64,000 bases of DNA. Origin: Desulfobacterales bacterium. Lineage in GTDB: Bacteria; Desulfobacterota; Desulfobacteria; Desulfobacterales; SpSt-501. Below, one piece after another: positions 1-64,000 of the stretch. Where the stretch lies: NCBI GenBank assembly GCA_030834695.1, contig JAUQXK010000094.1, positions 1-64,000 on the forward strand, written 5' to 3'. Every line of letters starts with the position of its first letter. Within the stretch, counting starts at the first letter, position 1. The position numbers were made by a program, and so were the translations under genes. The notes beneath the pieces are model-generated. The model saw only the letters and a list, made by a program, of their open reading frames with translations, searched no databases and was not told the DNA's origin.

Positions 1-1
1 G

Positions 2-976
2 GCGGGGAAGGGGTTTGCGGTGGTGGCCAACGAGATCAAGGAACTCGCGCAGCAGACGGCAACCGCCACCGAGGAGATCAAGGGACGGATATCGGGGATC
101 CAGTCCTCGACGGGGGCGGCGATCGCCGACGTGGACAAGATTGCCGGTGTGATCCGGGAAGTGGGCGAGATTGTTTCGACGATTGCGACGGCGATCGAGG
201 AGCAGGCGTCGGTGACGCGGGACATGGCGCGCAACATTGCCGAGGCGACGGGCGGGGTGAAGGATGCGAACCAGCGGGTGTCGCAGACGGCCGCGGTGTC
301 GCATGAGATCGCGCGGGACATCACGGTGGTGAATACATCCTCGGGCGAGATGACCGCAGCGAGCCAGCAGGTGCAGGCGAGTGCGATGGATCTGTCGCAG
401 CTGGCCGAACAGCTCAAGGCCATGGTCGGACGCTTCAAACTGGACGAAGGTAGCGTAACGTCGACGCCGACCGCCTCATCAGCTCAGGCCATGCATGAAC
501 AAAAGGCCGGGTCGAGGGGAGGAGGCGCATCCTTCAACTGGAGCGAAGCCTACTCGGTCGGCGTGACAACAATGGACGAGCAGCACAAGCGCTTCTTCGT
601 CATGATCAACGAGCTGCACCAGGCCTTAAAGCAGGCGCGGGGTGCCGAGGTGCTGGGCGGGATCTTGAACGAACTCGCGCGCTACACCGAGTACCACTTC
701 TCAGCCGAGGAAGCTGCTATGGAAGCAGGCCGCTATCCGGATCTGCCGCGGCACAAAGAGTATCACAACCAGTTCATCTCCAAGGTGGCGGAGTTCCAGC
801 GCCGCTTCAATTCGGGCGACCGCTCCATCATCGTCGATGCCATGAACGCGGTCAAAGACTGGCTGGTTCACCACATCCAGAACGTGGACAAAAAGTACGG
901 TCCCTATGTGAGCCAGGGAATGAGCAAGACGACCGGATCGGCTCCGAAACAGAAACCGTCGGCTCTGCCGGGGTGA
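2..976 (+). CDS. Methyl-accepting chemotaxis protein with C-terminal hemerythrin domain (5' partial)
   Basis: The gene begins before the window; the frame is open from base 2. The first residues (AGKGFAVVANEIKELAQQ) are the conserved hairpin tip of the MCP cytoplasmic signalling domain, where CheA and CheW dock. The rest of the coiled-coil follows to about residue 145, then a hemerythrin domain with the usual di-iron ligand pattern: DEQHKRFF, YHFSAEE, HKEYH and a late HHIQNVDKKY. MCP-hemerythrin fusions such as DcrH of Desulfovibrio are O2 sensors, so an aerotaxis or O2-avoidance role is likely. The missing 5' part would hold the membrane sensor region. CheW, CheB and CheR follow on the same strand after a repeat-filled gap. 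Confidence 0.93.
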   Translation, partial: AGKGFAVVANEIKELAQQTATATEEIKGRISGIQSSTGAAIADVDKIAGVIREVGEIVSTIATAIEEQASVTRDMARNIAEATGGVKDANQRVSQTAAVSHEIARDITVVNTSSGEMTAASQQVQASAMDLSQLAEQLKAMVGRFKLDEGSVTSTPTASSAQAMHEQKAGSRGGGASFNWSEAYSVGVTTMDEQHKRFFVMINELHQALKQARGAEVLGGILNELARYTEYHFSAEEAAMEAGRYPDLPRHKEYHNQFISKVAEFQRRFNSGDRSIIVDAMNAVKDWLVHHIQNVDKKYGPYVSQGMSKTTGSAPKQKPSALPG

Positions 977-1021
977 TGCTCGGTGAGCGATGCTGGATAC
1001 TGGATGCCGGATGGTGGAAAG

Positions 1022-1280
1022 AGTGGATTCCGGCTAAATGCACGCCGGAATGACAAATGAGTGGAATCAGGCAAAAACCTGCCCCGAAAATTAGTAATCC
1101 GGGGCCTGCCCTGGAGATCATTGATCCAGGGACTGCCGGAATGACAATTTATTAATGTCACGAAATAGTTCCGTCATGCCGGACTTGATCCGGCATCCAG
1201 AATACCTCTGGATTCCTGATAGAGGCTTGGCGGAACGAAGTTGCAATGGATTCCGGCTGAGAGCATGCCGGAATGACATA
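1022..1280. repeat. Cluster of dispersed palindromic repeats (GTCAT-CCGG / CCGGAATGAC type)
   Basis: This fills most of the 327-base gap between the chemoreceptor and cheW. It contains several imperfect inverted repeats: GGATTCCGGC near 1025 pairs with GCCGGAATGAC near 1044; GTCATGCCGGACTTGATCC near 1173 is followed by GGCATCC; GGATTCCGGC near 1249 pairs with GCCGGAATGAC near 1267. Related modules recur at 18091-18193 and 59845-59990, including GTAATCCGGGGC and CGAAATAG followed by a CCGTC...GCCGG core. No convincing gene lies here; short open frames through it are translations of the repeat. Confidence 0.75.
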
Positions 1281-1303
1281 GCAAGGAAGGAAGGACTCAG
1301 ACC

Positions 1304-1774
1304 ATGACCGAAGCCATTAAATTCGGCCAGGAGAACCAGCGGCTGGCGGTGTCGTGCTTCGTCGGCAGCGCCCTGTGCGGCGTCGACACCGAGCCGGTGC
1401 AGGAAATCGTCAAAGTCGGCCAGATCACGCCGGTTTACCATGCTCCCGATTACGTGGTGGGCATCATGAACCTGCGCGGCCGGGTGGTGACGGTGATCGA
1501 CCTCGGGATGAAGCTCGACCTCGGGGCGACTCCGGTCGGTCAGGACAGCCGGATCCTGATCATCACCTGGCAGGGCGAGGCGCTTGGCCTGTTGATCGAC
1601 AACGTGCTGGGCGTGGTTCCGATCGACCGCGCGGAGATGAAACCGGCACCCGAAAACGTGCGCGGCGTGCAAAGCGATATGGTCGAAGGCGTCTGCCAGG
1701 TGGACGGCCGGCTGATGGCGCTTTTGGATCTGCGATCGGTGCTCACCGTCGACGACGACCCCGCGAGGAATTGA
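1304..1774 (+). CDS. cheW: Chemotaxis coupling protein CheW
   Basis: This 156-residue single-domain CheW links chemoreceptors to the kinase CheA. The CheW fold is visible in VGIMNLRGRVVTVIDLGMKL (receptor/kinase docking face) and in the LGLLIDNVLGVVPID and MALLDLRSVL strands. The ATG is preceded by a purine-rich AAGGAAGGAAGG ribosome site. The stop is followed two bases later by the cheB start, so the genes are co-transcribed. No cheA is present in the window, so the kinase partner is either upstream of base 1 or elsewhere. Confidence 0.95.
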   Translation: MTEAIKFGQENQRLAVSCFVGSALCGVDTEPVQEIVKVGQITPVYHAPDYVVGIMNLRGRVVTVIDLGMKLDLGATPVGQDSRILIITWQGEALGLLIDNVLGVVPIDRAEMKPAPENVRGVQSDMVEGVCQVDGRLMALLDLRSVLTVDDDPARN

Positions 1775-1776
1775 AC

Positions 1777-2886
1777 ATGCGCGCCCTTGTGGTGGATGAC
1801 TCGGTGGTCTTCCGGCGCGTGGTTTCCGAAGCGCTGGAGCGCATACCGGGAATTCAGGTGGTCGGCACGGCGTCGAACGGCCGCAAGGCCGTGCAGCAGG
1901 TTCTGGAGCTTCGGCCCGATCTGGTGACGCTGGATATCGAAATGCCCGAGCTGGACGGGCTGCAGGTGCTCGAAGCGCTGCGCGACGCTCAATGCGATGC
2001 CGGCATCATCGTCTTGAGCGGCTTGACGGCCCGCGCCAGCGCCCTCACGGTGAAGGCCCTGGAGCGCGGCGCTTTCGATTTCATCACCAAACCGGCCGCC
2101 GACAGCATCGAGCAGAGCAAGGAGTTGGTGCTCGAAGCGCTGCGGCCACGGGTGAACGCGCTCTCCCGGCGCCGCGAGATCCAGGCCCTCCTGCGGCAGC
2201 CGGGTGCACCCAAGCCGGTTGCAACGCGGCCGCCGGCGGTTGCGCCCCGGCCCCAGCCGGCAACGCGTGCAGCGGAGCCGGCTGCCAAACAATGGGTTTC
2301 GCGCAAGCCCGACATGGTGCTGATCGGCGTATCGACGGGGGGACCGAATGCGCTGGCGCAGCTGTTGCCGGGGATTCCCCGAGACGTCGGCGTGCCGATC
2401 CTGATTGTCCAGCACATGCCCCCGATTTTCACGGCATCCCTGGCCGACAGCCTGTCCACCAAATGCGGCATCCGGGTGCGGGAGGCGCGCGCCGGAGAGG
2501 CGCTGGAGCCGAACACCGCCTACATCGCGCCGGGCGGACGCCAGATGCGGATCGTCACCGGCGGGGGCGCCGGCGTCGTCCAGGTCACCGACGACCCGCC
2601 GGAGAACAACTGTCGGCCGGCCGTGGATTACCTTTTCCGCTCGGCGGCCAACCACTTTCCAGGCCGCTCCATGGCCGTGATCCTGACCGGAATGGGCAGC
2701 GATGGCGTCTTGGGCCTGCGGCTGCTGAAGCGTCACGGCTGCCACGTGATCGCCCAAGATGAAGCGAGCTGCGTCGTGTATGGTATGCCGCGCGCCGCCG
2801 TTGAGGCTGGTGTGGTCGACGCGGTCCTGCCGCTGGACCAGATCGCCGGGCGCATCGCAGCTCAGGTCCGGGGAGGAGTTTCCTGA
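1777..2886 (+). CDS. cheB: Chemotaxis response regulator protein-glutamate methylesterase CheB
   Basis: CheB demethylates or deamidates receptor glutamates to reset adaptation. The 369-residue protein has an N-terminal receiver (MRALVVDDS; phospho-Asp in LVTLDIEMPELDG), a proline/alanine-rich linker around residues 145-180, and a C-terminal methylesterase. The catalytic triad is visible as Ser in GVSTGGP, His in VQHMPP and Asp in TGMGSDGV. The start at 1777 is chosen because it opens the receiver with a GAGG about 8 bases upstream; the frame stays open upstream into cheW but that part has no homology. The stop overlaps the cheR ATG by one base (TGATG). Confidence 0.96.
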   Translation: MRALVVDDSVVFRRVVSEALERIPGIQVVGTASNGRKAVQQVLELRPDLVTLDIEMPELDGLQVLEALRDAQCDAGIIVLSGLTARASALTVKALERGAFDFITKPAADSIEQSKELVLEALRPRVNALSRRREIQALLRQPGAPKPVATRPPAVAPRPQPATRAAEPAAKQWVSRKPDMVLIGVSTGGPNALAQLLPGIPRDVGVPILIVQHMPPIFTASLADSLSTKCGIRVREARAGEALEPNTAYIAPGGRQMRIVTGGGAGVVQVTDDPPENNCRPAVDYLFRSAANHFPGRSMAVILTGMGSDGVLGLRLLKRHGCHVIAQDEASCVVYGMPRAAVEAGVVDAVLPLDQIAGRIAAQVRGGVS

Positions 2887-3741
2887 TGGCGGTTTCACTC
2901 GATGAACTCAGAGTCTGGGCGCGCTACATCTATTCGATCACCGGGATCAGCCTGGACGACACCAAGGGCTACCTGGTCGAAACCCGCCTGGCGGGCCTGA
3001 TGCGGGAGACCGGCAGCGCCGGCTACTCAGAGCTGCTCCACAAGGTCAAGGCCGATGCCACGCAAACCCTGCGCCGCAAGGTTGTGGACGCGGTCACCAC
3101 CAACGAGACGTCATTTTTCCGGGACACGTCCCCTTTCGACCTGCTCCAGCACAAGGTCCTGCCTGAACTCATCGACCGCCGCCGCAAGACGTTCGGCCCC
3201 GGCCGCACGCTGCCCATCCGTATCTGGAGCGCGGCCTGCTCCACCGGGCAGGAGTTATACAGCACTGCCATCACGCTCAAGGAGCTGCTGGGAGTGTTCG
3301 CGGGCTACGACATCCGGCTGCTCGGAACCGACATATCGGACAAGGCGGTGGCCGCTGCCAGCCGGGGATACTTCAACAAGCTCGAGCTGGAGCGCGGTAT
3401 GCCGGCGGATAAGCTCGGCAAGTACTTCATCCCTGAAAACGGCATGTGGAAAATCCGCGACGAGTTGCGCGCGCTGGCCACTTTCCGGAATATCAACCTG
3501 CTGGAGCCGCTTTCCTTCCCGGTCAAGCACGACATCATCTTCTGCCGCAACGTGGCCATTTACTTCACGGAGCAGGACCGGGCCCGCTTGTTCACGAATC
3601 TGGCGAACGTCCTGGCGCCGGACGGCTGCCTGATCATCGGCTCCACCGAGTCTCTCACCGGGCTGTGCCCGCAGTTCGAGTCCAAACGTTATCTCCGGGC
3701 GGTCTTTTACCAGCTGAAGACCGACGCCGGAAGGATGGCAT

Positions 3742-3752
<11 letters not shown>
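2886..3752 (+). CDS. cheR: Chemotaxis protein methyltransferase CheR
   Basis: This SAM-dependent enzyme methylates glutamates on chemoreceptors, opposing CheB. The 288-residue protein has the all-alpha N-terminal CheR domain, NETSFFRD at the domain junction, the SAM-binding WSAACSTGQE motif, LLGTDISDKAV (adenosine-binding acidic loop) and FCRNVAIYF near the C-terminus. Its start is coupled to the cheB stop, and its end overlaps the next gene, a giant hybrid kinase, by 11 bases. CheW-CheB-CheR form one transcription unit with that kinase, which suggests a sensory module that may not be classical flagellar chemotaxis. Confidence 0.96.
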
Positions 3753-9729
<5,977 letters not shown>

Positions 9730-9753
9730 AGGCTCAGGGAAAGGACCCAAATC

Positions 9754-10152
9754 ATGAGAGCATTGATTGCGGAGGACGATTTCACCAGCCGGTTGATGCT
9801 GCAGAAGCTGCTGGCGCCCTATGGCGAGAGTCATGTGGCCATCAACGGCAAGGAGGCGTTGGATGTGTTCCGGGCGGCGAAGCAGAAGAAGCGGCCGTAC
9901 GACCTGGTCTGCCTGGACATCATGATGCCGGAAATGGACGGACAGTCCGTGCTGAGAGAAATACGGACCCTCGAAGAAGGGGCGGGAATCCGCCCCGGCC
10001 AAGGGGTGAAGGTCCTGATGACGACCGCGCTCAAGGACCCGAAAAACGTCATGACGGCCTTCCGTGAGCTGTGCGACGGCTACCTGGTCAAGCCCATCGA
10101 TAAAGCCAAGCTGCTGAAGTATCTGCGGGAATTCGGGCTGGTCGAAAACTAG
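9754..10152 (+). CDS. Single-domain response regulator (CheY-like receiver)
   Basis: This is a 132-residue stand-alone receiver with no output domain. The acidic pocket is AEDD, the phospho-acceptor Asp lies in VCLDIMMPEMDG, the Thr switch in LMTTAL and the Lys in LVKPID. It starts 24 bases after the giant kinase, so it is probably the terminal phospho-acceptor or a diffusible output of that relay. It closely resembles the receiver at 15368-15775 (both share RALIAEDD/KALIAEDD, FRELCDGYLVKPID), marking a recent duplication. The function of the output is unknown. Confidence 0.92.
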   Translation: MRALIAEDDFTSRLMLQKLLAPYGESHVAINGKEALDVFRAAKQKKRPYDLVCLDIMMPEMDGQSVLREIRTLEEGAGIRPGQGVKVLMTTALKDPKNVMTAFRELCDGYLVKPIDKAKLLKYLREFGLVEN

Positions 10153-10189
10153 GCCTCCGATTCGAACGGCCGATCGGGCTGACGAAGGC

Positions 10190-10828
10190 TCAGGAAACCG
10201 AGCAAAGATTGTTTTTGACCGCGTAGGCAACGAGCGCGGCGTTGGTGCTCATTTCCATCTTTTCCAGGATCCGGGTGCGGTAGGTGCCGATCGTCTTGAT
10301 GCTGAGGCCCAGGTCGGATGCGATTTCCGTTAATGGTTTTCCGTTGACGATGCTGCAAAAAACCTGAAATTCTCGATCGGACAAGCGGTGATGGGGGGAT
10401 GGAGCTGCGCCGTTGACCAGGTCGGCGGCCAACTTGGCCGCAAACTCCGGGCTGATGTATTTCCGGCCGGCCATGACCTGGCGGATCGCCCGGATCAGTT
10501 CCTCCGGAACGCTCGCCTTGTTGAGGTAGCCTGCAGCACCGGCCTTGAGGGCTCGGGACGCCAGCTGGTCTTCGGGATGGATGCTCAAAATCAAGACCGG
10601 AATTTGGGGCTTGATGGCCTTGATGCGTTTGAGCGTCTCAAAGCCCCCCATCCCCGGCATGGTCATGTCCATCACGGCAACGTCGTAGCTCTTTTTCTGG
10701 ATTTCCCTCAGCAGACATTCTCCGCTGTCCGCCTCTCCGGCCACGCAGATGTCTCCGGACTGTGCCACGATTTTTGATACCCCTGCCCGGACAACCGGGT
10801 GGTCATCGGCAATAATGACGTGGATCAT
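10190..10828 (-). CDS. NarL/FixJ-family response regulator with LuxR-type HTH
   Basis: The 212-residue protein has an N-terminal receiver (IIADDHPVVRAG; phospho-Asp in VAVMDMTMPG; Lys in GYLNKAS) and a C-terminal LuxR-type helix-turn-helix (LSDREFQVFCSIVNGKPLTE, then LGLSIKTIGTYRTRILEKM). It is a DNA-binding transcription regulator. Its start overlaps the end of the adjacent REC-PAS-HisKA_3 kinase by four bases, the standard arrangement of a NarX/NarL-type pair, so that kinase is the likely partner. It is convergent with the lone receiver at 9754-10152. Target genes are unknown. Confidence 0.94.
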   Translation of the reverse strand: MIHVIIADDHPVVRAGVSKIVAQSGDICVAGEADSGECLLREIQKKSYDVAVMDMTMPGMGGFETLKRIKAIKPQIPVLILSIHPEDQLASRALKAGAAGYLNKASVPEELIRAIRQVMAGRKYISPEFAAKLAADLVNGAAPSPHHRLSDREFQVFCSIVNGKPLTEIASDLGLSIKTIGTYRTRILEKMEMSTNAALVAYAVKNNLCSVS

Positions 10829-12276
10829 TCCGCTCCCGCCTCCCTTGGAATCGTGACGTTAATGGAGGTGCCTTCAACGGGGATCCCCTGGATGTCCACT
10901 TTGCCCTTCAGCGCCGAAATCCGTTCGCGGATCCCCTGAAGCCCAAACGAAGCAGCGCCGTTGGACTGAATGTCCGATATGCCGATTCCGTCATCGGTCA
11001 CCATCAACGTAGTCGCATCCTCCGTCTGTTCAAGGTTTATCCGGACCCATGACGCGCGCGAATGGCGGGCGACGTTGGTGAGGCACTCCTGCAGAATTCG
11101 GAACAGATCGGTCGCGACGTTCGCACCGACCCGGATCTCTTCGGGCTCGATGCGGGACCGGCATTCGATGCGGGTGCGCTTCTCGAAATCGCCGGCCAGC
11201 CATTCCACCGCCGCCGCCAGGCCGAGACTGTCCAGGACACTCGGCCGCAGCTCGGTCGAGATGCGCTGGACGGACAAAAGCGTGGAGTTCACCAGCTGCT
11301 CCATGGAGGCGAGCCTTTCCGCCACCGGCGCCTGGTTCAGGTCCGCGGTGCATTTCAGCAGGGAGATTTCGATCTGCAGAGCCGTAAGGTTTTGCCCGAG
11401 GTCGTCGTGGATTTCGCGGGCCACCCGGCAGCGTTCACCCTCTCTGGCTCGTTGAAGCGCGTGATAGAGCTCACGCAGCCGTGCCTGGGCCGCGGAAAGA
11501 TCCTGCTGGGTTTCCGCCAGCAGGGTTTCGGCACGCTTGCGGTTGGTAATGTCGTGTCCGATGATGAGCGTGGCCGGCCGGTTTTGGTAGAGGGTGGGTG
11601 CCGAGACCGACTCGACCAAAATGCGGGTGCCGTCCCGGCGGACCAATTCGAACTCCGCCGGCGGGTTGCCCCGGCCCTTTTCGGTTTCCTCCAGGCGCTC
11701 GGCTGCTTTAAAACGGTATTCGGGTGCAACCACATCCAGCATCGGTACGCCCAGGATTTCATCCGGTCGCTCGAACCCGAACATGCGCACACCGGCCGGA
11801 TTGATGTAGACGAACCGGCCGTTTTGGACGACCTCGACCGAGCTGGGCGATGATTCGGCCAGGGTTCGATAGCGGTTTTCGCTCTCCCGAAGTTCCTTTT
11901 CCTTTCGGGCTTTGTATAAAGCCGTCTCGATCGTTGCCCGGAGTTCCTTGCTTGAATAGGGCTTGACGATATAGCCAAACGGTTCGCTCCGCTTGGCGCG
12001 CTCAAGCAACTCGCTGTCGGCATAGGCGGTGATGAAAATGACGGGAATGTCCAGCGTTTGATGGAGGCATCGGGCCGTTTCCAGGCCGTCTTTATCCCCG
12101 TTGAGCTTGATGTCCATCAGAGCGATGTCGGGCTCCTCCCGACCGGCCAGCTCCAGCGCGCGATTGCCCGTGGAGGCCAGCCCAACGACCTGATAGCCCA
12201 TGGATTGCAGCTGGAACTCAAGATCGGCCGCAACCACGAACTCATCCTCGACAATCAGAATCCGGTTATTTTCCAT
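10825..12276 (-). CDS. Sensor histidine kinase, REC-PAS-HisKA_3-HATPase
   Basis: A soluble NarX/DegS-type kinase with an N-terminal receiver (RILIVEDEFVVAADLE; Asp in IALMDIKLNG), one PAS domain (about residues 130-250), a coiled linker, a HisKA_3 dimerisation domain with REIHDDLGQNLTALQ (phospho-His near 290) and an HATPase (RHSRASWVRI, DDGIGI, FGLQGIRERI). The start at 12276 is preferred because GAGGG lies about 9 bases upstream and the protein then begins MENNRILIVEDE, matching the neighbouring paralog. An ATG at 12291 would add five residues. No membrane segment is seen, so the signal is cytoplasmic or arrives by phosphorylation of its own receiver. Confidence 0.92.
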   Translation of the reverse strand: MENNRILIVEDEFVVAADLEFQLQSMGYQVVGLASTGNRALELAGREEPDIALMDIKLNGDKDGLETARCLHQTLDIPVIFITAYADSELLERAKRSEPFGYIVKPYSSKELRATIETALYKARKEKELRESENRYRTLAESSPSSVEVVQNGRFVYINPAGVRMFGFERPDEILGVPMLDVVAPEYRFKAAERLEETEKGRGNPPAEFELVRRDGTRILVESVSAPTLYQNRPATLIIGHDITNRKRAETLLAETQQDLSAAQARLRELYHALQRAREGERCRVAREIHDDLGQNLTALQIEISLLKCTADLNQAPVAERLASMEQLVNSTLLSVQRISTELRPSVLDSLGLAAAVEWLAGDFEKRTRIECRSRIEPEEIRVGANVATDLFRILQECLTNVARHSRASWVRINLEQTEDATTLMVTDDGIGISDIQSNGAASFGLQGIRERISALKGKVDIQGIPVEGTSINVTIPREAGAE

Positions 12277-12297
12277 TGCAACAGCCCTCATCCATCG

Positions 12298-13017
12298 TCA
12301 AGACGAGTGCAGGGGCAGCAGCATGCGGACATTGGTTCCGCGGCCCGGTGCCGTCTCAACGAAAATGGCTCCTCTGGCTTCGAGCTCGCCCTCCCAACTT
12401 CCACCCCGGGACAGCAGCGGCGCCACTTTATGATCGTGAATTTCGATCGATTCCGGCGAGTAGTGGTCCCGCCAGCTCGATGCCCGGGCCTCCTCGAGGG
12501 AACGGCCGAACAGCCTTTCATGCGCGGGGTTGACGTAGGCCAGCCGGCCGTCGGGCAGGCTGATGGCGATGGCCTCCTGGGACGCCTCGGCAAGGGCTTT
12601 GAAGAGCTGAAGCTCGGCCTGGCTTTCCCTCATGCGTTTATCGATCCGGGCTCGGTATAAGCCGACTTCGAGGGCCGCGCGCAGCTCTTCCTTGGAATAG
12701 GGCTTGAGCAGGTAGCTCAGCGGTTCGCAGTGTTTGGCCCGGTCGAGAAAGCTCTTGTCGGAATAGGCGGTAAGGAAAATGGCCGGGATGCCGTACTCGT
12801 TCTTCAAGCGCAGCGCCGCCTCCGTTCCGTCCATCTCTCCCTTGAGCCGGATGTCCATCACGGCCAGGTCCGGCGGGTCTTGGGCGGTGACCTCCAAGGC
12901 CTGCCGGCCGGAGGACGCCAGCCCGACCACGCGGTAGCCCATGGCTTTCAGATCGGCATCCAGGTTTGCCGCCAATACGTATTCGTCTTCGACCACCAGG
13001 ATCTTATCTTCGGCCAT
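12298..13017 (-). CDS. REC-PAS protein ending in a remnant of a kinase ATPase domain (internally deleted kinase)
   Basis: The 239-residue protein begins with a receiver (KILVVEDEYVLAANL; Asp in LAVMDIRLKG) very similar to that of the next gene. A PAS domain follows from about residue 130 and runs to GGSWEGELEAR. The sequence then changes abruptly to AIFVETAPGRGTNVRMLLPL, which is the G2-box end of a histidine-kinase HATPase domain. HisKA and most of HATPase are absent, so it cannot be a kinase. The reading frame is intact and tightly packed (5 bases from the upstream kinase), so it is probably expressed. The start at 13017 opens the receiver; an upstream in-frame ATG adds an unrelated 14 residues. 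Confidence 0.85.
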   Translation of the reverse strand: MAEDKILVVEDEYVLAANLDADLKAMGYRVVGLASSGRQALEVTAQDPPDLAVMDIRLKGEMDGTEAALRLKNEYGIPAIFLTAYSDKSFLDRAKHCEPLSYLLKPYSKEELRAALEVGLYRARIDKRMRESQAELQLFKALAEASQEAIAISLPDGRLAYVNPAHERLFGRSLEEARASSWRDHYSPESIEIHDHKVAPLLSRGGSWEGELEARGAIFVETAPGRGTNVRMLLPLHSS

Positions 13018-13021
13018 ATAC

Positions 13022-15367
13022 CTACACCTTATCCGGTTGCAGCGGCCATCGGATCGCAAACGTGGTGCCGCCGTTCACATGAACCTCGCAGGTTCCTGCC
13101 AGCTGGTGTTCCACCAAGCCCCGCACCAGCTGCAATCCCAAGGAAGATACGCGGGACAGATCAAAACCAGAGGGAAGCCCCACACCGTTGTCGCATACCT
13201 CGAGCTCGGCGTGCGCGTCTTCGGCCAAGCGGGCGCTTATGTGGATCTTTCCGCCGGTGGCCTTCGGAAAGGCGTATTTCAGGGCGTTGGTCACCAGTTC
13301 GTTGATGATCAGTCCGCAGGCGATCGCCTGATCCATGCTCAGCAGGATTCCGTCCGCCAGGACCGTGATGCGGGTATCGGTCTGGCTATTGAAGACAGCG
13401 TAAAGCTGCTTCAGCAGGTTGGTCAGATAGCCGGAGAGCCGGATGGTGGATAGGTTCTGACTGGCATGCAGGGTCTCGTGAATGACGGCCATGGCGTGGA
13501 TGCGCTGTTGGCTCACTTGCAGGGCCTCGGCGATCGCCGGGTTCTTCAGTTGGCCGACCTGGAGATTGATGAGGCTGATGACCACCTGCAGGTTGTTCTT
13601 GACCCGATGGTGGATCTCGCGAAGCAGAATCTCCTTCTCTTTCAGGGCTGCCAATATGATCCCTTCGGCCGTCTTGCGATCGGTGATATCCTGCAAAACT
13701 CCCGTCGCGCGAGATGGTTTCCCCTGTTCATCCCGCGCGATGACCTTGCCGGCGTCCGAAACCCATTTCCATTCCCCTGATTTGGCGCGCATTCGGATCT
13801 CTGCCTGAAAAAAATCCGTGCGCCCTTCCAAGTGGTCGTTCAGAATGGCTTTGACGCGCTCAGCGTCATCGGGATGGATCCGTTTTTCCCAGCTGGTCAG
13901 GTTGGGCTCGACTTCCGATAATTCGTACCCCAGGATTTCCGCCCATCGATGGTTGCGAACGATGCGGCCGGTTGAGAGATCCCAGTCCCAAAACCCCAAA
14001 CTGGCCCCCTTAATAACCAGGTCCAGCCGTTCTTTATTGGCGCGCAGGTCATTCTCTATCAGCTTGCGTTCGGAGATTTCGGAAGCCAGGCTCTCCCACG
14101 AATGCTGCAGCCGGCCGGCCATCATGTTGAAGGACTGCGTCAGCTTGCTGATTTCAATTACGCCGGAATCATCGCGAACCGATTGGGCGCGCTGGCTATG
14201 GGACAACGCCTGCGTCGATGCATCGAGCTGCGTGATCGGCCGGGTAATCCATCGGGCGGAAAAAGCCGCAATGAACACGGCCGCCGCAAGAGCGCATCCG
14301 ATCAGAAGGGCCGTGCTCTGATTGTTGGCGGCAATTTGGGCCATGAAATCCATCTCGGGTATGACGACCGCAATGAGCCAATCCAGACCGTACTCGTCGT
14401 CGATCGGTGACACCTGAAGGAAGTGACGCCGGCCCTCGATCGAAAAGTCCAGGTACTGAACCCCGTGGATCAGGCGGTAGTCGCCGAAGCGTTCGGTCAG
14501 GAATTCAGCCGTGGCCTGAATGAGTCGATTGCCGCTTTCTCCGGCATGAAGCCGCCTCGGCGGGTTGTTCTCGGCGGGTTTTATGTACGCTGGTTCGTTG
14601 CTCGAGGCGGCAACCAACCTTCCGGAGCGCTCCATGATGAACCCCTGGCCGGAATTGCCGATTTCAATGCTCTGCAGAAAGCTGTTGATGTGCGACAAAA
14701 AGAGGTCAACCGCAACCACCCCTAAAAAATTCTGCTGATGATCATACACCGGGAGGCTGGCTGCGATGGCCATATCCTGCCCTGTGAACAGGACGTAAAT
14801 ATCGCTCCAGGACGCTTTTCCCTTCTTGACCGCACTCGTGTACCATGGCCGGCTCCTCGCGTCATAATCGGGGATGGTCGCGACCAAGGCGGTCCGAATG
14901 CCCTGGTGGTCGGTCGCATATTTCTTGAACGGGCCTGCGATAAAACCGTCGGTAACGATCACGTAGCTGCCGCCGTACGGCCCATCACGGCCGGCATCCA
15001 CCAACCCGCCGGCGGGGTTGCCGAAATAGATGCTGGTCACCGAATCGAAAATCTGGACTTGCTGCCAAAAGATATGTTCCAGCGTGGCCGCATCCCTGGG
15101 ATCCAGCGCCCCTTGGCGCATGGCGATGGCGTTGGCCAGGTTTATATGTTGGGGCGCACTGATAACGTCTCTCACGTGCGCGTCAATGCTGGCGACCAGC
15201 CGGCTCCTGAGCTGGCCGACCACCTCGTTGACCGCGTTGGCTCCGTTTCGAAACGAGAGGAAGCCGGTAAGGGCGACCGCCGATACCAGCAGGGTGACAT
15301 ACGGCACGAGCAGCAGCACTCGCAGCCGGACTTTTCTGTGTGATCTATTTTGTGGGAATAACGCCAT
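13022..15367 (-). CDS. Membrane sensor histidine kinase, Cache-HAMP-PAS-HisKA_2-HATPase
   Basis: The 781-residue kinase has a transmembrane helix near residues 15-38 and a large extracytoplasmic double-Cache domain to about 335 ([19 protein letters not shown] is typical of PDC folds). A second helix lies near 340-362, then HAMP (about 363-415), PAS (about 440-560) and a HisKA_2-type H-box, [17 protein letters not shown], with a C-terminal HATPase. HisKA_2 kinases often signal to diffusible or REC-PAS partners. Here a stand-alone receiver gene ends directly before its ATG with no spacing, and a REC-PAS gene follows five bases after its stop, so both are candidate partners. Confidence 0.94.
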
Positions 15368-15775
15368 TTAAGCCGGTCGGTTTTCGATCAGCCCAAAGCT
15401 CTTCAAATAGCCCAGCAGCTTGCCCTTGTCGATCGGTTTTACCAGATAGCCGTCGCACAGCTCGCGAAACGCCCCGAACACGTTCTTCGCATCTCCCAAT
15501 GCGGTGGTCATGAGGATCTTCACGCCGTTGCCCGGCAGTACGCCGGCGCTCTCTTCGAGGACCCGGATTTCTCTCAGCGCCGCTTGACCGTCCATCTCCG
15601 GCATCATGATGTCCAGGCAGATCAGGTCGAAGGGCTGTCTTTTCAGCGCCGCCCGTTTGAACGCCTCGACCGCATCGCGGCCGTTGGCGACGCTGTGAAT
15701 GCTGCCATGCGGCGCCAGCAGGTTTTGAAGCAGCAGCCGGCTGGTCAGGTCATCCTCAGCAATTAATGCCTTCAT
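15368..15775 (-). CDS. Single-domain response regulator (CheY-like receiver)
   Basis: A 135-residue lone receiver: AEDD acidic pocket, phospho-Asp in ICLDIMMPEMDG, LMTTAL switch region and LVKPIDKGKLL. It is first in a minus-strand operon ahead of the Cache/HisKA_2 kinase, with the stop codon immediately adjoining the kinase ATG. It is a close paralog of the receiver at 9754-10152, including the C-terminal FGLIEN/FGLVEN motif, so the two may share partners or compete for phosphate. Confidence 0.92.
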   Translation of the reverse strand: MKALIAEDDLTSRLLLQNLLAPHGSIHSVANGRDAVEAFKRAALKRQPFDLICLDIMMPEMDGQAALREIRVLEESAGVLPGNGVKILMTTALGDAKNVFGAFRELCDGYLVKPIDKGKLLGYLKSFGLIENRPA

Positions 15776-15794
15776 GCGATCGGATCTCCAGTTG

Positions 15795-15818
15795 AATTAT
15801 AGGAATTATCTTATAATT
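15795..15818 (-). promoter_or_regulatory. Candidate promoter/inverted repeat upstream of the receiver-kinase operon
   Basis: An AT-rich stretch unlike its surroundings lies just upstream of the receiver gene. It contains a perfect TATAAT read on the minus strand (15801-15796) and an inverted repeat AATTATA-N10-TATAATT spanning 15795-15818. No good -35 is visible at 17 bases, so this could be an activator-dependent promoter or a regulator site. Nothing else is seen in the 212-base gap up to the LysE gene. Confidence 0.35.
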
Positions 15819-15987
15819 ACCTTCGCTAATTTCCTACAATAGCTCTCACTAATTCTTACAGAAAACAGGTCGAGTTTCAACAGCTTTCACTCGAGTTTGT
15901 TCGATGATTTGATGTCGCAGGCGGTGCGGAAAGCGGCGGATGGGGCGGGCGGCCGATGCGAGCAGCGTAAGCCTCGGAAAACGTAAC

Positions 15988-16623
15988 TCAAGCGGAATAC
16001 AATCCGATCCGAGTCAACCCGTCTCTGAAAAAGATCAGCGCATAGATGATGAGCATAAGGCCGAGGGTGCGCATGATCCAGATGTATACGCCGCTGCTCA
16101 AAAAGGCGCGAGACCCGTTGACGAGCCGGGCCAGCAGCATTTTGGACCCTACGATGCAGAATAAGAAGGCGGCCATGAAAGTCGATGCATGGAGCCATGA
16201 CCGGTCCAAAGCGCTCAGAAGGATGGGGGTGCCGACACCGATCCAGAAGACATAGGGATTGGGGTTTAGGAAGTTCGCGGTGACACCCCTGAGCAGCGAC
16301 CGCGCTGCCGGCTGTCCGACTTGAACGGCGGCCTCGCGGTACCTCAGGCTGCCGATTCCCAGACGGAGCAGGAAGGCGCCGCCGAGCAGGGCGACCACTC
16401 CGAACGCCGCCGGGTAGGCGGACAACCGGCCGAGAAGCAGTACCGCCAGGGCGATGATCGGCAGGTCGGTGAGCACCGGGGCCAGCGAAACCCTTACACC
16501 GGCGCGCAGCCCGTAGCTCAGTGTTTCGGAAATCACCAAGACCGTAAGCGGCCCCGGTGAAAAACCGGCTGCCAGTCCCAGCACCGTGCCCTTGCTCAAG
16601 GCGTCGAAAAGGTGGACGTCCAT
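15988..16623 (-). CDS. LysE/RhtB-family amino acid exporter
   Basis: A 211-residue inner-membrane protein with about six hydrophobic helices. The N-terminal GFSPGPLTVLVISETLSYG matches the conserved start of LysE/RhtB exporters, and NFLNPNPYVFWIGVGTP is the family's second signature (NPK-like loop). The family exports amino acids or analogues with proton motive force; the substrate cannot be inferred. It follows the ZIP transporter gene with a 12-base gap, so the two probably form one transcript, though no functional link is obvious. Confidence 0.9.
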   Translation of the reverse strand: MDVHLFDALSKGTVLGLAAGFSPGPLTVLVISETLSYGLRAGVRVSLAPVLTDLPIIALAVLLLGRLSAYPAAFGVVALLGGAFLLRLGIGSLRYREAAVQVGQPAARSLLRGVTANFLNPNPYVFWIGVGTPILLSALDRSWLHASTFMAAFLFCIVGSKMLLARLVNGSRAFLSSGVYIWIMRTLGLMLIIYALIFFRDGLTRIGLYSA

Positions 16624-16635
16624 GCCGAAAAATGC

Positions 16636-17451
16636 CTATCCCAGCGCCACGTCGAGGGTCATCATGACGGCGAACCCCAGCATGACGCCCACGGTGGAAA
16701 AATCGCTGTGCTCTCCTTCTCGCGCCGAAGGGATCAACTCTTCGGCAACGACATAGATCATGGCGCCGGCGGCGAACGCAAGCGCATAGGGTAAAATGGG
16801 CTTCATCAGCACCACGGCCATGGCGCCGGCGACTCCGGACAGCGGTTCGACCATTCCCGAAAGCTGACCGTACCAGAAGCTCCTCCGACGGGACAACCCC
16901 TCGCGTCGCAGGGGGACCGAAACCGCCGCACCCTCCGGGAAGTTCTGGATCCCGATGCCGAGCGCCAGCGCCATGGCGCCGGCCAGCGAGGCGGACGGGA
17001 TGTCGGCGGCGAGGGCACCGAAGGCGACGCCCACGGCCAGCCCCTCGGGGATGTTGTGGATGGTGATGGCCAGTACCAGCAGAATGCTGCGACGCCAGGT
17101 CGTGCTGACGCCCTCGGCGGATTCCGTCGGCATGCCACGGTGCAGGTGGGGCAGGATGCGATCGACCAGCCAGATAAACAGGCCGCCGGCCAAAAACCCG
17201 GCGGCGGCCGGCACCCACGCGGGCCCCCCGTGTTCTTCGGCCATCTCGATGGCCGGCGCCAGCAGCGACCAGTAGCTGGCCGCGATCATGACGCCGGCCG
17301 CGAACCCGAGCATGCCGTCCAGCACCCGGCGGTTGATGGTCTTGAAGAAGAAAACCAGGCCGGCGCCCAGAGCGGTCAAAAACCAGGTGAAAAGCGTTCC
17401 GCAGAAAGCCTGGCCTACGGGACTCAACGCTGTGAATCCTTCTATCAGCAT
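16636..17451 (-). CDS. ZIP-family divalent metal transporter (GufA-like)
   Basis: A 271-residue membrane protein with about eight helices. The metal-site helices carry [15 protein letters not shown] and [14 protein letters not shown], the hallmark of the ZIP family GufA subgroup, which imports zinc or other divalent cations. A histidine in [10 protein letters not shown] lies in the cytoplasmic loop before helix IV, as in many ZIPs. It is the first gene of a two-gene minus-strand unit with the LysE exporter. No Zur-type operator was recognised upstream. Confidence 0.92.
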
Positions 17452-17559
17452 TTGGCGTGTACCCTTTCCTATGGAGGGCCGGAGATTGAATCGGAAATCT
17501 CATCCCGAGAAATGTTCAACCACCTGTCGGCATTAAAAATACGATGACTCTGGACACGC

Positions 17560-17937
17560 TCAGCGCATCGCCGATCTGGTTGCGACAGTCGGTTTGGGCC
17601 ACTGCCGAATAACCTGCAAAAGCCTCCGCACCCATGCGCATTCGCATTGAGCCGGGCAGGCTGCGAGTTGTGATTTTTTCAGGCAGTACCCCGGGCAGTC
17701 CTCCTGCCCGGTCCGGCGCTCTTTGAAAACGGGTCCGAAATACATGTCTTTGAAGAGGCCGGCACGGATGGCCAAAGTCGTATTGCAGACGGTGTGGTTG
17801 AAGAGGAACAGGCCGAGGGCGACTTCCTCGAAGTCGACCTGGTAGCCGACGAGGACGAGTTGGTCATCCGACAGGAATGTCTCGCGGGATGGCCAGTCTT
17901 TCGAACAAAACGGGCATGTCTTGAATGGTTCGTTCAT
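17560..17937 (-). CDS. Cysteine-rich conserved hypothetical protein
   Basis: A 125-residue soluble protein of unknown function. It starts MNEPFKTCPFCSKDW, so a CxxC pair opens it, and later cysteines occur in EDCPGYCLKK and ACPAQCECAW, suggesting a zinc- or redox-bound fold. The middle (VGYQVDFEEVALGLFLFNHT) reads like a compact domain. The start at 17937 is chosen for its CxxC opening and an AAGG-containing site upstream; an ATG at 17982 would add 15 residues. I recall similar short proteins in other deltaproteobacteria, but I cannot name a characterised family. Confidence 0.7.
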   Translation of the reverse strand: MNEPFKTCPFCSKDWPSRETFLSDDQLVLVGYQVDFEEVALGLFLFNHTVCNTTLAIRAGLFKDMYFGPVFKERRTGQEDCPGYCLKKSQLAACPAQCECAWVRRLLQVIRQWPKPTVATRSAMR

Positions 17938-18090
17938 CCAATTGGGACCTTGTGGAGAGGCTGCGGTGCCGTGGCTGATCACGATACCTAATCGTTAAAC
18001 ATATTACACTTGACTTGGGGATGCAAACGTCCTTTTCGACGGTTGGCCATTATGGATGAACTCGCAAAAAGTCTGAAAAAGCCGTTTTTT

Positions 18091-18193
18091 GTCATTTCGG
18101 CGAAACCCGGAATCAAGCATTTGCAAGCAGTTGGAAATCCTTTGGACTCCGGCGCCCGCCCTGGATCCGATCCGGGGTTCGCCGGAATGACGA
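18091..18193. repeat. Second copy of the dispersed GTCAT-CCGG palindromic repeat
   Basis: It begins GTCATTTCGGCGAAACCCGG and ends GGTTCGCCGGAATGACGAC, so the ends are inverted copies of each other, with an inner CGCCCTGGATCC/GGATCCGATCCGGGG region. It sits in the 438-base gap between the hypothetical protein and the cold-shock gene, next to the latter's promoter. It shares end motifs with the clusters at 1022-1280 and 59845-59990. Confidence 0.7.
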
Positions 18194-18219
18194 CTTTTTA
18201 CGGGCCCATCATTATTAGC

Positions 18220-18248
18220 TTGATTCCTTCCAAAATAAGAACTAATCT
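18220..18248 (+). promoter_or_regulatory. Candidate sigma-70 promoter of the cold-shock gene
   Basis: TTGATT (18220-18225) and TAATCT (18243-18248) are separated by exactly 17 bases, a plausible housekeeping promoter. Transcription from here would give a leader of about 120 bases before the cold-shock ATG. Long structured leaders are known for cspA-type genes and make translation temperature-responsive. Confidence 0.45.
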
Positions 18249-18375
18249 ATTGTCAATCGCTAAAGGACCGTTCTTGATTGACGGGCCGGTTTCGCTTTGA
18301 AGGTTCGTTTCGTTCATCTGCCTGACAACCTCCAAATTGAGACCCTGAGAACAAATGAGAAAGGAGGATGCCACC

Positions 18376-18576
18376 ATGGCGGATGGAACTGTAAAGTGGT
18401 TCAACAGCAGCAAAGGCTATGGGTTCATTGCCCAAGAAAATGGCCCGGATGTTTTCGTTCATCACTCAGGGATCAATGCATCGGGTTACAAGAGCCTTAA
18501 CGAAGGCGACAAAGTTACCTTCGACATTCAGCAGGGCCCCAAAGGCCCGTCGGCTGTCAACGTCACTGTGAAGTAG
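18376..18576 (+). CDS. Cold-shock protein (CspA family)
   Basis: A 66-residue single cold-shock domain that binds single-stranded RNA/DNA and acts as an RNA chaperone. RNP1 is KGYGFIAQ and RNP2 is DVFVHHSGI; the opening [13 protein letters not shown] is invariant in the family. The ATG at 18376 is preceded by a near-perfect AAGGAGGA site at 18361-18368. An upstream in-frame ATG would include the Shine-Dalgarno and is rejected. A candidate promoter lies about 130 bases upstream and a strong terminator immediately downstream, so the gene is monocistronic. Confidence 0.96.
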
Positions 18577-18595
18577 CAGTTCGTTGGATCCAAGC

Positions 18596-18632
18596 GGGGC
18601 ATTCCTTCTCATGGAGAGGGGATGCCCCTTTT
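18596..18632 (+). terminator. Rho-independent terminator after the cold-shock gene
   Basis: GGGGCATTCC at 18596-18605 pairs with GGGATGCCCC (ending near 18628) across a loop of about ten bases, followed by a T-rich TTTTGGTTTTG. It starts 19 bases after the cold-shock stop. Confidence 0.85.
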
Positions 18633-18671
18633 GGTTTTGTCAACTGCAAAACGAGTCAGAGAGGTGATCCA

Positions 18672-18869
18672 TTGGCCAGAACCAACTTTCAATTCACGAA
18701 ACGGCAGAAAGAGTTGGAGCGCAAGCGGAAGACGGAGGAGAAGCGGCAACGCAAACTCGAAAAAAAGGGTGGGGCGGCCGAAACGGCGTCGGACGAGCTT
18801 CAACCTTCATCCGGCGAGGAAAATAAAAATCCCGCGGCCGATCCGGCCGAAGAGAAGAACAACCCGTGA
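18672..18869 (+). CDS. Small highly charged protein of unknown function
   Basis: A 65-residue Lys/Arg/Glu-rich protein with no hydrophobic core. The first 30 residues ([20 protein letters not shown]) should form a charged helix, and the tail is acidic and proline-rich. It uses a TTG start at 18672 preceded by GAGAGGTGA. The final codons overlap the next gene's GTG start by four bases (GTGA), indicating translational coupling to the ATC-hydrolase-family protein. I do not recognise a function; nucleic-acid or ribosome binding is possible from charge alone. Confidence 0.65.
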
Positions 18870-19378
18870 ACCTGACCCGAGGCCCCGGGACGAAGGAACC
18901 TCGGCCGGATCATCTCAACCAGCTGATCGGCGTATTAACCCGGCGGGAAGTCGAGGCGCGGCTGCTCGCCCCTCTTGTGGCGGCCCTGGGTGTTGAATTC
19001 GGCGAGGCGCGGGTGGCGCGCGTGATCCGGGAGGCCATCGTTTCGATCGCTCGCGCGCAGGGGGCTGAACTGGCACGGGCCATGGGCGGCTGCTCGCTTT
19101 CGAAATTTCGGGAATCCCTCGTGCACTGGACCCGGGGCGATGCGCTGGAGGTCGAGGTGGTCGAGGAGAGGGAAAGAATTTTCGCCTTCAACGTCACCCG
19201 TTGCCGCTATGCCGAGATGTACCGGGACCTGGGCATTCCGCAGCTCGGCCCCATCCTGTCCTGCGCGCGGGATTTTGCGCTGATCGAGGGCTTCAACCCT
19301 TCGATCCGCCTGAGTCGGACGCAGACGCTGATGGAGGGGGCGCCGTTTTGCGATTTCCGCTATCGGGTTGAGCCATAA
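18866..19378 (+). CDS. L-2-amino-thiazoline-4-carboxylic acid hydrolase family protein
   Basis: A 170-residue protein. The C-terminal half carries the pattern I associate with the ATC hydrolase family: [53 protein letters not shown]. In Pseudomonas that enzyme opens the thiazoline ring en route to cysteine, but most members in anaerobes are uncharacterised, so the reaction here is open. Conserved cysteines lie in TRCRY, LSCARD and FCDFRY. The GTG start overlaps the stop of the small charged protein, so the two are coupled. A hairpin at 19448-19487 terminates it. Confidence 0.82.
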
Positions 19379-19447
19379 ATGGATGCCTCGTCTCAAGGCC
19401 GTGCGATGAAATCTGAGGATGAGTGATTGCCGCGCAACGGCACGATG

Positions 19448-19487
19448 AAAACCTGGCGGGCCTTCCCCTTGCCGGTTTTGCGTTTTT
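19448..19487. terminator. Bidirectional terminator between convergent genes
   Basis: AAAACCTGGC (19448-19457) pairs with GCCGGTTTT (19471-19479) around a GGGCCTTCCCCTT loop, followed on the + strand by GCGTTTTT. On the minus strand the A-run of the left arm supplies a short T-stretch. It closes both the ATC-hydrolase gene (+) and the long catabolic cluster (-). Confidence 0.7.
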
Positions 19488-19662
19488 ATCGGGAGATCCG
19501 GTAGGTGCCGTCCAGGCGTTCCACCATCCGGTCATAGCGGCGCTCCAGGTCCGCGAGCGCCGCCTCGAACTCGGCTTCGCTCCAGCCATCGGATCGCCGC
19601 CGCTGCTCCAGGAAGCCGCGCTCGTTTTCGTACCAACGCTCCGGGTCGAAGTTATAGGTCAC
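19486..19662 (-). CDS. 58-residue conserved-looking small protein at the end of the catabolic cluster
   Basis: Reading the minus strand from a GTG at 19662 gives a 58-residue acidic/basic protein. It starts [20 protein letters not shown], continues through a predicted helix ([20 protein letters not shown]) and ends LDGTYRISR. The GTG overlaps the stop of the DapA-family gene by four bases (GTGA), the arrangement seen between several genes of this cluster. Aromatic and charged residues are well distributed, unlike a shadow frame. No function is recognised; a small helical accessory subunit or regulator is possible. It is the last gene before the terminator. Confidence 0.72.
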
Positions 19663-20552
19663 AGTGCTCCGACGGCAGCCAGCGCCCGCCGGACTTCTTC
19701 AATGCCGTCCGGGGACAGCGGCGCCTGAGGCGGCAGGGGAGCGCCCACGGCGTAGCCCTGAAGCTCCAGTCCCCCCTTGATGCAGGCCGCGAGGTTGTGC
19801 TTGGCGAAGGCCTGGTTCAGGGCCCACAGCCGCCGCTGCAGGTCCATGGCGGCCGCCCAGGACCCGGCTCGGCAGAGGTTGTAAAGCTCCACGCTCTGCC
19901 GCGGAACCAGGCAGGCCGGGCCGGCCATCCAGCCGACTCCGCCGATCAGCATCACACAGGCCGGAATATGCGCAGAGGCAGAGAAAACCTTCATCCGGTC
20001 GCCCACCCGGTTGATGATCGACAGCAGCCGGCCCGTGTTGGCGGAGGCGTCCTTGAGGTAGCCGATGTTCGGGATGCGGCTCAACCGGTCGATGACGGGC
20101 AGGCTCAAATCCGAGCGTTGAAAGTTCGGGTTGGTGTAGAGCACCACCGGAACCGACACGGCTTCGGCCACTGCGCGGAAGTAGGCAAACACGCCATCGT
20201 CGGAAACGGGGAAATAGGATTCGAGGATGGCGAGGATCCCGTTGCAGCCGAGACGCTCGAACTCGCGGGCCTGCGCGACGGCATCGGCGATGGTGGTCGA
20301 GGCGACCCCGGCGACCACCGGGACCCGGCCGGCGGCCGTATGGATCACGATTTCCACGATCCGCCGGCGCTGCGTCCAGGAGAGATAGGCGAACTCCCCG
20401 GTCGAGCCCAGCGGCGTCAGGCCATGCACTCCTGCCCGGATGAGATCCTCGCAGAGCCGCGCCAGAACTTCCGCCCTGATTTCGCCGGAACCATCAACCG
20501 GGGAGACGAGATACGGAAAGACACCATGAAAATCAACGGCCGTCAATGTCAA
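19659..20552 (-). CDS. Dihydrodipicolinate synthase/N-acetylneuraminate lyase (DapA) family protein
   Basis: A 297-residue class I aldolase-type TIM barrel. Family motifs are [25 protein letters not shown] (Tyr that relays protons) and the Schiff-base Lys in [11 protein letters not shown]. Members condense or split pyruvate with an aldehyde or keto acid, or act as dehydratases, so this is more likely a catabolic 2-keto acid aldolase than the lysine-biosynthetic enzyme, given its neighbours. It overlaps the upstream flavoprotein gene by four bases and is coupled to the 58-residue gene after it. Confidence 0.88.
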
Positions 20553-22204
20553 CCTCGCTTTCCGATCGGCGGTCGCGACGAGTTGCCGCCGGACCCGGCG
20601 GGCGTTGATCCGTCGCTTTTGGTTGCCGGCTCAAACTGCCAGACGTTTTCACCGCTGGGGGCCAAGCGGATCTGAAGGTGCCCGCGCCATTCTGCATCGT
20701 TCTGATCCGGGAAGTCTTCCCTGAAATGGGCTCCCCGGCTCTCTCGGCGTTTTGATGCGGCCTCCAGGATGACGGCCGCCACTGTTGCAGCGGAGCGAAG
20801 CTCGATCAGATCGAGCAGCTGGTTGCCGCTCAGCTCGGATGACGGAACAGAGGCTTCCTGCTGAATGTCTTTCACGGCATCCCGTGCCCGGGAGAGCCCC
20901 TTTTCCGCTCGGATAATTCCGCCGTCCTCCCACATGATCCGCCGGAGGCGTTCCTTGAGCTCGGCTCCGACAGGCGTGCCGATGGTCCATTTGCGGGCGC
21001 GGTCCGCCAGAGCAGGGATTAAGGCCTGCCGATCTTCATGTTTCGAACGACTGGCCCAGGCGGCCGCTGCGCTGCCGGCCCTGGCCCCGAAGACCAGCGT
21101 CTCGCTCAATGCATTTCCTCCCATCCGGTTGGCGCCGTGCAACCCGCCAACCGCCTCGCCGGCGGCAAAGAGCCCCGGCACCGAGGTGGCTCCGACGGCA
21201 TCGATCCGCACACCGCCCATGGTGTGATGGGCCGCCGGCGCCACGCGCAGAGGATGGTCGGCCGCTCCATGGCGCTTGCAGAGGAACCCTTGCATGGAGG
21301 CGCCGAAAGGGTCGATCCGCCAATCCTCTGCGGACAGGCCGCGCAGGTCCAGCCAGACATGGCTGCCGTTCCGGTAGACCTCTTTGAAAAGCGCCTGAGC
21401 CAGGCGGTCTCTGGCCCGCTCGCCGGCCGGCCGTTCCGTAATTGCGTATTTTTGATAAATATCTTCCCCGTCGTCATTGAGGAGCGGGCCGCGGTCGGCC
21501 ATGCGCGGCGGAATGACGAGCGGCGGCGCGCCCGGTTCGGACAGACAAAGCGGATAAAACTGGACGAATTCCATGTCCTGCAGCGCGGCCCCCGCTTCCA
21601 AGGCCAGGCGGTAGCCATCGCCGAGGATCCGGCCGGGGTTGTCGGTGCGCAGATACAGGCCGGCCGCACCGCCCGTTGCGATGATCACGGCCCCGGCCGT
21701 GAGGGCGACCCATCGGCCCGACGATTTCTCATAGGCACTGAGCCCGGCGACGCCGTCGCGAAATATAATATCCGTGACCAGCAGGTGGCCCCAATAGCGG
21801 GTGCCGAGCGTCTGGTTCCGGTGCAAGAGGCAATTCACGATTGCTTCGCCGAACACCGGCGGGCGGCCCTGGGCATAAAGATACCCGTCGATGAGGTCGG
21901 CCTGGATCCCCCAGCGCACGAGTTCATTCAGCCGAAGGGGCGCCTCTCCGACGAGGATGTCGACGAGCCCGCTGTCATTCAGCCCGCGGCCGGCCGTCAG
22001 GGTACGCTGCCGATGGGCGTCGGGTTGGTCGGCGACGGCGCTGCCGGCCATGACCCCGCCGCTGAACCAGGTGCAGGTCGATTTGCCGGGACTGCCCTTC
22101 GAAACCACACAGACCGAAAGCCCGGCCTCCGCCACCGACACGGCTGCACGTAAACCGGCCGCGCCACTTCCGATCACGATCACATCGAATGAAGCATGTT
22201 CCAT
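20549..22204 (-). CDS. FAD-dependent oxidoreductase, fumarate reductase/L-aspartate oxidase flavoprotein family
   Basis: The 551-residue flavoprotein has the N-terminal dinucleotide motif [21 protein letters not shown], a capping domain, and the late FAD motif [20 protein letters not shown]. The catalytic region [12 protein letters not shown] resembles the HYTMGG of fumarate reductase and L-aspartate oxidase. The segment that usually carries the covalent-FAD His (SHTxxAQGG) reads [13 protein letters not shown], so FAD is probably noncovalent. It has its own C-terminal helical domain and no adjacent iron-sulfur or membrane subunit. It lies between fumarase beta and a DapA-family lyase. It could act as a soluble fumarate reductase-like, aspartate-oxidase-like or other alpha,beta-desaturating enzyme. 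Confidence 0.85.
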
Positions 22205-22208
22205 TGGA

Positions 22209-22766
22209 CTACCCCCTGCGGTATTTCAGCCGGCCCTCGCGGTAAAGGTCGTTGCCGTGGGCATCGACGACGACGATCGCCGGGAATGCCTCTACCTCGA
22301 GCCGGCGAATGGCCTCCGTGCCCAAATCCTCGTAGGCGACGACCTCGGCGCGTTGGATGGTTTTGGATATCAGTGCCCCGGCTCCGCCGGTGGCGGCAAA
22401 GTAGACGGCCTTGTGGCGCTTCATGGCCTCGATGACCGCATCCCCGCGGAGGCCTTTGCCGATCATCCCCTTCAGCCCTCGCTCGATCAGAATCGGAGCA
22501 TACGGGTCCATGCGGTAGGATGTGGTCGGCCCGGCGGCACCGATCGGCATGCCGGGTTTCGGCGGAGTCGGCCCGACGTAATAGATGATCTGCCCGTCCA
22601 ACTCCACCGGGAGGGGGCGGTTTTCGCGGATCTGCTCCACGAGACGCTGGTGCGCTGCGTCGCGCGCAGAGTAGATGATCCCGCTGATGAGAACCCGGTC
22701 GCCGGCCGCGAGCCGGACGACGGTATCGTCGGAAAGGGGAGGGCGGATGCGGATGCTTTCGGACAT
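22209..22766 (-). CDS. Class I fumarase/tartrate dehydratase-type hydro-lyase, beta subunit
   Basis: A 185-residue protein matching the swivelling C-terminal domain of Fe-S hydro-lyases: LAAGDRVLISGIIYSARDAA, IYYVGPTPPKPG, GAAGPTTSYRMDPY, GMIGKG and the late AFPAIVVVDAHGNDLY. With the alpha subunit upstream it should form a two-subunit class I fumarase (fumarate to malate). Relatives hydrate tartrate or mesaconate, so fumarase, mesaconase or tartrate dehydratase remain possible. A 127-base gap containing no recognisable gene separates it from alpha, and the flavoprotein gene follows after four bases. Confidence 0.9.
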   Translation of the reverse strand: MSESIRIRPPLSDDTVVRLAAGDRVLISGIIYSARDAAHQRLVEQIRENRPLPVELDGQIIYYVGPTPPKPGMPIGAAGPTTSYRMDPYAPILIERGLKGMIGKGLRGDAVIEAMKRHKAVYFAATGGAGALISKTIQRAEVVAYEDLGTEAIRRLEVEAFPAIVVVDAHGNDLYREGRLKYRRG

Positions 22767-22893
22767 CGGCCGATTCCTCGCACGTTAAGGAGGTTTATTT
22801 CAAAATCCCCCTGGCCCGCCTGGTTAAAGGAGGAAACACAAGGCAGAGGAGAGGTTCTGATCGATAGGCCGGCGCGGACGCCATACGCTCCCT

Positions 22894-23739
22894 TTAAATG
22901 ACAGCCTCCTTGTGCCGGGCGCAGTGGCATTGCAGGTTGACCGCTACGGGAATGCTGGCGATATGGGTCGGGTAGGTTTCGACATGAACATCCAGGGCCG
23001 TGATCCGGCCGCCCAGCCCCTGGGGGCCGATTCCCAGGTTGTTGATATCTTCGAGCAACTCCAACTCCAATCGGGCGACCGCCGGGTCCGGGTGGCGGCG
23101 GCCGAGATCGCGGAGGAGCGATTGTTTGGAAAGCAAGGCCGCTTTTTCCATCGTTCCACCGATGCCGACACCGACCACCACCGGCGGACACGGATTGGGG
23201 CCGGCGGCGTCGACGCGTCCCACCACGAATTTTTTGATGCCCTCGATTCCGTGCGACGGCGGGAACAGGGCTACTTGGCTCATGTTTTCGCTCCCGAACC
23301 CCTTCGGCGCCAGCGCCACCTTGACGCGGTCGCCGCGCACCAGGCGCGTGTGAATGACGGCGGGCGTGTTGTCGCCGAAGTTTTTCCGGGTCAGCGGGTC
23401 CAGCGTGGAGGCGCGCAGACAGCCGTCCCGATACCCCTGGCGCACGCCCTCGTTGACCGCCGCTTCGAGATCGCCTCCGGTCAGATGCACGTCCTGGCCG
23501 ATTTCCAGAAAAACCACGACCACCCCCGTGTCCTGGCACAGGGGGATGCCTTCGGTCCGGGCAATTTCGGCATTGCGCAGCAGTTGTCGGAAAATATCCC
23601 GGCCGACCGGCGATTCTTCGACGGCCAGCGACGCTTCCAGCGCCGCCACGGCATCGTCGCCGAGAATAGTGTTGGCTTCGATGCAGAGGCGGCGCACGAC
23701 TTCGGTGATTTTTGCGACAGGTATCTCACGCACGTCCAT
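22894..23739 (-). CDS. Class I fumarase/tartrate dehydratase-type hydro-lyase, alpha subunit
   Basis: The 281-residue catalytic subunit carries the [4Fe-4S] cluster. Candidate ligands are the cysteines in PLCQDTGVVVVF, AGPNPCPPVVVGVGIGG and NLQCHCARHKEA. Substrate-loop motifs include NFGDNTPAVIH and APKGFGSENMSQ. Together with the beta subunit it hydrates fumarate or an analogue; the O2-labile cluster fits an anaerobe. The start at 23739 (MDVREIPVAKITEVV) matches family length and has GGCGGG upstream; an in-frame ATG at 23769 adds ten residues. It follows the Fe-ADH gene in the same strand run. Confidence 0.91.
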   Translation of the reverse strand: MDVREIPVAKITEVVRRLCIEANTILGDDAVAALEASLAVEESPVGRDIFRQLLRNAEIARTEGIPLCQDTGVVVVFLEIGQDVHLTGGDLEAAVNEGVRQGYRDGCLRASTLDPLTRKNFGDNTPAVIHTRLVRGDRVKVALAPKGFGSENMSQVALFPPSHGIEGIKKFVVGRVDAAGPNPCPPVVVGVGIGGTMEKAALLSKQSLLRDLGRRHPDPAVARLELELLEDINNLGIGPQGLGGRITALDVHVETYPTHIASIPVAVNLQCHCARHKEAVI

Positions 23740-23799
23740 ACACCCGCCTGGGTCGATAGGAGTCGTCATTTTGAGTCAATGGCCGCGATGGGGCCTGGC

Positions 23800-24966
23800 C
23801 TAATACGACCGTTCGTAAATAATACGGATATCCTTTTCGGTAAGTTTTCTCGGGCCGTTGGTGAGAAGGCGCTGCTGGTTGGCCACTACCGATTTGGCGA
23901 ACGGTTCGATCAGACTCCGGTCCATGTTGATCGCGCTCAGTTTGTGGGGGATCTCGATGTAGTCCACGAGCTTGCGCATTTCTTCAACCGCCTGCTGCGC
24001 GGCCTGCCGTGGGCTCATGCTTTCGGTTTTGACGCCCATGACCTGAGCCATGCGGGTGAATTTAGGAATGTCCGCCATGGCGAAGTATTCCATCACCTCC
24101 AGAAAGGTCAGCATGCACCCGACCCCGTGGGGCACGTGGTATTCGGAGCCGATCGGGTAGGCCAGAGCGTGAGAGGCGCTGGCGCTGGCCAGATTCAGCA
24201 CGATACCGCCCAGCATGCTCCCATACGCCATCTGGTAACGGGCGGGGATGTTCTGCCCGTCGGCAAAGGCCGCCGGCAGGCTTTCGTAGATGATGCGCAC
24301 CGCTTCCAGGGCCAGCAGGTCCGACAGGGGGGTGGCTTTGGTGGAGACGTACCCCTCAACGGCATGGATGAAGGCATCGGCCCCCGTGGAGGCGGTTACG
24401 GAAGGCGGCATGGAGATCGTCAGTTCCGGGTCGACCACCGCCAGATCCGCGATGAGGTGGCTGCTCACCGCGCCCAACTTGGTCTTGGCCTGGCGGTTGT
24501 CGAAGATCGCAAATTTGCTGACTTCGGAGCCGGTGCCGGCTGTGGTGGGAACCAGGATGGTGGGAACCCCTCTGCCGGGGACTTTGTCGATGCCCAGGTA
24601 ATCGCGAAGGCTGCCGCCATGCTTCAGCAGAACGGCGACCATCTTGGACACATCGATCGAGCTGCCGCCGCCAAGGCCGATGATGGTCTGGCCCGAAGCC
24701 GCGGATGCCTCTTTGAAGGCGCGCTCGACATTCTCCAGAGAGGGCTCTTTTTCGACCTGGTCGAAGACCGCGCAGGCGATGCCGCTTTTCTCGAAAATGC
24801 CGAGGACCCGGTTCAGGATTCCAGCGGCGGCAACCCCCTCGTCCGTGATGATCACCACCTTCGAAGCCCCGAGGGATTTAACGCGGTCACCAATCTCCTT
24901 GATCACCCCTAGCCCGAAGAGAATTTCGGGTACTGCCAACGTAATGTTTTTGAGTGCATTCATCAT
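23800..24966 (-). CDS. Iron-containing (group III) alcohol dehydrogenase
   Basis: A 388-residue NAD(P)-dependent dehydrogenase. The nucleotide site is IIGLGGGSSIDVSKMVAV, followed by PTTAGTGSEVS. Metal ligands are expected in DAFIHAVEGYVS, ASASHALAYPIG and VPHGVGCML. Relatives act on 1,2-diols, butanol, 4-hydroxybutyrate or lactaldehyde, so the substrate is uncertain. The start at 24966 (or the adjacent ATG at 24963) has a perfect AGGAGG that overlaps the stop of the aldehyde oxidoreductase gene, so the two are coupled. It likely interconverts an alcohol and the aldehyde that AOR oxidises. Confidence 0.92.
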   Translation of the reverse strand: MMNALKNITLAVPEILFGLGVIKEIGDRVKSLGASKVVIITDEGVAAAGILNRVLGIFEKSGIACAVFDQVEKEPSLENVERAFKEASAASGQTIIGLGGGSSIDVSKMVAVLLKHGGSLRDYLGIDKVPGRGVPTILVPTTAGTGSEVSKFAIFDNRQAKTKLGAVSSHLIADLAVVDPELTISMPPSVTASTGADAFIHAVEGYVSTKATPLSDLLALEAVRIIYESLPAAFADGQNIPARYQMAYGSMLGGIVLNLASASASHALAYPIGSEYHVPHGVGCMLTFLEVMEYFAMADIPKFTRMAQVMGVKTESMSPRQAAQQAVEEMRKLVDYIEIPHKLSAINMDRSLIEPFAKSVVANQQRLLTNGPRKLTEKDIRIIYERSY

Positions 24967-24977
24967 CCGCTTTCCTC

Positions 24978-26675
24978 CTATTCGTACTTCATGAGATGGT
25001 CTAACTCCTCAACGGGGACATCGAACACCGAATCCAGCTCCGGAAGCGGTCTTTCGGTGAAGCATTCCGGCAGGCGATGATGGACCCGGGTGAAACCGGC
25101 CAGTTCGTTAAACCGATATTCGTCCTTCAGGGTTTCCACGCTCATTTTTTCGAACCAGCTCGAGTCCAGGCTCCATCCGAACCGCGCATTCAGCAGATCC
25201 AGCAGGAGATCGAGCCGCGGGCCGAGCGCCCCGATGGTAAACAGGCAAAGGCCGGTGCAGTCCAATATGGGAAGCAGTTTCTGCATTTTCAGCGACACCG
25301 CGGCCTGGCCCTTGGGATCGCGATGATCCACCGGCGCACGGGCAGTGGGCCCGGCCGTGTGATCGGCGCCCATCGCCGACGTGGCGTAGGTGACCCCCAT
25401 CCCTTTAACGGCCCGCGGATCGTAGGCGGCCATCGCCTGTCCCTTCACGACCGGAACGTTGGTGATCGCGAAGACCCGGCCGGTCACGACCGCTCCGTTG
25501 GCGATCACCCGGCCTAATACGCCTCCCTGACGGGCCTCCTCCAGAATCCGGGCGGCGCCGTCTCCATCGCCGAACGCCAGGACGCCGGCCTCCATGGCGA
25601 CGCCGAGGGCCGCCCCCGTCTCGATGGTATCCAAGCCGATGTCGTTGCATAAGTAGTTGAGCCGGGCGATGACATCGAAGTCGGAGATACCGAGGTTGGA
25701 CCCGAGCAGGCCGATGTTTTCATACTCGATGGGGGAAACGATGGCCCTCCCGTCCCGGTCGGCATAAATATTCGAGCATCCGATCACGCAGCCGGTCATG
25801 CAGGCGTGCGTGGTACGGCCTTCGCCGCCTCGCTGTCTGATGCGGGCATTCAGGGTGTCCGCGTTGATTTGCTCAGCTTCCTCGAACCGCCCCCGGCTGA
25901 AATTGTTCACCGGAAACCCGCAAAGCGCGTTGACGGTGGCCACCATGGCGGCGGTGCCATAGTCGCGGTAGGCCTTGCTGCTGGGGGCGTCATGCAGCAG
26001 CTGCGTATAGGCCTTGCGGGCCGTCTTGAACTTTTCGGCATCGGCGAGGGGGACCGCTCCCTTGCCTTCAATGACGAGCGCCTTGATCCGTTTGGAACCC
26101 ATCAACGCCCCAAGCCCCCCCCGGCCGCTGTATCGGCCGGGCTTTCCGTCGGCGTCGATCGTGGCCACGCCGGCCGCGGCATAGAGCTTCTCGCCGGCCG
26201 GGCCGATGCAGGTGACGGCCGCCCCGGGAAATTGCGTTAGGATTTTTTCGCAGAAGGCATACGTGCCCATTCCCCGGTAGGCTTCGGCGGGCAGAAAATC
26301 GCATCCCTCGGCCGAGATCCGGAGCAGATACCACTGGTCGTCAGCCGGAGTTCCCTCGATGATGACCGCTTTGATCCCGAGCCGGGCTATCCGGTTGGCA
26401 CTGATCCCGCCGGCGTTGCTTTCCTTGACGGTTCCGGTCAGCGGGCTTTTGCCGCCGATGGATATCCGGCCGGAACTCGATAAGCCCGTTCCCGCCAGCA
26501 ACCCGGTGGCGACGATCAGTTTGTTGTGTTTTCCAAGCGGCTCGCAGGCGGGATCGACTTCGTCGAGAAGAAGTTTGGCGATCAGGCTCCTTCCGCCCAC
26601 TTTCGCGTACCTTTCCGTTACCGATTCCCTGATGGCCGTTTTCCGGCCGACATCGACTCGCAAGAATGTTTCCAT
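24978..26675 (-). CDS. Tungsten-type aldehyde:ferredoxin oxidoreductase (AOR family)
   Basis: A 565-residue protein oxidising aldehydes to carboxylic acids with ferredoxin as acceptor. The N-terminal domain carries pterin-binding residues (GGRSLIAKLLLDEVDP, SSSGRISIGGKSPLTG). The [4Fe-4S] ligands are in HACMTGCVIGCSN plus a distal cysteine in LDCTGLC. The metallopterin loop reads ATSAMGADHTAGPT. The length is slightly below the usual 600 or so but all domains are present. It sits between two alcohol dehydrogenase genes; a ferredoxin gene lies further upstream in the same cluster and could be its partner. A reverse direction (acid reduction to aldehyde) is also possible. Confidence 0.93.
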   Translation of the reverse strand: METFLRVDVGRKTAIRESVTERYAKVGGRSLIAKLLLDEVDPACEPLGKHNKLIVATGLLAGTGLSSSGRISIGGKSPLTGTVKESNAGGISANRIARLGIKAVIIEGTPADDQWYLLRISAEGCDFLPAEAYRGMGTYAFCEKILTQFPGAAVTCIGPAGEKLYAAAGVATIDADGKPGRYSGRGGLGALMGSKRIKALVIEGKGAVPLADAEKFKTARKAYTQLLHDAPSSKAYRDYGTAAMVATVNALCGFPVNNFSRGRFEEAEQINADTLNARIRQRGGEGRTTHACMTGCVIGCSNIYADRDGRAIVSPIEYENIGLLGSNLGISDFDVIARLNYLCNDIGLDTIETGAALGVAMEAGVLAFGDGDGAARILEEARQGGVLGRVIANGAVVTGRVFAITNVPVVKGQAMAAYDPRAVKGMGVTYATSAMGADHTAGPTARAPVDHRDPKGQAAVSLKMQKLLPILDCTGLCLFTIGALGPRLDLLLDLLNARFGWSLDSSWFEKMSVETLKDEYRFNELAGFTRVHHRLPECFTERPLPELDSVFDVPVEELDHLMKYE

Positions 26676-26733
26676 TTGGCATGTTCCTATTCAGAGTTGT
26701 TCCCATTCCAGCAGGAACGAGCGAACAAACACA

Positions 26734-27822
26734 TTAATTGGGAAGGATCACCGCTCGGGTGACGGTTCGATTCTCGGCCTGCTCCAGTGCCTCCTGAACC
26801 TGGTCGAGGCTGAACGTCTTGTCGGTCAACCTCTCATAATCCACCTTTCGGAAGGTGCGCTTCAGAAATTCCAGCGACTTGAGCAGATACCATGGTTGGT
26901 AGCGCACAACACCGATAACGGTGATCGACTTGCGGGTGATCCAACCGGGCGCCAGGGCCACTTCAAACTCCTTGTCGATACTGACGTTTCCGATGGAAAT
27001 CAACCTTCCGCAGGTCCGCACGAGCTGGATCCCCTCCGTGAAAGCGGCCGGAGCCCCGGCGACCTCCAGCACGACGTCGGCACCGCCTCGACCCGTGATC
27101 TCCGCCACCTTCTTGACCAGTGCTTCTCCGGAAACGGCTTTAAGGTCCAGGACAAAGTCCGCTCCGAAAGCTTTGGCTAACTCAAGGCGTGAGGGGATTC
27201 CATCCAGAACCGTGACGATGGCGCCCTTTTCCTTCGCCACAGCGGTCGCATAAAGCCCCAGGCCTCCTGCGCCTTGGATCACCAGGTGCTCGCCGGATGA
27301 CAGGCCCGCCTTCTCCATGCCGAAGATGACCTGCGAAAGCCCGCAATTGGCCCCGGCGACAATGCTGCTGGGTAGCTCTTCGGGGACCTTGTAGAAATAC
27401 TGCCCCGGCTGGATGTAGTAATGAGTTGCGAAAGTGCCGGTAAAGTGAGGCGGGGTGTCCGGAGACTGCGACCACCAACGGTAGGCGTTCTGGCACATGT
27501 TCAGGTCACCGCGGGCGCAGGCTGGGCATTTGAGGCATGTGAGATAGTAGGGGGCCACGACCCTATCGCCCGGCTTTATCGAAATCCCCGCATAATCGGT
27601 CTCAACGCCCTCGCCCAGGGTTTCCACCTGGGCGATCATTTCATGGCCCATCACGGCATTCTTGATCAGCGGGTGGGCCCAGCGCCAGATGTGCAACTCG
27701 CTGCCGCAAAGATTGCTGCGAAGCACCCGAGACAGAACAGCGCCCTTTTCCGCGGAAGGCAGGGGATATTCCCGGATCTCGATCTGCTTCGGGCCGACTA
27801 AAGCCGCTAAACGTCCTTTCAT
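26734..27822 (-). CDS. Zinc-dependent alcohol dehydrogenase (MDR family)
   Basis: The 362-residue enzyme has a catalytic zinc site (LCGSELHIWRW and GHEMIAQV), a structural zinc site (CLKCPACARGDLNMCQ) and an NAD-binding motif (IQGAGGLGLYATAVAKEKG, then DGI). The start at 27822 gives MKGRLAALVGPKQIEIREY, the usual opening, with AAGGA upstream; the frame extends further upstream without homology. It probably oxidises or reduces an alcohol or polyol. It follows the ABC importer genes after about 80 bases and precedes AOR. Confidence 0.91.
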   Translation of the reverse strand: MKGRLAALVGPKQIEIREYPLPSAEKGAVLSRVLRSNLCGSELHIWRWAHPLIKNAVMGHEMIAQVETLGEGVETDYAGISIKPGDRVVAPYYLTCLKCPACARGDLNMCQNAYRWWSQSPDTPPHFTGTFATHYYIQPGQYFYKVPEELPSSIVAGANCGLSQVIFGMEKAGLSSGEHLVIQGAGGLGLYATAVAKEKGAIVTVLDGIPSRLELAKAFGADFVLDLKAVSGEALVKKVAEITGRGGADVVLEVAGAPAAFTEGIQLVRTCGRLISIGNVSIDKEFEVALAPGWITRKSITVIGVVRYQPWYLLKSLEFLKRTFRKVDYERLTDKTFSLDQVQEALEQAENRTVTRAVILPN

Positions 27823-27901
27823 TGCGTTCCATCCTTTGTTTTTATGGTTAACTGCAACGCGTCCGCCAACCATCGTGCGCTCGTCAAAATGCGTTGATTT
27901 C

Positions 27902-28612
27902 TCAGTCGCTCGGAGCGGCCTCCGGCAGGCTCCCGCGCGGGCCACTTCCACCGCCGGCCACCGTCATCGCGCCGCGTTCGAGTGTCCACGTCACCGAGGG
28001 AATATCCTTGAGCAGGCTGCGGTTGGATTCCGTTATCAGGATGGTGAGGTCCGGTCGGGCCCCCTGCAGGCGCTTTAGCGCCTCGGTATACTGCAAGGCC
28101 AAAACCGGCGCCAGGCCCTGAAACGGCTCGTCAAGAAGCACCAGCCGTGTGCCGACCATCAGCGAGCGGCCCAGCACGGCCATTTTGGCCTGTCCGCCCG
28201 AGAGCACCGCCGCCGACCGGGCCAGCAACGGCGCCAATTCTGGCACGATCGCCAATACTTCATCCATGCGCCGGTCAACGGCCTTCGTCGGCATGCGGAT
28301 CACTTCGCACGGAAAGCGCAGGTTCTCCTCGACGGTGAAGGAGGGGAACAAAACCCGGTCCTCAGGACCATAGCCGATGCCCAGCCGCGGCCGATCATGA
28401 GGCGACACCCGGGAGAGGTCCTTGCCGTCCAAGACCACACTGCCTTTGGCAGCAAAGGGGACGAACCCCATGATGATCCGTAAAAGGGTCGTCTTGCCGG
28501 CTCCGTTACGACCGACGATCGCGGCGGTTGAGGTTCGAGCAATCTCTGCGTTGATTGCCCGCAGAACCGGCACTCCGGCGATACGGGCCGAAACCTCTTT
28601 CAGCTCCAGCAC
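27902..28612 (-). CDS. livF: Branched-chain amino acid-type ABC transporter ATP-binding protein LivF
   Basis: A 236-residue ATPase with Walker A GRNGAGKTT, signature LSGGQAKMA and Walker B LVLLDEPFQGLAP. The GYGPEDRVLFPSFTVEENL segment is typical of LivF. With LivG it powers import of the ligand delivered by the LivK-like protein. The frame opens at a GTG two bases after the livG stop with GGAGG upstream. The C-terminus after about residue 220 (GGGSGPRGSLPEAAPSD) is a low-complexity tail. The ligand could be an amino acid, aromatic acid or dicarboxylate. Confidence 0.92.
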   Translation of the reverse strand: MLELKEVSARIAGVPVLRAINAEIARTSTAAIVGRNGAGKTTLLRIIMGFVPFAAKGSVVLDGKDLSRVSPHDRPRLGIGYGPEDRVLFPSFTVEENLRFPCEVIRMPTKAVDRRMDEVLAIVPELAPLLARSAAVLSGGQAKMAVLGRSLMVGTRLVLLDEPFQGLAPVLALQYTEALKRLQGARPDLTILITESNRSLLKDIPSVTWTLERGAMTVAGGGSGPRGSLPEAAPSD

Positions 28613-28613
28613 A

Positions 28614-29357
28614 TCAGCCTCCTATGACGTTGCGGATCACTTCCGGATCTTCCAGCACCTGCTTCGGCGGGCCGTCCGCCGCAATTTTGCCCGCTATCCA
28701 TGCGGCGATCCGGGTCGCATAGCGCGCAACGATCTCGAAGTCGTGCTCGACGAAGATGCTGGTTACGTTTCGTTCGGACAGCGCCTGCATGAGGGTTTCC
28801 ATCAGGCCGTGCTTCTCTTCGCTGGAGACCCCGCTGGTCGGCTCATCCATGATCAACAGCCGCGGGTTCAGGACCAGCGCCATGGCTACATCCAGGAGCT
28901 TGCGCTGCCCCTCCGGCAGCAATCTGGCTTGCAGATGCGAGCGCTGCGACAGCTGAACCAGCTTGAGCGTCTCATCGACGCTGGCGACATCCACCGACCG
29001 ATCGATCGATCTGAAAAAGCCCAACTTGTCGCGTCGGGCCGAGGCGGCGATCAACAGGCATTCGCGCACGGTATGTTCGGCGAAAATTTGCGGAATCTGG
29101 AACGAGCGGGCGACTCCTCTGCGGGTGATCTTCCGCGGGGACAGTCCGGTAATGTCCTCGCCGTCAAAAAAGACCTGACCGGCGGAAGGCGTTAAATAGC
29201 CAGTGCAGATGTTGACAAAGGTCGTTTTACCGGCCCCGTTTTGCCCGACGATGGCCAGCCGCTCCCCCTCGGTCAGCTCGAAATCGATCCCGTCGCACGC
29301 GGTAACGCCTCCGAACGATAGAGAAAGGCCGGTGGTTTTCAGCAGAGTCTGGTTCAT
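28614..29357 (-). CDS. livG: Branched-chain amino acid-type ABC transporter ATP-binding protein LivG
   Basis: A 247-residue ATPase with Walker A GQNGAGKTT, a variant signature region LLPEGQRKLLDVAMAL (GQRK in place of the usual LSGGQ) and Walker B LLIMDEPTSGVSS. The motif GGVTACDGIDFELTEGE is typical of LivG. The start at 29357 (MNQTLLKTTGLSLSFGG) has GGGGA about eight bases upstream; an ATG at 29372 would add five residues. It lies between livM and livF, and the TGA is next to the livF GTG. Confidence 0.92.
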   Translation of the reverse strand: MNQTLLKTTGLSLSFGGVTACDGIDFELTEGERLAIVGQNGAGKTTFVNICTGYLTPSAGQVFFDGEDITGLSPRKITRRGVARSFQIPQIFAEHTVRECLLIAASARRDKLGFFRSIDRSVDVASVDETLKLVQLSQRSHLQARLLPEGQRKLLDVAMALVLNPRLLIMDEPTSGVSSEEKHGLMETLMQALSERNVTSIFVEHDFEIVARYATRIAAWIAGKIAADGPPKQVLEDPEVIRNVIGG

Positions 29358-29438
29358 ACTGATTATCCCCATTCGCCAATTGGCCGGTGCATTTGAAACC
29401 GCGGCAAGTTTTTCGCCAAGACAAAATCCGGCCGGATT

Positions 29439-30374
29439 TTACCTCCGAGCGGGCAGGCGAAACCGTGTCAGCATGCCGACCAGCCCTTCGGGAGCCAAGA
29501 ATATGATCACGATCAACACGGTCCCGAGCGTGATTTGCCAGGCGCCCGTGAGCAGAGCGGCGGCGTAAAAACGGACGAACTCAAATATAAAAGCCCCGAG
29601 ATAGGCGCCGATGGCATGCCCCGATCCTCCGAGAATGGCGATGAAGACAAACTCGCCGGAACGAACCCAATAACCGGCTTCAGGGGTCACCAAACCCTGG
29701 GCGATGGCAAAAAGACTACCACCCAAGCCCGCCAGAAAACCGGAAAAGAGATAGCCCATCCAGAAAACGTGTTTGGCGGAAATGCCTAAATACTCAAGGC
29801 GCGTCTCATTCGTCTTGATGGCCGCCAACGACTGTCCCGGAGCGGATTCAAAGTAGCGTTGAGCGAGAAGGCCGCAGATCAGCGCGCATGCCAGGACCAC
29901 GTAAAGCAGCGCCGTTTCGAACGCATCGCGTTCGAGTACGAAGCCCGCGAGCGGCGGCCGGGTAAAGGATAGGCCGTCGGTGCCGCCCGTGATGGTGGTG
30001 AATTTGCTGATGATGGAGTACAGCACCATTGAAAAGGCCAAATTGAGCATTCCGAAAAAAATGCCGCGATAACGAACGATAAACAATCCCAGCAGGGCGC
30101 TGAACACTGTGGCAACCGATGTCGCCAGGCCGATCAGCAGCAAGCCGTCGAGTTGATACGCGCGGGCGAGAAACACGACCATGTAGCCGGCCGCGCAGCT
30201 GTACATGGCATGGCCGAAGGATACCTGGCCGGCCCGGATCAGCACAATGACCCCGAGAACGGCCAATCCGTTGCAGAGCGAAAATATGACCGGCGTTTTC
30301 AGCCACGGAAACGAATGTGAAATGATGATGGTCAGCACGATGAGTGCCACGGTGACCAGTCGAATGAACATCAT
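29439..30374 (-). CDS. livM: Branched-chain amino acid-type ABC transporter permease LivM
   Basis: A 311-residue inner-membrane permease with about nine hydrophobic helices. The conserved LivM segments are VLIRAGQVSFGHAMYSCAAG (N-terminal) and the EAA-like region around AIKTNETRLEYLGISAKHVF. It forms the heterodimeric channel with LivH, whose gene it overlaps by four bases. A perfect palindrome AAAATCCGGCCGGATTTT spans its stop codon and could be a short mRNA hairpin. Confidence 0.93.
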   Translation of the reverse strand: MMFIRLVTVALIVLTIIISHSFPWLKTPVIFSLCNGLAVLGVIVLIRAGQVSFGHAMYSCAAGYMVVFLARAYQLDGLLLIGLATSVATVFSALLGLFIVRYRGIFFGMLNLAFSMVLYSIISKFTTITGGTDGLSFTRPPLAGFVLERDAFETALLYVVLACALICGLLAQRYFESAPGQSLAAIKTNETRLEYLGISAKHVFWMGYLFSGFLAGLGGSLFAIAQGLVTPEAGYWVRSGEFVFIAILGGSGHAIGAYLGAFIFEFVRFYAAALLTGAWQITLGTVLIVIIFLAPEGLVGMLTRFRLPARR

Positions 30375-31276
30375 ATTCTCCTCATGCTGGTCGCAGCGAA
30401 AAGACCTTCGGGACGGACCAGCAGAACCAGCACCATAATGATGTAGGGAGTCAACACGGCCAGTTCAGGCATCAAATAGACAGCGAAAGACCGACTGAGA
30501 CCGATCAGACATGCCGCCAAGGCCGCCCCGCCCAACTGGCCGAGGCCGGCGATGGCGATGACGGCAAAAGACTGAACAATCATGTCGGCGCCGACTCCCG
30601 GCAGCAGAGCGGTGCTCGGTGAGGCGAGGGCGCCGCCCAGCGTTCCCAGGCCGGCCCCGATGACAAATGTCAAAAGCGATACGAGTTTCGCGTTAACGCC
30701 CATCGCCGTCGCCACTTCCCGGTGAAAGGTCATCGCAATGACCTCCCGACCCAGCCAGGTCTTCGTCAGAAAGTAACGCAGGCCGTAGTAAGCTACGGCC
30801 GCAACCACGGGGAGCACGATCATCTGGTAGTTGGTGTAGGTGATGCCCAGGACGTCCGTATTGCCGAACTGGTTCATGACATTGGAGACAAAATAGGGCT
30901 GGGTGCCCCAGACCAGCCGCTGCACATCCTCAAGGATCATGAAGGCCGCAAAGGTCACCAGCAGCTGCAACACATGCTCTTTGCCGAGAATCCGGCGCAG
31001 CAGACCGACTTCCAGCAGGGTTCCCAGCAAGGGTCCGATCAGGATCGCCGCCAAGAAGAGCGCCGGCAGATAGAGCGCCGGCGACAGGCCGAACTTATCG
31101 ATGGCCAGCCCGAGCGTCGCCGCCACATACCCTCCGATCGCATACAGGCTGCCGTGGGCGACGTTCAGAATTCCCATGACCCCGAAAATCAGCGTCAGGC
31201 CAAGGGCGACCATGAACAGCAAGGCGGCAGCGGAAAGCCCGTCGAGCGTCGCCAGTATGAACATTTCGGTGGTCAT
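30371..31276 (-). CDS. livH: Branched-chain amino acid-type ABC transporter permease LivH
   Basis: A 301-residue inner-membrane permease. The opening LDGLSAAALLFMVALGLTLI and FGVMGILNVAHGSLYAIGGY are diagnostic of LivH, and the EAA-like loop is near EVATAMGVNAKLVS. The start at 31276 (MTTEMFILATLDGL) is supported by GGAAGG just upstream; the longer open frame adds 46 charged residues without homology and would run through the hairpin at 31306-31343. It pairs with LivM. Confidence 0.92.
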   Translation of the reverse strand: MTTEMFILATLDGLSAAALLFMVALGLTLIFGVMGILNVAHGSLYAIGGYVAATLGLAIDKFGLSPALYLPALFLAAILIGPLLGTLLEVGLLRRILGKEHVLQLLVTFAAFMILEDVQRLVWGTQPYFVSNVMNQFGNTDVLGITYTNYQMIVLPVVAAVAYYGLRYFLTKTWLGREVIAMTFHREVATAMGVNAKLVSLLTFVIGAGLGTLGGALASPSTALLPGVGADMIVQSFAVIAIAGLGQLGGAALAACLIGLSRSFAVYLMPELAVLTPYIIMVLVLLVRPEGLFAATSMRRI

Positions 31277-31305
31277 CAGACTACCTTCCGTTGAAATGGA
31301 TCGGC

Positions 31306-31343
31306 CTCCGCTCTCTCCGGAGGCAGGCCCGGAGAGAGCGGAG
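31306..31343 (-). promoter_or_regulatory. Strong intercistronic hairpin between the LivK-like and livH genes
   Basis: A perfect 15-base-pair inverted repeat (CTCCGCTCTCTCCGG and its complement) with an 8-base loop lies just after the binding-protein stop and before livH. No T-run follows it on the minus strand, so it is not a standard terminator. Such hairpins downstream of binding-protein genes are known to stabilise the upstream message (as in malE-malF), allowing excess binding protein over permease. Confidence 0.7.
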
Positions 31344-31349
31344 CGTCCG

Positions 31350-32663
31350 TTATTTCGTATAGTTGTAGGTCTTGAATTCCTTTTTGAGGATCTCCGGGGA
31401 GATGGTTTTGACATACTCGGGAGATTTCTGACCCACTGGCGTCGTGACCAGTTCGGCCGGAATGAACATCATTTTGTCTAGAACCGGGAAGGGATATTCG
31501 GGCACCTTCTTGGTGATGCCGTACAATTGGTCCTCCATCCCCTGCCCATCCTCGCGGATTTTGATGGGACGGCCGAATCCCTTGAATTCAAGGCCTTTCA
31601 TGGCGGCAGCGACCTGCTCGATCGTCGGCCATTTGCCACCGTTGGCCTTGATCGCTTTCTCGTAAGCGGCCTTGAGGGCAATGACGGACTGGACTGCATG
31701 ATAGGACGGGTAGATCGGATACGCGCCGGTCTTCTCGCGGAATTTCTTGACAAAGGCCACATGGGCCGGGTCGTTCTTGGTCTCGGGGTGCAGGAAATAA
31801 TGGTCGCCTCGGCCGGCTGCAATGACGCCGTCCGGCACGGCATCGCCGATTCGCTCCATCGAGCTTTCGAGCAAGGGCATGACGAAGGTGGAGCTTTTCA
31901 GCAGGCCGCGCTGGGCTGCCTGGCGCACGAAGGTGTCCAGATCCCCGCCCCAGGAGGTGTTCAAAATTACATCCGGTCGGAGCGCCTGCAGTCGGCTGAT
32001 CTCGGCCGAGAAGTCGCTGGCGCCGAACTTGGGGAACAGTTCCGCCACCACCTTGACGTCGGGTTTCAGGGCCTTCAGCGTGTTGATGAAAATCTCCCAT
32101 GAATCGCGGCCCCAGGCATAATCCTGGTTCACCACGGCAACCGTTTTAAAATCGGGTTTCGTGCGGAGAAGGTAAATGACGGCGGCGACCATCTCGATCG
32201 TCGCATTGGCCTGCGTGCGGAAAACGTAATTAAACTTCGCGTCTTCGAGGACCCGTTCCGTGCTGCAATCCCACATGACGTTCAAGATCTTGAGGTCTTC
32301 GGCGACCGGGGCGAGCGCCAAGCAATGGCCGCTGGAGATTGCCGCCAGCATCACCCGGATCCCCATCTCCTGGTTGGCGCGGCGGTATTCAGATAGAACG
32401 CCGCTGGTGCCGACGCCCTCATCAATGAAGAACGGGGCGATCTTCACGCCGTCGATACCCCCTTTGGCGTTGATTTCTTCGATCATGATGTCGAAAGCTG
32501 CTTTTGCCGGAACTCCGAAGACCGACGCCGGGCCGGTCACATAGGTGGTGATGCCGACCTTGAGTTCAGCCGGCTTTTCCTGGGCCAGACTGAGCTGCGC
32601 CCAGAGGGTGAGGACAACCATCATGCTGGCGATGAGCCCGAACTTCCTGTTGAACCGTTTCAT
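31350..32663 (-). CDS. ABC transporter substrate-binding protein (LivK-like, periplasmic type 1)
   Basis: A 437-residue secreted binding protein. A signal peptide is clear: MKRFNRK, a hydrophobic core and cleavage after LAQLSLA-type residues near position 27. The mature part starts ELKVGITTYVTGPASVFG, as in LivK/AmiC-type proteins, with DIMIEEINAKGGIDGVKI and VVNQDYAWGRDSWE typical of the fold. It should bind the ligand imported by LivHMGF. A U-less hairpin follows it. The ligand is not predictable; relatives bind branched amino acids, amides or aromatic/aliphatic acids. Confidence 0.92.
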   Translation of the reverse strand: MKRFNRKFGLIASMMVVLTLWAQLSLAQEKPAELKVGITTYVTGPASVFGVPAKAAFDIMIEEINAKGGIDGVKIAPFFIDEGVGTSGVLSEYRRANQEMGIRVMLAAISSGHCLALAPVAEDLKILNVMWDCSTERVLEDAKFNYVFRTQANATIEMVAAVIYLLRTKPDFKTVAVVNQDYAWGRDSWEIFINTLKALKPDVKVVAELFPKFGASDFSAEISRLQALRPDVILNTSWGGDLDTFVRQAAQRGLLKSSTFVMPLLESSMERIGDAVPDGVIAAGRGDHYFLHPETKNDPAHVAFVKKFREKTGAYPIYPSYHAVQSVIALKAAYEKAIKANGGKWPTIEQVAAAMKGLEFKGFGRPIKIREDGQGMEDQLYGITKKVPEYPFPVLDKMMFIPAELVTTPVGQKSPEYVKTISPEILKKEFKTYNYTK

Positions 32664-32771
32664 GACTTCCTCCTTTTTTGTGACGTTGGACTACGGTTTG
32701 ACTTCAACTTGACTTTTCCGTTCCCGCAAAACAGGATGGGTCCAGGAGGCGGGTGTTGGGAGACGATGGTT

Positions 32772-32799
32772 GCGAAGGCGGAACGGCACCGCCGTTCGC
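32772..32799 (-). promoter_or_regulatory. Intercistronic hairpin just after the TAXI binding-protein gene
   Basis: GCGAAGGCGG pairs with CCGCCGTTCGC (one bulged base) across a 7- or 8-base loop, starting a few bases beyond the stop of the TAXI gene. There is no following T-run, so, like the hairpin at 31306-31343, it looks like a message-stabilising or processing element rather than a terminator. Confidence 0.55.
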
Positions 32800-32804
32800 G
32801 TCTT

Positions 32805-33788
32805 CTACTTGGGCATCAGTTTTTCCGGAATCGACAGGCCTTTTTCCTTGTAGTACTTCAACGCGCCGGGATGCAGCGGAATCGGGCTGTGGACGATCGC
32901 CTCGGCTTGAACTTCCTGGGCGGATTTGTGCGCGGCGATCAGGATGTCGACGTTTTCATACGTCTTCCGCACGACTTCGTAAACGAAGTCATCGGGCGTG
33001 TCCTGGTGCACCACCATGAAGTTCCACACGGTCACCGTGGGCAGGTCGACGTCCTTGTTGGCTTTGTAAGTCCCCTTGGGAATCATGCCCGGCGACAGGT
33101 AGGGGTATTTGGCGACGCACTGTTCCATCTGCTCCTTGGACAGGGCGAAGACATACATCTCCTGCAGCACTTCCATCTCGGTGAGGCTGCCCCACGGCAG
33201 TCCGCTGATGGTGGCGACGACGTCGATCATCCCGTCCTTCATCTGGGCGGTGAGGTCCGACCACCCGGCGTTGACGGTGCGGCCGGGCTTGACGCCCACC
33301 ACGTCGAACACGATCGGCCAGTAGACGGCCGGTGTGGTGCCGACCGCGCCGATGCCGATCGCTTTGCCGTTCAGGTCCTTGACCGATTGGATGCCCGTCT
33401 TCTTGGGGGCGTAGGCATGGGCATACGAGGTGAACATGGGAAAAATGACGCGGACGTTCTGGTAGGTCGCACCCTTGGCCCAGCCCTGTCCGACCCACCC
33501 CTCGTAGATGGGGGCTGCCGTTGCCAGGCCGAAGTCGAGCTGCTTGCCGGCCACCAGTTTGACATTGGCCACCGGTCCGGCGGTGACCTCCACGGAGGCC
33601 GGGACGCCGACCTTTTCGTGGAGCAGCTTGGCGAATCCTCCGCCCCATACAAAGTAGACGCCGCCGATCCCCGACGTGCCGATGGTCGCGCCTTTGGGCC
33701 AGCCGGCCTTGGGCTGCGCCTGCGCAGACCCAATTATAACGGCGATGCCGAATGCGATCGTGCAGAGTGCCAGGGCATAACGCTTCAT
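32805..33788 (-). CDS. TAXI-family TRAP transporter solute-binding protein
   Basis: A 327-residue secreted protein with a signal peptide (MKRYALALCTIAFGIAVIIG, cleavage near SAQA-Q). The mature start ATIGTSGIGGVYFVWGGGFA and the GKAIGIGAVGTTPAVYWPIV segment match TAXI (TRAP-associated extracytoplasmic immunogenic) proteins, which bind small organic acids or glutamate-like ligands. No TRAP membrane subunit is in the window, so it is an orphan here; it may serve a permease elsewhere. It is 32 bases downstream of sdhB and is followed by a hairpin and the LivK-like gene. Confidence 0.9.
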   Translation of the reverse strand: MKRYALALCTIAFGIAVIIGSAQAQPKAGWPKGATIGTSGIGGVYFVWGGGFAKLLHEKVGVPASVEVTAGPVANVKLVAGKQLDFGLATAAPIYEGWVGQGWAKGATYQNVRVIFPMFTSYAHAYAPKKTGIQSVKDLNGKAIGIGAVGTTPAVYWPIVFDVVGVKPGRTVNAGWSDLTAQMKDGMIDVVATISGLPWGSLTEMEVLQEMYVFALSKEQMEQCVAKYPYLSPGMIPKGTYKANKDVDLPTVTVWNFMVVHQDTPDDFVYEVVRKTYENVDILIAAHKSAQEVQAEAIVHSPIPLHPGALKYYKEKGLSIPEKLMPK

Positions 33789-33820
33789 TTTCGACCTCCT
33801 TTGGATGATCGGGTTGCGGG

Positions 33821-34534
33821 TCAGCTGAATTCCCCTTCCTTTGCCAGCGCGACGAAATGCGCCACGTCTATCTCCTTGGGGCAGACATGCGAACAGGCTT
33901 TTGAGGTATGGCAGCGGTAGACGCCCTCCTCGCTGTAAAGCTGCTGGAGGCGTTCGTCGGTCGCATCTTCGCGGGGGTCCATGATGCGCACCACGCTGGC
34001 CATGACGGCGTTGGGCCCCATGAAGCCCCGGTGAGAGCTCATGCAGGCGGTGGCGCAGCAGAAGCAGTTGATGCAGCGGGTGGCTTCCAGATAGCCCTCC
34101 ATCGCCCGGGGGGAAATCCGGTACTCCTGTCCCTGATTCGGATTTTGGGAGGGCCGGATGATGAACGGGCGTATCCGGTGGACCCGATCATAGGCTTTTT
34201 CCAGATCCACCACCAGGTCGCGCAGGACCGGGGCCACGCCGATCGGTTCGATCGTGAAGACGGTCGTTCCAAACAATTCGACCGCGTTTTCCACCAACAA
34301 CTCACAGGCCAGCATCGGCCGGCCATTGATCACCACCGAACAGGAGCCGCACTGGGCGTGCTCGCACGACGAATTCCAGGCGAGCGTCGGGTCGAGCTCC
34401 TTGTTGATTTTCCGCAGCACGTCGGTGAAGCGCAGGATGCGGCCCGCTTCGATCCGATAGGTCTGCATCCAGGATTTCCCTTTCTCCGGATCAAAGCGCT
34501 TGATGTTGAAAACCAGCGAATAGCTTTCCTTCAT
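33821..34534 (-). CDS. sdhB: Succinate dehydrogenase/fumarate reductase iron-sulfur subunit
   Basis: The 237-residue electron-transfer subunit has an N-terminal [2Fe-2S] ferredoxin domain (SCEHAQCGSC with a fourth Cys in PMLACELL) and a C-terminal domain with two further cluster motifs (CINCFCCATACM and CHTSKACSHVCPKEID). It passes electrons between the flavoprotein and the membrane cytochrome b. It is 43 bases from sdhA. The direction (succinate oxidation or fumarate reduction) cannot be decided from sequence. Confidence 0.94.
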   Translation of the reverse strand: MKESYSLVFNIKRFDPEKGKSWMQTYRIEAGRILRFTDVLRKINKELDPTLAWNSSCEHAQCGSCSVVINGRPMLACELLVENAVELFGTTVFTIEPIGVAPVLRDLVVDLEKAYDRVHRIRPFIIRPSQNPNQGQEYRISPRAMEGYLEATRCINCFCCATACMSSHRGFMGPNAVMASVVRIMDPREDATDERLQQLYSEEGVYRCHTSKACSHVCPKEIDVAHFVALAKEGEFS

Positions 34535-34577
34535 GATGTCGCTCCGTGTTGGGTCGCAGGAATCGGGTTCCGGGGCA

Positions 34578-36374
34578 TCAATATTTCCGTTCGATCAGGC
34601 CGAATTTTTCATGGTTCTCGGCTTTGGCCTCAAACAGGCTCATGTCGACGGACCGGCTCGCAAAGCGGATCTTTCCGAATTCCGTCATATAGGCCAGGGT
34701 GTGCGAATTGAATTCGTCGCGGCGCTGCGGGAAATCGACCCGGGCGTGGCCGCCGCGCGATTCGCGGCGTCGGAGGGCTCCCTGAGCGATCACCATGGAC
34801 ACGCTCAGGAGATTGTCGAGTTCCCAGCGCTGCACCAACTCCTGGTTCATTTGCAGGCTTCGGCAGCGGAGGGCCGCGCTGCGGACGCGTTCAGCGGAGT
34901 CGGCCAAGGAGCGGATCGCCGTTTCCAGCCCTTCTTCCGTCCGGAAGACCCCCACATTTTCCGTCATCATGCGCCGCATGTCTTCGCGGATCTGGTCGAT
35001 GTTCTCCTCATTGCCGTTTTCCAGATACCCGGCAAACCGGGCATAGGTACGGTCCCCGGCATCCGCGGGCAGGCGGCCCGCGGCCTCGCTCAGGGCCTGC
35101 AGCACGCGCTCCCCGACAAAGCGTCCCATGGTGATGAGCTCCAGGATGGAGTTCGTCCCCAGGCGGTTGAAGCCGTGAAAGCTGGCGCAGCCGCATTCGC
35201 CGGCCGCATAAAGCCCGGATACGACGGCGTCGGGAGACCGCTGCACCTCGCCGCATGCGTTGGTCGGGATTCCTCCCATCTGATAATGGTTGCTGGGCCG
35301 CACCGGGCAGAGCTGGGTGCGCGGGTCCAGATTCATGAACTGCTTGAAGAACCCGCTGACCTCGGGGATCTGGACGGAGTGCACGTAATCGGAGAGGTGA
35401 CGCAGGTCGATCCAGACGTGCTCGATGCCGTGGTCCGGGTTCAGGATGCCGCGTCCCTCGCGGATTTCGGTTTCGATGGCACGGGCCACCAGATCCCGCG
35501 GGGCGAGTTCCTTCATTTTCGGGGCATACCGGGCCATGAACGGCTCCAGGTCCTTGTTCCTCAAAATGCCGCCCACCGAACGCAGGGTCTCGCTGGCCAG
35601 GATCCCCGGCCCCACGATCCCGGTGGGGTGAAACTGGACCGCCTCCATGTCCATCAGGGGCAGACCGGCCTGGAGGGCGACCGCGTGAGCGTCGCCGGTG
35701 TTCTGGCGGCAATTGGTCGTCACCCGGAAGACCTGGCCGCAGCCGCCCGTGGCCAGTACCGTGGCCCCGGCGGAAACGGCCACGAACTCGCCCGTTTTCT
35801 CCTTGAACAGCACGGCCCCGACGCAGCGGTCGTTTTGAATCAGCAATTCGGTCAGCAGGGCCTGGTCCAGGAAGGCCACGCCGCCCTTGAGCGCTTCCCC
35901 CCACACGTTGTCCATGATGCCTTTTCCCGTGCGGTCAGCTTCGAACACGGCCCGGAACGCCGACGCCTCGCCGAAACGCACCGTGTGGCCTCCGAAGGTC
36001 CGCTTGCTCAGGCGTCCTTCTTCGTCCCGGGTGAAGTGCATGCCCCGGTTTTCCAGCCAGACGATTTCCTCCCAGGCCGCGTCGACGATCTTCCGGACGA
36101 CCGCCTGGTCCGCCATGCAATCCGAACCCTTCCAGGTGTCGAACATGTGATAGATCGGCTTGTCGACCCGGTCCTGGGGATCGACCGCCGCCAGCCCCCC
36201 CTGGGCGGTGCTGGTGTGGGATTTCTGCGGATGCGATACCTTGGTGACCGCAATGATCTTGGTCCCGGGCCGCTTCTCCAAAATGTGGGCGGCGCAGCGC
36301 AGGCCGGCGCCGCCGGCGCCCACGATCAGTACATCGCATTGGATCTTGGAAGACAGCTTGAACATTTTGGACAT
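34578..36374 (-). CDS. sdhA: Succinate dehydrogenase/fumarate reductase flavoprotein subunit
   Basis: The 598-residue catalytic subunit has DVLIVGAGGAGLRCAAHILE (FAD Rossmann), KSHTSTAQGGLAAV with the His that normally binds FAD covalently, and active-site segments QFHPTGIVGPG, SNHYQMGGIPTN and GECGCASFHGFNRLGTNS. The C-terminal RRESRGGHARVDFPQRRDEF is standard. It interconverts succinate and fumarate at the membrane. Since the cluster also has fumarase, a substrate-derived succinate or fumarate could be processed locally; a substituted succinate such as methylsuccinate is also conceivable. Confidence 0.95.
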   Translation of the reverse strand: MSKMFKLSSKIQCDVLIVGAGGAGLRCAAHILEKRPGTKIIAVTKVSHPQKSHTSTAQGGLAAVDPQDRVDKPIYHMFDTWKGSDCMADQAVVRKIVDAAWEEIVWLENRGMHFTRDEEGRLSKRTFGGHTVRFGEASAFRAVFEADRTGKGIMDNVWGEALKGGVAFLDQALLTELLIQNDRCVGAVLFKEKTGEFVAVSAGATVLATGGCGQVFRVTTNCRQNTGDAHAVALQAGLPLMDMEAVQFHPTGIVGPGILASETLRSVGGILRNKDLEPFMARYAPKMKELAPRDLVARAIETEIREGRGILNPDHGIEHVWIDLRHLSDYVHSVQIPEVSGFFKQFMNLDPRTQLCPVRPSNHYQMGGIPTNACGEVQRSPDAVVSGLYAAGECGCASFHGFNRLGTNSILELITMGRFVGERVLQALSEAAGRLPADAGDRTYARFAGYLENGNEENIDQIREDMRRMMTENVGVFRTEEGLETAIRSLADSAERVRSAALRCRSLQMNQELVQRWELDNLLSVSMVIAQGALRRRESRGGHARVDFPQRRDEFNSHTLAYMTEFGKIRFASRSVDMSLFEAKAENHEKFGLIERKY

Positions 36375-36434
36375 CGGACCATCTCCTGCAATTTAAAAAA
36401 ACCATTCGCGCCGCCACCGGCCGGAATGATTTTA

Positions 36435-37262
36435 TTAAATTGATACGATCAATCTAAGCCCGGCGACGGCCGCGATCGTCATAACGAAAATAATCGCACC
36501 GCTGCCGACCCACCGGAGTTCTTTCGAACCGACGTAATCATTCAGAATCGAGTTCAGTCCATAGGCGCCATGGTAAACGGCGGAAAGGACGAGCGCCGCG
36601 TCGACCAGCTTGATCCAGGGGTTCTGCATCCGCAGGGCCACCAGGCCGGCGTCCCTGGCCATCTGGGGGCCCAGGTGCATGAAAAGGAAATGAGCCGGGA
36701 TCATCACCAGCAGGAAGGCGCCGGTGATCCGCTGCAGTTTCCAGCTCCAGGCATGGGCGGTGCGCCCGATGCGGGCGTAGAGGGCATAGGCCACGGCCGC
36801 TGCGGCCGAACCGGCGATCAGCCAGAAAAACACCGCCGATACGTTCTGATTTCCCAAAAGCATCAGCAGGGCCAGGAGACCCGCGTACAGAAGGGTCAGT
36901 CCGGCCGCCCAGTCCAACAGCACGTCGTCGCGACGGCATCGGAAGCTTTCGTACAGGATCAGGCGGCCGCCGTTCAAGGCGTGGAATAGAACCGGTATGG
37001 CCAGGGCCCACTCGATGAAGGCCAGCACCGGCAGTTGATACAGCTTCATTTTATCCGCGTAGGCCGCGGGCGTCGTCAAAGCGGACAAGGTGAAAATATG
37101 AAATCCGATAAAGACCACCAGCAATAATCCGGAGAGGCGGTGCGCCCAGCTGATCACAAACGGCACACCCCGGCTGCGGGTGAAGCGGGCGAGCGGAGGT
37201 ATTCCATTCAGCAGTTTTGAAATCCTGGTATCGATTCCGGTTTGGGGGCTGCGGACGGCCAT
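36435..37262 (-). CDS. Fused succinate dehydrogenase/fumarate reductase membrane anchor (SdhC-SdhD-like)
   Basis: At 275 residues it is about twice the length of a single anchor, with about seven hydrophobic helices. The first half carries SWAHRLSGLLLVVFIGFHIF and ALAIPVLFHALNGGRLILYE, typical SdhC heme-b/quinone motifs. The second half repeats an anchor-like pattern: QRITGAFLLVMIPAHFLFMH and VLSAVYHGAYGLNSILNDYV, as in SdhD. Histidines in both halves could ligate heme. It probably anchors SdhAB and exchanges electrons with menaquinone. No separate sdhD exists nearby. It starts 14 bases after the GntR gene. Confidence 0.87.
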   Translation of the reverse strand: MAVRSPQTGIDTRISKLLNGIPPLARFTRSRGVPFVISWAHRLSGLLLVVFIGFHIFTLSALTTPAAYADKMKLYQLPVLAFIEWALAIPVLFHALNGGRLILYESFRCRRDDVLLDWAAGLTLLYAGLLALLMLLGNQNVSAVFFWLIAGSAAAAVAYALYARIGRTAHAWSWKLQRITGAFLLVMIPAHFLFMHLGPQMARDAGLVALRMQNPWIKLVDAALVLSAVYHGAYGLNSILNDYVGSKELRWVGSGAIIFVMTIAAVAGLRLIVSI

Positions 37263-37276
37263 TCGATTCCCCTTTT

Positions 37277-37987
37277 CTATTTCGTTGAGGCCTTGAGTTT
37301 TTCCTGCTCGTCGAGGTAGCCCAAAAATTTACCGACCGCTTCCTCGATATGCGTTCGGACGATTGCTTCCAGCCGGTCCGGATCGGTATTTTTGCTTTTG
37401 AAAAGCCCCATGATCTTCTCATGCGTGCGGTAGGAGCTCTTGAAGTCCTCCTTGTAGTACTGGTAGGACAGCCGATACCACATGATCTGCATGCGCAGGG
37501 TTTTCAGAAGATTGATCAGCAGCTGGTTGCCGCACGCATCGATAAAAATCTCATGAAAAAGAATGTGCTGCTTCCAGTAGTTTTTGGTGTCTTCGTTTTC
37601 GGCAGCGGTCTTCATCCGCGCCAGTGCCCGTTCCATGGCTTCCAGCGGGGCCGGACTCATGTTCGCATAAGCCTGTTTGGCGGCCAGGCCCTCCAACACC
37701 GATCGGACCGGGAAATGTTCCTCGATGTCCCGGGGCGAAATGCGTTTGACGAAGGTGCCCTTGCGCGGGATGACCTCGACCAGGCCCCTTTTCTCCAGCA
37801 CGCGGAAGGATTCGCGGATGGGAGAGCGGCTGATGCTGAACTGCTTCTGCAGGTCGAGCTCGGTCAGCTGGTCGCCTTCCTTGAAAATCCCCTCCAGGAT
37901 GGCCTCGGTCATGGCCTCGGACAGCTTTTCCACCAGCCCGGTCGGCCGGAAGTCGATGGCCTTCAGCTTGGATGTCAACGTTTTCAT
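37277..37987 (-). CDS. GntR-family transcriptional regulator (FCD/FadR subfamily)
   Basis: The 236-residue regulator has an N-terminal winged helix (LTELDLQKQFSISRSPIRES, RVLEKRGLVEVIPRKGTFVK) and a C-terminal all-helical FCD ligand domain with HILFHEIFIDACGNQLL and late histidines (YRTHEK, RTHIEEA) that may bind metal and a carboxylate effector. The start at 37987 (MKTLTSKLKAIDF) follows GAAGAA; the longer frame is without homology. It is embedded mid-cluster between ferredoxin and SdhCD (4 and 14 bases), so it most likely regulates this cluster, perhaps through the palindrome at 42712-42723. Confidence 0.93.
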   Translation of the reverse strand: MKTLTSKLKAIDFRPTGLVEKLSEAMTEAILEGIFKEGDQLTELDLQKQFSISRSPIRESFRVLEKRGLVEVIPRKGTFVKRISPRDIEEHFPVRSVLEGLAAKQAYANMSPAPLEAMERALARMKTAAENEDTKNYWKQHILFHEIFIDACGNQLLINLLKTLRMQIMWYRLSYQYYKEDFKSSYRTHEKIMGLFKSKNTDPDRLEAIVRTHIEEAVGKFLGYLDEQEKLKASTK

Positions 37988-37991
37988 TTCT

Positions 37992-38219
37992 TCAGGTCTC
38001 GTACAATTTTTTGATGGTGATGGCCCGCGGTTTACAGGCCTGCAGGCAAAGCTCGCACAGGATGCATTCATCTTCATTCTTGGCCACCACCGCCGGCGCA
38101 TCTCCGTTTTTCTGGAAAATGCCGACCGGGCAGACCCGAACGCATCCCCCGCACTGGGTGATGCCGACGCAGGTGTTCATATTCACGTCCACACGAATGA
38201 ATTCGCTTGTAGAACTCAT
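37992..38219 (-). CDS. 2[4Fe-4S] ferredoxin-type protein
   Basis: A 75-residue iron-sulfur protein with two cluster motifs: CVGITQCGGCVRVCP (first spacing C-x5-C rather than C-x2-C) and CILCELCLQACKP. It starts with an ATG at 38219. It can carry low-potential electrons, for example from the AOR encoded downstream. It lies between the CitE-like lyase and the GntR regulator. The longer open frame upstream of this ATG has no homology and overlaps the lyase gene, so it is rejected. Confidence 0.9.
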   Translation of the reverse strand: MSSTSEFIRVDVNMNTCVGITQCGGCVRVCPVGIFQKNGDAPAVVAKNEDECILCELCLQACKPRAITIKKLYET

Positions 38220-38244
38220 GGTGCCTATCTTCCTTTCATGGCTC

Positions 38245-39129
38245 TTAACCGATGGTTGCGCCCAGCCGGAGGATTCGGCGCGAGCGTTCCACCACCGGGT
38301 AGTCGATGAATTTACCGTCCAGCTGCAGCGCCCCGACGCCTTCGCACTCACTCTTCTCGAAAGCCGCCACCACGCGGCGGGCATAAGCGAGCTCGTCAGC
38401 GGTCGGTGAAAAAATCTCGTTGCAGGGCCCGACCTGGTTCGGGTGAATGCAGAGTTTGCCCTGGTAGCCCAACTGCTTGGCGCGCAACGCATCCGCCCGG
38501 AGGCCGTCCAGATCCTTCAGGTCGATCATAAACGGCGTGTCGATCGGCGGCTCTTTCCCGGCGGCCCGGCAGGCCACGGCGATCCGCGAGCGGGGGTAGT
38601 GCAGCTCGACACCGTCGCGACTCAGGTTGATCCCCAAATCCAGGCTGTAGTCGGCGGCACCGAAGGCGGCCAGCCAGGCGCGTTCCGGCGCCAAGGTTTC
38701 GGAAAAGATCCGAAAGACGTTCTGGACCCCCCGGGCCGACTCGATCTGCGCCACCACTCCCGTCGCCCCCGGCGCCACGGCGCTGTTGCGTTCGACGTCG
38801 AGCAGGCGCTGGTGGATCTCCCGGATGTGCTCCTCGGATTCCACTTTGGGCAGCATGATGCTGGGCGGGCACGCGCCCACCAGCGATTCCAGGTCTTTGC
38901 GGTTGAGCCCGCTGCCCAGCGCATTGACCCGTACCATGAGGCTGCGCCCGGCATGCTCTTTGACTTTTTTCCGCGCGGCTTCGCGCGCCTCCGCCTTCAG
39001 GGCATGGGCCACGGCGTCTTCCAGGTCGACGATGACCACATCGGCGCCCGCGTTCAACGCCTTGTCGACGCGGTCGGGCCGTGTGGCCGGCACAAAGAGG
39101 GCGGTTCGCAGCGTACCGATCGTTTTCAT
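38245..39129 (-). CDS. CitE-like acyl-CoA lyase (HpcH/HpaI aldolase family)
   Basis: A 294-residue TIM-barrel lyase. Family motifs: RTALFVPATRPDRVDKAL, VDLEDAV (metal-binding acidic residues), RVNALGSG, MLPKVES, QIESARGV, AAFGAADYSLDLG and GKLCIHPNQV. Relatives include citrate lyase beta, L-malyl-CoA lyase, citramalyl-CoA lyase and 3-methylmalyl-CoA enzymes, which split a beta-hydroxyacyl-CoA into acetyl-CoA (or propionyl-CoA) and a 2-oxo acid. A SucCD-like CoA ligase encoded just upstream supplies a likely thioester substrate, so malyl-CoA or citramalyl-CoA cleavage is the leading guess. No citF/citD partner is nearby, arguing against citrate lyase. Confidence 0.88.
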   Translation of the reverse strand: MKTIGTLRTALFVPATRPDRVDKALNAGADVVIVDLEDAVAHALKAEAREAARKKVKEHAGRSLMVRVNALGSGLNRKDLESLVGACPPSIMLPKVESEEHIREIHQRLLDVERNSAVAPGATGVVAQIESARGVQNVFRIFSETLAPERAWLAAFGAADYSLDLGINLSRDGVELHYPRSRIAVACRAAGKEPPIDTPFMIDLKDLDGLRADALRAKQLGYQGKLCIHPNQVGPCNEIFSPTADELAYARRVVAAFEKSECEGVGALQLDGKFIDYPVVERSRRILRLGATIG

Positions 39130-39138
39130 GCCTGCTCC

Positions 39139-40032
39139 TTACACATAGCGTTTGGCGATCTCGGCGATGTCCGAGAAGGATTCGGCCACGTGGATCCCGG
39201 CCTTGCGGAACATTTCGATTTTGCTCTTGGTGCTGCCGCGATTGCCTTCGACGATCGTGGCGGCGTGGCCGAAACGGACCCCCGGCATGCCGTCGACGAA
39301 TCGGCCGGCGATGAATCCGATGATCGGAATCGACAGCTTCTGCGCCAGAACCAGCTCGGAGAGCTTTTCCTCGACGACGCCGCCGGGTTCGCTGAACAGC
39401 ACAACCGCCTTGGTTTCCGGGTCGCGGTCGAACAACGGGATCAGGTCCAGGAAATTGGATCCCACCACCGGGTCGCCGCCGATCCCGATGCAGGTGCTCT
39501 GTCCGATGCCGCGCGTGGTCAGCAGGTTGGCGATCTCGGTCGTCATGCCGCCGCTGCGCGAGGCGATCCCCACCGGACCGGGCATGTAGGCCTTGCGCAC
39601 ATCGGCGGCCGGCCCGCCGGCCATGCCCAAGCGGACCTTGCCGGGCGATATCAGTCCCAGGGTGTTGGGGCCGATGACGCGGGCGTTGCGGGCTTTGGCG
39701 ACTTCCAGGAATTCGATGGTGTCCTTGCGCGGCACCCGCTCGGACACCACCACCGCCAACGTAATCCCGTTCTCGATGGCCTCCAGCACCGCGCCCTTGA
39801 CCAGCGCCGGCGGCACGGAGATCACCGTGGCGTCGGCCGGATGCTCCCGCAGGGCCTGGCGGACCGTGTCGTAGACCGGAATGCCGTGCACGCGTTGCCC
39901 GCCCTTGCCGGGCGTGATGCCCGCGACGACCCGCGTGCCGTAATCGAGCATGTCCTTGGTGAAGGACGTCGCTTCGCGTCCGGTGATGCCTTGAACGATA
40001 ACCCGGGTATTTTCATCGGCCAAAATAGCCAC
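39139..40032 (-). CDS. Succinate-CoA ligase-like alpha subunit (malate/citramalate-CoA ligase candidate)
   Basis: The 297-residue CoA-binding, phosphohistidine subunit has VIVQGITGREATSFTKDML, SVPPALVKGAVLEAIENG, ARVIGPNTLGLISPGK, IASRSGGMTTEIANLL and GVRFGHAATIVEG with the active-site His. With the beta subunit it should form a thioester of a dicarboxylate using ATP or GTP. In serine-cycle bacteria paralogs (MtkAB) act on malate next to malyl-CoA lyase. Here the CitE-like lyase gene follows after nine bases, supporting a similar hydroxyacid role rather than the TCA-cycle enzyme. Confidence 0.9.
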   Translation of the reverse strand: MAILADENTRVIVQGITGREATSFTKDMLDYGTRVVAGITPGKGGQRVHGIPVYDTVRQALREHPADATVISVPPALVKGAVLEAIENGITLAVVVSERVPRKDTIEFLEVAKARNARVIGPNTLGLISPGKVRLGMAGGPAADVRKAYMPGPVGIASRSGGMTTEIANLLTTRGIGQSTCIGIGGDPVVGSNFLDLIPLFDRDPETKAVVLFSEPGGVVEEKLSELVLAQKLSIPIIGFIAGRFVDGMPGVRFGHAATIVEGNRGSTKSKIEMFRKAGIHVAESFSDIAEIAKRYV

Positions 40033-40062
40033 AGCCTGCTCCTCCCTCTTCGAAGTTGACGA

Positions 40063-41244
40063 TCAGTTGGCTTTCGTGGCGGCGATTTTTGCAGCTTCGT
40101 CGATCGAAACCGTCCGCCCCTGAATGGGAATCCCGTATTTCGAGAGGATCTTGAACCCTTCTTCCTCCCAGGCGCCGGGGACCCGAAACACCGCCACCGT
40201 CTCGGCCGGGCTCCGACCGCATTCGAGAATGCCCTTGACGATCCCGCGGGCGACGAGATCGACCCGGGTGTTGCTGACCACGTTCATGATGACCGCGATT
40301 TTATCCACCCCCGGCTTGGAAAGAATCAGCCGGGTCAGCTCCCTGACCTTGAGCACGGATGGGTTGCCGCCGATTTCGCAATAGTTGGCGGGACGTCCGC
40401 CGTGGGACCGGATGGCATCGAAGGCCGTCAGCGAAGCGCCGCCGCCGCCGATGATCAGGCCCAGATTGCCGTCGAACTCGATCACCCGTCCGGCCACTCC
40501 GCGGTGGTCCAGGCTGTCGATTCCGGCCGCCTCGCGTTCGAAATCCGTTGTGCGCCGTTCGCCTTCCACGCGGCCGGTGTCCTTTTCCAGAGCGGCGATG
40601 TCGGCATGCCGGGACACCGCGTCGTCGTCGATTTCCAGATGGCAATCCAGGGCGACGAGGCGCCCGTCTTCCATCAGCCCCAAGGGATTGATCTCCGCCA
40701 CGGTGGCGTCGTAGTCCAGAAATATCTCCGCCAGCGTGGACAGCACGGGCGAGAGCCCGAGGAGCAATTTCCCGGAGATGCCGGCATCGGCCACGATCTC
40801 CCGGGCGCGGTGGACCGGCAGGCGCGAGCCGACCGTGAAATGCTCCCGGCGGACCAGCGCCGGTTCGCGCTGCGCCAGTTCCTCGATGTCGACCCCTCCC
40901 GCCGCGGAGAAAATCGCCACCGGCGCCTTGGCGACCGTGTCGTAGGTGACGCCCAGGAAGAACTCCTGCTTCACGGCTTTCTTTTCTTCCATGTAGACGG
41001 ATTTCGGAATGTATCCGCGCAAGTTGCTCTGCAGGAGAAGGGCGACCTTCTGCCGCGCCTCTTCGGCATCCTCGGCGGCGAGAATGCCGCCAGCCTTGCC
41101 GCGTCCGCCGATGGGGATCTGGGCCTTGAGCATGACCGGCCCATCGATCGCCAGGGGTTCGCCGGGGCCCACCAGCCTCCCCGCCGGCAGGGCGATCCGG
41201 TACTTCTCCAATATACGTTTGGACTCGTGCTCGAGCAGCCTCAT
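40063..41244 (-). CDS. Succinate-CoA ligase-like beta subunit (malate/citramalate-CoA ligase candidate)
   Basis: The 393-residue ATP-grasp subunit has LEHESKRILEKYRIALPAG, LKAQIPIGGRGKAGGI (phosphate loop), EINPLGLMEDGRLVALDCHL (metal site), GGASLTAFDAIRSHGG and CEIGGNPSVLKV. The start at 41244 has GAGGAGAA directly upstream; the longer frame adds 30 residues without homology. It pairs with the alpha subunit 30 bases on. The substrate specificity differs from succinate in MtkA-like paralogs and must be tested. It follows the MmgE/PrpD gene by 14 bases, so the four genes are tightly linked. Confidence 0.9.
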   Translation of the reverse strand: MRLLEHESKRILEKYRIALPAGRLVGPGEPLAIDGPVMLKAQIPIGGRGKAGGILAAEDAEEARQKVALLLQSNLRGYIPKSVYMEEKKAVKQEFFLGVTYDTVAKAPVAIFSAAGGVDIEELAQREPALVRREHFTVGSRLPVHRAREIVADAGISGKLLLGLSPVLSTLAEIFLDYDATVAEINPLGLMEDGRLVALDCHLEIDDDAVSRHADIAALEKDTGRVEGERRTTDFEREAAGIDSLDHRGVAGRVIEFDGNLGLIIGGGGASLTAFDAIRSHGGRPANYCEIGGNPSVLKVRELTRLILSKPGVDKIAVIMNVVSNTRVDLVARGIVKGILECGRSPAETVAVFRVPGAWEEEGFKILSKYGIPIQGRTVSIDEAAKIAATKAN

Positions 41245-41258
41245 TGCATTCTCCTCAT

Positions 41259-42611
41259 TTATCGGTTGAAAAAGGTCGAAACATCGGAAAGCCGATCCAA
41301 CGACAGGGCGCGTTCGCAAAGCGCGTCCGCCCATTCGGCGGCGATCAGCCCCCGGGTGAGCGACTTGAACTTCGCGACCACCTCGATTTCACTCAGAGGG
41401 TTTTCGGGATCGCCCTTCGGGTAGGTCACGGAGCCGGTCAGGCGCGCGCCGTTCGGCTTGACGATTTCGACGCGCGCCGGCCACTGGCGCGGGTACATGG
41501 CCGTCAACGCGGGGTCGGATCGAAGCTCGATCTTCTGCATCATTCGAACCATCCGGGGGTCGCGGATTCTTTCGGTTGAAAAATCCGCCAGATCGGCCTG
41601 TCCGAACATGAGCGCCGAGGCGATGCAGAACGGCAGGTTGAATTTGGCCAGATAGGGGTTCGTCGGTTCGACATCGGCCAGCAGGTCCAGCGCGCCCTGG
41701 TAGACGGCGACCGTAACTTTTTCGATGCCGTCCGGGTCGAGGGCGGCTCCCCCCGTGGCCTGCAGCGCTGCATCGATGGCGGAATGCGTGTGGCCGCAGG
41801 ATGCATGGTATTTGAGCGAATTGCGCTCGAAAAAAAACGTCTTTCCCAAATCGGCCAGACATCGGGCGGGGTCAAAATCGGCGGAGGTGGCCTTGAAGAA
41901 TCCTTTTTCGCCCTCCAGAATTTTGCGGGCGCCCGTAAATCCCTTCTGGGCCAACAGGGCGGAAAGCAGTCCGTTGAGGGCGGCCTTGCCCGGGTGCAGC
42001 TGTTTGCTCATGGCGTTGTTCGTCAAAAACTCCCACAAACCGCCGGCCTGGGTTCCCGCCGATCCGTAAGCGGAGATGGTCTGCTCCTCATTCAAACCGA
42101 GCAGCCGGCTGGCCCCGGCGGCCGCCCCGAACGTTCCGCAGGTGGCCGTGGTGTGCCAGTATCGGTAATGGCTGGGCCCGACGCCGACCGCCACGCGGAT
42201 GGCCGCCTCGTAGCCGACGGCGATCGCCAGCAACAGGTCGGCGCCGCTGGCCTTTTCGCGCTCGGCCAACGCCAGCACGGCCGGCATGATGGCGGTCGCC
42301 GGATGCAAAATAGACTCGCGGTGCAGATCGTCCATTTCCACCATGTGGGACGAGGCGCCGTTGGCCAGCGCCGCCAGCAGGCAGTTGCCGTGCGATTGAT
42401 TGGCGATGATCGTGGACTCCGGGCGGCCGCCCAGATCGCGGACGACCTCCAGGATGATTCGGACGGGTTCTCCGGATTGACCGGCGATCGCCGATCCGAG
42501 CCAGTCCAGAAAGTAGATCTTCAACTGGCGGATCTGCGTTTCGGAAAGATCGTTGAATGACAGTCGGGACAGGAAAACGCCGAGTTGGCTCGAAAGGGTC
42601 GGTTCGCTCAT
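41259..42611 (-). CDS. MmgE/PrpD family protein (2-methylcitrate dehydratase/aconitate decarboxylase superfamily)
   Basis: A 450-residue soluble enzyme. Family features: FLDWLGSAIAG, SHMVEMDDLHRESILHPATA (acid/base residues), AGGLWEFL, KQLHPGKAALNGLLSALLA and YHASCGHTHSAIDAAL. Members include 2-methylcitrate dehydratase, cis-aconitate decarboxylase (itaconate formation) and iminodisuccinate epimerase, so it could dehydrate, decarboxylate or epimerise a polycarboxylate. The start at 42611 has a perfect AAGGAGG upstream; the longer frame is unsupported. It is the first gene of the cluster, about 100 bases after a promoter/palindrome. Confidence 0.9.
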   Translation of the reverse strand: MSEPTLSSQLGVFLSRLSFNDLSETQIRQLKIYFLDWLGSAIAGQSGEPVRIILEVVRDLGGRPESTIIANQSHGNCLLAALANGASSHMVEMDDLHRESILHPATAIMPAVLALAEREKASGADLLLAIAVGYEAAIRVAVGVGPSHYRYWHTTATCGTFGAAAGASRLLGLNEEQTISAYGSAGTQAGGLWEFLTNNAMSKQLHPGKAALNGLLSALLAQKGFTGARKILEGEKGFFKATSADFDPARCLADLGKTFFFERNSLKYHASCGHTHSAIDAALQATGGAALDPDGIEKVTVAVYQGALDLLADVEPTNPYLAKFNLPFCIASALMFGQADLADFSTERIRDPRMVRMMQKIELRSDPALTAMYPRQWPARVEIVKPNGARLTGSVTYPKGDPENPLSEIEVVAKFKSLTRGLIAAEWADALCERALSLDRLSDVSTFFNR

Positions 42612-42711
42612 CACCAGGCCTCCTTGCGTCGATCGTGTGAGAGGGATTGGCGGATCAGGCCTTCGGGTTCGGGCGCCGCCCGGCGATGACCTCGGATCAC
42701 GGCGCCACGTG

Positions 42712-42723
42712 ATTGTCGACAAT
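42712..42723. promoter_or_regulatory. Perfect palindrome, probable operator (GntR/FCD type)
   Basis: ATTGTCGACAAT is a perfect 12-base palindrome overlapping the -10 and probable start point of the minus-strand promoter. Its TTGT-CG-ACAA form resembles operators of FCD-type GntR regulators. The cluster encodes one such regulator at 37277-37987, the natural candidate to bind here as a repressor. The site also sits upstream of the divergent MFS gene and may control both. Confidence 0.6.
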
Positions 42724-42747
42724 ATTTAATCGGCAATCACCTGTCAA
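42719..42747 (-). promoter_or_regulatory. Candidate sigma-70 promoter of the catabolic cluster
   Basis: Read on the minus strand, a perfect TTGACA (42747-42742) and TATTGT (42724-42719) are separated by exactly 17 bases. The -10 is overlapped by the perfect palindrome at 42712-42723. It lies about 110 bases upstream of the MmgE/PrpD start. Confidence 0.65.
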
Positions 42748-42842
42748 GCGAAAATTTCGGAGCGCATTCGGCCTTGACTATGCCGTCGCTTTCAGCGAAA
42801 TAGGCGCTGAACGTCGCGGTCGGACGGGGCTCTGCCGCGACG

Positions 42843-44144
42843 ATGAGCGGCATCCTGGAATGGCAGAAAATGGTAATCCGACCGGCAAACCATCACGGCG
42901 AACACCTGGCTTCCGGCGCCGGTGGGCCGCGTGAGACGAAACCGACACGGACCCCCCCGACGATATCCGGGGTGATCCTGCCGGTCGCGCTCACCCTGGC
43001 GGTGCAGGCGGCGGTTTCCATGAGTGCGGTCGCCATCCCGGTCCTGACGCCGGTGGCGGCCGGCGAACTGGGCGTTCCGGCGAGCTATGTGGGCATCTTC
43101 ATGGCCCTGTTGTACCTGGGGGCGACAGTTGCCGCCCCGGTCAGCGGGTATTTTATCGATCGCTTCGGGCCGATCGGCGTCAGCCAGGCTTGCCTGATCC
43201 TGACGGCCCTCGGTTTGGGAGCCGTTTCGATACCATCCGTGCCCATGGTGGTCGTCGGAACGCTGTTGATGGGAGTCGGTTACGGACCCGTGACGCCGGC
43301 CAGCTCGCATTTGTTGGTCCGGGCCACACCGGCCTCCATGTTGTCCGTTGTCTTTTCGATCAAACAAACCGGGGTCCCCCTGGGGGGCGCCCTGGCCGGT
43401 GCGGTGGTCCCGCAGCTGGTTGTTTTTTTCGGCTGGAAAATGTCTGCCGTGTGGGTGGGGGCCGCGAGCCTTCTGCTGTGCGCCGGCCTGCATCCCTTTC
43501 GAAAGCGGTTCGACCGCGAGCGCTCCGATCGTTCGCGGCTTTCCTGGCAAAATGTCATCCGGGCCATCCAGATGACGATGTCCCGGCCCGAGCTGCGTCA
43601 GATCGTCATCGCCTCCTTTTTCTTTTCCACCATGCAATTGTGCCTGATTTCCTTTATTGTGACCTACCTGATCGGGGATATCGGCATGACGCTGGTCGAG
43701 GCCGGGATGATTCTTTCCGCGGCTCAGGTCAGCGGGGTTGTCGGACGGGTGGTATGGGGTGCGTTGGCCGACCGGTTTGTGAAACCCCGGCTCATGCTCG
43801 GTCTTTTAGGTCTCGGTATGACGGCCGGTGCGCTGTCGACGGCCGGCTTCTCGCCCCAATGGCCGTATTCGGCCATCCTGGTTGTCAGCGCGGCGTTCGG
43901 GGCCGCGGCCATCGGCTGGAACGGCGTCTATCTCGCCGAGGTCGCGCGGGTGGCAACGGCCGAGCATGCCGGAATGGCCACCGGCGGGTCGCTCTTTTTC
44001 ACGTTTTGCGGAATTCTGCTCGGGCTGCCGGCGTTTTCGCTGATCATCGATACCACGGGCAGCTATGCCATCGGATTCGGCATCACGGCCATGGCCACCC
44101 TGATCTGCGGGGTGGTTTTGATGTTTTCGCGGGCCTCGCGCTGA
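42843..44144 (+). CDS. Major facilitator superfamily transporter
   Basis: A 433-residue membrane protein with about twelve hydrophobic helices. The loop 2-3 region APVSGYFIDRFGPIG is the MFS motif A equivalent, and GALADRFVKPRLM is its repeat in the second half. The N-terminal 35 or so residues before the first helix are polar and the exact start is uncertain (ATG at 42843 or 42870). It is divergent from the catabolic cluster, sharing the 231-base region with the promoter/operator, so it may move the cluster's substrate or a product. No substrate can be inferred. Confidence 0.88.
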   Translation: MSGILEWQKMVIRPANHHGEHLASGAGGPRETKPTRTPPTISGVILPVALTLAVQAAVSMSAVAIPVLTPVAAGELGVPASYVGIFMALLYLGATVAAPVSGYFIDRFGPIGVSQACLILTALGLGAVSIPSVPMVVVGTLLMGVGYGPVTPASSHLLVRATPASMLSVVFSIKQTGVPLGGALAGAVVPQLVVFFGWKMSAVWVGAASLLLCAGLHPFRKRFDRERSDRSRLSWQNVIRAIQMTMSRPELRQIVIASFFFSTMQLCLISFIVTYLIGDIGMTLVEAGMILSAAQVSGVVGRVVWGALADRFVKPRLMLGLLGLGMTAGALSTAGFSPQWPYSAILVVSAAFGAAAIGWNGVYLAEVARVATAEHAGMATGGSLFFTFCGILLGLPAFSLIIDTTGSYAIGFGITAMATLICGVVLMFSRASR

Positions 44145-44358
44145 ATCGAACCGCCGACGGCCATTTTTCGTCCCCGGCACCTTCTCACACCCTGGCAAGC
44201 GTGTTATGTTATAACCCAACCCAAAAAACAGGTGCACCTTCAGCCGAGGCCCGCCGATGAGTGACATGGCTGAATTGGACCTATTTTATTGCCGGAGCAA
44301 TCAAACCAGCCGCAACGGCAGCGCGGCGGTTCTGGTCGCTTCACCGGGAGGCTGCGGA

Positions 44359-44802
44359 ATGCTTTGGATCACTCGTTCCCATGTTCACGTCGACCGGGTC
44401 GCCTGCCCTTGGCTGATCACCCGATTCGTCGATTCGGATGCCCAGTTTCTGTTCGTGCCCAAAAGCGAAGTCATGGCCGTGGCCGAGAGGGAAGGCGCCA
44501 TCCCGTTCGACACGCCCGGGGCCGGATTGAATCATGACGGCGATTTGTGCACGTTCGATGTCATCATCCGCAATTACAACCTGACCGACCGGGCCCTGCT
44601 GCGGATGGCCCGGATCGTCAACGCCGCCGACACCGATCGGCTGGACAGCGATCCGCTGGCGGCCGGGCTGGAGGCCATCGCCGTGGGTTACAGCCTGCGC
44701 TACCCCGATGATCTGCAGAACCTCGAACGCCAATTCGAGGTCTACGATGCGTTGTATGCCTGGTGCCGGCTGGAAGTGGCCAAGGAAAAATTCCTGAACT
44801 GA
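44359..44802 (+). CDS. ChrB C-terminal domain protein (chromate-resistance-associated)
   Basis: The 147-residue protein matches the ChrB C-terminal domain: WITRSHVHVDRVACPWLITR, FLFVPKSEV, AIPFDTPGAGLNHDGDLCTF and ARIVNAADTDRLD. Conserved His/Cys/Asp residues may bind metal. Proteins of this type accompany chromate-efflux systems but also occur alone. The start at 44359 has GGGAGG upstream and matches the domain boundary; an open frame from 44257 would add 34 residues with no homology. The second MFS gene follows; no chrA is present. A GTTATAAC motif near 44207 may belong to its promoter. Confidence 0.8.
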   Translation: MLWITRSHVHVDRVACPWLITRFVDSDAQFLFVPKSEVMAVAEREGAIPFDTPGAGLNHDGDLCTFDVIIRNYNLTDRALLRMARIVNAADTDRLDSDPLAAGLEAIAVGYSLRYPDDLQNLERQFEVYDALYAWCRLEVAKEKFLN

Positions 44803-44853
44803 CCGGCCGTGAATCTCCGCCGGGACTGCCGACCACAAGCCGGCTCGAATTCA

Positions 44854-46119
44854 ATGGCTGCAGACCCACCAACGCCCCTGCCTCGCCGAATCCTGCATTT
44901 TCTCGGCCTGCGGCGCAGCACCATCGGCGTGCTGAGCATGGTGGTGCTCGTCGGCATGGGCGAGCGCATGTCCGAGCGGTTCCTGCCGGTGTATCTGATG
45001 GCCCTGGGCGGCGGAGCCGTCTCCATCGGCCTCCTGAACGGGCTGGACAACCTCCTGTCCGCGCTCTACTCCTTCCCCGGAGGCTATTTGTCCGATCGGA
45101 TCGGCACCAAGCGTGCCCTGCTGGTTTTCAATTTCATCGCCATGGCCGGGTTTCTCATCGTCATCGTTTTTCCGGCGTGGCAGGCGGTGATTGCGGGATC
45201 CGTGCTGTTCATTTCCTGGTCGTCGATTTCCCTGCCCGCCACCATGGGACTCATCTCGCGCGTGCTTCCGGCCAGCCAGCGCACCATGGGCGTGAGCATG
45301 CATTCATTGGTGAACCGGATTCCCATGGCATTGGGACCGGTATTAGGCGGCTTTTGCATCGCGGCCTGGGGTGAGCGGGACGGGGTGCGCTGGGCGTTCG
45401 GCTTTGCCCTCGCATTTGCGGTCCTGGCGATCGCGCTGCAGCAGAGGCTGCTCGATGAACCGGCGGAAGAGAGGCCCGCCGCTGCGCCGGCCGCCGCCGC
45501 CACCCCGCGGGCACTGTACCGCATGATGAGCCCGGCACTGAAAAATCTCCTGATCTCGGATATTCTCATCCGTTTCTGCGAGCAGATCACGCATGCCTTC
45601 GTGGTCGTCTGGTGCATGAAAGTGATTGCGCAGCCGGTCAGCGCGGTGCAGTTCGGCATGCTCACCACCATCGAAATGGCCACCGCCGTGCTCATCTACA
45701 TCCCGGTGGCCTGGCTGGCCGATCGCGGCGGCAAGAAGCCGTTCGTCTTCACCACGTTTGTCCTCTTCACCTGCTTTCCGCTGCTGCTGATGTTCTGCCA
45801 GAGCCTGGAGTGGCTGGTTCCGGCCTTCGTCGTGCGGGGTCTCAAGGAGTTCGGCGAGCCGACCCGCAAGGCCCTCATCGTCGATTTCGCGCCGGCGGCG
45901 CACAAGGCGGGGATGTTCGGGCTGTATTACCTGATCCGGGACATCGTCGTGTCGGTCGCGGCCTTCGGCGGCGCGTTTCTGTGGGAGGCCAGCCCGCAGG
46001 CGAACTTCATCGGGGCGTTTGTCTTCGGCGTGCTGGGAACGGTCTATTACGCGGTTTGGGGCTCCGACGAGCGCAGCCTGACAGCGAAAGCGGAATGCGC
46101 TGAACCTAAACCGGATTGA
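44854..46119 (+). CDS. Major facilitator superfamily transporter (second)
   Basis: A 421-residue membrane protein with about twelve helices. Motif A-like loops are GGYLSDRIGTKRALLVFN and AWLADRGGKKPFVFTTF. An alanine/proline-rich cytoplasmic loop (PAEERPAAAPAAAATPRALY) joins the two halves. The ATG at 44854 opens the protein (MAADPPTPLPRR); a GTG at 44809 in frame would add 15 residues. It follows the ChrB-C gene by about 50 bases, so the two may be co-transcribed. Substrate unknown; efflux is possible. Confidence 0.88.
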   Translation: MAADPPTPLPRRILHFLGLRRSTIGVLSMVVLVGMGERMSERFLPVYLMALGGGAVSIGLLNGLDNLLSALYSFPGGYLSDRIGTKRALLVFNFIAMAGFLIVIVFPAWQAVIAGSVLFISWSSISLPATMGLISRVLPASQRTMGVSMHSLVNRIPMALGPVLGGFCIAAWGERDGVRWAFGFALAFAVLAIALQQRLLDEPAEERPAAAPAAAATPRALYRMMSPALKNLLISDILIRFCEQITHAFVVVWCMKVIAQPVSAVQFGMLTTIEMATAVLIYIPVAWLADRGGKKPFVFTTFVLFTCFPLLLMFCQSLEWLVPAFVVRGLKEFGEPTRKALIVDFAPAAHKAGMFGLYYLIRDIVVSVAAFGGAFLWEASPQANFIGAFVFGVLGTVYYAVWGSDERSLTAKAECAEPKPD

Positions 46120-46153
46120 GCCGGCCGCCGCGTCCGGGTCCTCTTGCGGGAGT

Positions 46154-49100
46154 TCAGCTTCGGCCGGAGTCAGGTTCGTCGTCGAGCGCTTTTCTCAGCC
46201 CGTCGGCCAGCTCGGCGATGATCAGCGGCTTGTACAGGAATGCGCGGATCCCGGCCGTGCGAGCGATGGACTCGTCGGCCTGGTCGCTGAACCCGGTGCA
46301 TAGAACGATGGACAGACGGGGCCGAAGCGCCAGCGTCTCGCGCGCCAGCTGGAGGCCGGTCATCTGGGGCATCGTCATGTCGGTGACGATTGCGGCGAAG
46401 CGGTCCGGGTCGGCGCGGAAGAGCTCCAGTGCCTCTACCGGGCTCGTCCGGACCTCGACCGCGTAACCCAAAAACACCAGCATCCGCTTGGCCAGGTCGC
46501 CCAGCGCCGGCTCGTCATCGACGAACAATACCCGCTCGGTGCCTCTCGGCAGGGGGCGGAACTCCCGGGGAACGCCCTTTTCCGTCCCGTCGGTCCTTGG
46601 AAGGTAGACGTGAAAGGTCGTTCCCTTGCCCGGTTCGCTACGGACGTTGATCGCACCCCCATGCGATCTGACGATCCCGTGCACGACGGAGAGGCCCAGC
46701 CCGGTGCCCTTGCCGGGGCCCTTGGTCGTGAAGTAGGGGTCGAATACCCGCTCCCGGACCTGGTCCTCCATCCCGTGGCCCGTGTCCGACACGCTCAGCC
46801 TCACATAGCTGCCCGGATCGAGCCTTCCGGTCAAAGAACCGTCGGCTCCGGCGAGCACGGCGTTCTCGAGCTCGATCTTGAGAACCCCTCCGCCGTTTTC
46901 CATGGCATGCGCCGCGTTGGTGCAGAGGTTCATCAGGATCTGCTGCATTTGGGTGGGGTCGGCCAGGACGGTGCCCGCCTCCGGATGGGTGTAGTGGTTC
47001 AGCTGAATCGTGGCCGGCAGCGAAGCGCGCAGGAACTCGATGGTTTCCTTGATCACCGGTTTCAGGCTGATCAACAGCTTCTGCTGTTCGCCCTGGCGGC
47101 TGAAGGTGAGGATTTGGCCGACCAGCTTCTTCGCGCGGCCGGCGGCCGTCAGGATCGGGGCGACGTTTTCCCCCAGGGAGGCGGACGTCTCCTCGCCTAA
47201 ACTCATCATCTCGGCGTTGCCGATGATGACGCTGAGGATGTTGTTGAAGTCGTGGGCGATGCCGCCGGCCAGCGTGCCGATGGCCTCCATCTTCTGCGCC
47301 TGCCTGAGCTGAGTCTCGAGTTTGGCTTTTTCCAGGTCGGCCTGCTTGCGCGCGGTGATGTCGCGGAAGACGCCGAAAACCTGAGTTCCCTCCGGGTGTT
47401 GGAACGGCACTCCGGTCGACTCGATATCCACCACCGCCCCGTCCAGAGCGATGATGCGGTGCTCGCGGGGCGGGGCGACCCAGCTATTTTCCATGTTCCT
47501 TCTAACCCGTTCGGCCGAGACGGCCCGGTCGTCCGGATGAACCAGGTCCAGATACCGCTTTCCGACCAGCTCTTCCATGGCCGTCGCCCGGAAAAGCCTC
47601 AACGCGGCGGGATTGGCGAAGGAGATGAAGTCCCCGCGGTGGACCAGGATCGCATCGGTCAGGCTTTCGACCAGCCGGCGGTTTCTCTCTTCGCTGGTGC
47701 GGAGCTCCTCCTCGGCCCGCTTGCGCTCGGTGATGTCCCGCCAGATGCACTGGTAGACCTGATTGCCCCGTACGTCCACCACTCGGGCGGATACGTGAAC
47801 ATTCCGAATTTTGCCCGAACGTGTGCGTTGGAGGGTCTCGAAATCGGCCTCGCCGTCGCGGATCACGGCCGCGATGCGGGTCCTCGTTTCCTCGGCCGTT
47901 TCCTGGATCTCCACATCGAATATGGTGAGCTCGGCGAATTCTTCGCGGCTGTACCCCAGCTGGCGGTGGGCCGCCGAGTTGAATTCCCGAAACCGGGCGG
48001 TCTGCGGGTCGATGATCACGATGCCGTCGGGCGACTGCTCGAAGAGCATGCGGCGGTAGGTGGCCTCTTCGGCATAGGCCAGTTCGGCCTGTTTTCGTTC
48101 GGTGATGTCGATGACGATCCCCAAATAGCGCGCGATCCGTCCTTGGCCGTTGCGCAGCGGCTGGCCGCGCGACATGAGCCAGCGCTCGGTGCCGTCGGCA
48201 TGCTTCACCCGCCACTCGGCCTGCAGCGTGGCGCCCTGGCGGGCCGCGTCCCTCACGGCCCGCTCGGCCCGGTTGCGGTCCTCGGGGAGAATCGTCGCGA
48301 GCCAGGCGGCGTAGGAGGGCTCGCAGCTGTGCGGCGCCAGTCCGTAAAGGCTCCAGAGCTCTTCGGACCAGACGTTCCGGTCGGTTTCCAGATCCCATTC
48401 CCAGGTGCCGGAATTTGCTGCCTCGTGCGCCAGCCTCAGGCGTTCGATGGTCAGCGTCAGCTCCTCTTGGGCCCGCTTGCGTTCCTCGACTTCCGGAATC
48501 AGCCGGGCCGCTTCGCGCCGGGACGCCCAGGCCGAGCCGAGCACCAGGAGCAGCAGCGCGGTGAGCACGGCGGCGAACGCCCCCCCGAGGTAAACCGCCC
48601 AGCGGGTGCGCGCAAAGGGCTGCTCGACCGCTGCCGCCGGCGCAACGACCGCCACCCGCCACCCGTAGCCGCCGACCGGCGCCCAGGCCAGATAGTCGCC
48701 CCGGTCGGCGAGAAAGCCCTGGGCGCCGGCCGGAATCTCCCTGGGCCAGGGCTTGTCTTCCGCCGGCGAACCGGCGGTGGCCGCGATCGGTTTCCCGTCG
48801 CTGTCGATCACGGCTGCCGTCCACGGCTGGCTTTTAGCGCGCGCGCCGAGCTGGGCGCCGAAGAACTGCGGGTCGATCGGCACGGCAATGGTGTAAGCCG
48901 TGCGGCCATCGCGCACGACCGGCACCCGGATCCCCACAAATCCGTGCACGAGATCGCCCACAAACGGCTGTTGGGTGGCCCACACCTGCGCCAGGGATTC
49001 CGGGTCGCGCAAGGCGGGCAGCGGCTCGCCGGCGGGAAACCGCAAGTTGAGGAGCTGCCGGTCCGCATCGGTCACGATCACTGTGCGCCACTCCGGGTGC

Positions 49101-49468
49101 AGTTGCCACAGCCGCTGGGCCTCCTGCCGAGCGGCTTCCAAATCCTCGCGGTCGAAGGCAAACCAGGCGGCCATGCCCTTCATCGCCGCGAGCTGCTCCC
49201 CGATGGCACGATCCACCAAATTGGCGGCGCCGCCGGCCGCCACCCGAAGCATTTGCTCGACGGCATGCGCCTGCTGATGCCGGAAAACCGCAAGCATCAA
49301 CATGCCGTACACAAACAAAGGCAGCAATCCGATCGCCACCCAGAACAGGCCTCTCTCGCTGCTGCCCGCAATCGATTTCAGGTCCGGCAACCCACTCAAG
49401 GCGCTCTCCGGCTTTTCTTCAAGACCTGGCTGCATATGACTCAAATATAGGCTTTTCAAATGCTCCAC
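46154..49468 (-). CDS. Hybrid sensor histidine kinase (Cache, 3 PAS, HisKA, HATPase, REC)
   Basis: A 1104-residue membrane kinase. Helices near residues 40-62 and 290-312 flank an extracytoplasmic Cache-type sensor. Three PAS domains follow (about 345-455, 462-585, 595-715), each ending in a D-I-T-x-R-K-x-A type motif. The H-box is GTLAGGIAHDFNNILSVIIG (phospho-His near 739), followed by an HATPase (GTGLGLSVVHGIVRSHGG) and a C-terminal receiver (RVLFVDDEPALGD, TDMTMPQMTG, LYKPL). It is last in a tight four-gene operon, 3 bases after the REC-HD regulator. The ligand is unknown. Confidence 0.94.
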   Translation of the reverse strand: MEHLKSLYLSHMQPGLEEKPESALSGLPDLKSIAGSSERGLFWVAIGLLPLFVYGMLMLAVFRHQQAHAVEQMLRVAAGGAANLVDRAIGEQLAAMKGMAAWFAFDREDLEAARQEAQRLWQLHPEWRTVIVTDADRQLLNLRFPAGEPLPALRDPESLAQVWATQQPFVGDLVHGFVGIRVPVVRDGRTAYTIAVPIDPQFFGAQLGARAKSQPWTAAVIDSDGKPIAATAGSPAEDKPWPREIPAGAQGFLADRGDYLAWAPVGGYGWRVAVVAPAAAVEQPFARTRWAVYLGGAFAAVLTALLLLVLGSAWASRREAARLIPEVEERKRAQEELTLTIERLRLAHEAANSGTWEWDLETDRNVWSEELWSLYGLAPHSCEPSYAAWLATILPEDRNRAERAVRDAARQGATLQAEWRVKHADGTERWLMSRGQPLRNGQGRIARYLGIVIDITERKQAELAYAEEATYRRMLFEQSPDGIVIIDPQTARFREFNSAAHRQLGYSREEFAELTIFDVEIQETAEETRTRIAAVIRDGEADFETLQRTRSGKIRNVHVSARVVDVRGNQVYQCIWRDITERKRAEEELRTSEERNRRLVESLTDAILVHRGDFISFANPAALRLFRATAMEELVGKRYLDLVHPDDRAVSAERVRRNMENSWVAPPREHRIIALDGAVVDIESTGVPFQHPEGTQVFGVFRDITARKQADLEKAKLETQLRQAQKMEAIGTLAGGIAHDFNNILSVIIGNAEMMSLGEETSASLGENVAPILTAAGRAKKLVGQILTFSRQGEQQKLLISLKPVIKETIEFLRASLPATIQLNHYTHPEAGTVLADPTQMQQILMNLCTNAAHAMENGGGVLKIELENAVLAGADGSLTGRLDPGSYVRLSVSDTGHGMEDQVRERVFDPYFTTKGPGKGTGLGLSVVHGIVRSHGGAINVRSEPGKGTTFHVYLPRTDGTEKGVPREFRPLPRGTERVLFVDDEPALGDLAKRMLVFLGYAVEVRTSPVEALELFRADPDRFAAIVTDMTMPQMTGLQLARETLALRPRLSIVLCTGFSDQADESIARTAGIRAFLYKPLIIAELADGLRKALDDEPDSGRS

Positions 49469-49471
49469 CCG

Positions 49472-50647
49472 CTATCGCTCCGATGGCGGTTCCGCGCCTT
49501 CTTCCTTCGGAAAGGCGATGATGACTCGAACCGGCTCGCGGACCACATCGGGCCCGAAGCCGCGCACCCGCTCCACAAACCCGCGCGTGACCTCATAGCC
49601 CCGGGCCGCGAGCAGTGCCCCGTTTCGCAGCCGCAGGCCCTCGGACAAGACCATCCCGACCTTGACGGCGCTGAGCCGGAGCTCGCGAATTTCCAGCAGT
49701 TCCGCGCTGGCGGCCCGCAGGGATATGAAGATTTCCAGCAGGACCGGATCGTAGGCGCCGTCGCGGCCCTTCATGGTGGACAGCGCCTCGGCTTCCGAAG
49801 CCCCGCCGGATTCCAGGTGGTCGAAGTCGACGGCGATCCGGAGAATTTCCGCGCCGAGTCCGACGATGTCGTCGGCTTTCAGGACCGCACCCCTCGTCCG
49901 CAGACGCGCGTGCGCCCGGATGATCCCCCGCACGGCCTCCAGCCGCGGGATGTCCTCGAGCAGTTGGTCGGCGATGTCCGCAAGGCGCGCCACCATTGAC
50001 TGCTCTGCCGATTCTATTTCCGCCCCCCGGTAGAGCTTCTCCACGGTTTCGGGCGGCAGGGCCACGTACCCGATCTGCGCGAGCATCGCCGCTACTTCGA
50101 ACGTCCACAGCTCGGCGACGTCGAGCCGGACGGCCAGGTCCCGCACGTGCTGCTTGATGCGGGTGGCGCGGCCGAAGGCCTGGGGATTGGAGAGCGACAG
50201 CACATCCATGAGCGCCTTGATGCTCCCCCGCAGCGTTTGTTCGAGCAGTATTTTCTCGGAGGTCAGCAGGTGGTGCTGCTCGACCGCACTCTGCACCGCG
50301 TTCAGCAGCTGCAGGGGGGGGCAGGGTTTGGTGAGAAAGCGGAAAACCTGGCCTTCGTTCACCGCTGCGGCGGCTGCGGCGATGTCGGCCTGGCCGGTCA
50401 GGAGCAGCCTCACGGTATCGGGGAATTCCCGGCGGACTTCCGCCAGAAACGCCGCCCCGTCCATCACCGGCATGCGCATATCGGAGAGCACCACCGCAAA
50501 CGGACCTTGGTGCCGCAAGACGTCCAGGCCCTGCTTGCCATCCGGCGCCGTGAACACAGCGTATCTCCGCCGCAGGCCGGCCTGCAAACCTTCGAGCATG
50601 AGCGGCTCGTCGTCGACGCAGAGGATCTTGGGTCGTGTCGGGTTCAT
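49472..50647 (-). CDS. Response regulator with degenerate HD-type output domain
   Basis: A 391-residue protein with an N-terminal receiver (KILCVDDEPLMLEG; Asp in VVLSDMRMPVMDG; Lys in FLTKPCPP) and a C-terminal helical domain resembling RpfG-type HD domains. The region ATRIKQHVRDLAVRLDV and MLAQIGYVALPPETVEKL aligns with HD-GYP sequences, but the metal-binding HD dyad (LLHDIGK in active enzymes) is replaced by LAQIG, so it is unlikely to hydrolyse c-di-GMP. It lies six bases after the HDOD regulator and three bases before the hybrid kinase, so it is probably part of the same pathway. Confidence 0.88.
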   Translation of the reverse strand: MNPTRPKILCVDDEPLMLEGLQAGLRRRYAVFTAPDGKQGLDVLRHQGPFAVVLSDMRMPVMDGAAFLAEVRREFPDTVRLLLTGQADIAAAAAAVNEGQVFRFLTKPCPPLQLLNAVQSAVEQHHLLTSEKILLEQTLRGSIKALMDVLSLSNPQAFGRATRIKQHVRDLAVRLDVAELWTFEVAAMLAQIGYVALPPETVEKLYRGAEIESAEQSMVARLADIADQLLEDIPRLEAVRGIIRAHARLRTRGAVLKADDIVGLGAEILRIAVDFDHLESGGASEAEALSTMKGRDGAYDPVLLEIFISLRAASAELLEIRELRLSAVKVGMVLSEGLRLRNGALLAARGYEVTRGFVERVRGFGPDVVREPVRVIIAFPKEEGAEPPSER

Positions 50648-50653
50648 AAACGG

Positions 50654-51886
50654 CTATCCTTCAAAAGACGCGCCAAACCAAAGCGCTCTGGCCGTTCGCC
50701 GCCAGCCATCCAATTCGCCGGAGACGCCCAGCGCCGCCAGATGGTCTGAATCCAATGCGCAGGGCCCCTCAGCAGCATCGCCCGCCTCCACGGCGATCTC
50801 ATGGGACAAGGTGTTCGCCACATGAACGCTGGCCAGGATGTCAAACCCATTTTGGGGGACGCGGCCCGGAAAATGGTGGTAGGCGACGGCCTCGACCACC
50901 GTGTACGGCAGCCCCCACAGGCCAAGGATGTATGCGCCGATCTCCGCATGGGTCACCCCGAACTGCTCCTGCTCGATTTCATGCAGCGGCCGGTTCGACG
51001 ACAGCGCCGTATTCACCGCCCGGGCGAATTCATCCGGGAGCCCGACCCCCAGGACCAATTTGCCCAGATCGTGCAGCATTCCGGCCATGAAGGCATCCTC
51101 CGTCCGGCGCTTGTCGGCGTTGAGCATGCGCATGGCGAGCGCAGACACGAACACCGAATGCGTCTGCTGGGTTTGCAGAAAGGCAGCCCCCCGAACGGTC
51201 TTCGTAATCGGCTGGAAAATTCCGATCGAGAGCGTGAGGGTTTTGATCATGCTGAGTCCGAGATAGGCCACGGCGCCCTGAATGTTCGCAATTTGGCGGG
51301 ATTGGCCGAAAAAAGAGCTGTTGACCAGCTGCAACAGCTTGGCGCACATCGCCGGGTCCTGCTCGATCACGCGAGCCACCTCGCGGGCGCCGGACTGCTC
51401 GTTGGAAAGCAGCTGCAGGAGCTGCGCGTAGGCCTTGGGCAGCGACGGCAGGTTCTGGAGCCTGCCGATAATGCCGCGGATTCGGTCGTCTCGAATCAAC
51501 GCCTGCAGGTTGCAGGCGCGCTCGATCACGTTTTCGATAACCTCGGCACTGGTCGGTTTGGTCAGAAACTGGTGTGCGACCGGCACCGCCCGCAGGGTCG
51601 CATCCAGATCCGTATAGCCGGAGAGCATGATGCGCACGATGTGCGGCTGGCTCTCCTGCACGCGCCGGAGCAACTCGGCGCCGTCGAGCCCCGGCATGCG
51701 CATGTCCGACACCACCACATCGAAGTGCCGCCGGGCGATTTCGCCGAGGGCGGCTTCCGCGCTCTCGGCGAACACCATGTCCCACTTGCGGCGATAGCGC
51801 AGCAGGAGGTCCTGCAGACCTTCCAGGATCTTCGGTTCGTCATCCACAAACAGAATGCGGGTCCTGGCGCCTTGCGCGACGTTCAT
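50654..51886 (-). CDS. Response regulator with HDOD output domain
   Basis: The 410-residue protein has a receiver (RILFVDDEPKILEGL; Asp in VVVSDMRMPGLDG; FLTKPTSAEVIENV) and a C-terminal HDOD domain (LPSLPKAYAQLLQLL, DPAMCAKLLQLVNSSFFG, AGMLHDLGKLVLG). HDOD proteins lack c-di-GMP hydrolase activity and signal by unknown means in motility or stress responses. The start at 51886 (MNVAQGARTRILF) overlaps the kinase stop by four bases, supporting partnership with that kinase. The longer frame upstream has no homology. Confidence 0.93.
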   Translation of the reverse strand: MNVAQGARTRILFVDDEPKILEGLQDLLLRYRRKWDMVFAESAEAALGEIARRHFDVVVSDMRMPGLDGAELLRRVQESQPHIVRIMLSGYTDLDATLRAVPVAHQFLTKPTSAEVIENVIERACNLQALIRDDRIRGIIGRLQNLPSLPKAYAQLLQLLSNEQSGAREVARVIEQDPAMCAKLLQLVNSSFFGQSRQIANIQGAVAYLGLSMIKTLTLSIGIFQPITKTVRGAAFLQTQQTHSVFVSALAMRMLNADKRRTEDAFMAGMLHDLGKLVLGVGLPDEFARAVNTALSSNRPLHEIEQEQFGVTHAEIGAYILGLWGLPYTVVEAVAYHHFPGRVPQNGFDILASVHVANTLSHEIAVEAGDAAEGPCALDSDHLAALGVSGELDGWRRTARALWFGASFEG

Positions 51887-53937
51887 CCCTTCTCTCCCAC
51901 CGGCAGGTCGACATGAAACGCCGACCCACGCCCGACCACCGTATCGAACGTCAGCCTGCCGCCGTGCTTGTCGACGACGATCGACCGCGAAATGGCCAGG
52001 CCCTGGCCGGTGCCCTTGCCCACGGGTTTGGTCGTGAAGAACGGATCGAAAATCCGCGGCTGGACGTCCTCCGGTATGCCGCAGCCGGTGTCTTCGATCG
52101 TGACATGCACGCTCTCGCCGTTGAAATAGGTGCGCACGCCGATGAGACCCTTTTGGTCGGTTCCCCTGACCAATTCCTCGATCGCATGCGCGGCATTGAC
52201 GACGAGGTTCAGGAAGACCTGGCTGATTTCGCCCAGGTGGCACACGACCATCGGCAGCTCGTCGAACGCCGTTACGACCTCGGCCACATACTTGTACTCG
52301 TTGAGGCTGACCGTGAGCACGTTCTGGAGAGCGCGGTTGATATCCGCCGGGGCTTTTTCCTTCTGGTCCGGATGGGCAAACTCGCGCATGGCCCGCACGA
52401 TGGAGCTCACCCGTTCGATGCCCTCCACCGTGCGGTCGAAGGCCCGCGGCGCCTGCTTGGTGAGGTAGGGCAGGTCGGCATCCTCCTGGGCGACTTCGAG
52501 CGCGTGAACCAGGTCCTCATGGCCGCCGGCCGCGGACAGGGCCTTGATGCAGGGCTGGAATTTGGAGAAGATGTTGAGCAGGTCGTCGAAGGCGAAGCGC
52601 AGAAACTGCACGCTGTCCCCGATGTACTGCATGGGCGTGTTGATTTCGTGGGCGATCCCGGCCGCGAGTTGCCCGACCGACTCCAGCTTCTGGGCCAACC
52701 GCAGCTCGGCCTCCATGCGCTCGCGGCGGTGGTGCTCCACCTTCAGGGCGACCGCCGCCGCCTTGCGGGCGGTGACATCCTGGCCGATGCCGATGGTCGT
52801 CCCGTCGGAAAGGCGCACGGCGGCCCAGCTGGTTTCAATCACTCGGCCGCTCTTGGTGTGGGCCCTGAAATCGGTCCACTCGCCGTTCGAATCGGCGACG
52901 AACTGCAGAACTCTCTGCCGGTACTGCGGATCGGGATAGCACTCGGCGAACACGTCCAGGCCGCATTGCCGGACTTCTTCCAGGGACCAGCCCAACCGGC
53001 GCTCCCACTCGCGGTTGACCAGCACGTGGCGTCCGTCCGCTCCGATGAACCCGATCATGACCGGTAGATTGTCGAACACCTTCTGCAGGATTTCGGTCTG
53101 CCGGATCAGGGTTTCCTCGGCCCGCTTGCGCTCGGTGATGTCGCGCACGAGGGCTTGGATGATGCCGTTCGCCGGGTCGGCCATTCGAACGGTCAGCTGT
53201 ACCGGCACGTAGCCGCCGTCCCGGCGGCGGTAGCGGCGCTCCAGGACCAGGGTCTCGCCGTTTTCGCAGCGCCGGGCAACCTCCTCGACCGAGAAATGAT
53301 CCAGGTCTGCGGGGTGGATGAGTGCCTCGTTATTAAGCAGCCGGAACTCGTCCAGACGGTACCCCAGCATGTCGAGGAGGCGCTGGTTCGCGTTGAGGTA
53401 GCTGCCCTGCCGGTCGCGGATGAGAATCCCGTCGCCGGCCTCTTTGAAGAGGGCGCGGTAGTGGGCCTCGCTGTCGAGCAGCCGTGCCTCCGTCTGGATG
53501 CGCTCGGTCACCGTTTCATGCGCGACCACCAGCCGAACCGCAGCGCCTTCGGCGAATCGGGTGATCTGTGCGTTGAACCAGCGCTGTTCGTCGGGGGAAT
53601 GGCAGGGATACTCCAGCGAGAAGTCCTCCCGCTCGCCGCGTGCAACCGCCCGCAGCGCGGCCGCGAACTCGGCGGCCTGATCGGCGCCCGGGCCGGCGGC
53701 CGTGTCGCAGACACGCAGATAGTTGGCCCCCGTGCAAACGCTCCGGGGGCCGGGGTGATTCGCCTCCGCGAAGCGGCGCCAGGCGTGATTGACGGCCAAG
53801 ATCGCGCCGGCGTCGTCCAAGACGGCGATGTGCGCAGACAGCGCGTCGAGCGCCGCGCTTTCGAGACAACCCGCGGCACAGCGCCGCGGCACGTTCGGCC
53901 GCGGATCTGGCGCTCTCTTATCCCTCGATTTCCTCAA
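51883..53937 (-). CDS. Soluble PAS sensor histidine kinase (3 PAS, HisKA, HATPase)
   Basis: A 684-residue kinase with no visible membrane helix. An N-terminal PAS-like domain (DALSAHIAVLDDAGAILAVN to about residue 150) is shared with the kinase at 54747-56696. Two more PAS domains follow (about 155-275 and 285-400). The H-box is AAGIAHEINTPMQYIGDSV (phospho-His near 430), of the type found in kinases with multi-helix linkers, and the HATPase ends the protein (DTGCGIPEDV, GKGTGQGLAI). It is the first gene of a four-gene operon with HDOD, REC-HD and hybrid-kinase genes. Confidence 0.93.
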   Translation of the reverse strand: MRKSRDKRAPDPRPNVPRRCAAGCLESAALDALSAHIAVLDDAGAILAVNHAWRRFAEANHPGPRSVCTGANYLRVCDTAAGPGADQAAEFAAALRAVARGEREDFSLEYPCHSPDEQRWFNAQITRFAEGAAVRLVVAHETVTERIQTEARLLDSEAHYRALFKEAGDGILIRDRQGSYLNANQRLLDMLGYRLDEFRLLNNEALIHPADLDHFSVEEVARRCENGETLVLERRYRRRDGGYVPVQLTVRMADPANGIIQALVRDITERKRAEETLIRQTEILQKVFDNLPVMIGFIGADGRHVLVNREWERRLGWSLEEVRQCGLDVFAECYPDPQYRQRVLQFVADSNGEWTDFRAHTKSGRVIETSWAAVRLSDGTTIGIGQDVTARKAAAVALKVEHHRRERMEAELRLAQKLESVGQLAAGIAHEINTPMQYIGDSVQFLRFAFDDLLNIFSKFQPCIKALSAAGGHEDLVHALEVAQEDADLPYLTKQAPRAFDRTVEGIERVSSIVRAMREFAHPDQKEKAPADINRALQNVLTVSLNEYKYVAEVVTAFDELPMVVCHLGEISQVFLNLVVNAAHAIEELVRGTDQKGLIGVRTYFNGESVHVTIEDTGCGIPEDVQPRIFDPFFTTKPVGKGTGQGLAISRSIVVDKHGGRLTFDTVVGRGSAFHVDLPVGEKG

Positions 53938-54099
53938 CGGGCCGGGCTCCCTCGGCTGGTCATGGCATCTCTCCAGTGTTGTGCTCCGTTAATGATACCA
54001 CCAGCCTGGCGGACGCAACAATCGGGCGCCGGCTGAAAGTTTTGTAGGCTCAGGACTACAACGAGAGGCGGTCGGGCAAGGGAAAACGGAGAGGAGGGC

Positions 54100-54750
54100 T
54101 TATGTGAGTTGGTTCGTCAGCCGGCCCCGCGCCATTCCGTGTTCCAGCGCGTAGCGGACCATTTCGACATCGTTTTTGACGTGCAGCTTGCCCCAAATGC
54201 GAGAATGAAACGTGCTGATGGTCTTGGGGCTCAAGGACAGCTTGTCGGCGATCTCCCTGATCGACCGGCCTTCCACGAGCAGCTGCAGGACGGTGTACTC
54301 CCGATCCGAGAGCTTCTCGTGCAGCGGCCCGGTCGTGCGGCTGATGTCCGCCGCCATCTGCTCGGCGGCGGCTGCGCTCAGATACCTGCCGCCCGCGAGC
54401 AACTTTCTGACGGCATTGACGAGCTCCTCGGGCGCCGCCTGTTTGTTGAGATAGCCGAGAGCGCCGGCCTTCAGGACCCGCACCGCCAGCTGGTCTTCCG
54501 GCGCGCTGCTCAGCACCAGGACCGGCAGCCGGGGGCGGTGGCGGCGCACGTCGTACAGGATTTCCAGGCCCCCGCGGCCCGGCATGAAAATGTCCAGCAC
54601 GAGCAGGTCCCACGGCTCCCGCGAGATGCACTCCAACGTTTCCTGCGTGCTGGAGGCTTCCCCGAACCGAGCTTCCGGAAACTCGTCGGCTAGGATTTGC
54701 CGCAAGCCCCTGCGCAGGATGGCATGGTCGTCGGCGATCAGAATTCTCAT
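54100..54750 (-). CDS. NarL/FixJ-family response regulator with LuxR-type HTH
   Basis: The 216-residue regulator has a receiver (RILIADDHAILRRGL; Asp in LLVLDIFMPGRGG; LGYLNKQAAPEELV) and a C-terminal LuxR HTH (LSDREYTVLQLLVEGRSIRE, LSLSPKTISTFHSRIWGKL). It overlaps the upstream HisKA_3 kinase gene by four bases, forming a cognate pair. It is a probable transcription activator. The general arrangement repeats that of the pair at 10190-12276. It ends its operon; 162 bases with no recognised gene separate it from the next kinase operon. Confidence 0.94.
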   Translation of the reverse strand: MRILIADDHAILRRGLRQILADEFPEARFGEASSTQETLECISREPWDLLVLDIFMPGRGGLEILYDVRRHRPRLPVLVLSSAPEDQLAVRVLKAGALGYLNKQAAPEELVNAVRKLLAGGRYLSAAAAEQMAADISRTTGPLHEKLSDREYTVLQLLVEGRSIREIADKLSLSPKTISTFHSRIWGKLHVKNDVEMVRYALEHGMARGRLTNQLT

Positions 54751-56696
54751 GGCGCGTCCTCGGAAGCGCCGGCACCCTGCCGCAGCGGAATGCGCACGGC
54801 GATGGTCGTTCCGGATTCGGGCCGGCTCCGGATGTCGAACTGCCCCCCTAACAGCTGCGCCCGCTCGCGCATGCCCGCCAAGCCGATCGACATGGGGTCG
54901 TGGATCGACTCCTGAGACATGCCGCAGCCGTTGTCGCTGACCCTGAGGAGGACCCGGCCGGTTTCAATCCGCAGACGGATGCGCACTTGGGTGGCCTTGG
55001 AATGCCGCGCCACGTTAGTGAGCGCCTCTTGCACAATTCTGAAGACGGCGGTGGCGGTGTCTCGATCCTTGACCCTTTCATCGGCCGGAACCTCCGCCTG
55101 GCATTGGATGCCGGTGCGCGACTGAAACTCCCGGGCCTGCCACTCCACGGCCGCACATAGGCCCAGGCTGTCGAGCACCACCGGCCGAAGCTCGGTCGCG
55201 ATTTTCTGTACGCAGGCAATGGCCGTATCGACGGTATGCATCATTTCGGAAAGGCGGTCGGGCAGGGCCTCCCGAGGATCGATGTCCCGATGGGTCGTGA
55301 CCTCCCGGCGGGTTCTGGCCAGATCGATTTTGAGCTGGGTCAATTCCTGGGCGAGCACGTCATGGAATTCACGGGCGATCCTACTGCGTTCCTCTTCCCG
55401 GCCGGCCTGGCAGCGGGCCGCCAGAGCCCGCATTTGCCTTTGCGAGGCACGCAGCTTGTCCTCGGCCCGCTTGCGGTCGCTCAAGTCCCGGATCACCGCC
55501 CACATCTGTTCGGGATTTCCCGTGCGGTCCCGGATCAGATAGGTGCGAAGCTCAACCGGCAGCGTGCTTCCATCCTCCCGCAGGTACTGCTTCTCGTAAA
55601 GGTCGGAATACCCCCGGGAGAAAACCTGGTCTGCGATAATGCGTGCCTCGGCAGCATGCCATTTCGCCGGCGTGATGTCTTGGTAGGTCAGCCGTTTCAA
55701 CTCTTCGTCGCTATAGCCGAGCATGTTGCGGAAGGCCGTGTTGAACTCCTGAATGCGGCCGGTCATGTCCACGGCGGCGAAAGCATCCCGCATGCTTTCG
55801 TGGAGCCGGCGATACTTCAGCTCCGACTCGGCCAGGGATTGCTCAGCTTGCTTGCGTTCGGTGATGTCACGTCCGACCGACTGCGTTTCAACCAGGCTCC
55901 CTGTCTTGTCGAAAAACCCCCGGTTGATGAACTGGAACCAACCGATCTCACCGGATTCCCGGTAAGCCCGGTTCTCAATGACGACTACCGGATTGGCGGG
56001 CGACATGGTGGCCAAACGTGCCTCAATCATCGGAACGTCATCGGGGTAGGCGACCGGCTGCCACTTGTTTCCGATCAGCTCATTCGGGGTCTTTCCAAAA
56101 TATTGGCAATAAACGTGATTGACGAAGGTGAAGGTGCCGTCCGACTTGAAACGGCTGATCAACTCGGTCTGGTCCTCCACGACGGCACGGTACAGCCGTT
56201 CACTGTGCCTCAACGCCATTTCGGTCAGCTTACGCTCCGTGACTGTTTCATGGGCCACCGCAAGCCTGAGATCGCCTCGACAGGTAAACCGGGTGACCTG
56301 AACGTTGAACCAGCGCTGCTCGTCGGGGGAGTGGCACGGGTATTCGAGCGCAAACTCGCTCTGCTCGCCGGCCAGGATCCGGCGGGCGGCTCGCAAGAAT
56401 TCAGCGGCGCCTCCGGCACCCTCGCCGCGCGCCGCCTCGCATATGGAGAAATAGTCGGCGCCCTCGCAGACCGTCTCGGGCCGGCTGTGGTTGGCTTCCG
56501 CGAAGCGGCGCCAGGCGCCGTTGACGGCCAGGATGCGCCCGGCTTCGTCCAGAATGGCGATATGGGCGGAAAGCGCATCCAGAACGGACCGATTCAGATA
56601 CCGGGCACCTGTCCTGCACCTGTGGGCCGGTTTGGGGCCGGAGGATTTCGGGGCGCGCTCTGTTTTCGATGGGATTGGAGTCTTCGAGGCCATCAT
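54747..56696 (-). CDS. Soluble PAS sensor histidine kinase, HisKA_3 type
   Basis: A 649-residue soluble kinase. The N-terminal PAS-like domain (DALSAHIAILDEAGRILAVN to about residue 160, with EYPCHSPDEQRWFN) closely matches that of the kinase at 51883-53937. Two further PAS domains lie at about 165-285 and 295-415. The HisKA_3 H-box is RIAREFHDVLAQELTQLKID (phospho-His near 445), and the HATPase has RHSKATQVRIRL, DNGCGM and IGLAGMRERAQLLGG. It pairs with the NarL-type regulator overlapping its 3' end. The start follows the hybrid kinase gene by 73 bases. Confidence 0.93.
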   Translation of the reverse strand: MMASKTPIPSKTERAPKSSGPKPAHRCRTGARYLNRSVLDALSAHIAILDEAGRILAVNGAWRRFAEANHSRPETVCEGADYFSICEAARGEGAGGAAEFLRAARRILAGEQSEFALEYPCHSPDEQRWFNVQVTRFTCRGDLRLAVAHETVTERKLTEMALRHSERLYRAVVEDQTELISRFKSDGTFTFVNHVYCQYFGKTPNELIGNKWQPVAYPDDVPMIEARLATMSPANPVVVIENRAYRESGEIGWFQFINRGFFDKTGSLVETQSVGRDITERKQAEQSLAESELKYRRLHESMRDAFAAVDMTGRIQEFNTAFRNMLGYSDEELKRLTYQDITPAKWHAAEARIIADQVFSRGYSDLYEKQYLREDGSTLPVELRTYLIRDRTGNPEQMWAVIRDLSDRKRAEDKLRASQRQMRALAARCQAGREEERSRIAREFHDVLAQELTQLKIDLARTRREVTTHRDIDPREALPDRLSEMMHTVDTAIACVQKIATELRPVVLDSLGLCAAVEWQAREFQSRTGIQCQAEVPADERVKDRDTATAVFRIVQEALTNVARHSKATQVRIRLRIETGRVLLRVSDNGCGMSQESIHDPMSIGLAGMRERAQLLGGQFDIRSRPESGTTIAVRIPLRQGAGASEDAP

Positions 56697-56769
56697 GACC
56701 GCTCACGGGCGGAGTATCCGAACGGGCCGGGTCGAGCTCGTCGGAGTTAGATCCTGCCTGTTCGATAAG

Positions 56770-59697
56770 TTAGATCGCGGGCGGGCTGCAATCAAGGGCT
56801 TCTCGGACCGCCAGAGCCAAGCTTTCCATTGCCAGGGGCTTCAGAAGCAGCTTTCGAATCCCGATCGTCAGCACGGTCTGCTCGCTGGCCTGCTCGCTGA
56901 AACCCGTGCAAAGAATGATGGGCACGCCCGGCCGGATCTCCAATATCTTTCGCGCCAGATTCAACCCGGTCAGCTGCGGCATGGTCATGTCCGTGATCAC
57001 CAGGTCGAATCTCCGCGAGTTCGCACGAAAGGCCTCCAACGCTTCGACCGGGCTTGTCCGGATCTCGACCTGGTAACCCAGCATGTTCAACATGCGCTTT
57101 TCGATATCGGCCAGCACCTTTTCGTCGTCGACCAGGAGCACTCTCTCGTTCCCGCGCGGGAGGTCGGGTGCGATTCGCCTTTCCGGACGGACTTGGCCCT
57201 CCATGGCCGGCAGAAAAACCTGGATGGAAGTTCCCTGGCCGATCTCGCTGGACACCTTGATGGTCCCGCCGTGCGCTTTGACGATCCCGTGCACGACGGC
57301 CAGTCCGAGGCCGGTCCCCTTGCCTTTTTCCTTCGTCGTGAAATAGGGGTCGAAAATCCGGTTGATGATGCCCGGGTCGATGCCATGGCCGGTGTCCGTC
57401 ACCTCCAGTTTGACGAATTCGCCCGGTTCCAGGCCCGAATCGAATCGCACGTCCGCTTCGGTCAGCGTCGCATTCGAAAGTCTGACGTGAAGGGCGCCGC
57501 CGGTTTTTTCCATGGCATGGGCTGCGTTGGTGCATAAATTCAATAGAATCTGCTGCATCTGCGTGGGGTCGGCCATGATCATTCCCACTCGGGGTTCTAT
57601 CTGTTGATGCAGTTGGATGGTGGTAGGAAGAGACGCGCGCAGAAACTCGAACGCTTCCTTGATGAGGGCCTTGAAATTGAGCAGGATCTTCTCTTGCTGG
57701 GCGTGGCGGCTGAAGGCCAGGATCTGGCGCACCAAGTCCCTGGCCCGCTGGGCGGCGGACAGGATGTTGCTCAAGGAACCTCTCGCAGATTCCTCGACGG
57801 CATCCGTGACGGCGAGCAATTCCGAGCTGCCGATGATGACGCCCAGAATATTGTTGAAATCGTGGGCGATGCCGCCGGCGAGCGTGCCCAGAGACTCCAT
57901 CTTCTGGGCTTGTTGCAGCTGGGTTTCAAGCCTTTCCTTATCCTGTTGGGCGAGCACTCGTTTGGTGATGTTCTGAATTAGCGAGATAAAGTATTGGAAC
58001 CGTCCCTTTTCGTCCCGCTGGACCGTCGCCCAGAGGAGGGTGTAGACGATGGAGCCGTCGCGATGAATGAAGCGGCGCTCGTGTTCCCCGGAGGTGAGCT
58101 TGCCTTCCAGCAGATCATCTATGAACCGGCCGCGGCGCTCCAAATCCTCCGGATGAGTGAAATCAGCCACCTTCCGGCCCACCAGTTCGGAGGTCGCGTA
58201 GCCGATCATCGCGGCCATGGCGGCATTGGTTTCGAGATAGACGCCGCCCGAATCGACCAGCGCCATGCCGACGGCGGCGTTCTCGAAGGCGGTGCGGAAG
58301 CGGGCTTCCGTCTCCCGGACAGCCTCCTGCGCCAGCCGCTGATCGGTGATGTCGCGGTTGCTTCCCCGGCGTCCGATGAAGGTGCCATCGTCCGTGTAGA
58401 CAGATGTGCAAACATGGTTGATCCAGCGAAGACTCCCGTCTTTTCGGATGATTCTGAATTCCGACTCACATGGCCCGTGGTCGGTTCGATTGGATGTCGT
58501 TGTGTGGGAAATGAATCTCTCCCGGTCTTCCGGATGGACGATATGCAAGAGCGCCTGCGGATCGTTCAAAAAGAATGAAGGCGGATAACCCGACACCCGC
58601 TCGCAGGATGGGGAGACGTATTGGAAGGCGCCGGATGGATCGAGCCAGTATTCCCAGTCATAGGTGAAGTCCGCCACCAGCCGATAATGCTTCTGGCTCT
58701 CCCGCAATAGGGCTTCGGTCCTTTTGCGTTCGGTGATGTCCAGCATCACCCCGACCATCCCGTCAATGCCCCCGTCTGCACCCGAAAGCATGGCTTTATG
58801 GAAAAGGATATCCCGAGTCTCGCCATCCGCATTGACGCTCTGGCCCTCATAGATCTGCGGTTTTGCCTGGCTGTACAGCTCCCGGTCCTTATCCAGATAG
58901 AGGTGCGCCAAATGGGGCGGCGAGATGTCAAACGGGGTCTTGCCGATGATATCCTCTCTCCGAAGACCTTTGAACTCTTCGAAGGCGGCGTTGCAGCCGG
59001 TGTAGGCGCCCCCGATATCCTTAAAGAAAACCGGAGCCGGTATGGCGTTGATCAGTTGCTGCAGATATCCGAATTGATGCTGCAAGGCATCCTCGGCCTG
59101 TTTGCGTTCGGTGATGTCGCGAACGAACACGAGCGCTCCGTCTTGGCCCTTATAATTAAACGGCACCGCGTTGACTTCGACATCGACCGGCGTTCCATCC
59201 ATCCTCTTGTAGACGTGCGCCCGGATGGGCACCGCCTTTTTTTCATCGTTCAAAACCCGCATGCGTTCTTCCACGAGTGAACGGTATGGGGGGGCGATCA
59301 TCTCCAGCATGGATCGTCCCAGCAGTTGGTCGTCGGAAACGGCTTTGAACAGCTTCAGTGCGGCGCGGTTCAGGTAGGCGATCCGGCCGCCCGTCTGCAC
59401 ATAGATAGCATCCGGTGCGCTTTCAACCAACAGCTTGAAGTTGGCTTCACTGGCCTGCCGAGCTTCATGCGCTCTTAGAACCCGACGCATCTCCTGCCGC
59501 ATCAGAAAAAAGATCAACACGCTGGTGGTTAAGACAAACATCCATCCCTTGACCATCTGCATCATGGTCAAGGCTTCGACGGTTGCCGCCGTCATCGATA
59601 GGAGTTGGTCGGAAAATAGGATCCACAGCACTGAAAGGAGGGCATAGAGCAGGGCGATCTTGGATGCGGCGAGCGTAGGATTCCGATTGGATGCCAT
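56770..59697 (-). CDS. Hybrid sensor histidine kinase (2 TM, 4 PAS, HisKA, HATPase, REC)
   Basis: A 975-residue membrane kinase with two N-terminal helices close together (about residues 12-32 and 48-68), so there is almost no extracytoplasmic domain and sensing should be cytoplasmic or in-membrane. Four PAS domains follow (about 85-200, 205-325, 335-455, 465-585). The H-box is GTLAGGIAHDFNNILGVIIG (phospho-His near 612), then HATPase (DTGHGIDPGI, GTGLGLAVVHGIVKAHGG) and a C-terminal receiver (RVLLVDDEKVLADIE, TDMTMPQLTG). It is first in an operon with the HisKA_3 kinase and NarL-type regulator. Confidence 0.94.
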   Translation of the reverse strand: MASNRNPTLAASKIALLYALLSVLWILFSDQLLSMTAATVEALTMMQMVKGWMFVLTTSVLIFFLMRQEMRRVLRAHEARQASEANFKLLVESAPDAIYVQTGGRIAYLNRAALKLFKAVSDDQLLGRSMLEMIAPPYRSLVEERMRVLNDEKKAVPIRAHVYKRMDGTPVDVEVNAVPFNYKGQDGALVFVRDITERKQAEDALQHQFGYLQQLINAIPAPVFFKDIGGAYTGCNAAFEEFKGLRREDIIGKTPFDISPPHLAHLYLDKDRELYSQAKPQIYEGQSVNADGETRDILFHKAMLSGADGGIDGMVGVMLDITERKRTEALLRESQKHYRLVADFTYDWEYWLDPSGAFQYVSPSCERVSGYPPSFFLNDPQALLHIVHPEDRERFISHTTTSNRTDHGPCESEFRIIRKDGSLRWINHVCTSVYTDDGTFIGRRGSNRDITDQRLAQEAVRETEARFRTAFENAAVGMALVDSGGVYLETNAAMAAMIGYATSELVGRKVADFTHPEDLERRGRFIDDLLEGKLTSGEHERRFIHRDGSIVYTLLWATVQRDEKGRFQYFISLIQNITKRVLAQQDKERLETQLQQAQKMESLGTLAGGIAHDFNNILGVIIGSSELLAVTDAVEESARGSLSNILSAAQRARDLVRQILAFSRHAQQEKILLNFKALIKEAFEFLRASLPTTIQLHQQIEPRVGMIMADPTQMQQILLNLCTNAAHAMEKTGGALHVRLSNATLTEADVRFDSGLEPGEFVKLEVTDTGHGIDPGIINRIFDPYFTTKEKGKGTGLGLAVVHGIVKAHGGTIKVSSEIGQGTSIQVFLPAMEGQVRPERRIAPDLPRGNERVLLVDDEKVLADIEKRMLNMLGYQVEIRTSPVEALEAFRANSRRFDLVITDMTMPQLTGLNLARKILEIRPGVPIILCTGFSEQASEQTVLTIGIRKLLLKPLAMESLALAVREALDCSPPAI

Positions 59698-59844
59698 ATC
59701 GAATCCTTTCTGAGAATTATGGGGAAACTACTATTGTATGCTATCATGAAAAGGTAATGGATTGAAATTTTTGGATGTCGCCCGTGCTGCAGTTTTCCGG
59801 CACCCGATCCTGCTTTCCTGCCTGCGGGCGCGATCAAATTAATC

Positions 59845-59990
59845 TTCTCGAAATAGCACCGTCTTGCCGGACGTGATCAGCCTGCCCCGTACCACGATAC
59901 GGGGGCATCCAGAACGGGTTGAATTCACTGGATTCCGGCTAAAAGCCGGTCCCGGAAATTGGTAATCCGGGGCAGGCCGGAATGACGACG
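59845..59990. repeat. Third copy of the dispersed GTCAT-CCGG palindromic repeat
   Basis: The element starts TCTCGAAATAGCACCGTC and ends GGCAGGCCGGAATGACGAC. It includes GTCTTGCCGGACGTGATC, GGATTCCGGCTAAAAGCCGG and TTGGTAATCCGGGGC, modules also found at 1022-1280. It lies in the 582-base gap between the hybrid kinase and the FG-GAP gene. The rest of that gap is AT-rich with no gene recognised; the FG-GAP gene's ribosome site, GTAAAGGAGG, is at its end. Confidence 0.72.
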
Positions 59991-60279
59991 TAAAGATAAT
60001 CATGAGACCCTTAATCAAATGACCCACGCACGTATCGGTCTTCGCCCAATAACGGTGTTTCGCTTGCTATCGCCGCAAAGGATATTCTAAAATTCGAGAA
60101 CAGTTGAGGCTGTTTTTCGGTTGCGACTGATTATTTTTTCGGAAGTCGATTTCCGGGTCCTCGCAGCTTTCCTCACTCAAAAGAGGAGGGGGCGATCGAA
60201 TCCGAATTCTGATAGAAAATGGCTTCGCACGCCATGACACGTTTTCTGCGCCAGGGATAAACCGTAAAGGAGGTGCCGC

Positions 60280-61728
60280 GTGAATAAAGTCGGATGGAGA
60301 GAGTTGGGGGCAGTCTGTTGCGTTTTCGGGATCTTGGCATGCAGCGGAGCGGGGGATGAGTCGACTTCAAACCCGGCGGAGCCACCGGTGGTGACCAGCG
60401 TGTCACCCCCACCCGACGAAAGCGCTGTAAGCGCGGCGGCCGTCGTTTCGGCGACATTCGACCGGAACATGAACCCGGCGTCGGCGGCGAGTTTTACGGT
60501 GCAAGGGTCAATGTCGGGGAAGCTGTCCGGCACTTACTCCGGAGAGGGGACACCGATCCTGAGCTTCGAGCCGGGCAACGGTTTTAGACCGGGCGAGGGG
60601 ATCGAAGTCGCCTTGACGCAGGCCCTGAGCTCCAGCGACGGCATCGGAGTGGCTCAACCTTACGTGTATCGCTTTGTGGTGGAGACGGGAGGCGGCACCG
60701 GCGTTTTCATCGATGACCAGACGATCAGCGGTCTGGCCAATCCGACCGCTGCCGTGGCAGGGGATTGGGATGGAGATGGCGATCTGGACCTGGCGATAGC
60801 CGATTTCGGCGCAGACGCGGTCATGTTGCTCACGAACGACGGAAGCGGGAACTTTTCGGTCACCGGCACGGTGGTCGGGCAGGTCGGCGCCAGGGACCTC
60901 GTGGCCGGGGATTGGGATGGGGATGGGAATCTGGACCTGGCCGTGGCGAACTCCGGCGCTAACAGCCTTGCCATCTTGCGGAATCTCGGTGGAGGTGCTT
61001 TCGCGGTGGCCGGCACGGTCGACGGCCAACAGGGGGTGCGGGCATTGAGCGCAGGGGATTGGGACGGCGACGGGTTCATGGATTTGGCGCTGGCTAATTT
61101 CGGCTCCAACTCGGTCGCCGTTTTCCGGAACGACGGTGCCGGTTTTTTTACGGTTGCCGGAACGCTGCCGGGCATGGAGGGGGCCAGCGCCCTGGTTTCC
61201 GGGGATTGGGATGGTGACGGCGACATCGATCTGGCTGTAGCGAATTTCGGCAGCAACACCGTGGCCATTATTCAAAATGACGGCACCGGGGACTTCGTGG
61301 TCCAGGGCACGGTGTCCGGTATGATCAATGCGAGGGCGCTCAGCGCAGGGGACTGGGACGGGGACGGAGACCCGGATCTGGCGGTCGGAAATTCCGGCGT
61401 CAACTCAGTGGCGGTTTTAAGGAATGACGGCTCCGGTACGTTCTCGCTGCTGCAAACCATCGACAGTCAGACGGGTGTCGCGGCGCTGGTTTCGGGGGAC
61501 TGGGACGGCGACGGCGATTTGGATCTGGCGGTTGCCAATTTCAGTTCCAACAGTGTAGCCGTTCTGCGGAACGACGGCATCGGCAATTTTTCTGCGCTGA
61601 GCGGGATTGCCGGCCAGATAGGGGTCAGTGCACTGGCGGCAAGCGATTTCGACGGCGATGGTTTTCTGGATCTATCGGCTGCCGACAATGGATCCGGAAG
61701 CGTCCACATCCTGACCAATCAGCCCTGA
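60280..61728 (+). CDS. Lipoprotein with Ig-like domain and seven FG-GAP/VCBS propeller repeats
   Basis: The 482-residue protein starts at a GTG with a perfect AAGGAGG upstream. A lipoprotein signal ends in GILACSG (Cys near residue 21). Residues about 40-145 form a bacterial Ig-like (Big_5) domain (TSVSPPPDESAVS, FDRNMNPASAASFTV). From residue 160 come six complete 49-residue repeats plus a shorter seventh, each starting GDWDGDGxxDLA, the DxDGDGxxD calcium-binding loop of FG-GAP/VCBS units; seven units fit a beta-propeller. It is presumably exported to the cell surface or outer membrane; its ligand is unknown. No secretion genes are adjacent. Confidence 0.92.
   Translation: MNKVGWRELGAVCCVFGILACSGAGDESTSNPAEPPVVTSVSPPPDESAVSAAAVVSATFDRNMNPASAASFTVQGSMSGKLSGTYSGEGTPILSFEPGNGFRPGEGIEVALTQALSSSDGIGVAQPYVYRFVVETGGGTGVFIDDQTISGLANPTAAVAGDWDGDGDLDLAIADFGADAVMLLTNDGSGNFSVTGTVVGQVGARDLVAGDWDGDGNLDLAVANSGANSLAILRNLGGGAFAVAGTVDGQQGVRALSAGDWDGDGFMDLALANFGSNSVAVFRNDGAGFFTVAGTLPGMEGASALVSGDWDGDGDIDLAVANFGSNTVAIIQNDGTGDFVVQGTVSGMINARALSAGDWDGDGDPDLAVGNSGVNSVAVLRNDGSGTFSLLQTIDSQTGVAALVSGDWDGDGDLDLAVANFSSNSVAVLRNDGIGNFSALSGIAGQIGVSALAASDFDGDGFLDLSAADNGSGSVHILTNQP
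60757..61725 (+). repeat. Tandem 147-base coding repeats (FG-GAP units)
   Basis: Six full units of exactly 147 bases begin at 60757, 60904, 61051, 61198, 61345 and 61492; a shorter seventh begins at 61639. Each starts with the GGGGATTGGGATGG-type sequence encoding GDWDGDG. Constant length with diverged sequence suggests old duplication under structural constraint, not recent slippage. Confidence 0.85.
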
Positions 61729-61734
61729 CTGGGT

Positions 61735-62448
61735 TCAGGGCTTCATCCATTTCAAGGCTTTCAAGGGGATGCCGCTCCCCTCCAGCCTTTCCACGATGAG
61801 GTAAGACAGCTTCTCGATATTGCCTTTATGAAACAGCCGCAGCGACATCTTTAAATCGGTCGTCTGGCTTTCGTAATTGCGCTCCATGGAGTAGGAGATG
61901 ACCTTGACCTCATTGCTTTTCACCGTATTCATCAGGACTCGGATGTCGACTCCCATAGGCACCAAAACCGACAAGTCCCGGTAGACATCCCGCCGGTAAA
62001 GGCCTTCAAAATAGCGCAGGAAGGTCAAGGCGAACAACGCGACAGCCGTCGCGAACAGTGCAATTGCATAAAAACCGACACCCGAGGCCATTCCGATCGC
62101 CGCCGCAACCCACAGGCAAGCCGCCGTCGTGAGTCCGCGAATACTGAGCCCTTCCTTGATGATCACCCCGGCGCCTAAAAATCCGATCCCCGTGACGACC
62201 TGGGCGGCGATCCTCGCAGGATCCGTAACCCGGTTGAATTCGGCGGGGGCGAGCGCTACGCCAAAAGACTCGACGCGGATCGAAAGCACCATGAACACGC
62301 AGGCCCCGATGCTCACCAATAGATGCGTCCGCAACCCGGCGCCTCTGCCGTGGATGTCACGCTCGAAGCCCAAGAGCCCTCCCAGCAGAGCAGCAATCAG
62401 GATTCGCCCCAAAGGTGTCCATAGTTCCTGCAACTCGGTATAGTTCAT
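61735..62448 (-). CDS. MgtC/SapB family membrane protein
   Basis: A 237-residue protein with about five N-terminal helices and a C-terminal soluble domain. The conserved segments are LLGGLLGFERDIHGRGAGLR, VVTGIGFLGAGVIIKEGLSI and RGLTTAACLWVAAAIGMASG. The C-terminal part (DIRVLMNTVKSNEVKVISYS) resembles the ACT-like domain of MgtC. MgtC proteins affect growth in low magnesium and inhibit the F-type ATPase in pathogens; the role in environmental bacteria is unsettled. It is convergent with the FG-GAP gene (6 bases apart) and divergent from the aminotransferase. Confidence 0.9.
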   Translation of the reverse strand: MNYTELQELWTPLGRILIAALLGGLLGFERDIHGRGAGLRTHLLVSIGACVFMVLSIRVESFGVALAPAEFNRVTDPARIAAQVVTGIGFLGAGVIIKEGLSIRGLTTAACLWVAAAIGMASGVGFYAIALFATAVALFALTFLRYFEGLYRRDVYRDLSVLVPMGVDIRVLMNTVKSNEVKVISYSMERNYESQTTDLKMSLRLFHKGNIEKLSYLIVERLEGSGIPLKALKWMKP

Positions 62449-62742
62449 CTTCGTTACCCTGATGCGGAAATGAGCGGCGATGCTTCAGATTGTTGAAAAA
62501 CCGCTCCGCCTGATCCCGATCTTCCGGGGAAGCCCCCGCGGGCGGGCGGCGCGCCGGCGGAACGTGCCGCCCCATGCCGTCATTCATATTGAATCCAGGC
62601 CCATAATGCAATAAACTCGATAAATCGCCGCGGTCCCTGCCGGCGTGAACCCCTTCTGGTCGCGGCCGGAGGGCCAGACTCGCGCCCGGCAAGCCCACCG
62701 TTAGTTGGACCCATGCCTCCCATACAATCGAAAGGTCTTGAA

Positions 62743-63723
62743 ATGACAGGATGCTCTGAACCCACCCGCCATCTCGTATGGCCGACCGCTTCCGGCGCTT
62801 CACCGTCGCATCCGGTCGAAACGCGATTCGCCGCCGGCGCAGCTTATGTCGATGGGCAGTTCTGCCCCATCGATGAGGCTCGCATTCCACTGCTCGATTG
62901 GGGCTTCCTGCGCTCGGACGCGTGCCAGGAGACCATCTCGGTTTGGGAGGGCGCCTTCTTCCGCCTGCAGGATCATCTCGAACGGTTTCAGCGGTCGATC
63001 GGCAGGCTGCGGATGACCTCGCCCGAGCCGCCCGATCACATCCGCAGCATCGTGCATGAGCTCGTGGTCCTGCCGGGTTTCAAAAACGCCTATGTGCAGA
63101 TCATCATGACCCGCGGACGGCCGCCGATCGGAAGCCGGGACATCCGCCTCTGCCGGAACCGCTTTCAGGCGTTCGCGATGCCCTACATGTGGGTGGCGAC
63201 TCCCGATGTGCAGGCCCGCGGGATGTCGCTGCACATCAGCGCGCGTATGCGGGTGCCGCCGCAGTCCGTCGACCCGATGGTGAAGCATTACCACTGGCTC
63301 GACTTCCAGATGGCTTTGTTCGACGCGTACGACGCCGGTGCGGAGACCGTCGTTTTGCTCGACGTCGACGGCCACGTGGCAGAGGGACCCGGCTTCAACA
63401 TTTTCGCAGACATCGGCGGCCGGCTCGTAACACCCCGGCACGGAGTGCTCGACGGTATGACCCGGCGAACCGCATTCGAGCTTTGCCGGGACCTCGGCAT
63501 CGAAGCAGCCGACGGTCAACTTGAACCCGGGCAACTGCGCGGCGCCAACGAGGTTTTTCTCACGACAACCGCCGGAGGAATCATTCCGGTTACGACGATC
63601 GATGGTTGTAAAGTTGCGGACGGAATGCCAGGACCGAAAACAGTGTGCTTGCACAGCGAATATTGGAAAAGACGCACGGCCGGCTGGTACGCCGAACCGG
63701 TCGCCTACCGGCAGAAACCGTAG
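62743..63723 (+). CDS. Class IV (branched-chain type) PLP aminotransferase
   Basis: A 326-residue fold-type IV PLP enzyme. YVDGQFCPIDEARIPLLDWG and CQETISVWEGAFFRLQDHLE are the family opening. The Schiff-base Lys lies in MVKHYHWLDFQ, and the cofactor region is VAEGPGFNIFADIGG and TTTAGGIIPVTTIDG. Relatives are branched-chain aminotransferase, D-amino acid aminotransferase, aminodeoxychorismate lyase and R-selective amine transaminases; specificity cannot be assigned here. The start at 62743 has AAAGG upstream; an ATG at 62713 would add ten residues. The 294 bases upstream hold no recognisable gene. Confidence 0.88.
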   Translation: MTGCSEPTRHLVWPTASGASPSHPVETRFAAGAAYVDGQFCPIDEARIPLLDWGFLRSDACQETISVWEGAFFRLQDHLERFQRSIGRLRMTSPEPPDHIRSIVHELVVLPGFKNAYVQIIMTRGRPPIGSRDIRLCRNRFQAFAMPYMWVATPDVQARGMSLHISARMRVPPQSVDPMVKHYHWLDFQMALFDAYDAGAETVVLLDVDGHVAEGPGFNIFADIGGRLVTPRHGVLDGMTRRTAFELCRDLGIEAADGQLEPGQLRGANEVFLTTTAGGIIPVTTIDGCKVADGMPGPKTVCLHSEYWKRRTAGWYAEPVAYRQKP

Positions 63724-63867
63724 CCTACTCTTTTTACATGATTTCTGCTTGATCGAATTTCACCTGCGCATATAGGGGGGCATCCCGCTCCCCGCCTCGG
63801 ATCGGAGACGGATATCTGGCTGAACCTATAGGCTTCTCCGGCCATCCGAAGGCATGAGTATGTCGCT

Positions 63868-64000
63868 TTATTCGCAGGTCAGCTTTTCAAGCTTCTCTTG
63901 ATGGGTTTTGCATCCGATACAAAGCTCGGTAACCGGCCGCAGCTTCAGGCGCTCGATATCGATTTCTTCACCGCAAACTTCGCAAATTCCGAAGCTCTCG
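63868..64000 (-). CDS. DksA/TraR-type C4 zinc-finger protein (5' partial)
   Basis: The minus strand ends with a frame running off the window edge: ESFGICEVCGEEIDIERLKL, then RPVTELCIGCKTHQEKLEKL and TCE before the stop. The CxxC-x17-CxxC zinc finger (CEVC and CIGC) is typical of the DksA/TraR C-terminal region. Full-length relatives are 110-150 residues and bind RNA polymerase, often with ppGpp. Only the last 44 residues are in the window, so the coiled-coil tip that defines DksA proper cannot be checked. Confidence 0.88.
   Translation of the reverse strand, partial: ESFGICEVCGEEIDIERLKLRPVTELCIGCKTHQEKLEKLTCE

Follow-up and report, generated by a model that had tools for sequence, protein, structure and literature searches.

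REC-PAS regulators without an obvious output domain are described in archaea (PMC5847659). Receiver-only proteins have been described as shuttles or sinks for kinases; MrrA and LovR are receivers without an output domain that exchange phosphate with kinases (both points from PMC5964349). DivL of the Rhodobacterales, a relative of kinases, has been pared down to the PAS domain (PMC9430884). A gene at 12298–13017 on the minus strand of the window—the whole stretch of 64,000 nucleotides analysed, from a Desulfobacterales bacterium—encodes a protein of 239 amino acids (P0001) that resembles each of these without matching any. Like the archaeal regulators and L098, a locus from another genome, P0001 consists of a REC domain followed by PAS sequence and has no output domain. 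L098, however, ends near its own PAS end, and the HATPase tail that closes P0001 is absent from the REC-PAS loci compared. MrrA and LovR are dedicated receivers with tested phosphotransfer and no visible kinase deletion, whereas P0001 appears to be kinase-derived and its receiver is a predicted one. Rhodobacterales DivL likewise lacks the kinase core but retains PAS rather than REC and is described for a bacterial group, whereas P0001 has been found in one genome. A limited look at the open literature found no published report of an architecture composed of REC, a cut PAS, and an HATPase tail. We regard the locus as a snapshot of evolution rather than as a novel type of system.

The open frame of the gene reads as in the original prediction, which described a REC-PAS protein ending in the tail of a kinase ATPase domain. 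The REC domain (Pfam match at residues 6–116, E 7e-21) and the start of a helical linker occupy residues 1–125 (12643–13017, minus strand). With its REC fold, acidic pair (E10, D11), phospho-acceptor aspartate (D55), threonine (T83), and lysine (K105), P0001 has the features of a receiver. The PAS domain follows at residues 138–214 (12376–12606, minus strand); its Pfam matches begin at about residue 138 and all end at 214 or earlier, and comparison with a full-length paralogue, P0002, and with structure models places its end in the third-last strand. The complete PAS that follows REC in a REC-PAS response regulator is therefore missing. Alignment with P0002 assigns the deletion junction to Ala214-Arg215-Gly216 (12370–12378, minus strand) and residues 216–239, together with the original gene end, to the C-terminal tail of an HATPase domain (12301–12372, minus strand). 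The H-box helix and the N, G1, and G2 boxes of the ATPase, which characterize a histidine kinase, are lacking. No Pfam match to HisKA was obtained for P0001, and none to HATPase was listed at E<=1, the latter presumably because only about 20 HATPase residues remain.

A search of the organism's own genome revealed, besides the P0001 gene itself, a stretch on contig C95 that is 54% identical over residues 2–217 and lies in a frame of 508 codons. Its product, P0002 (506 amino acids, L044:15-1535), is a REC-PAS-HATPase protein that shares the tail of P0001 and contains the 267 residues P0001 lacks. The three best Pfam PAS matches in P0002 run to 248–252 and HATPase is found at 381–502. Since the Pfam HisKA model did not reach 0.001, the phospho-acceptor domain was identified through the motif HDFNN, which we take to be the H-box. 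Its position is 283; the N-box, G1, and G2 are at 389, 442, and 466. In a global alignment, residues 1–214 of P0001 pair with P0002 without a gap, and a single long gap of 267 codons (801 nt) then extends to 24 residues before the stop, from where the tail aligns to the end. Lost within the gap are the end of the PAS domain and the H-, N-, G1, and G2 boxes. Identity amounts to 60/120 in REC, 51/77 in PAS up to the cut, and 12/20 in the tail.

The assignment of the tail is specific. Its best ungapped placement on P0002 starts at residue 482 of 506 with a score of 72, which none of 5000 shuffled tails reached (mean 12.6, s.d. 4.7, maximum 38). Nucleotide comparison with P0002 agrees with the position of the junction: the last 242 nt before it match at 170 positions in the left register and at 77 in the right, while the 60 nt after it match at 38 positions in the right register and at 17 in the left. 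Gly-Ala codons flank the missing stretch in P0002, GGAGCC on the left and GGGGCT on the right, and the short gene has GGAGCC; this is compatible with a deletion that perhaps occurred between short Gly-Ala codon repeats. As to direction, 23 of the 27 P0002 matches listed outside the own genome (389 genomes including the own one, E<=1e-75) span REC to the end of HATPase, and the wide occurrence of the long form in other genomes supports it as the ancestral one. On strong support from these comparisons, the P0001 gene thus appears to have arisen from the gene of a REC-PAS histidine kinase through a deletion that kept the reading frame. The HATPase tail named in the original prediction is real, and the absence of HisKA and most of HATPase is borne out by Pfam and by the gap relative to P0002. 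The proposal that the core was lost in this way is strongly supported by P0002, a full-length paralogue within the genome that also stands behind a HisKA_2 kinase, and the alignment with a full-length kinase that had been suggested for locating the deletion ends yielded both. One refinement is required: the PAS domain itself is cut, as the strands at 221–232 and 238–247 of the P0002 model fall in the missing part.

The short gene lies in a row of genes on the minus strand. A receiver-only response regulator (15368–15775, Pfam) heads the row and is followed by a dCache-HAMP-PAS-HisKA_2-HATPase kinase (13022–15367, Pfam), which is the likely phosphate donor. Only 4 nt lie between the stop of this kinase and the start codon (ATG) of the short gene. 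Downstream follow a REC-PAS-HisKA_3-HATPase hybrid kinase (10825–12276, Pfam; 483 amino acids if translation starts at the ATG at 12276, as is probable) and a LuxR-type response regulator (10190–10828), the start of which overlaps the hybrid kinase stop. The short gene has kept the original stop and lies close to both of its neighbours; frame and spacing are intact as first described. At Rfam gathering scores, nothing was found in the window. Two receiver-only regulators that are 70% identical, at 9754–10152 (plus strand) and at 15368–15775 (minus strand), flank the gene row; the former follows a hybrid kinase of 1995 amino acids on the plus strand.

P0002 is preceded by a HisKA_2 kinase as well, and the kinase part of this protein is 60–61% identical to that of the kinase at 13022–15367. 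Contig C95 ends 14 bases past P0002. Because the P0001 gene and P0002 both follow related HisKA_2 kinases, the HisKA_2 kinase and the REC-PAS kinase were probably duplicated as a two-gene unit, the P0001 copy then losing its core. Among seven stretches of other genomes around related HisKA_2 kinases, a similar REC gene follows the kinase directly on the same strand in two (L138, L142); in L138 it is a REC-GGDEF gene that overlaps the kinase end. L140 and L143 carry a gene for a REC-PAS-type kinase nearby on the opposite strand, and in L141 the kinase is preceded by a REC-only gene. No similar REC match was obtained in L139 or L144. A third, rearranged copy is present in the own genome on contig C71 (L102:4380-7669). 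One stretch of it shares 74% identity with the PAS domains at the front of the C95 HisKA_2 kinase; further on, behind other sensor domains, comes a kinase core with 65% identity to the P0002 core. The matches of C71 to the C95 pair cover PAS and kinase-core parts only, with neither REC nor a HisKA_2 part.

The P0001 receiver shares 53% identity with the receiver of the downstream hybrid kinase and 50% with the P0002 receiver, compared with 31–35% for three other receivers of the window. Since the hybrid and P0002 receivers are 54% identical, making the hybrid REC as close to P0002's as to P0001's, this similarity marks a receiver group rather than a unique pair. The five active-site positions checked are identical in P0001, P0002, and the downstream hybrid. 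Unique changes in REC number 16 for P0001 and 16 for P0002; in PAS, two outgroups gave 7 versus 8 and 8 versus 6 (P0001 versus P0002). No faster evolution or decay of P0001 relative to P0002 is measurable with these small counts. The lack of excess changes means that the P0001 receiver is either still under selection or the product of a young deletion, which would look the same.

How these observations translate into function can be sketched from sequence and gene order. The ancestor would have been a REC-PAS histidine kinase of the HDFNN type, within a duplicated two-gene unit together with the preceding HisKA_2 kinase. One internal in-frame deletion of about 801 nt appears to have removed the end of the PAS domain together with the phospho-acceptor helix and almost the entire ATPase. 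P0001 cannot autophosphorylate because its H-, N-, G1, and G2 boxes are missing, and what remains is a complete receiver with a helical linker. Judging by position and receiver similarity, this receiver is probably phosphorylated by the upstream HisKA_2 kinase, and it may drain or compete for phosphate bound for the similar REC of the downstream REC-PAS-HisKA_3 kinase, thereby damping that branch. The account as a whole, in which the deletion created a phosphate sink or competitor for the upstream kinase, is in our estimate about evenly poised between right and wrong. It is narrowly favoured over a recent remnant, in which the same deletion left a product without a selected role that persists since it is in frame and the genes behind it are undisturbed; this is a serious contender, at somewhat below an even chance. 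A remnant would agree with the confinement of the short form to one genome, the searches having returned no orthologue, with the cut PAS, the end of which has low confidence in the P0001 model, and with arithmetic, by which one third of random deletions are in frame. Against it speak the intact REC active-site residues without an excess of changes and the still short distances to the neighbouring genes. That the short gene has been kept as a receiver adaptor, as the original prediction held, is unproven, and the most specific version of the sink/competitor account—a selected phosphate sink, born by one in-frame deletion and placed between the kinase that was once its donor and a hybrid kinase that competes with it—seems rather unlikely. 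If that version were true, a new regulator would have been caught being born, with an intact ancestor-like copy in the same genome. If the product is used at all, one mutation would have rewired a phosphate cascade from activation to damping, and the unaltered paralogue serves as a control. If it is not, the locus would be a commonplace case of a gene on its way to being lost, in a genome with many histidine kinases.

Two further readings are each very improbable. According to one, the hairpin of the HATPase tail stands in for the two strands missing from the PAS domain, a new fold that would give a working REC-PAS sensor adaptor. The tail does follow directly after the third-last PAS strand, and the C-terminal tail region of HATPase would form two strands in its native domain. 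In the P0001 model, however, REC is mostly above pLDDT 90 and a confident helix spans 109–145, whereas residues 210–239 are below 50 and the strand preceding the junction is unformed. The model of the P0002 front (residues 1–256; mean pLDDT 94.6, no residue below 50) shows all three strands (208–215, 221–232, and 238–247) with high confidence. The alignments behind the two models were similar, not identical; in that for P0001, 41 other rows were cut near the same place (one PAS only). With almost no aligned rows over the tail, its low confidence is weak evidence of unfolding, and a tail hairpin completing the PAS domain is unsupported by a model that had little alignment there. The modelling suggests that the P0001 PAS probably does not fold or work, which makes a sensing adaptor less likely than a bare receiver. 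According to the other reading, the short gene is an artefact of assembly or binning and the organism carries the full-length gene. The genome is indeed a draft of 149 contigs with 4.96% contamination, but the short gene lies inside a 69.8-kb contig. When the 201 bases around the junction were searched against the own genome (35 other matches at E<=10), the best other match was 75% identical over 48 bases, and the exact matches listed were no longer than 16 bases. Assemblers join on longer exact overlaps, so that a misjoin at six bases is unlikely; for the misassembly that the original prediction had named among the results that would refute it, the junction offers no long repeat as an explanation. 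Nor did an orphan piece of the P0001 core stand out when the own genome was searched with the kinase core (78 matches): the best two matches were P0002 itself and the C71 copy (65%), which has other sensor domains in front, and none of the remaining ones listed exceeds 48% identity, among them a 34% piece at an end of contig C31.

In the class, 139 out of 389 genomes, counting the own one, match P0001 at E<=1e-20 (seven candidates scored per genome, with the best E-value of every matching genome included). The best match outside the own genome (E 1.1e-40, compared with 2e-155 for P0001 itself) is 41% identical over residues 4–197. Among the matches listed in the 389 genomes, none outside the own genome reached the tail and none was a short-form orthologue; a search of 40 genomes, the own one included, found no such orthologue either. 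The six genomes of the same genus gave no P0001 match at E<=1e-20. A pattern scan of genome contigs, which requires one of six exact peptides and can miss relatives, returned 13 relatives, none above 48% in the best segment. The comparison set comprised 45 distinct other-genome loci with a match extending to at least residue 165; for 30 of them the fetched DNA contains the whole frame. Frames below 300 amino acids were seen in four of the 45: two run off the end of the fetched DNA, one is the stand-alone REC-PAS protein L098, whose 6.6 kb yielded no kinase core, and one, L099, combines REC with part of a kinase helix. An HATPase tail closes none of the four, and none joins a cut PAS to an unrelated domain, the architecture that had been named as speaking against the original prediction. 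Among 19 short-frame loci of other genomes, three are REC-PAS, two of which run off a contig end, 11 combine REC with a cysteine-containing C-terminal part, and five combine REC with a kinase-helix part. The last five (L084, L085, L099, L101, and L103) come from five genomes of one genus and encode proteins of 222–240 amino acids with a piece resembling a phospho-acceptor helix (CHELNQP), too short for an ATPase; these are possibly REC-phosphotransfer proteins. The 11 proteins with cysteines (L086–L092 and L094–L097) are 200–221 amino acids long and share a C-terminal motif around CxxCKKIR.
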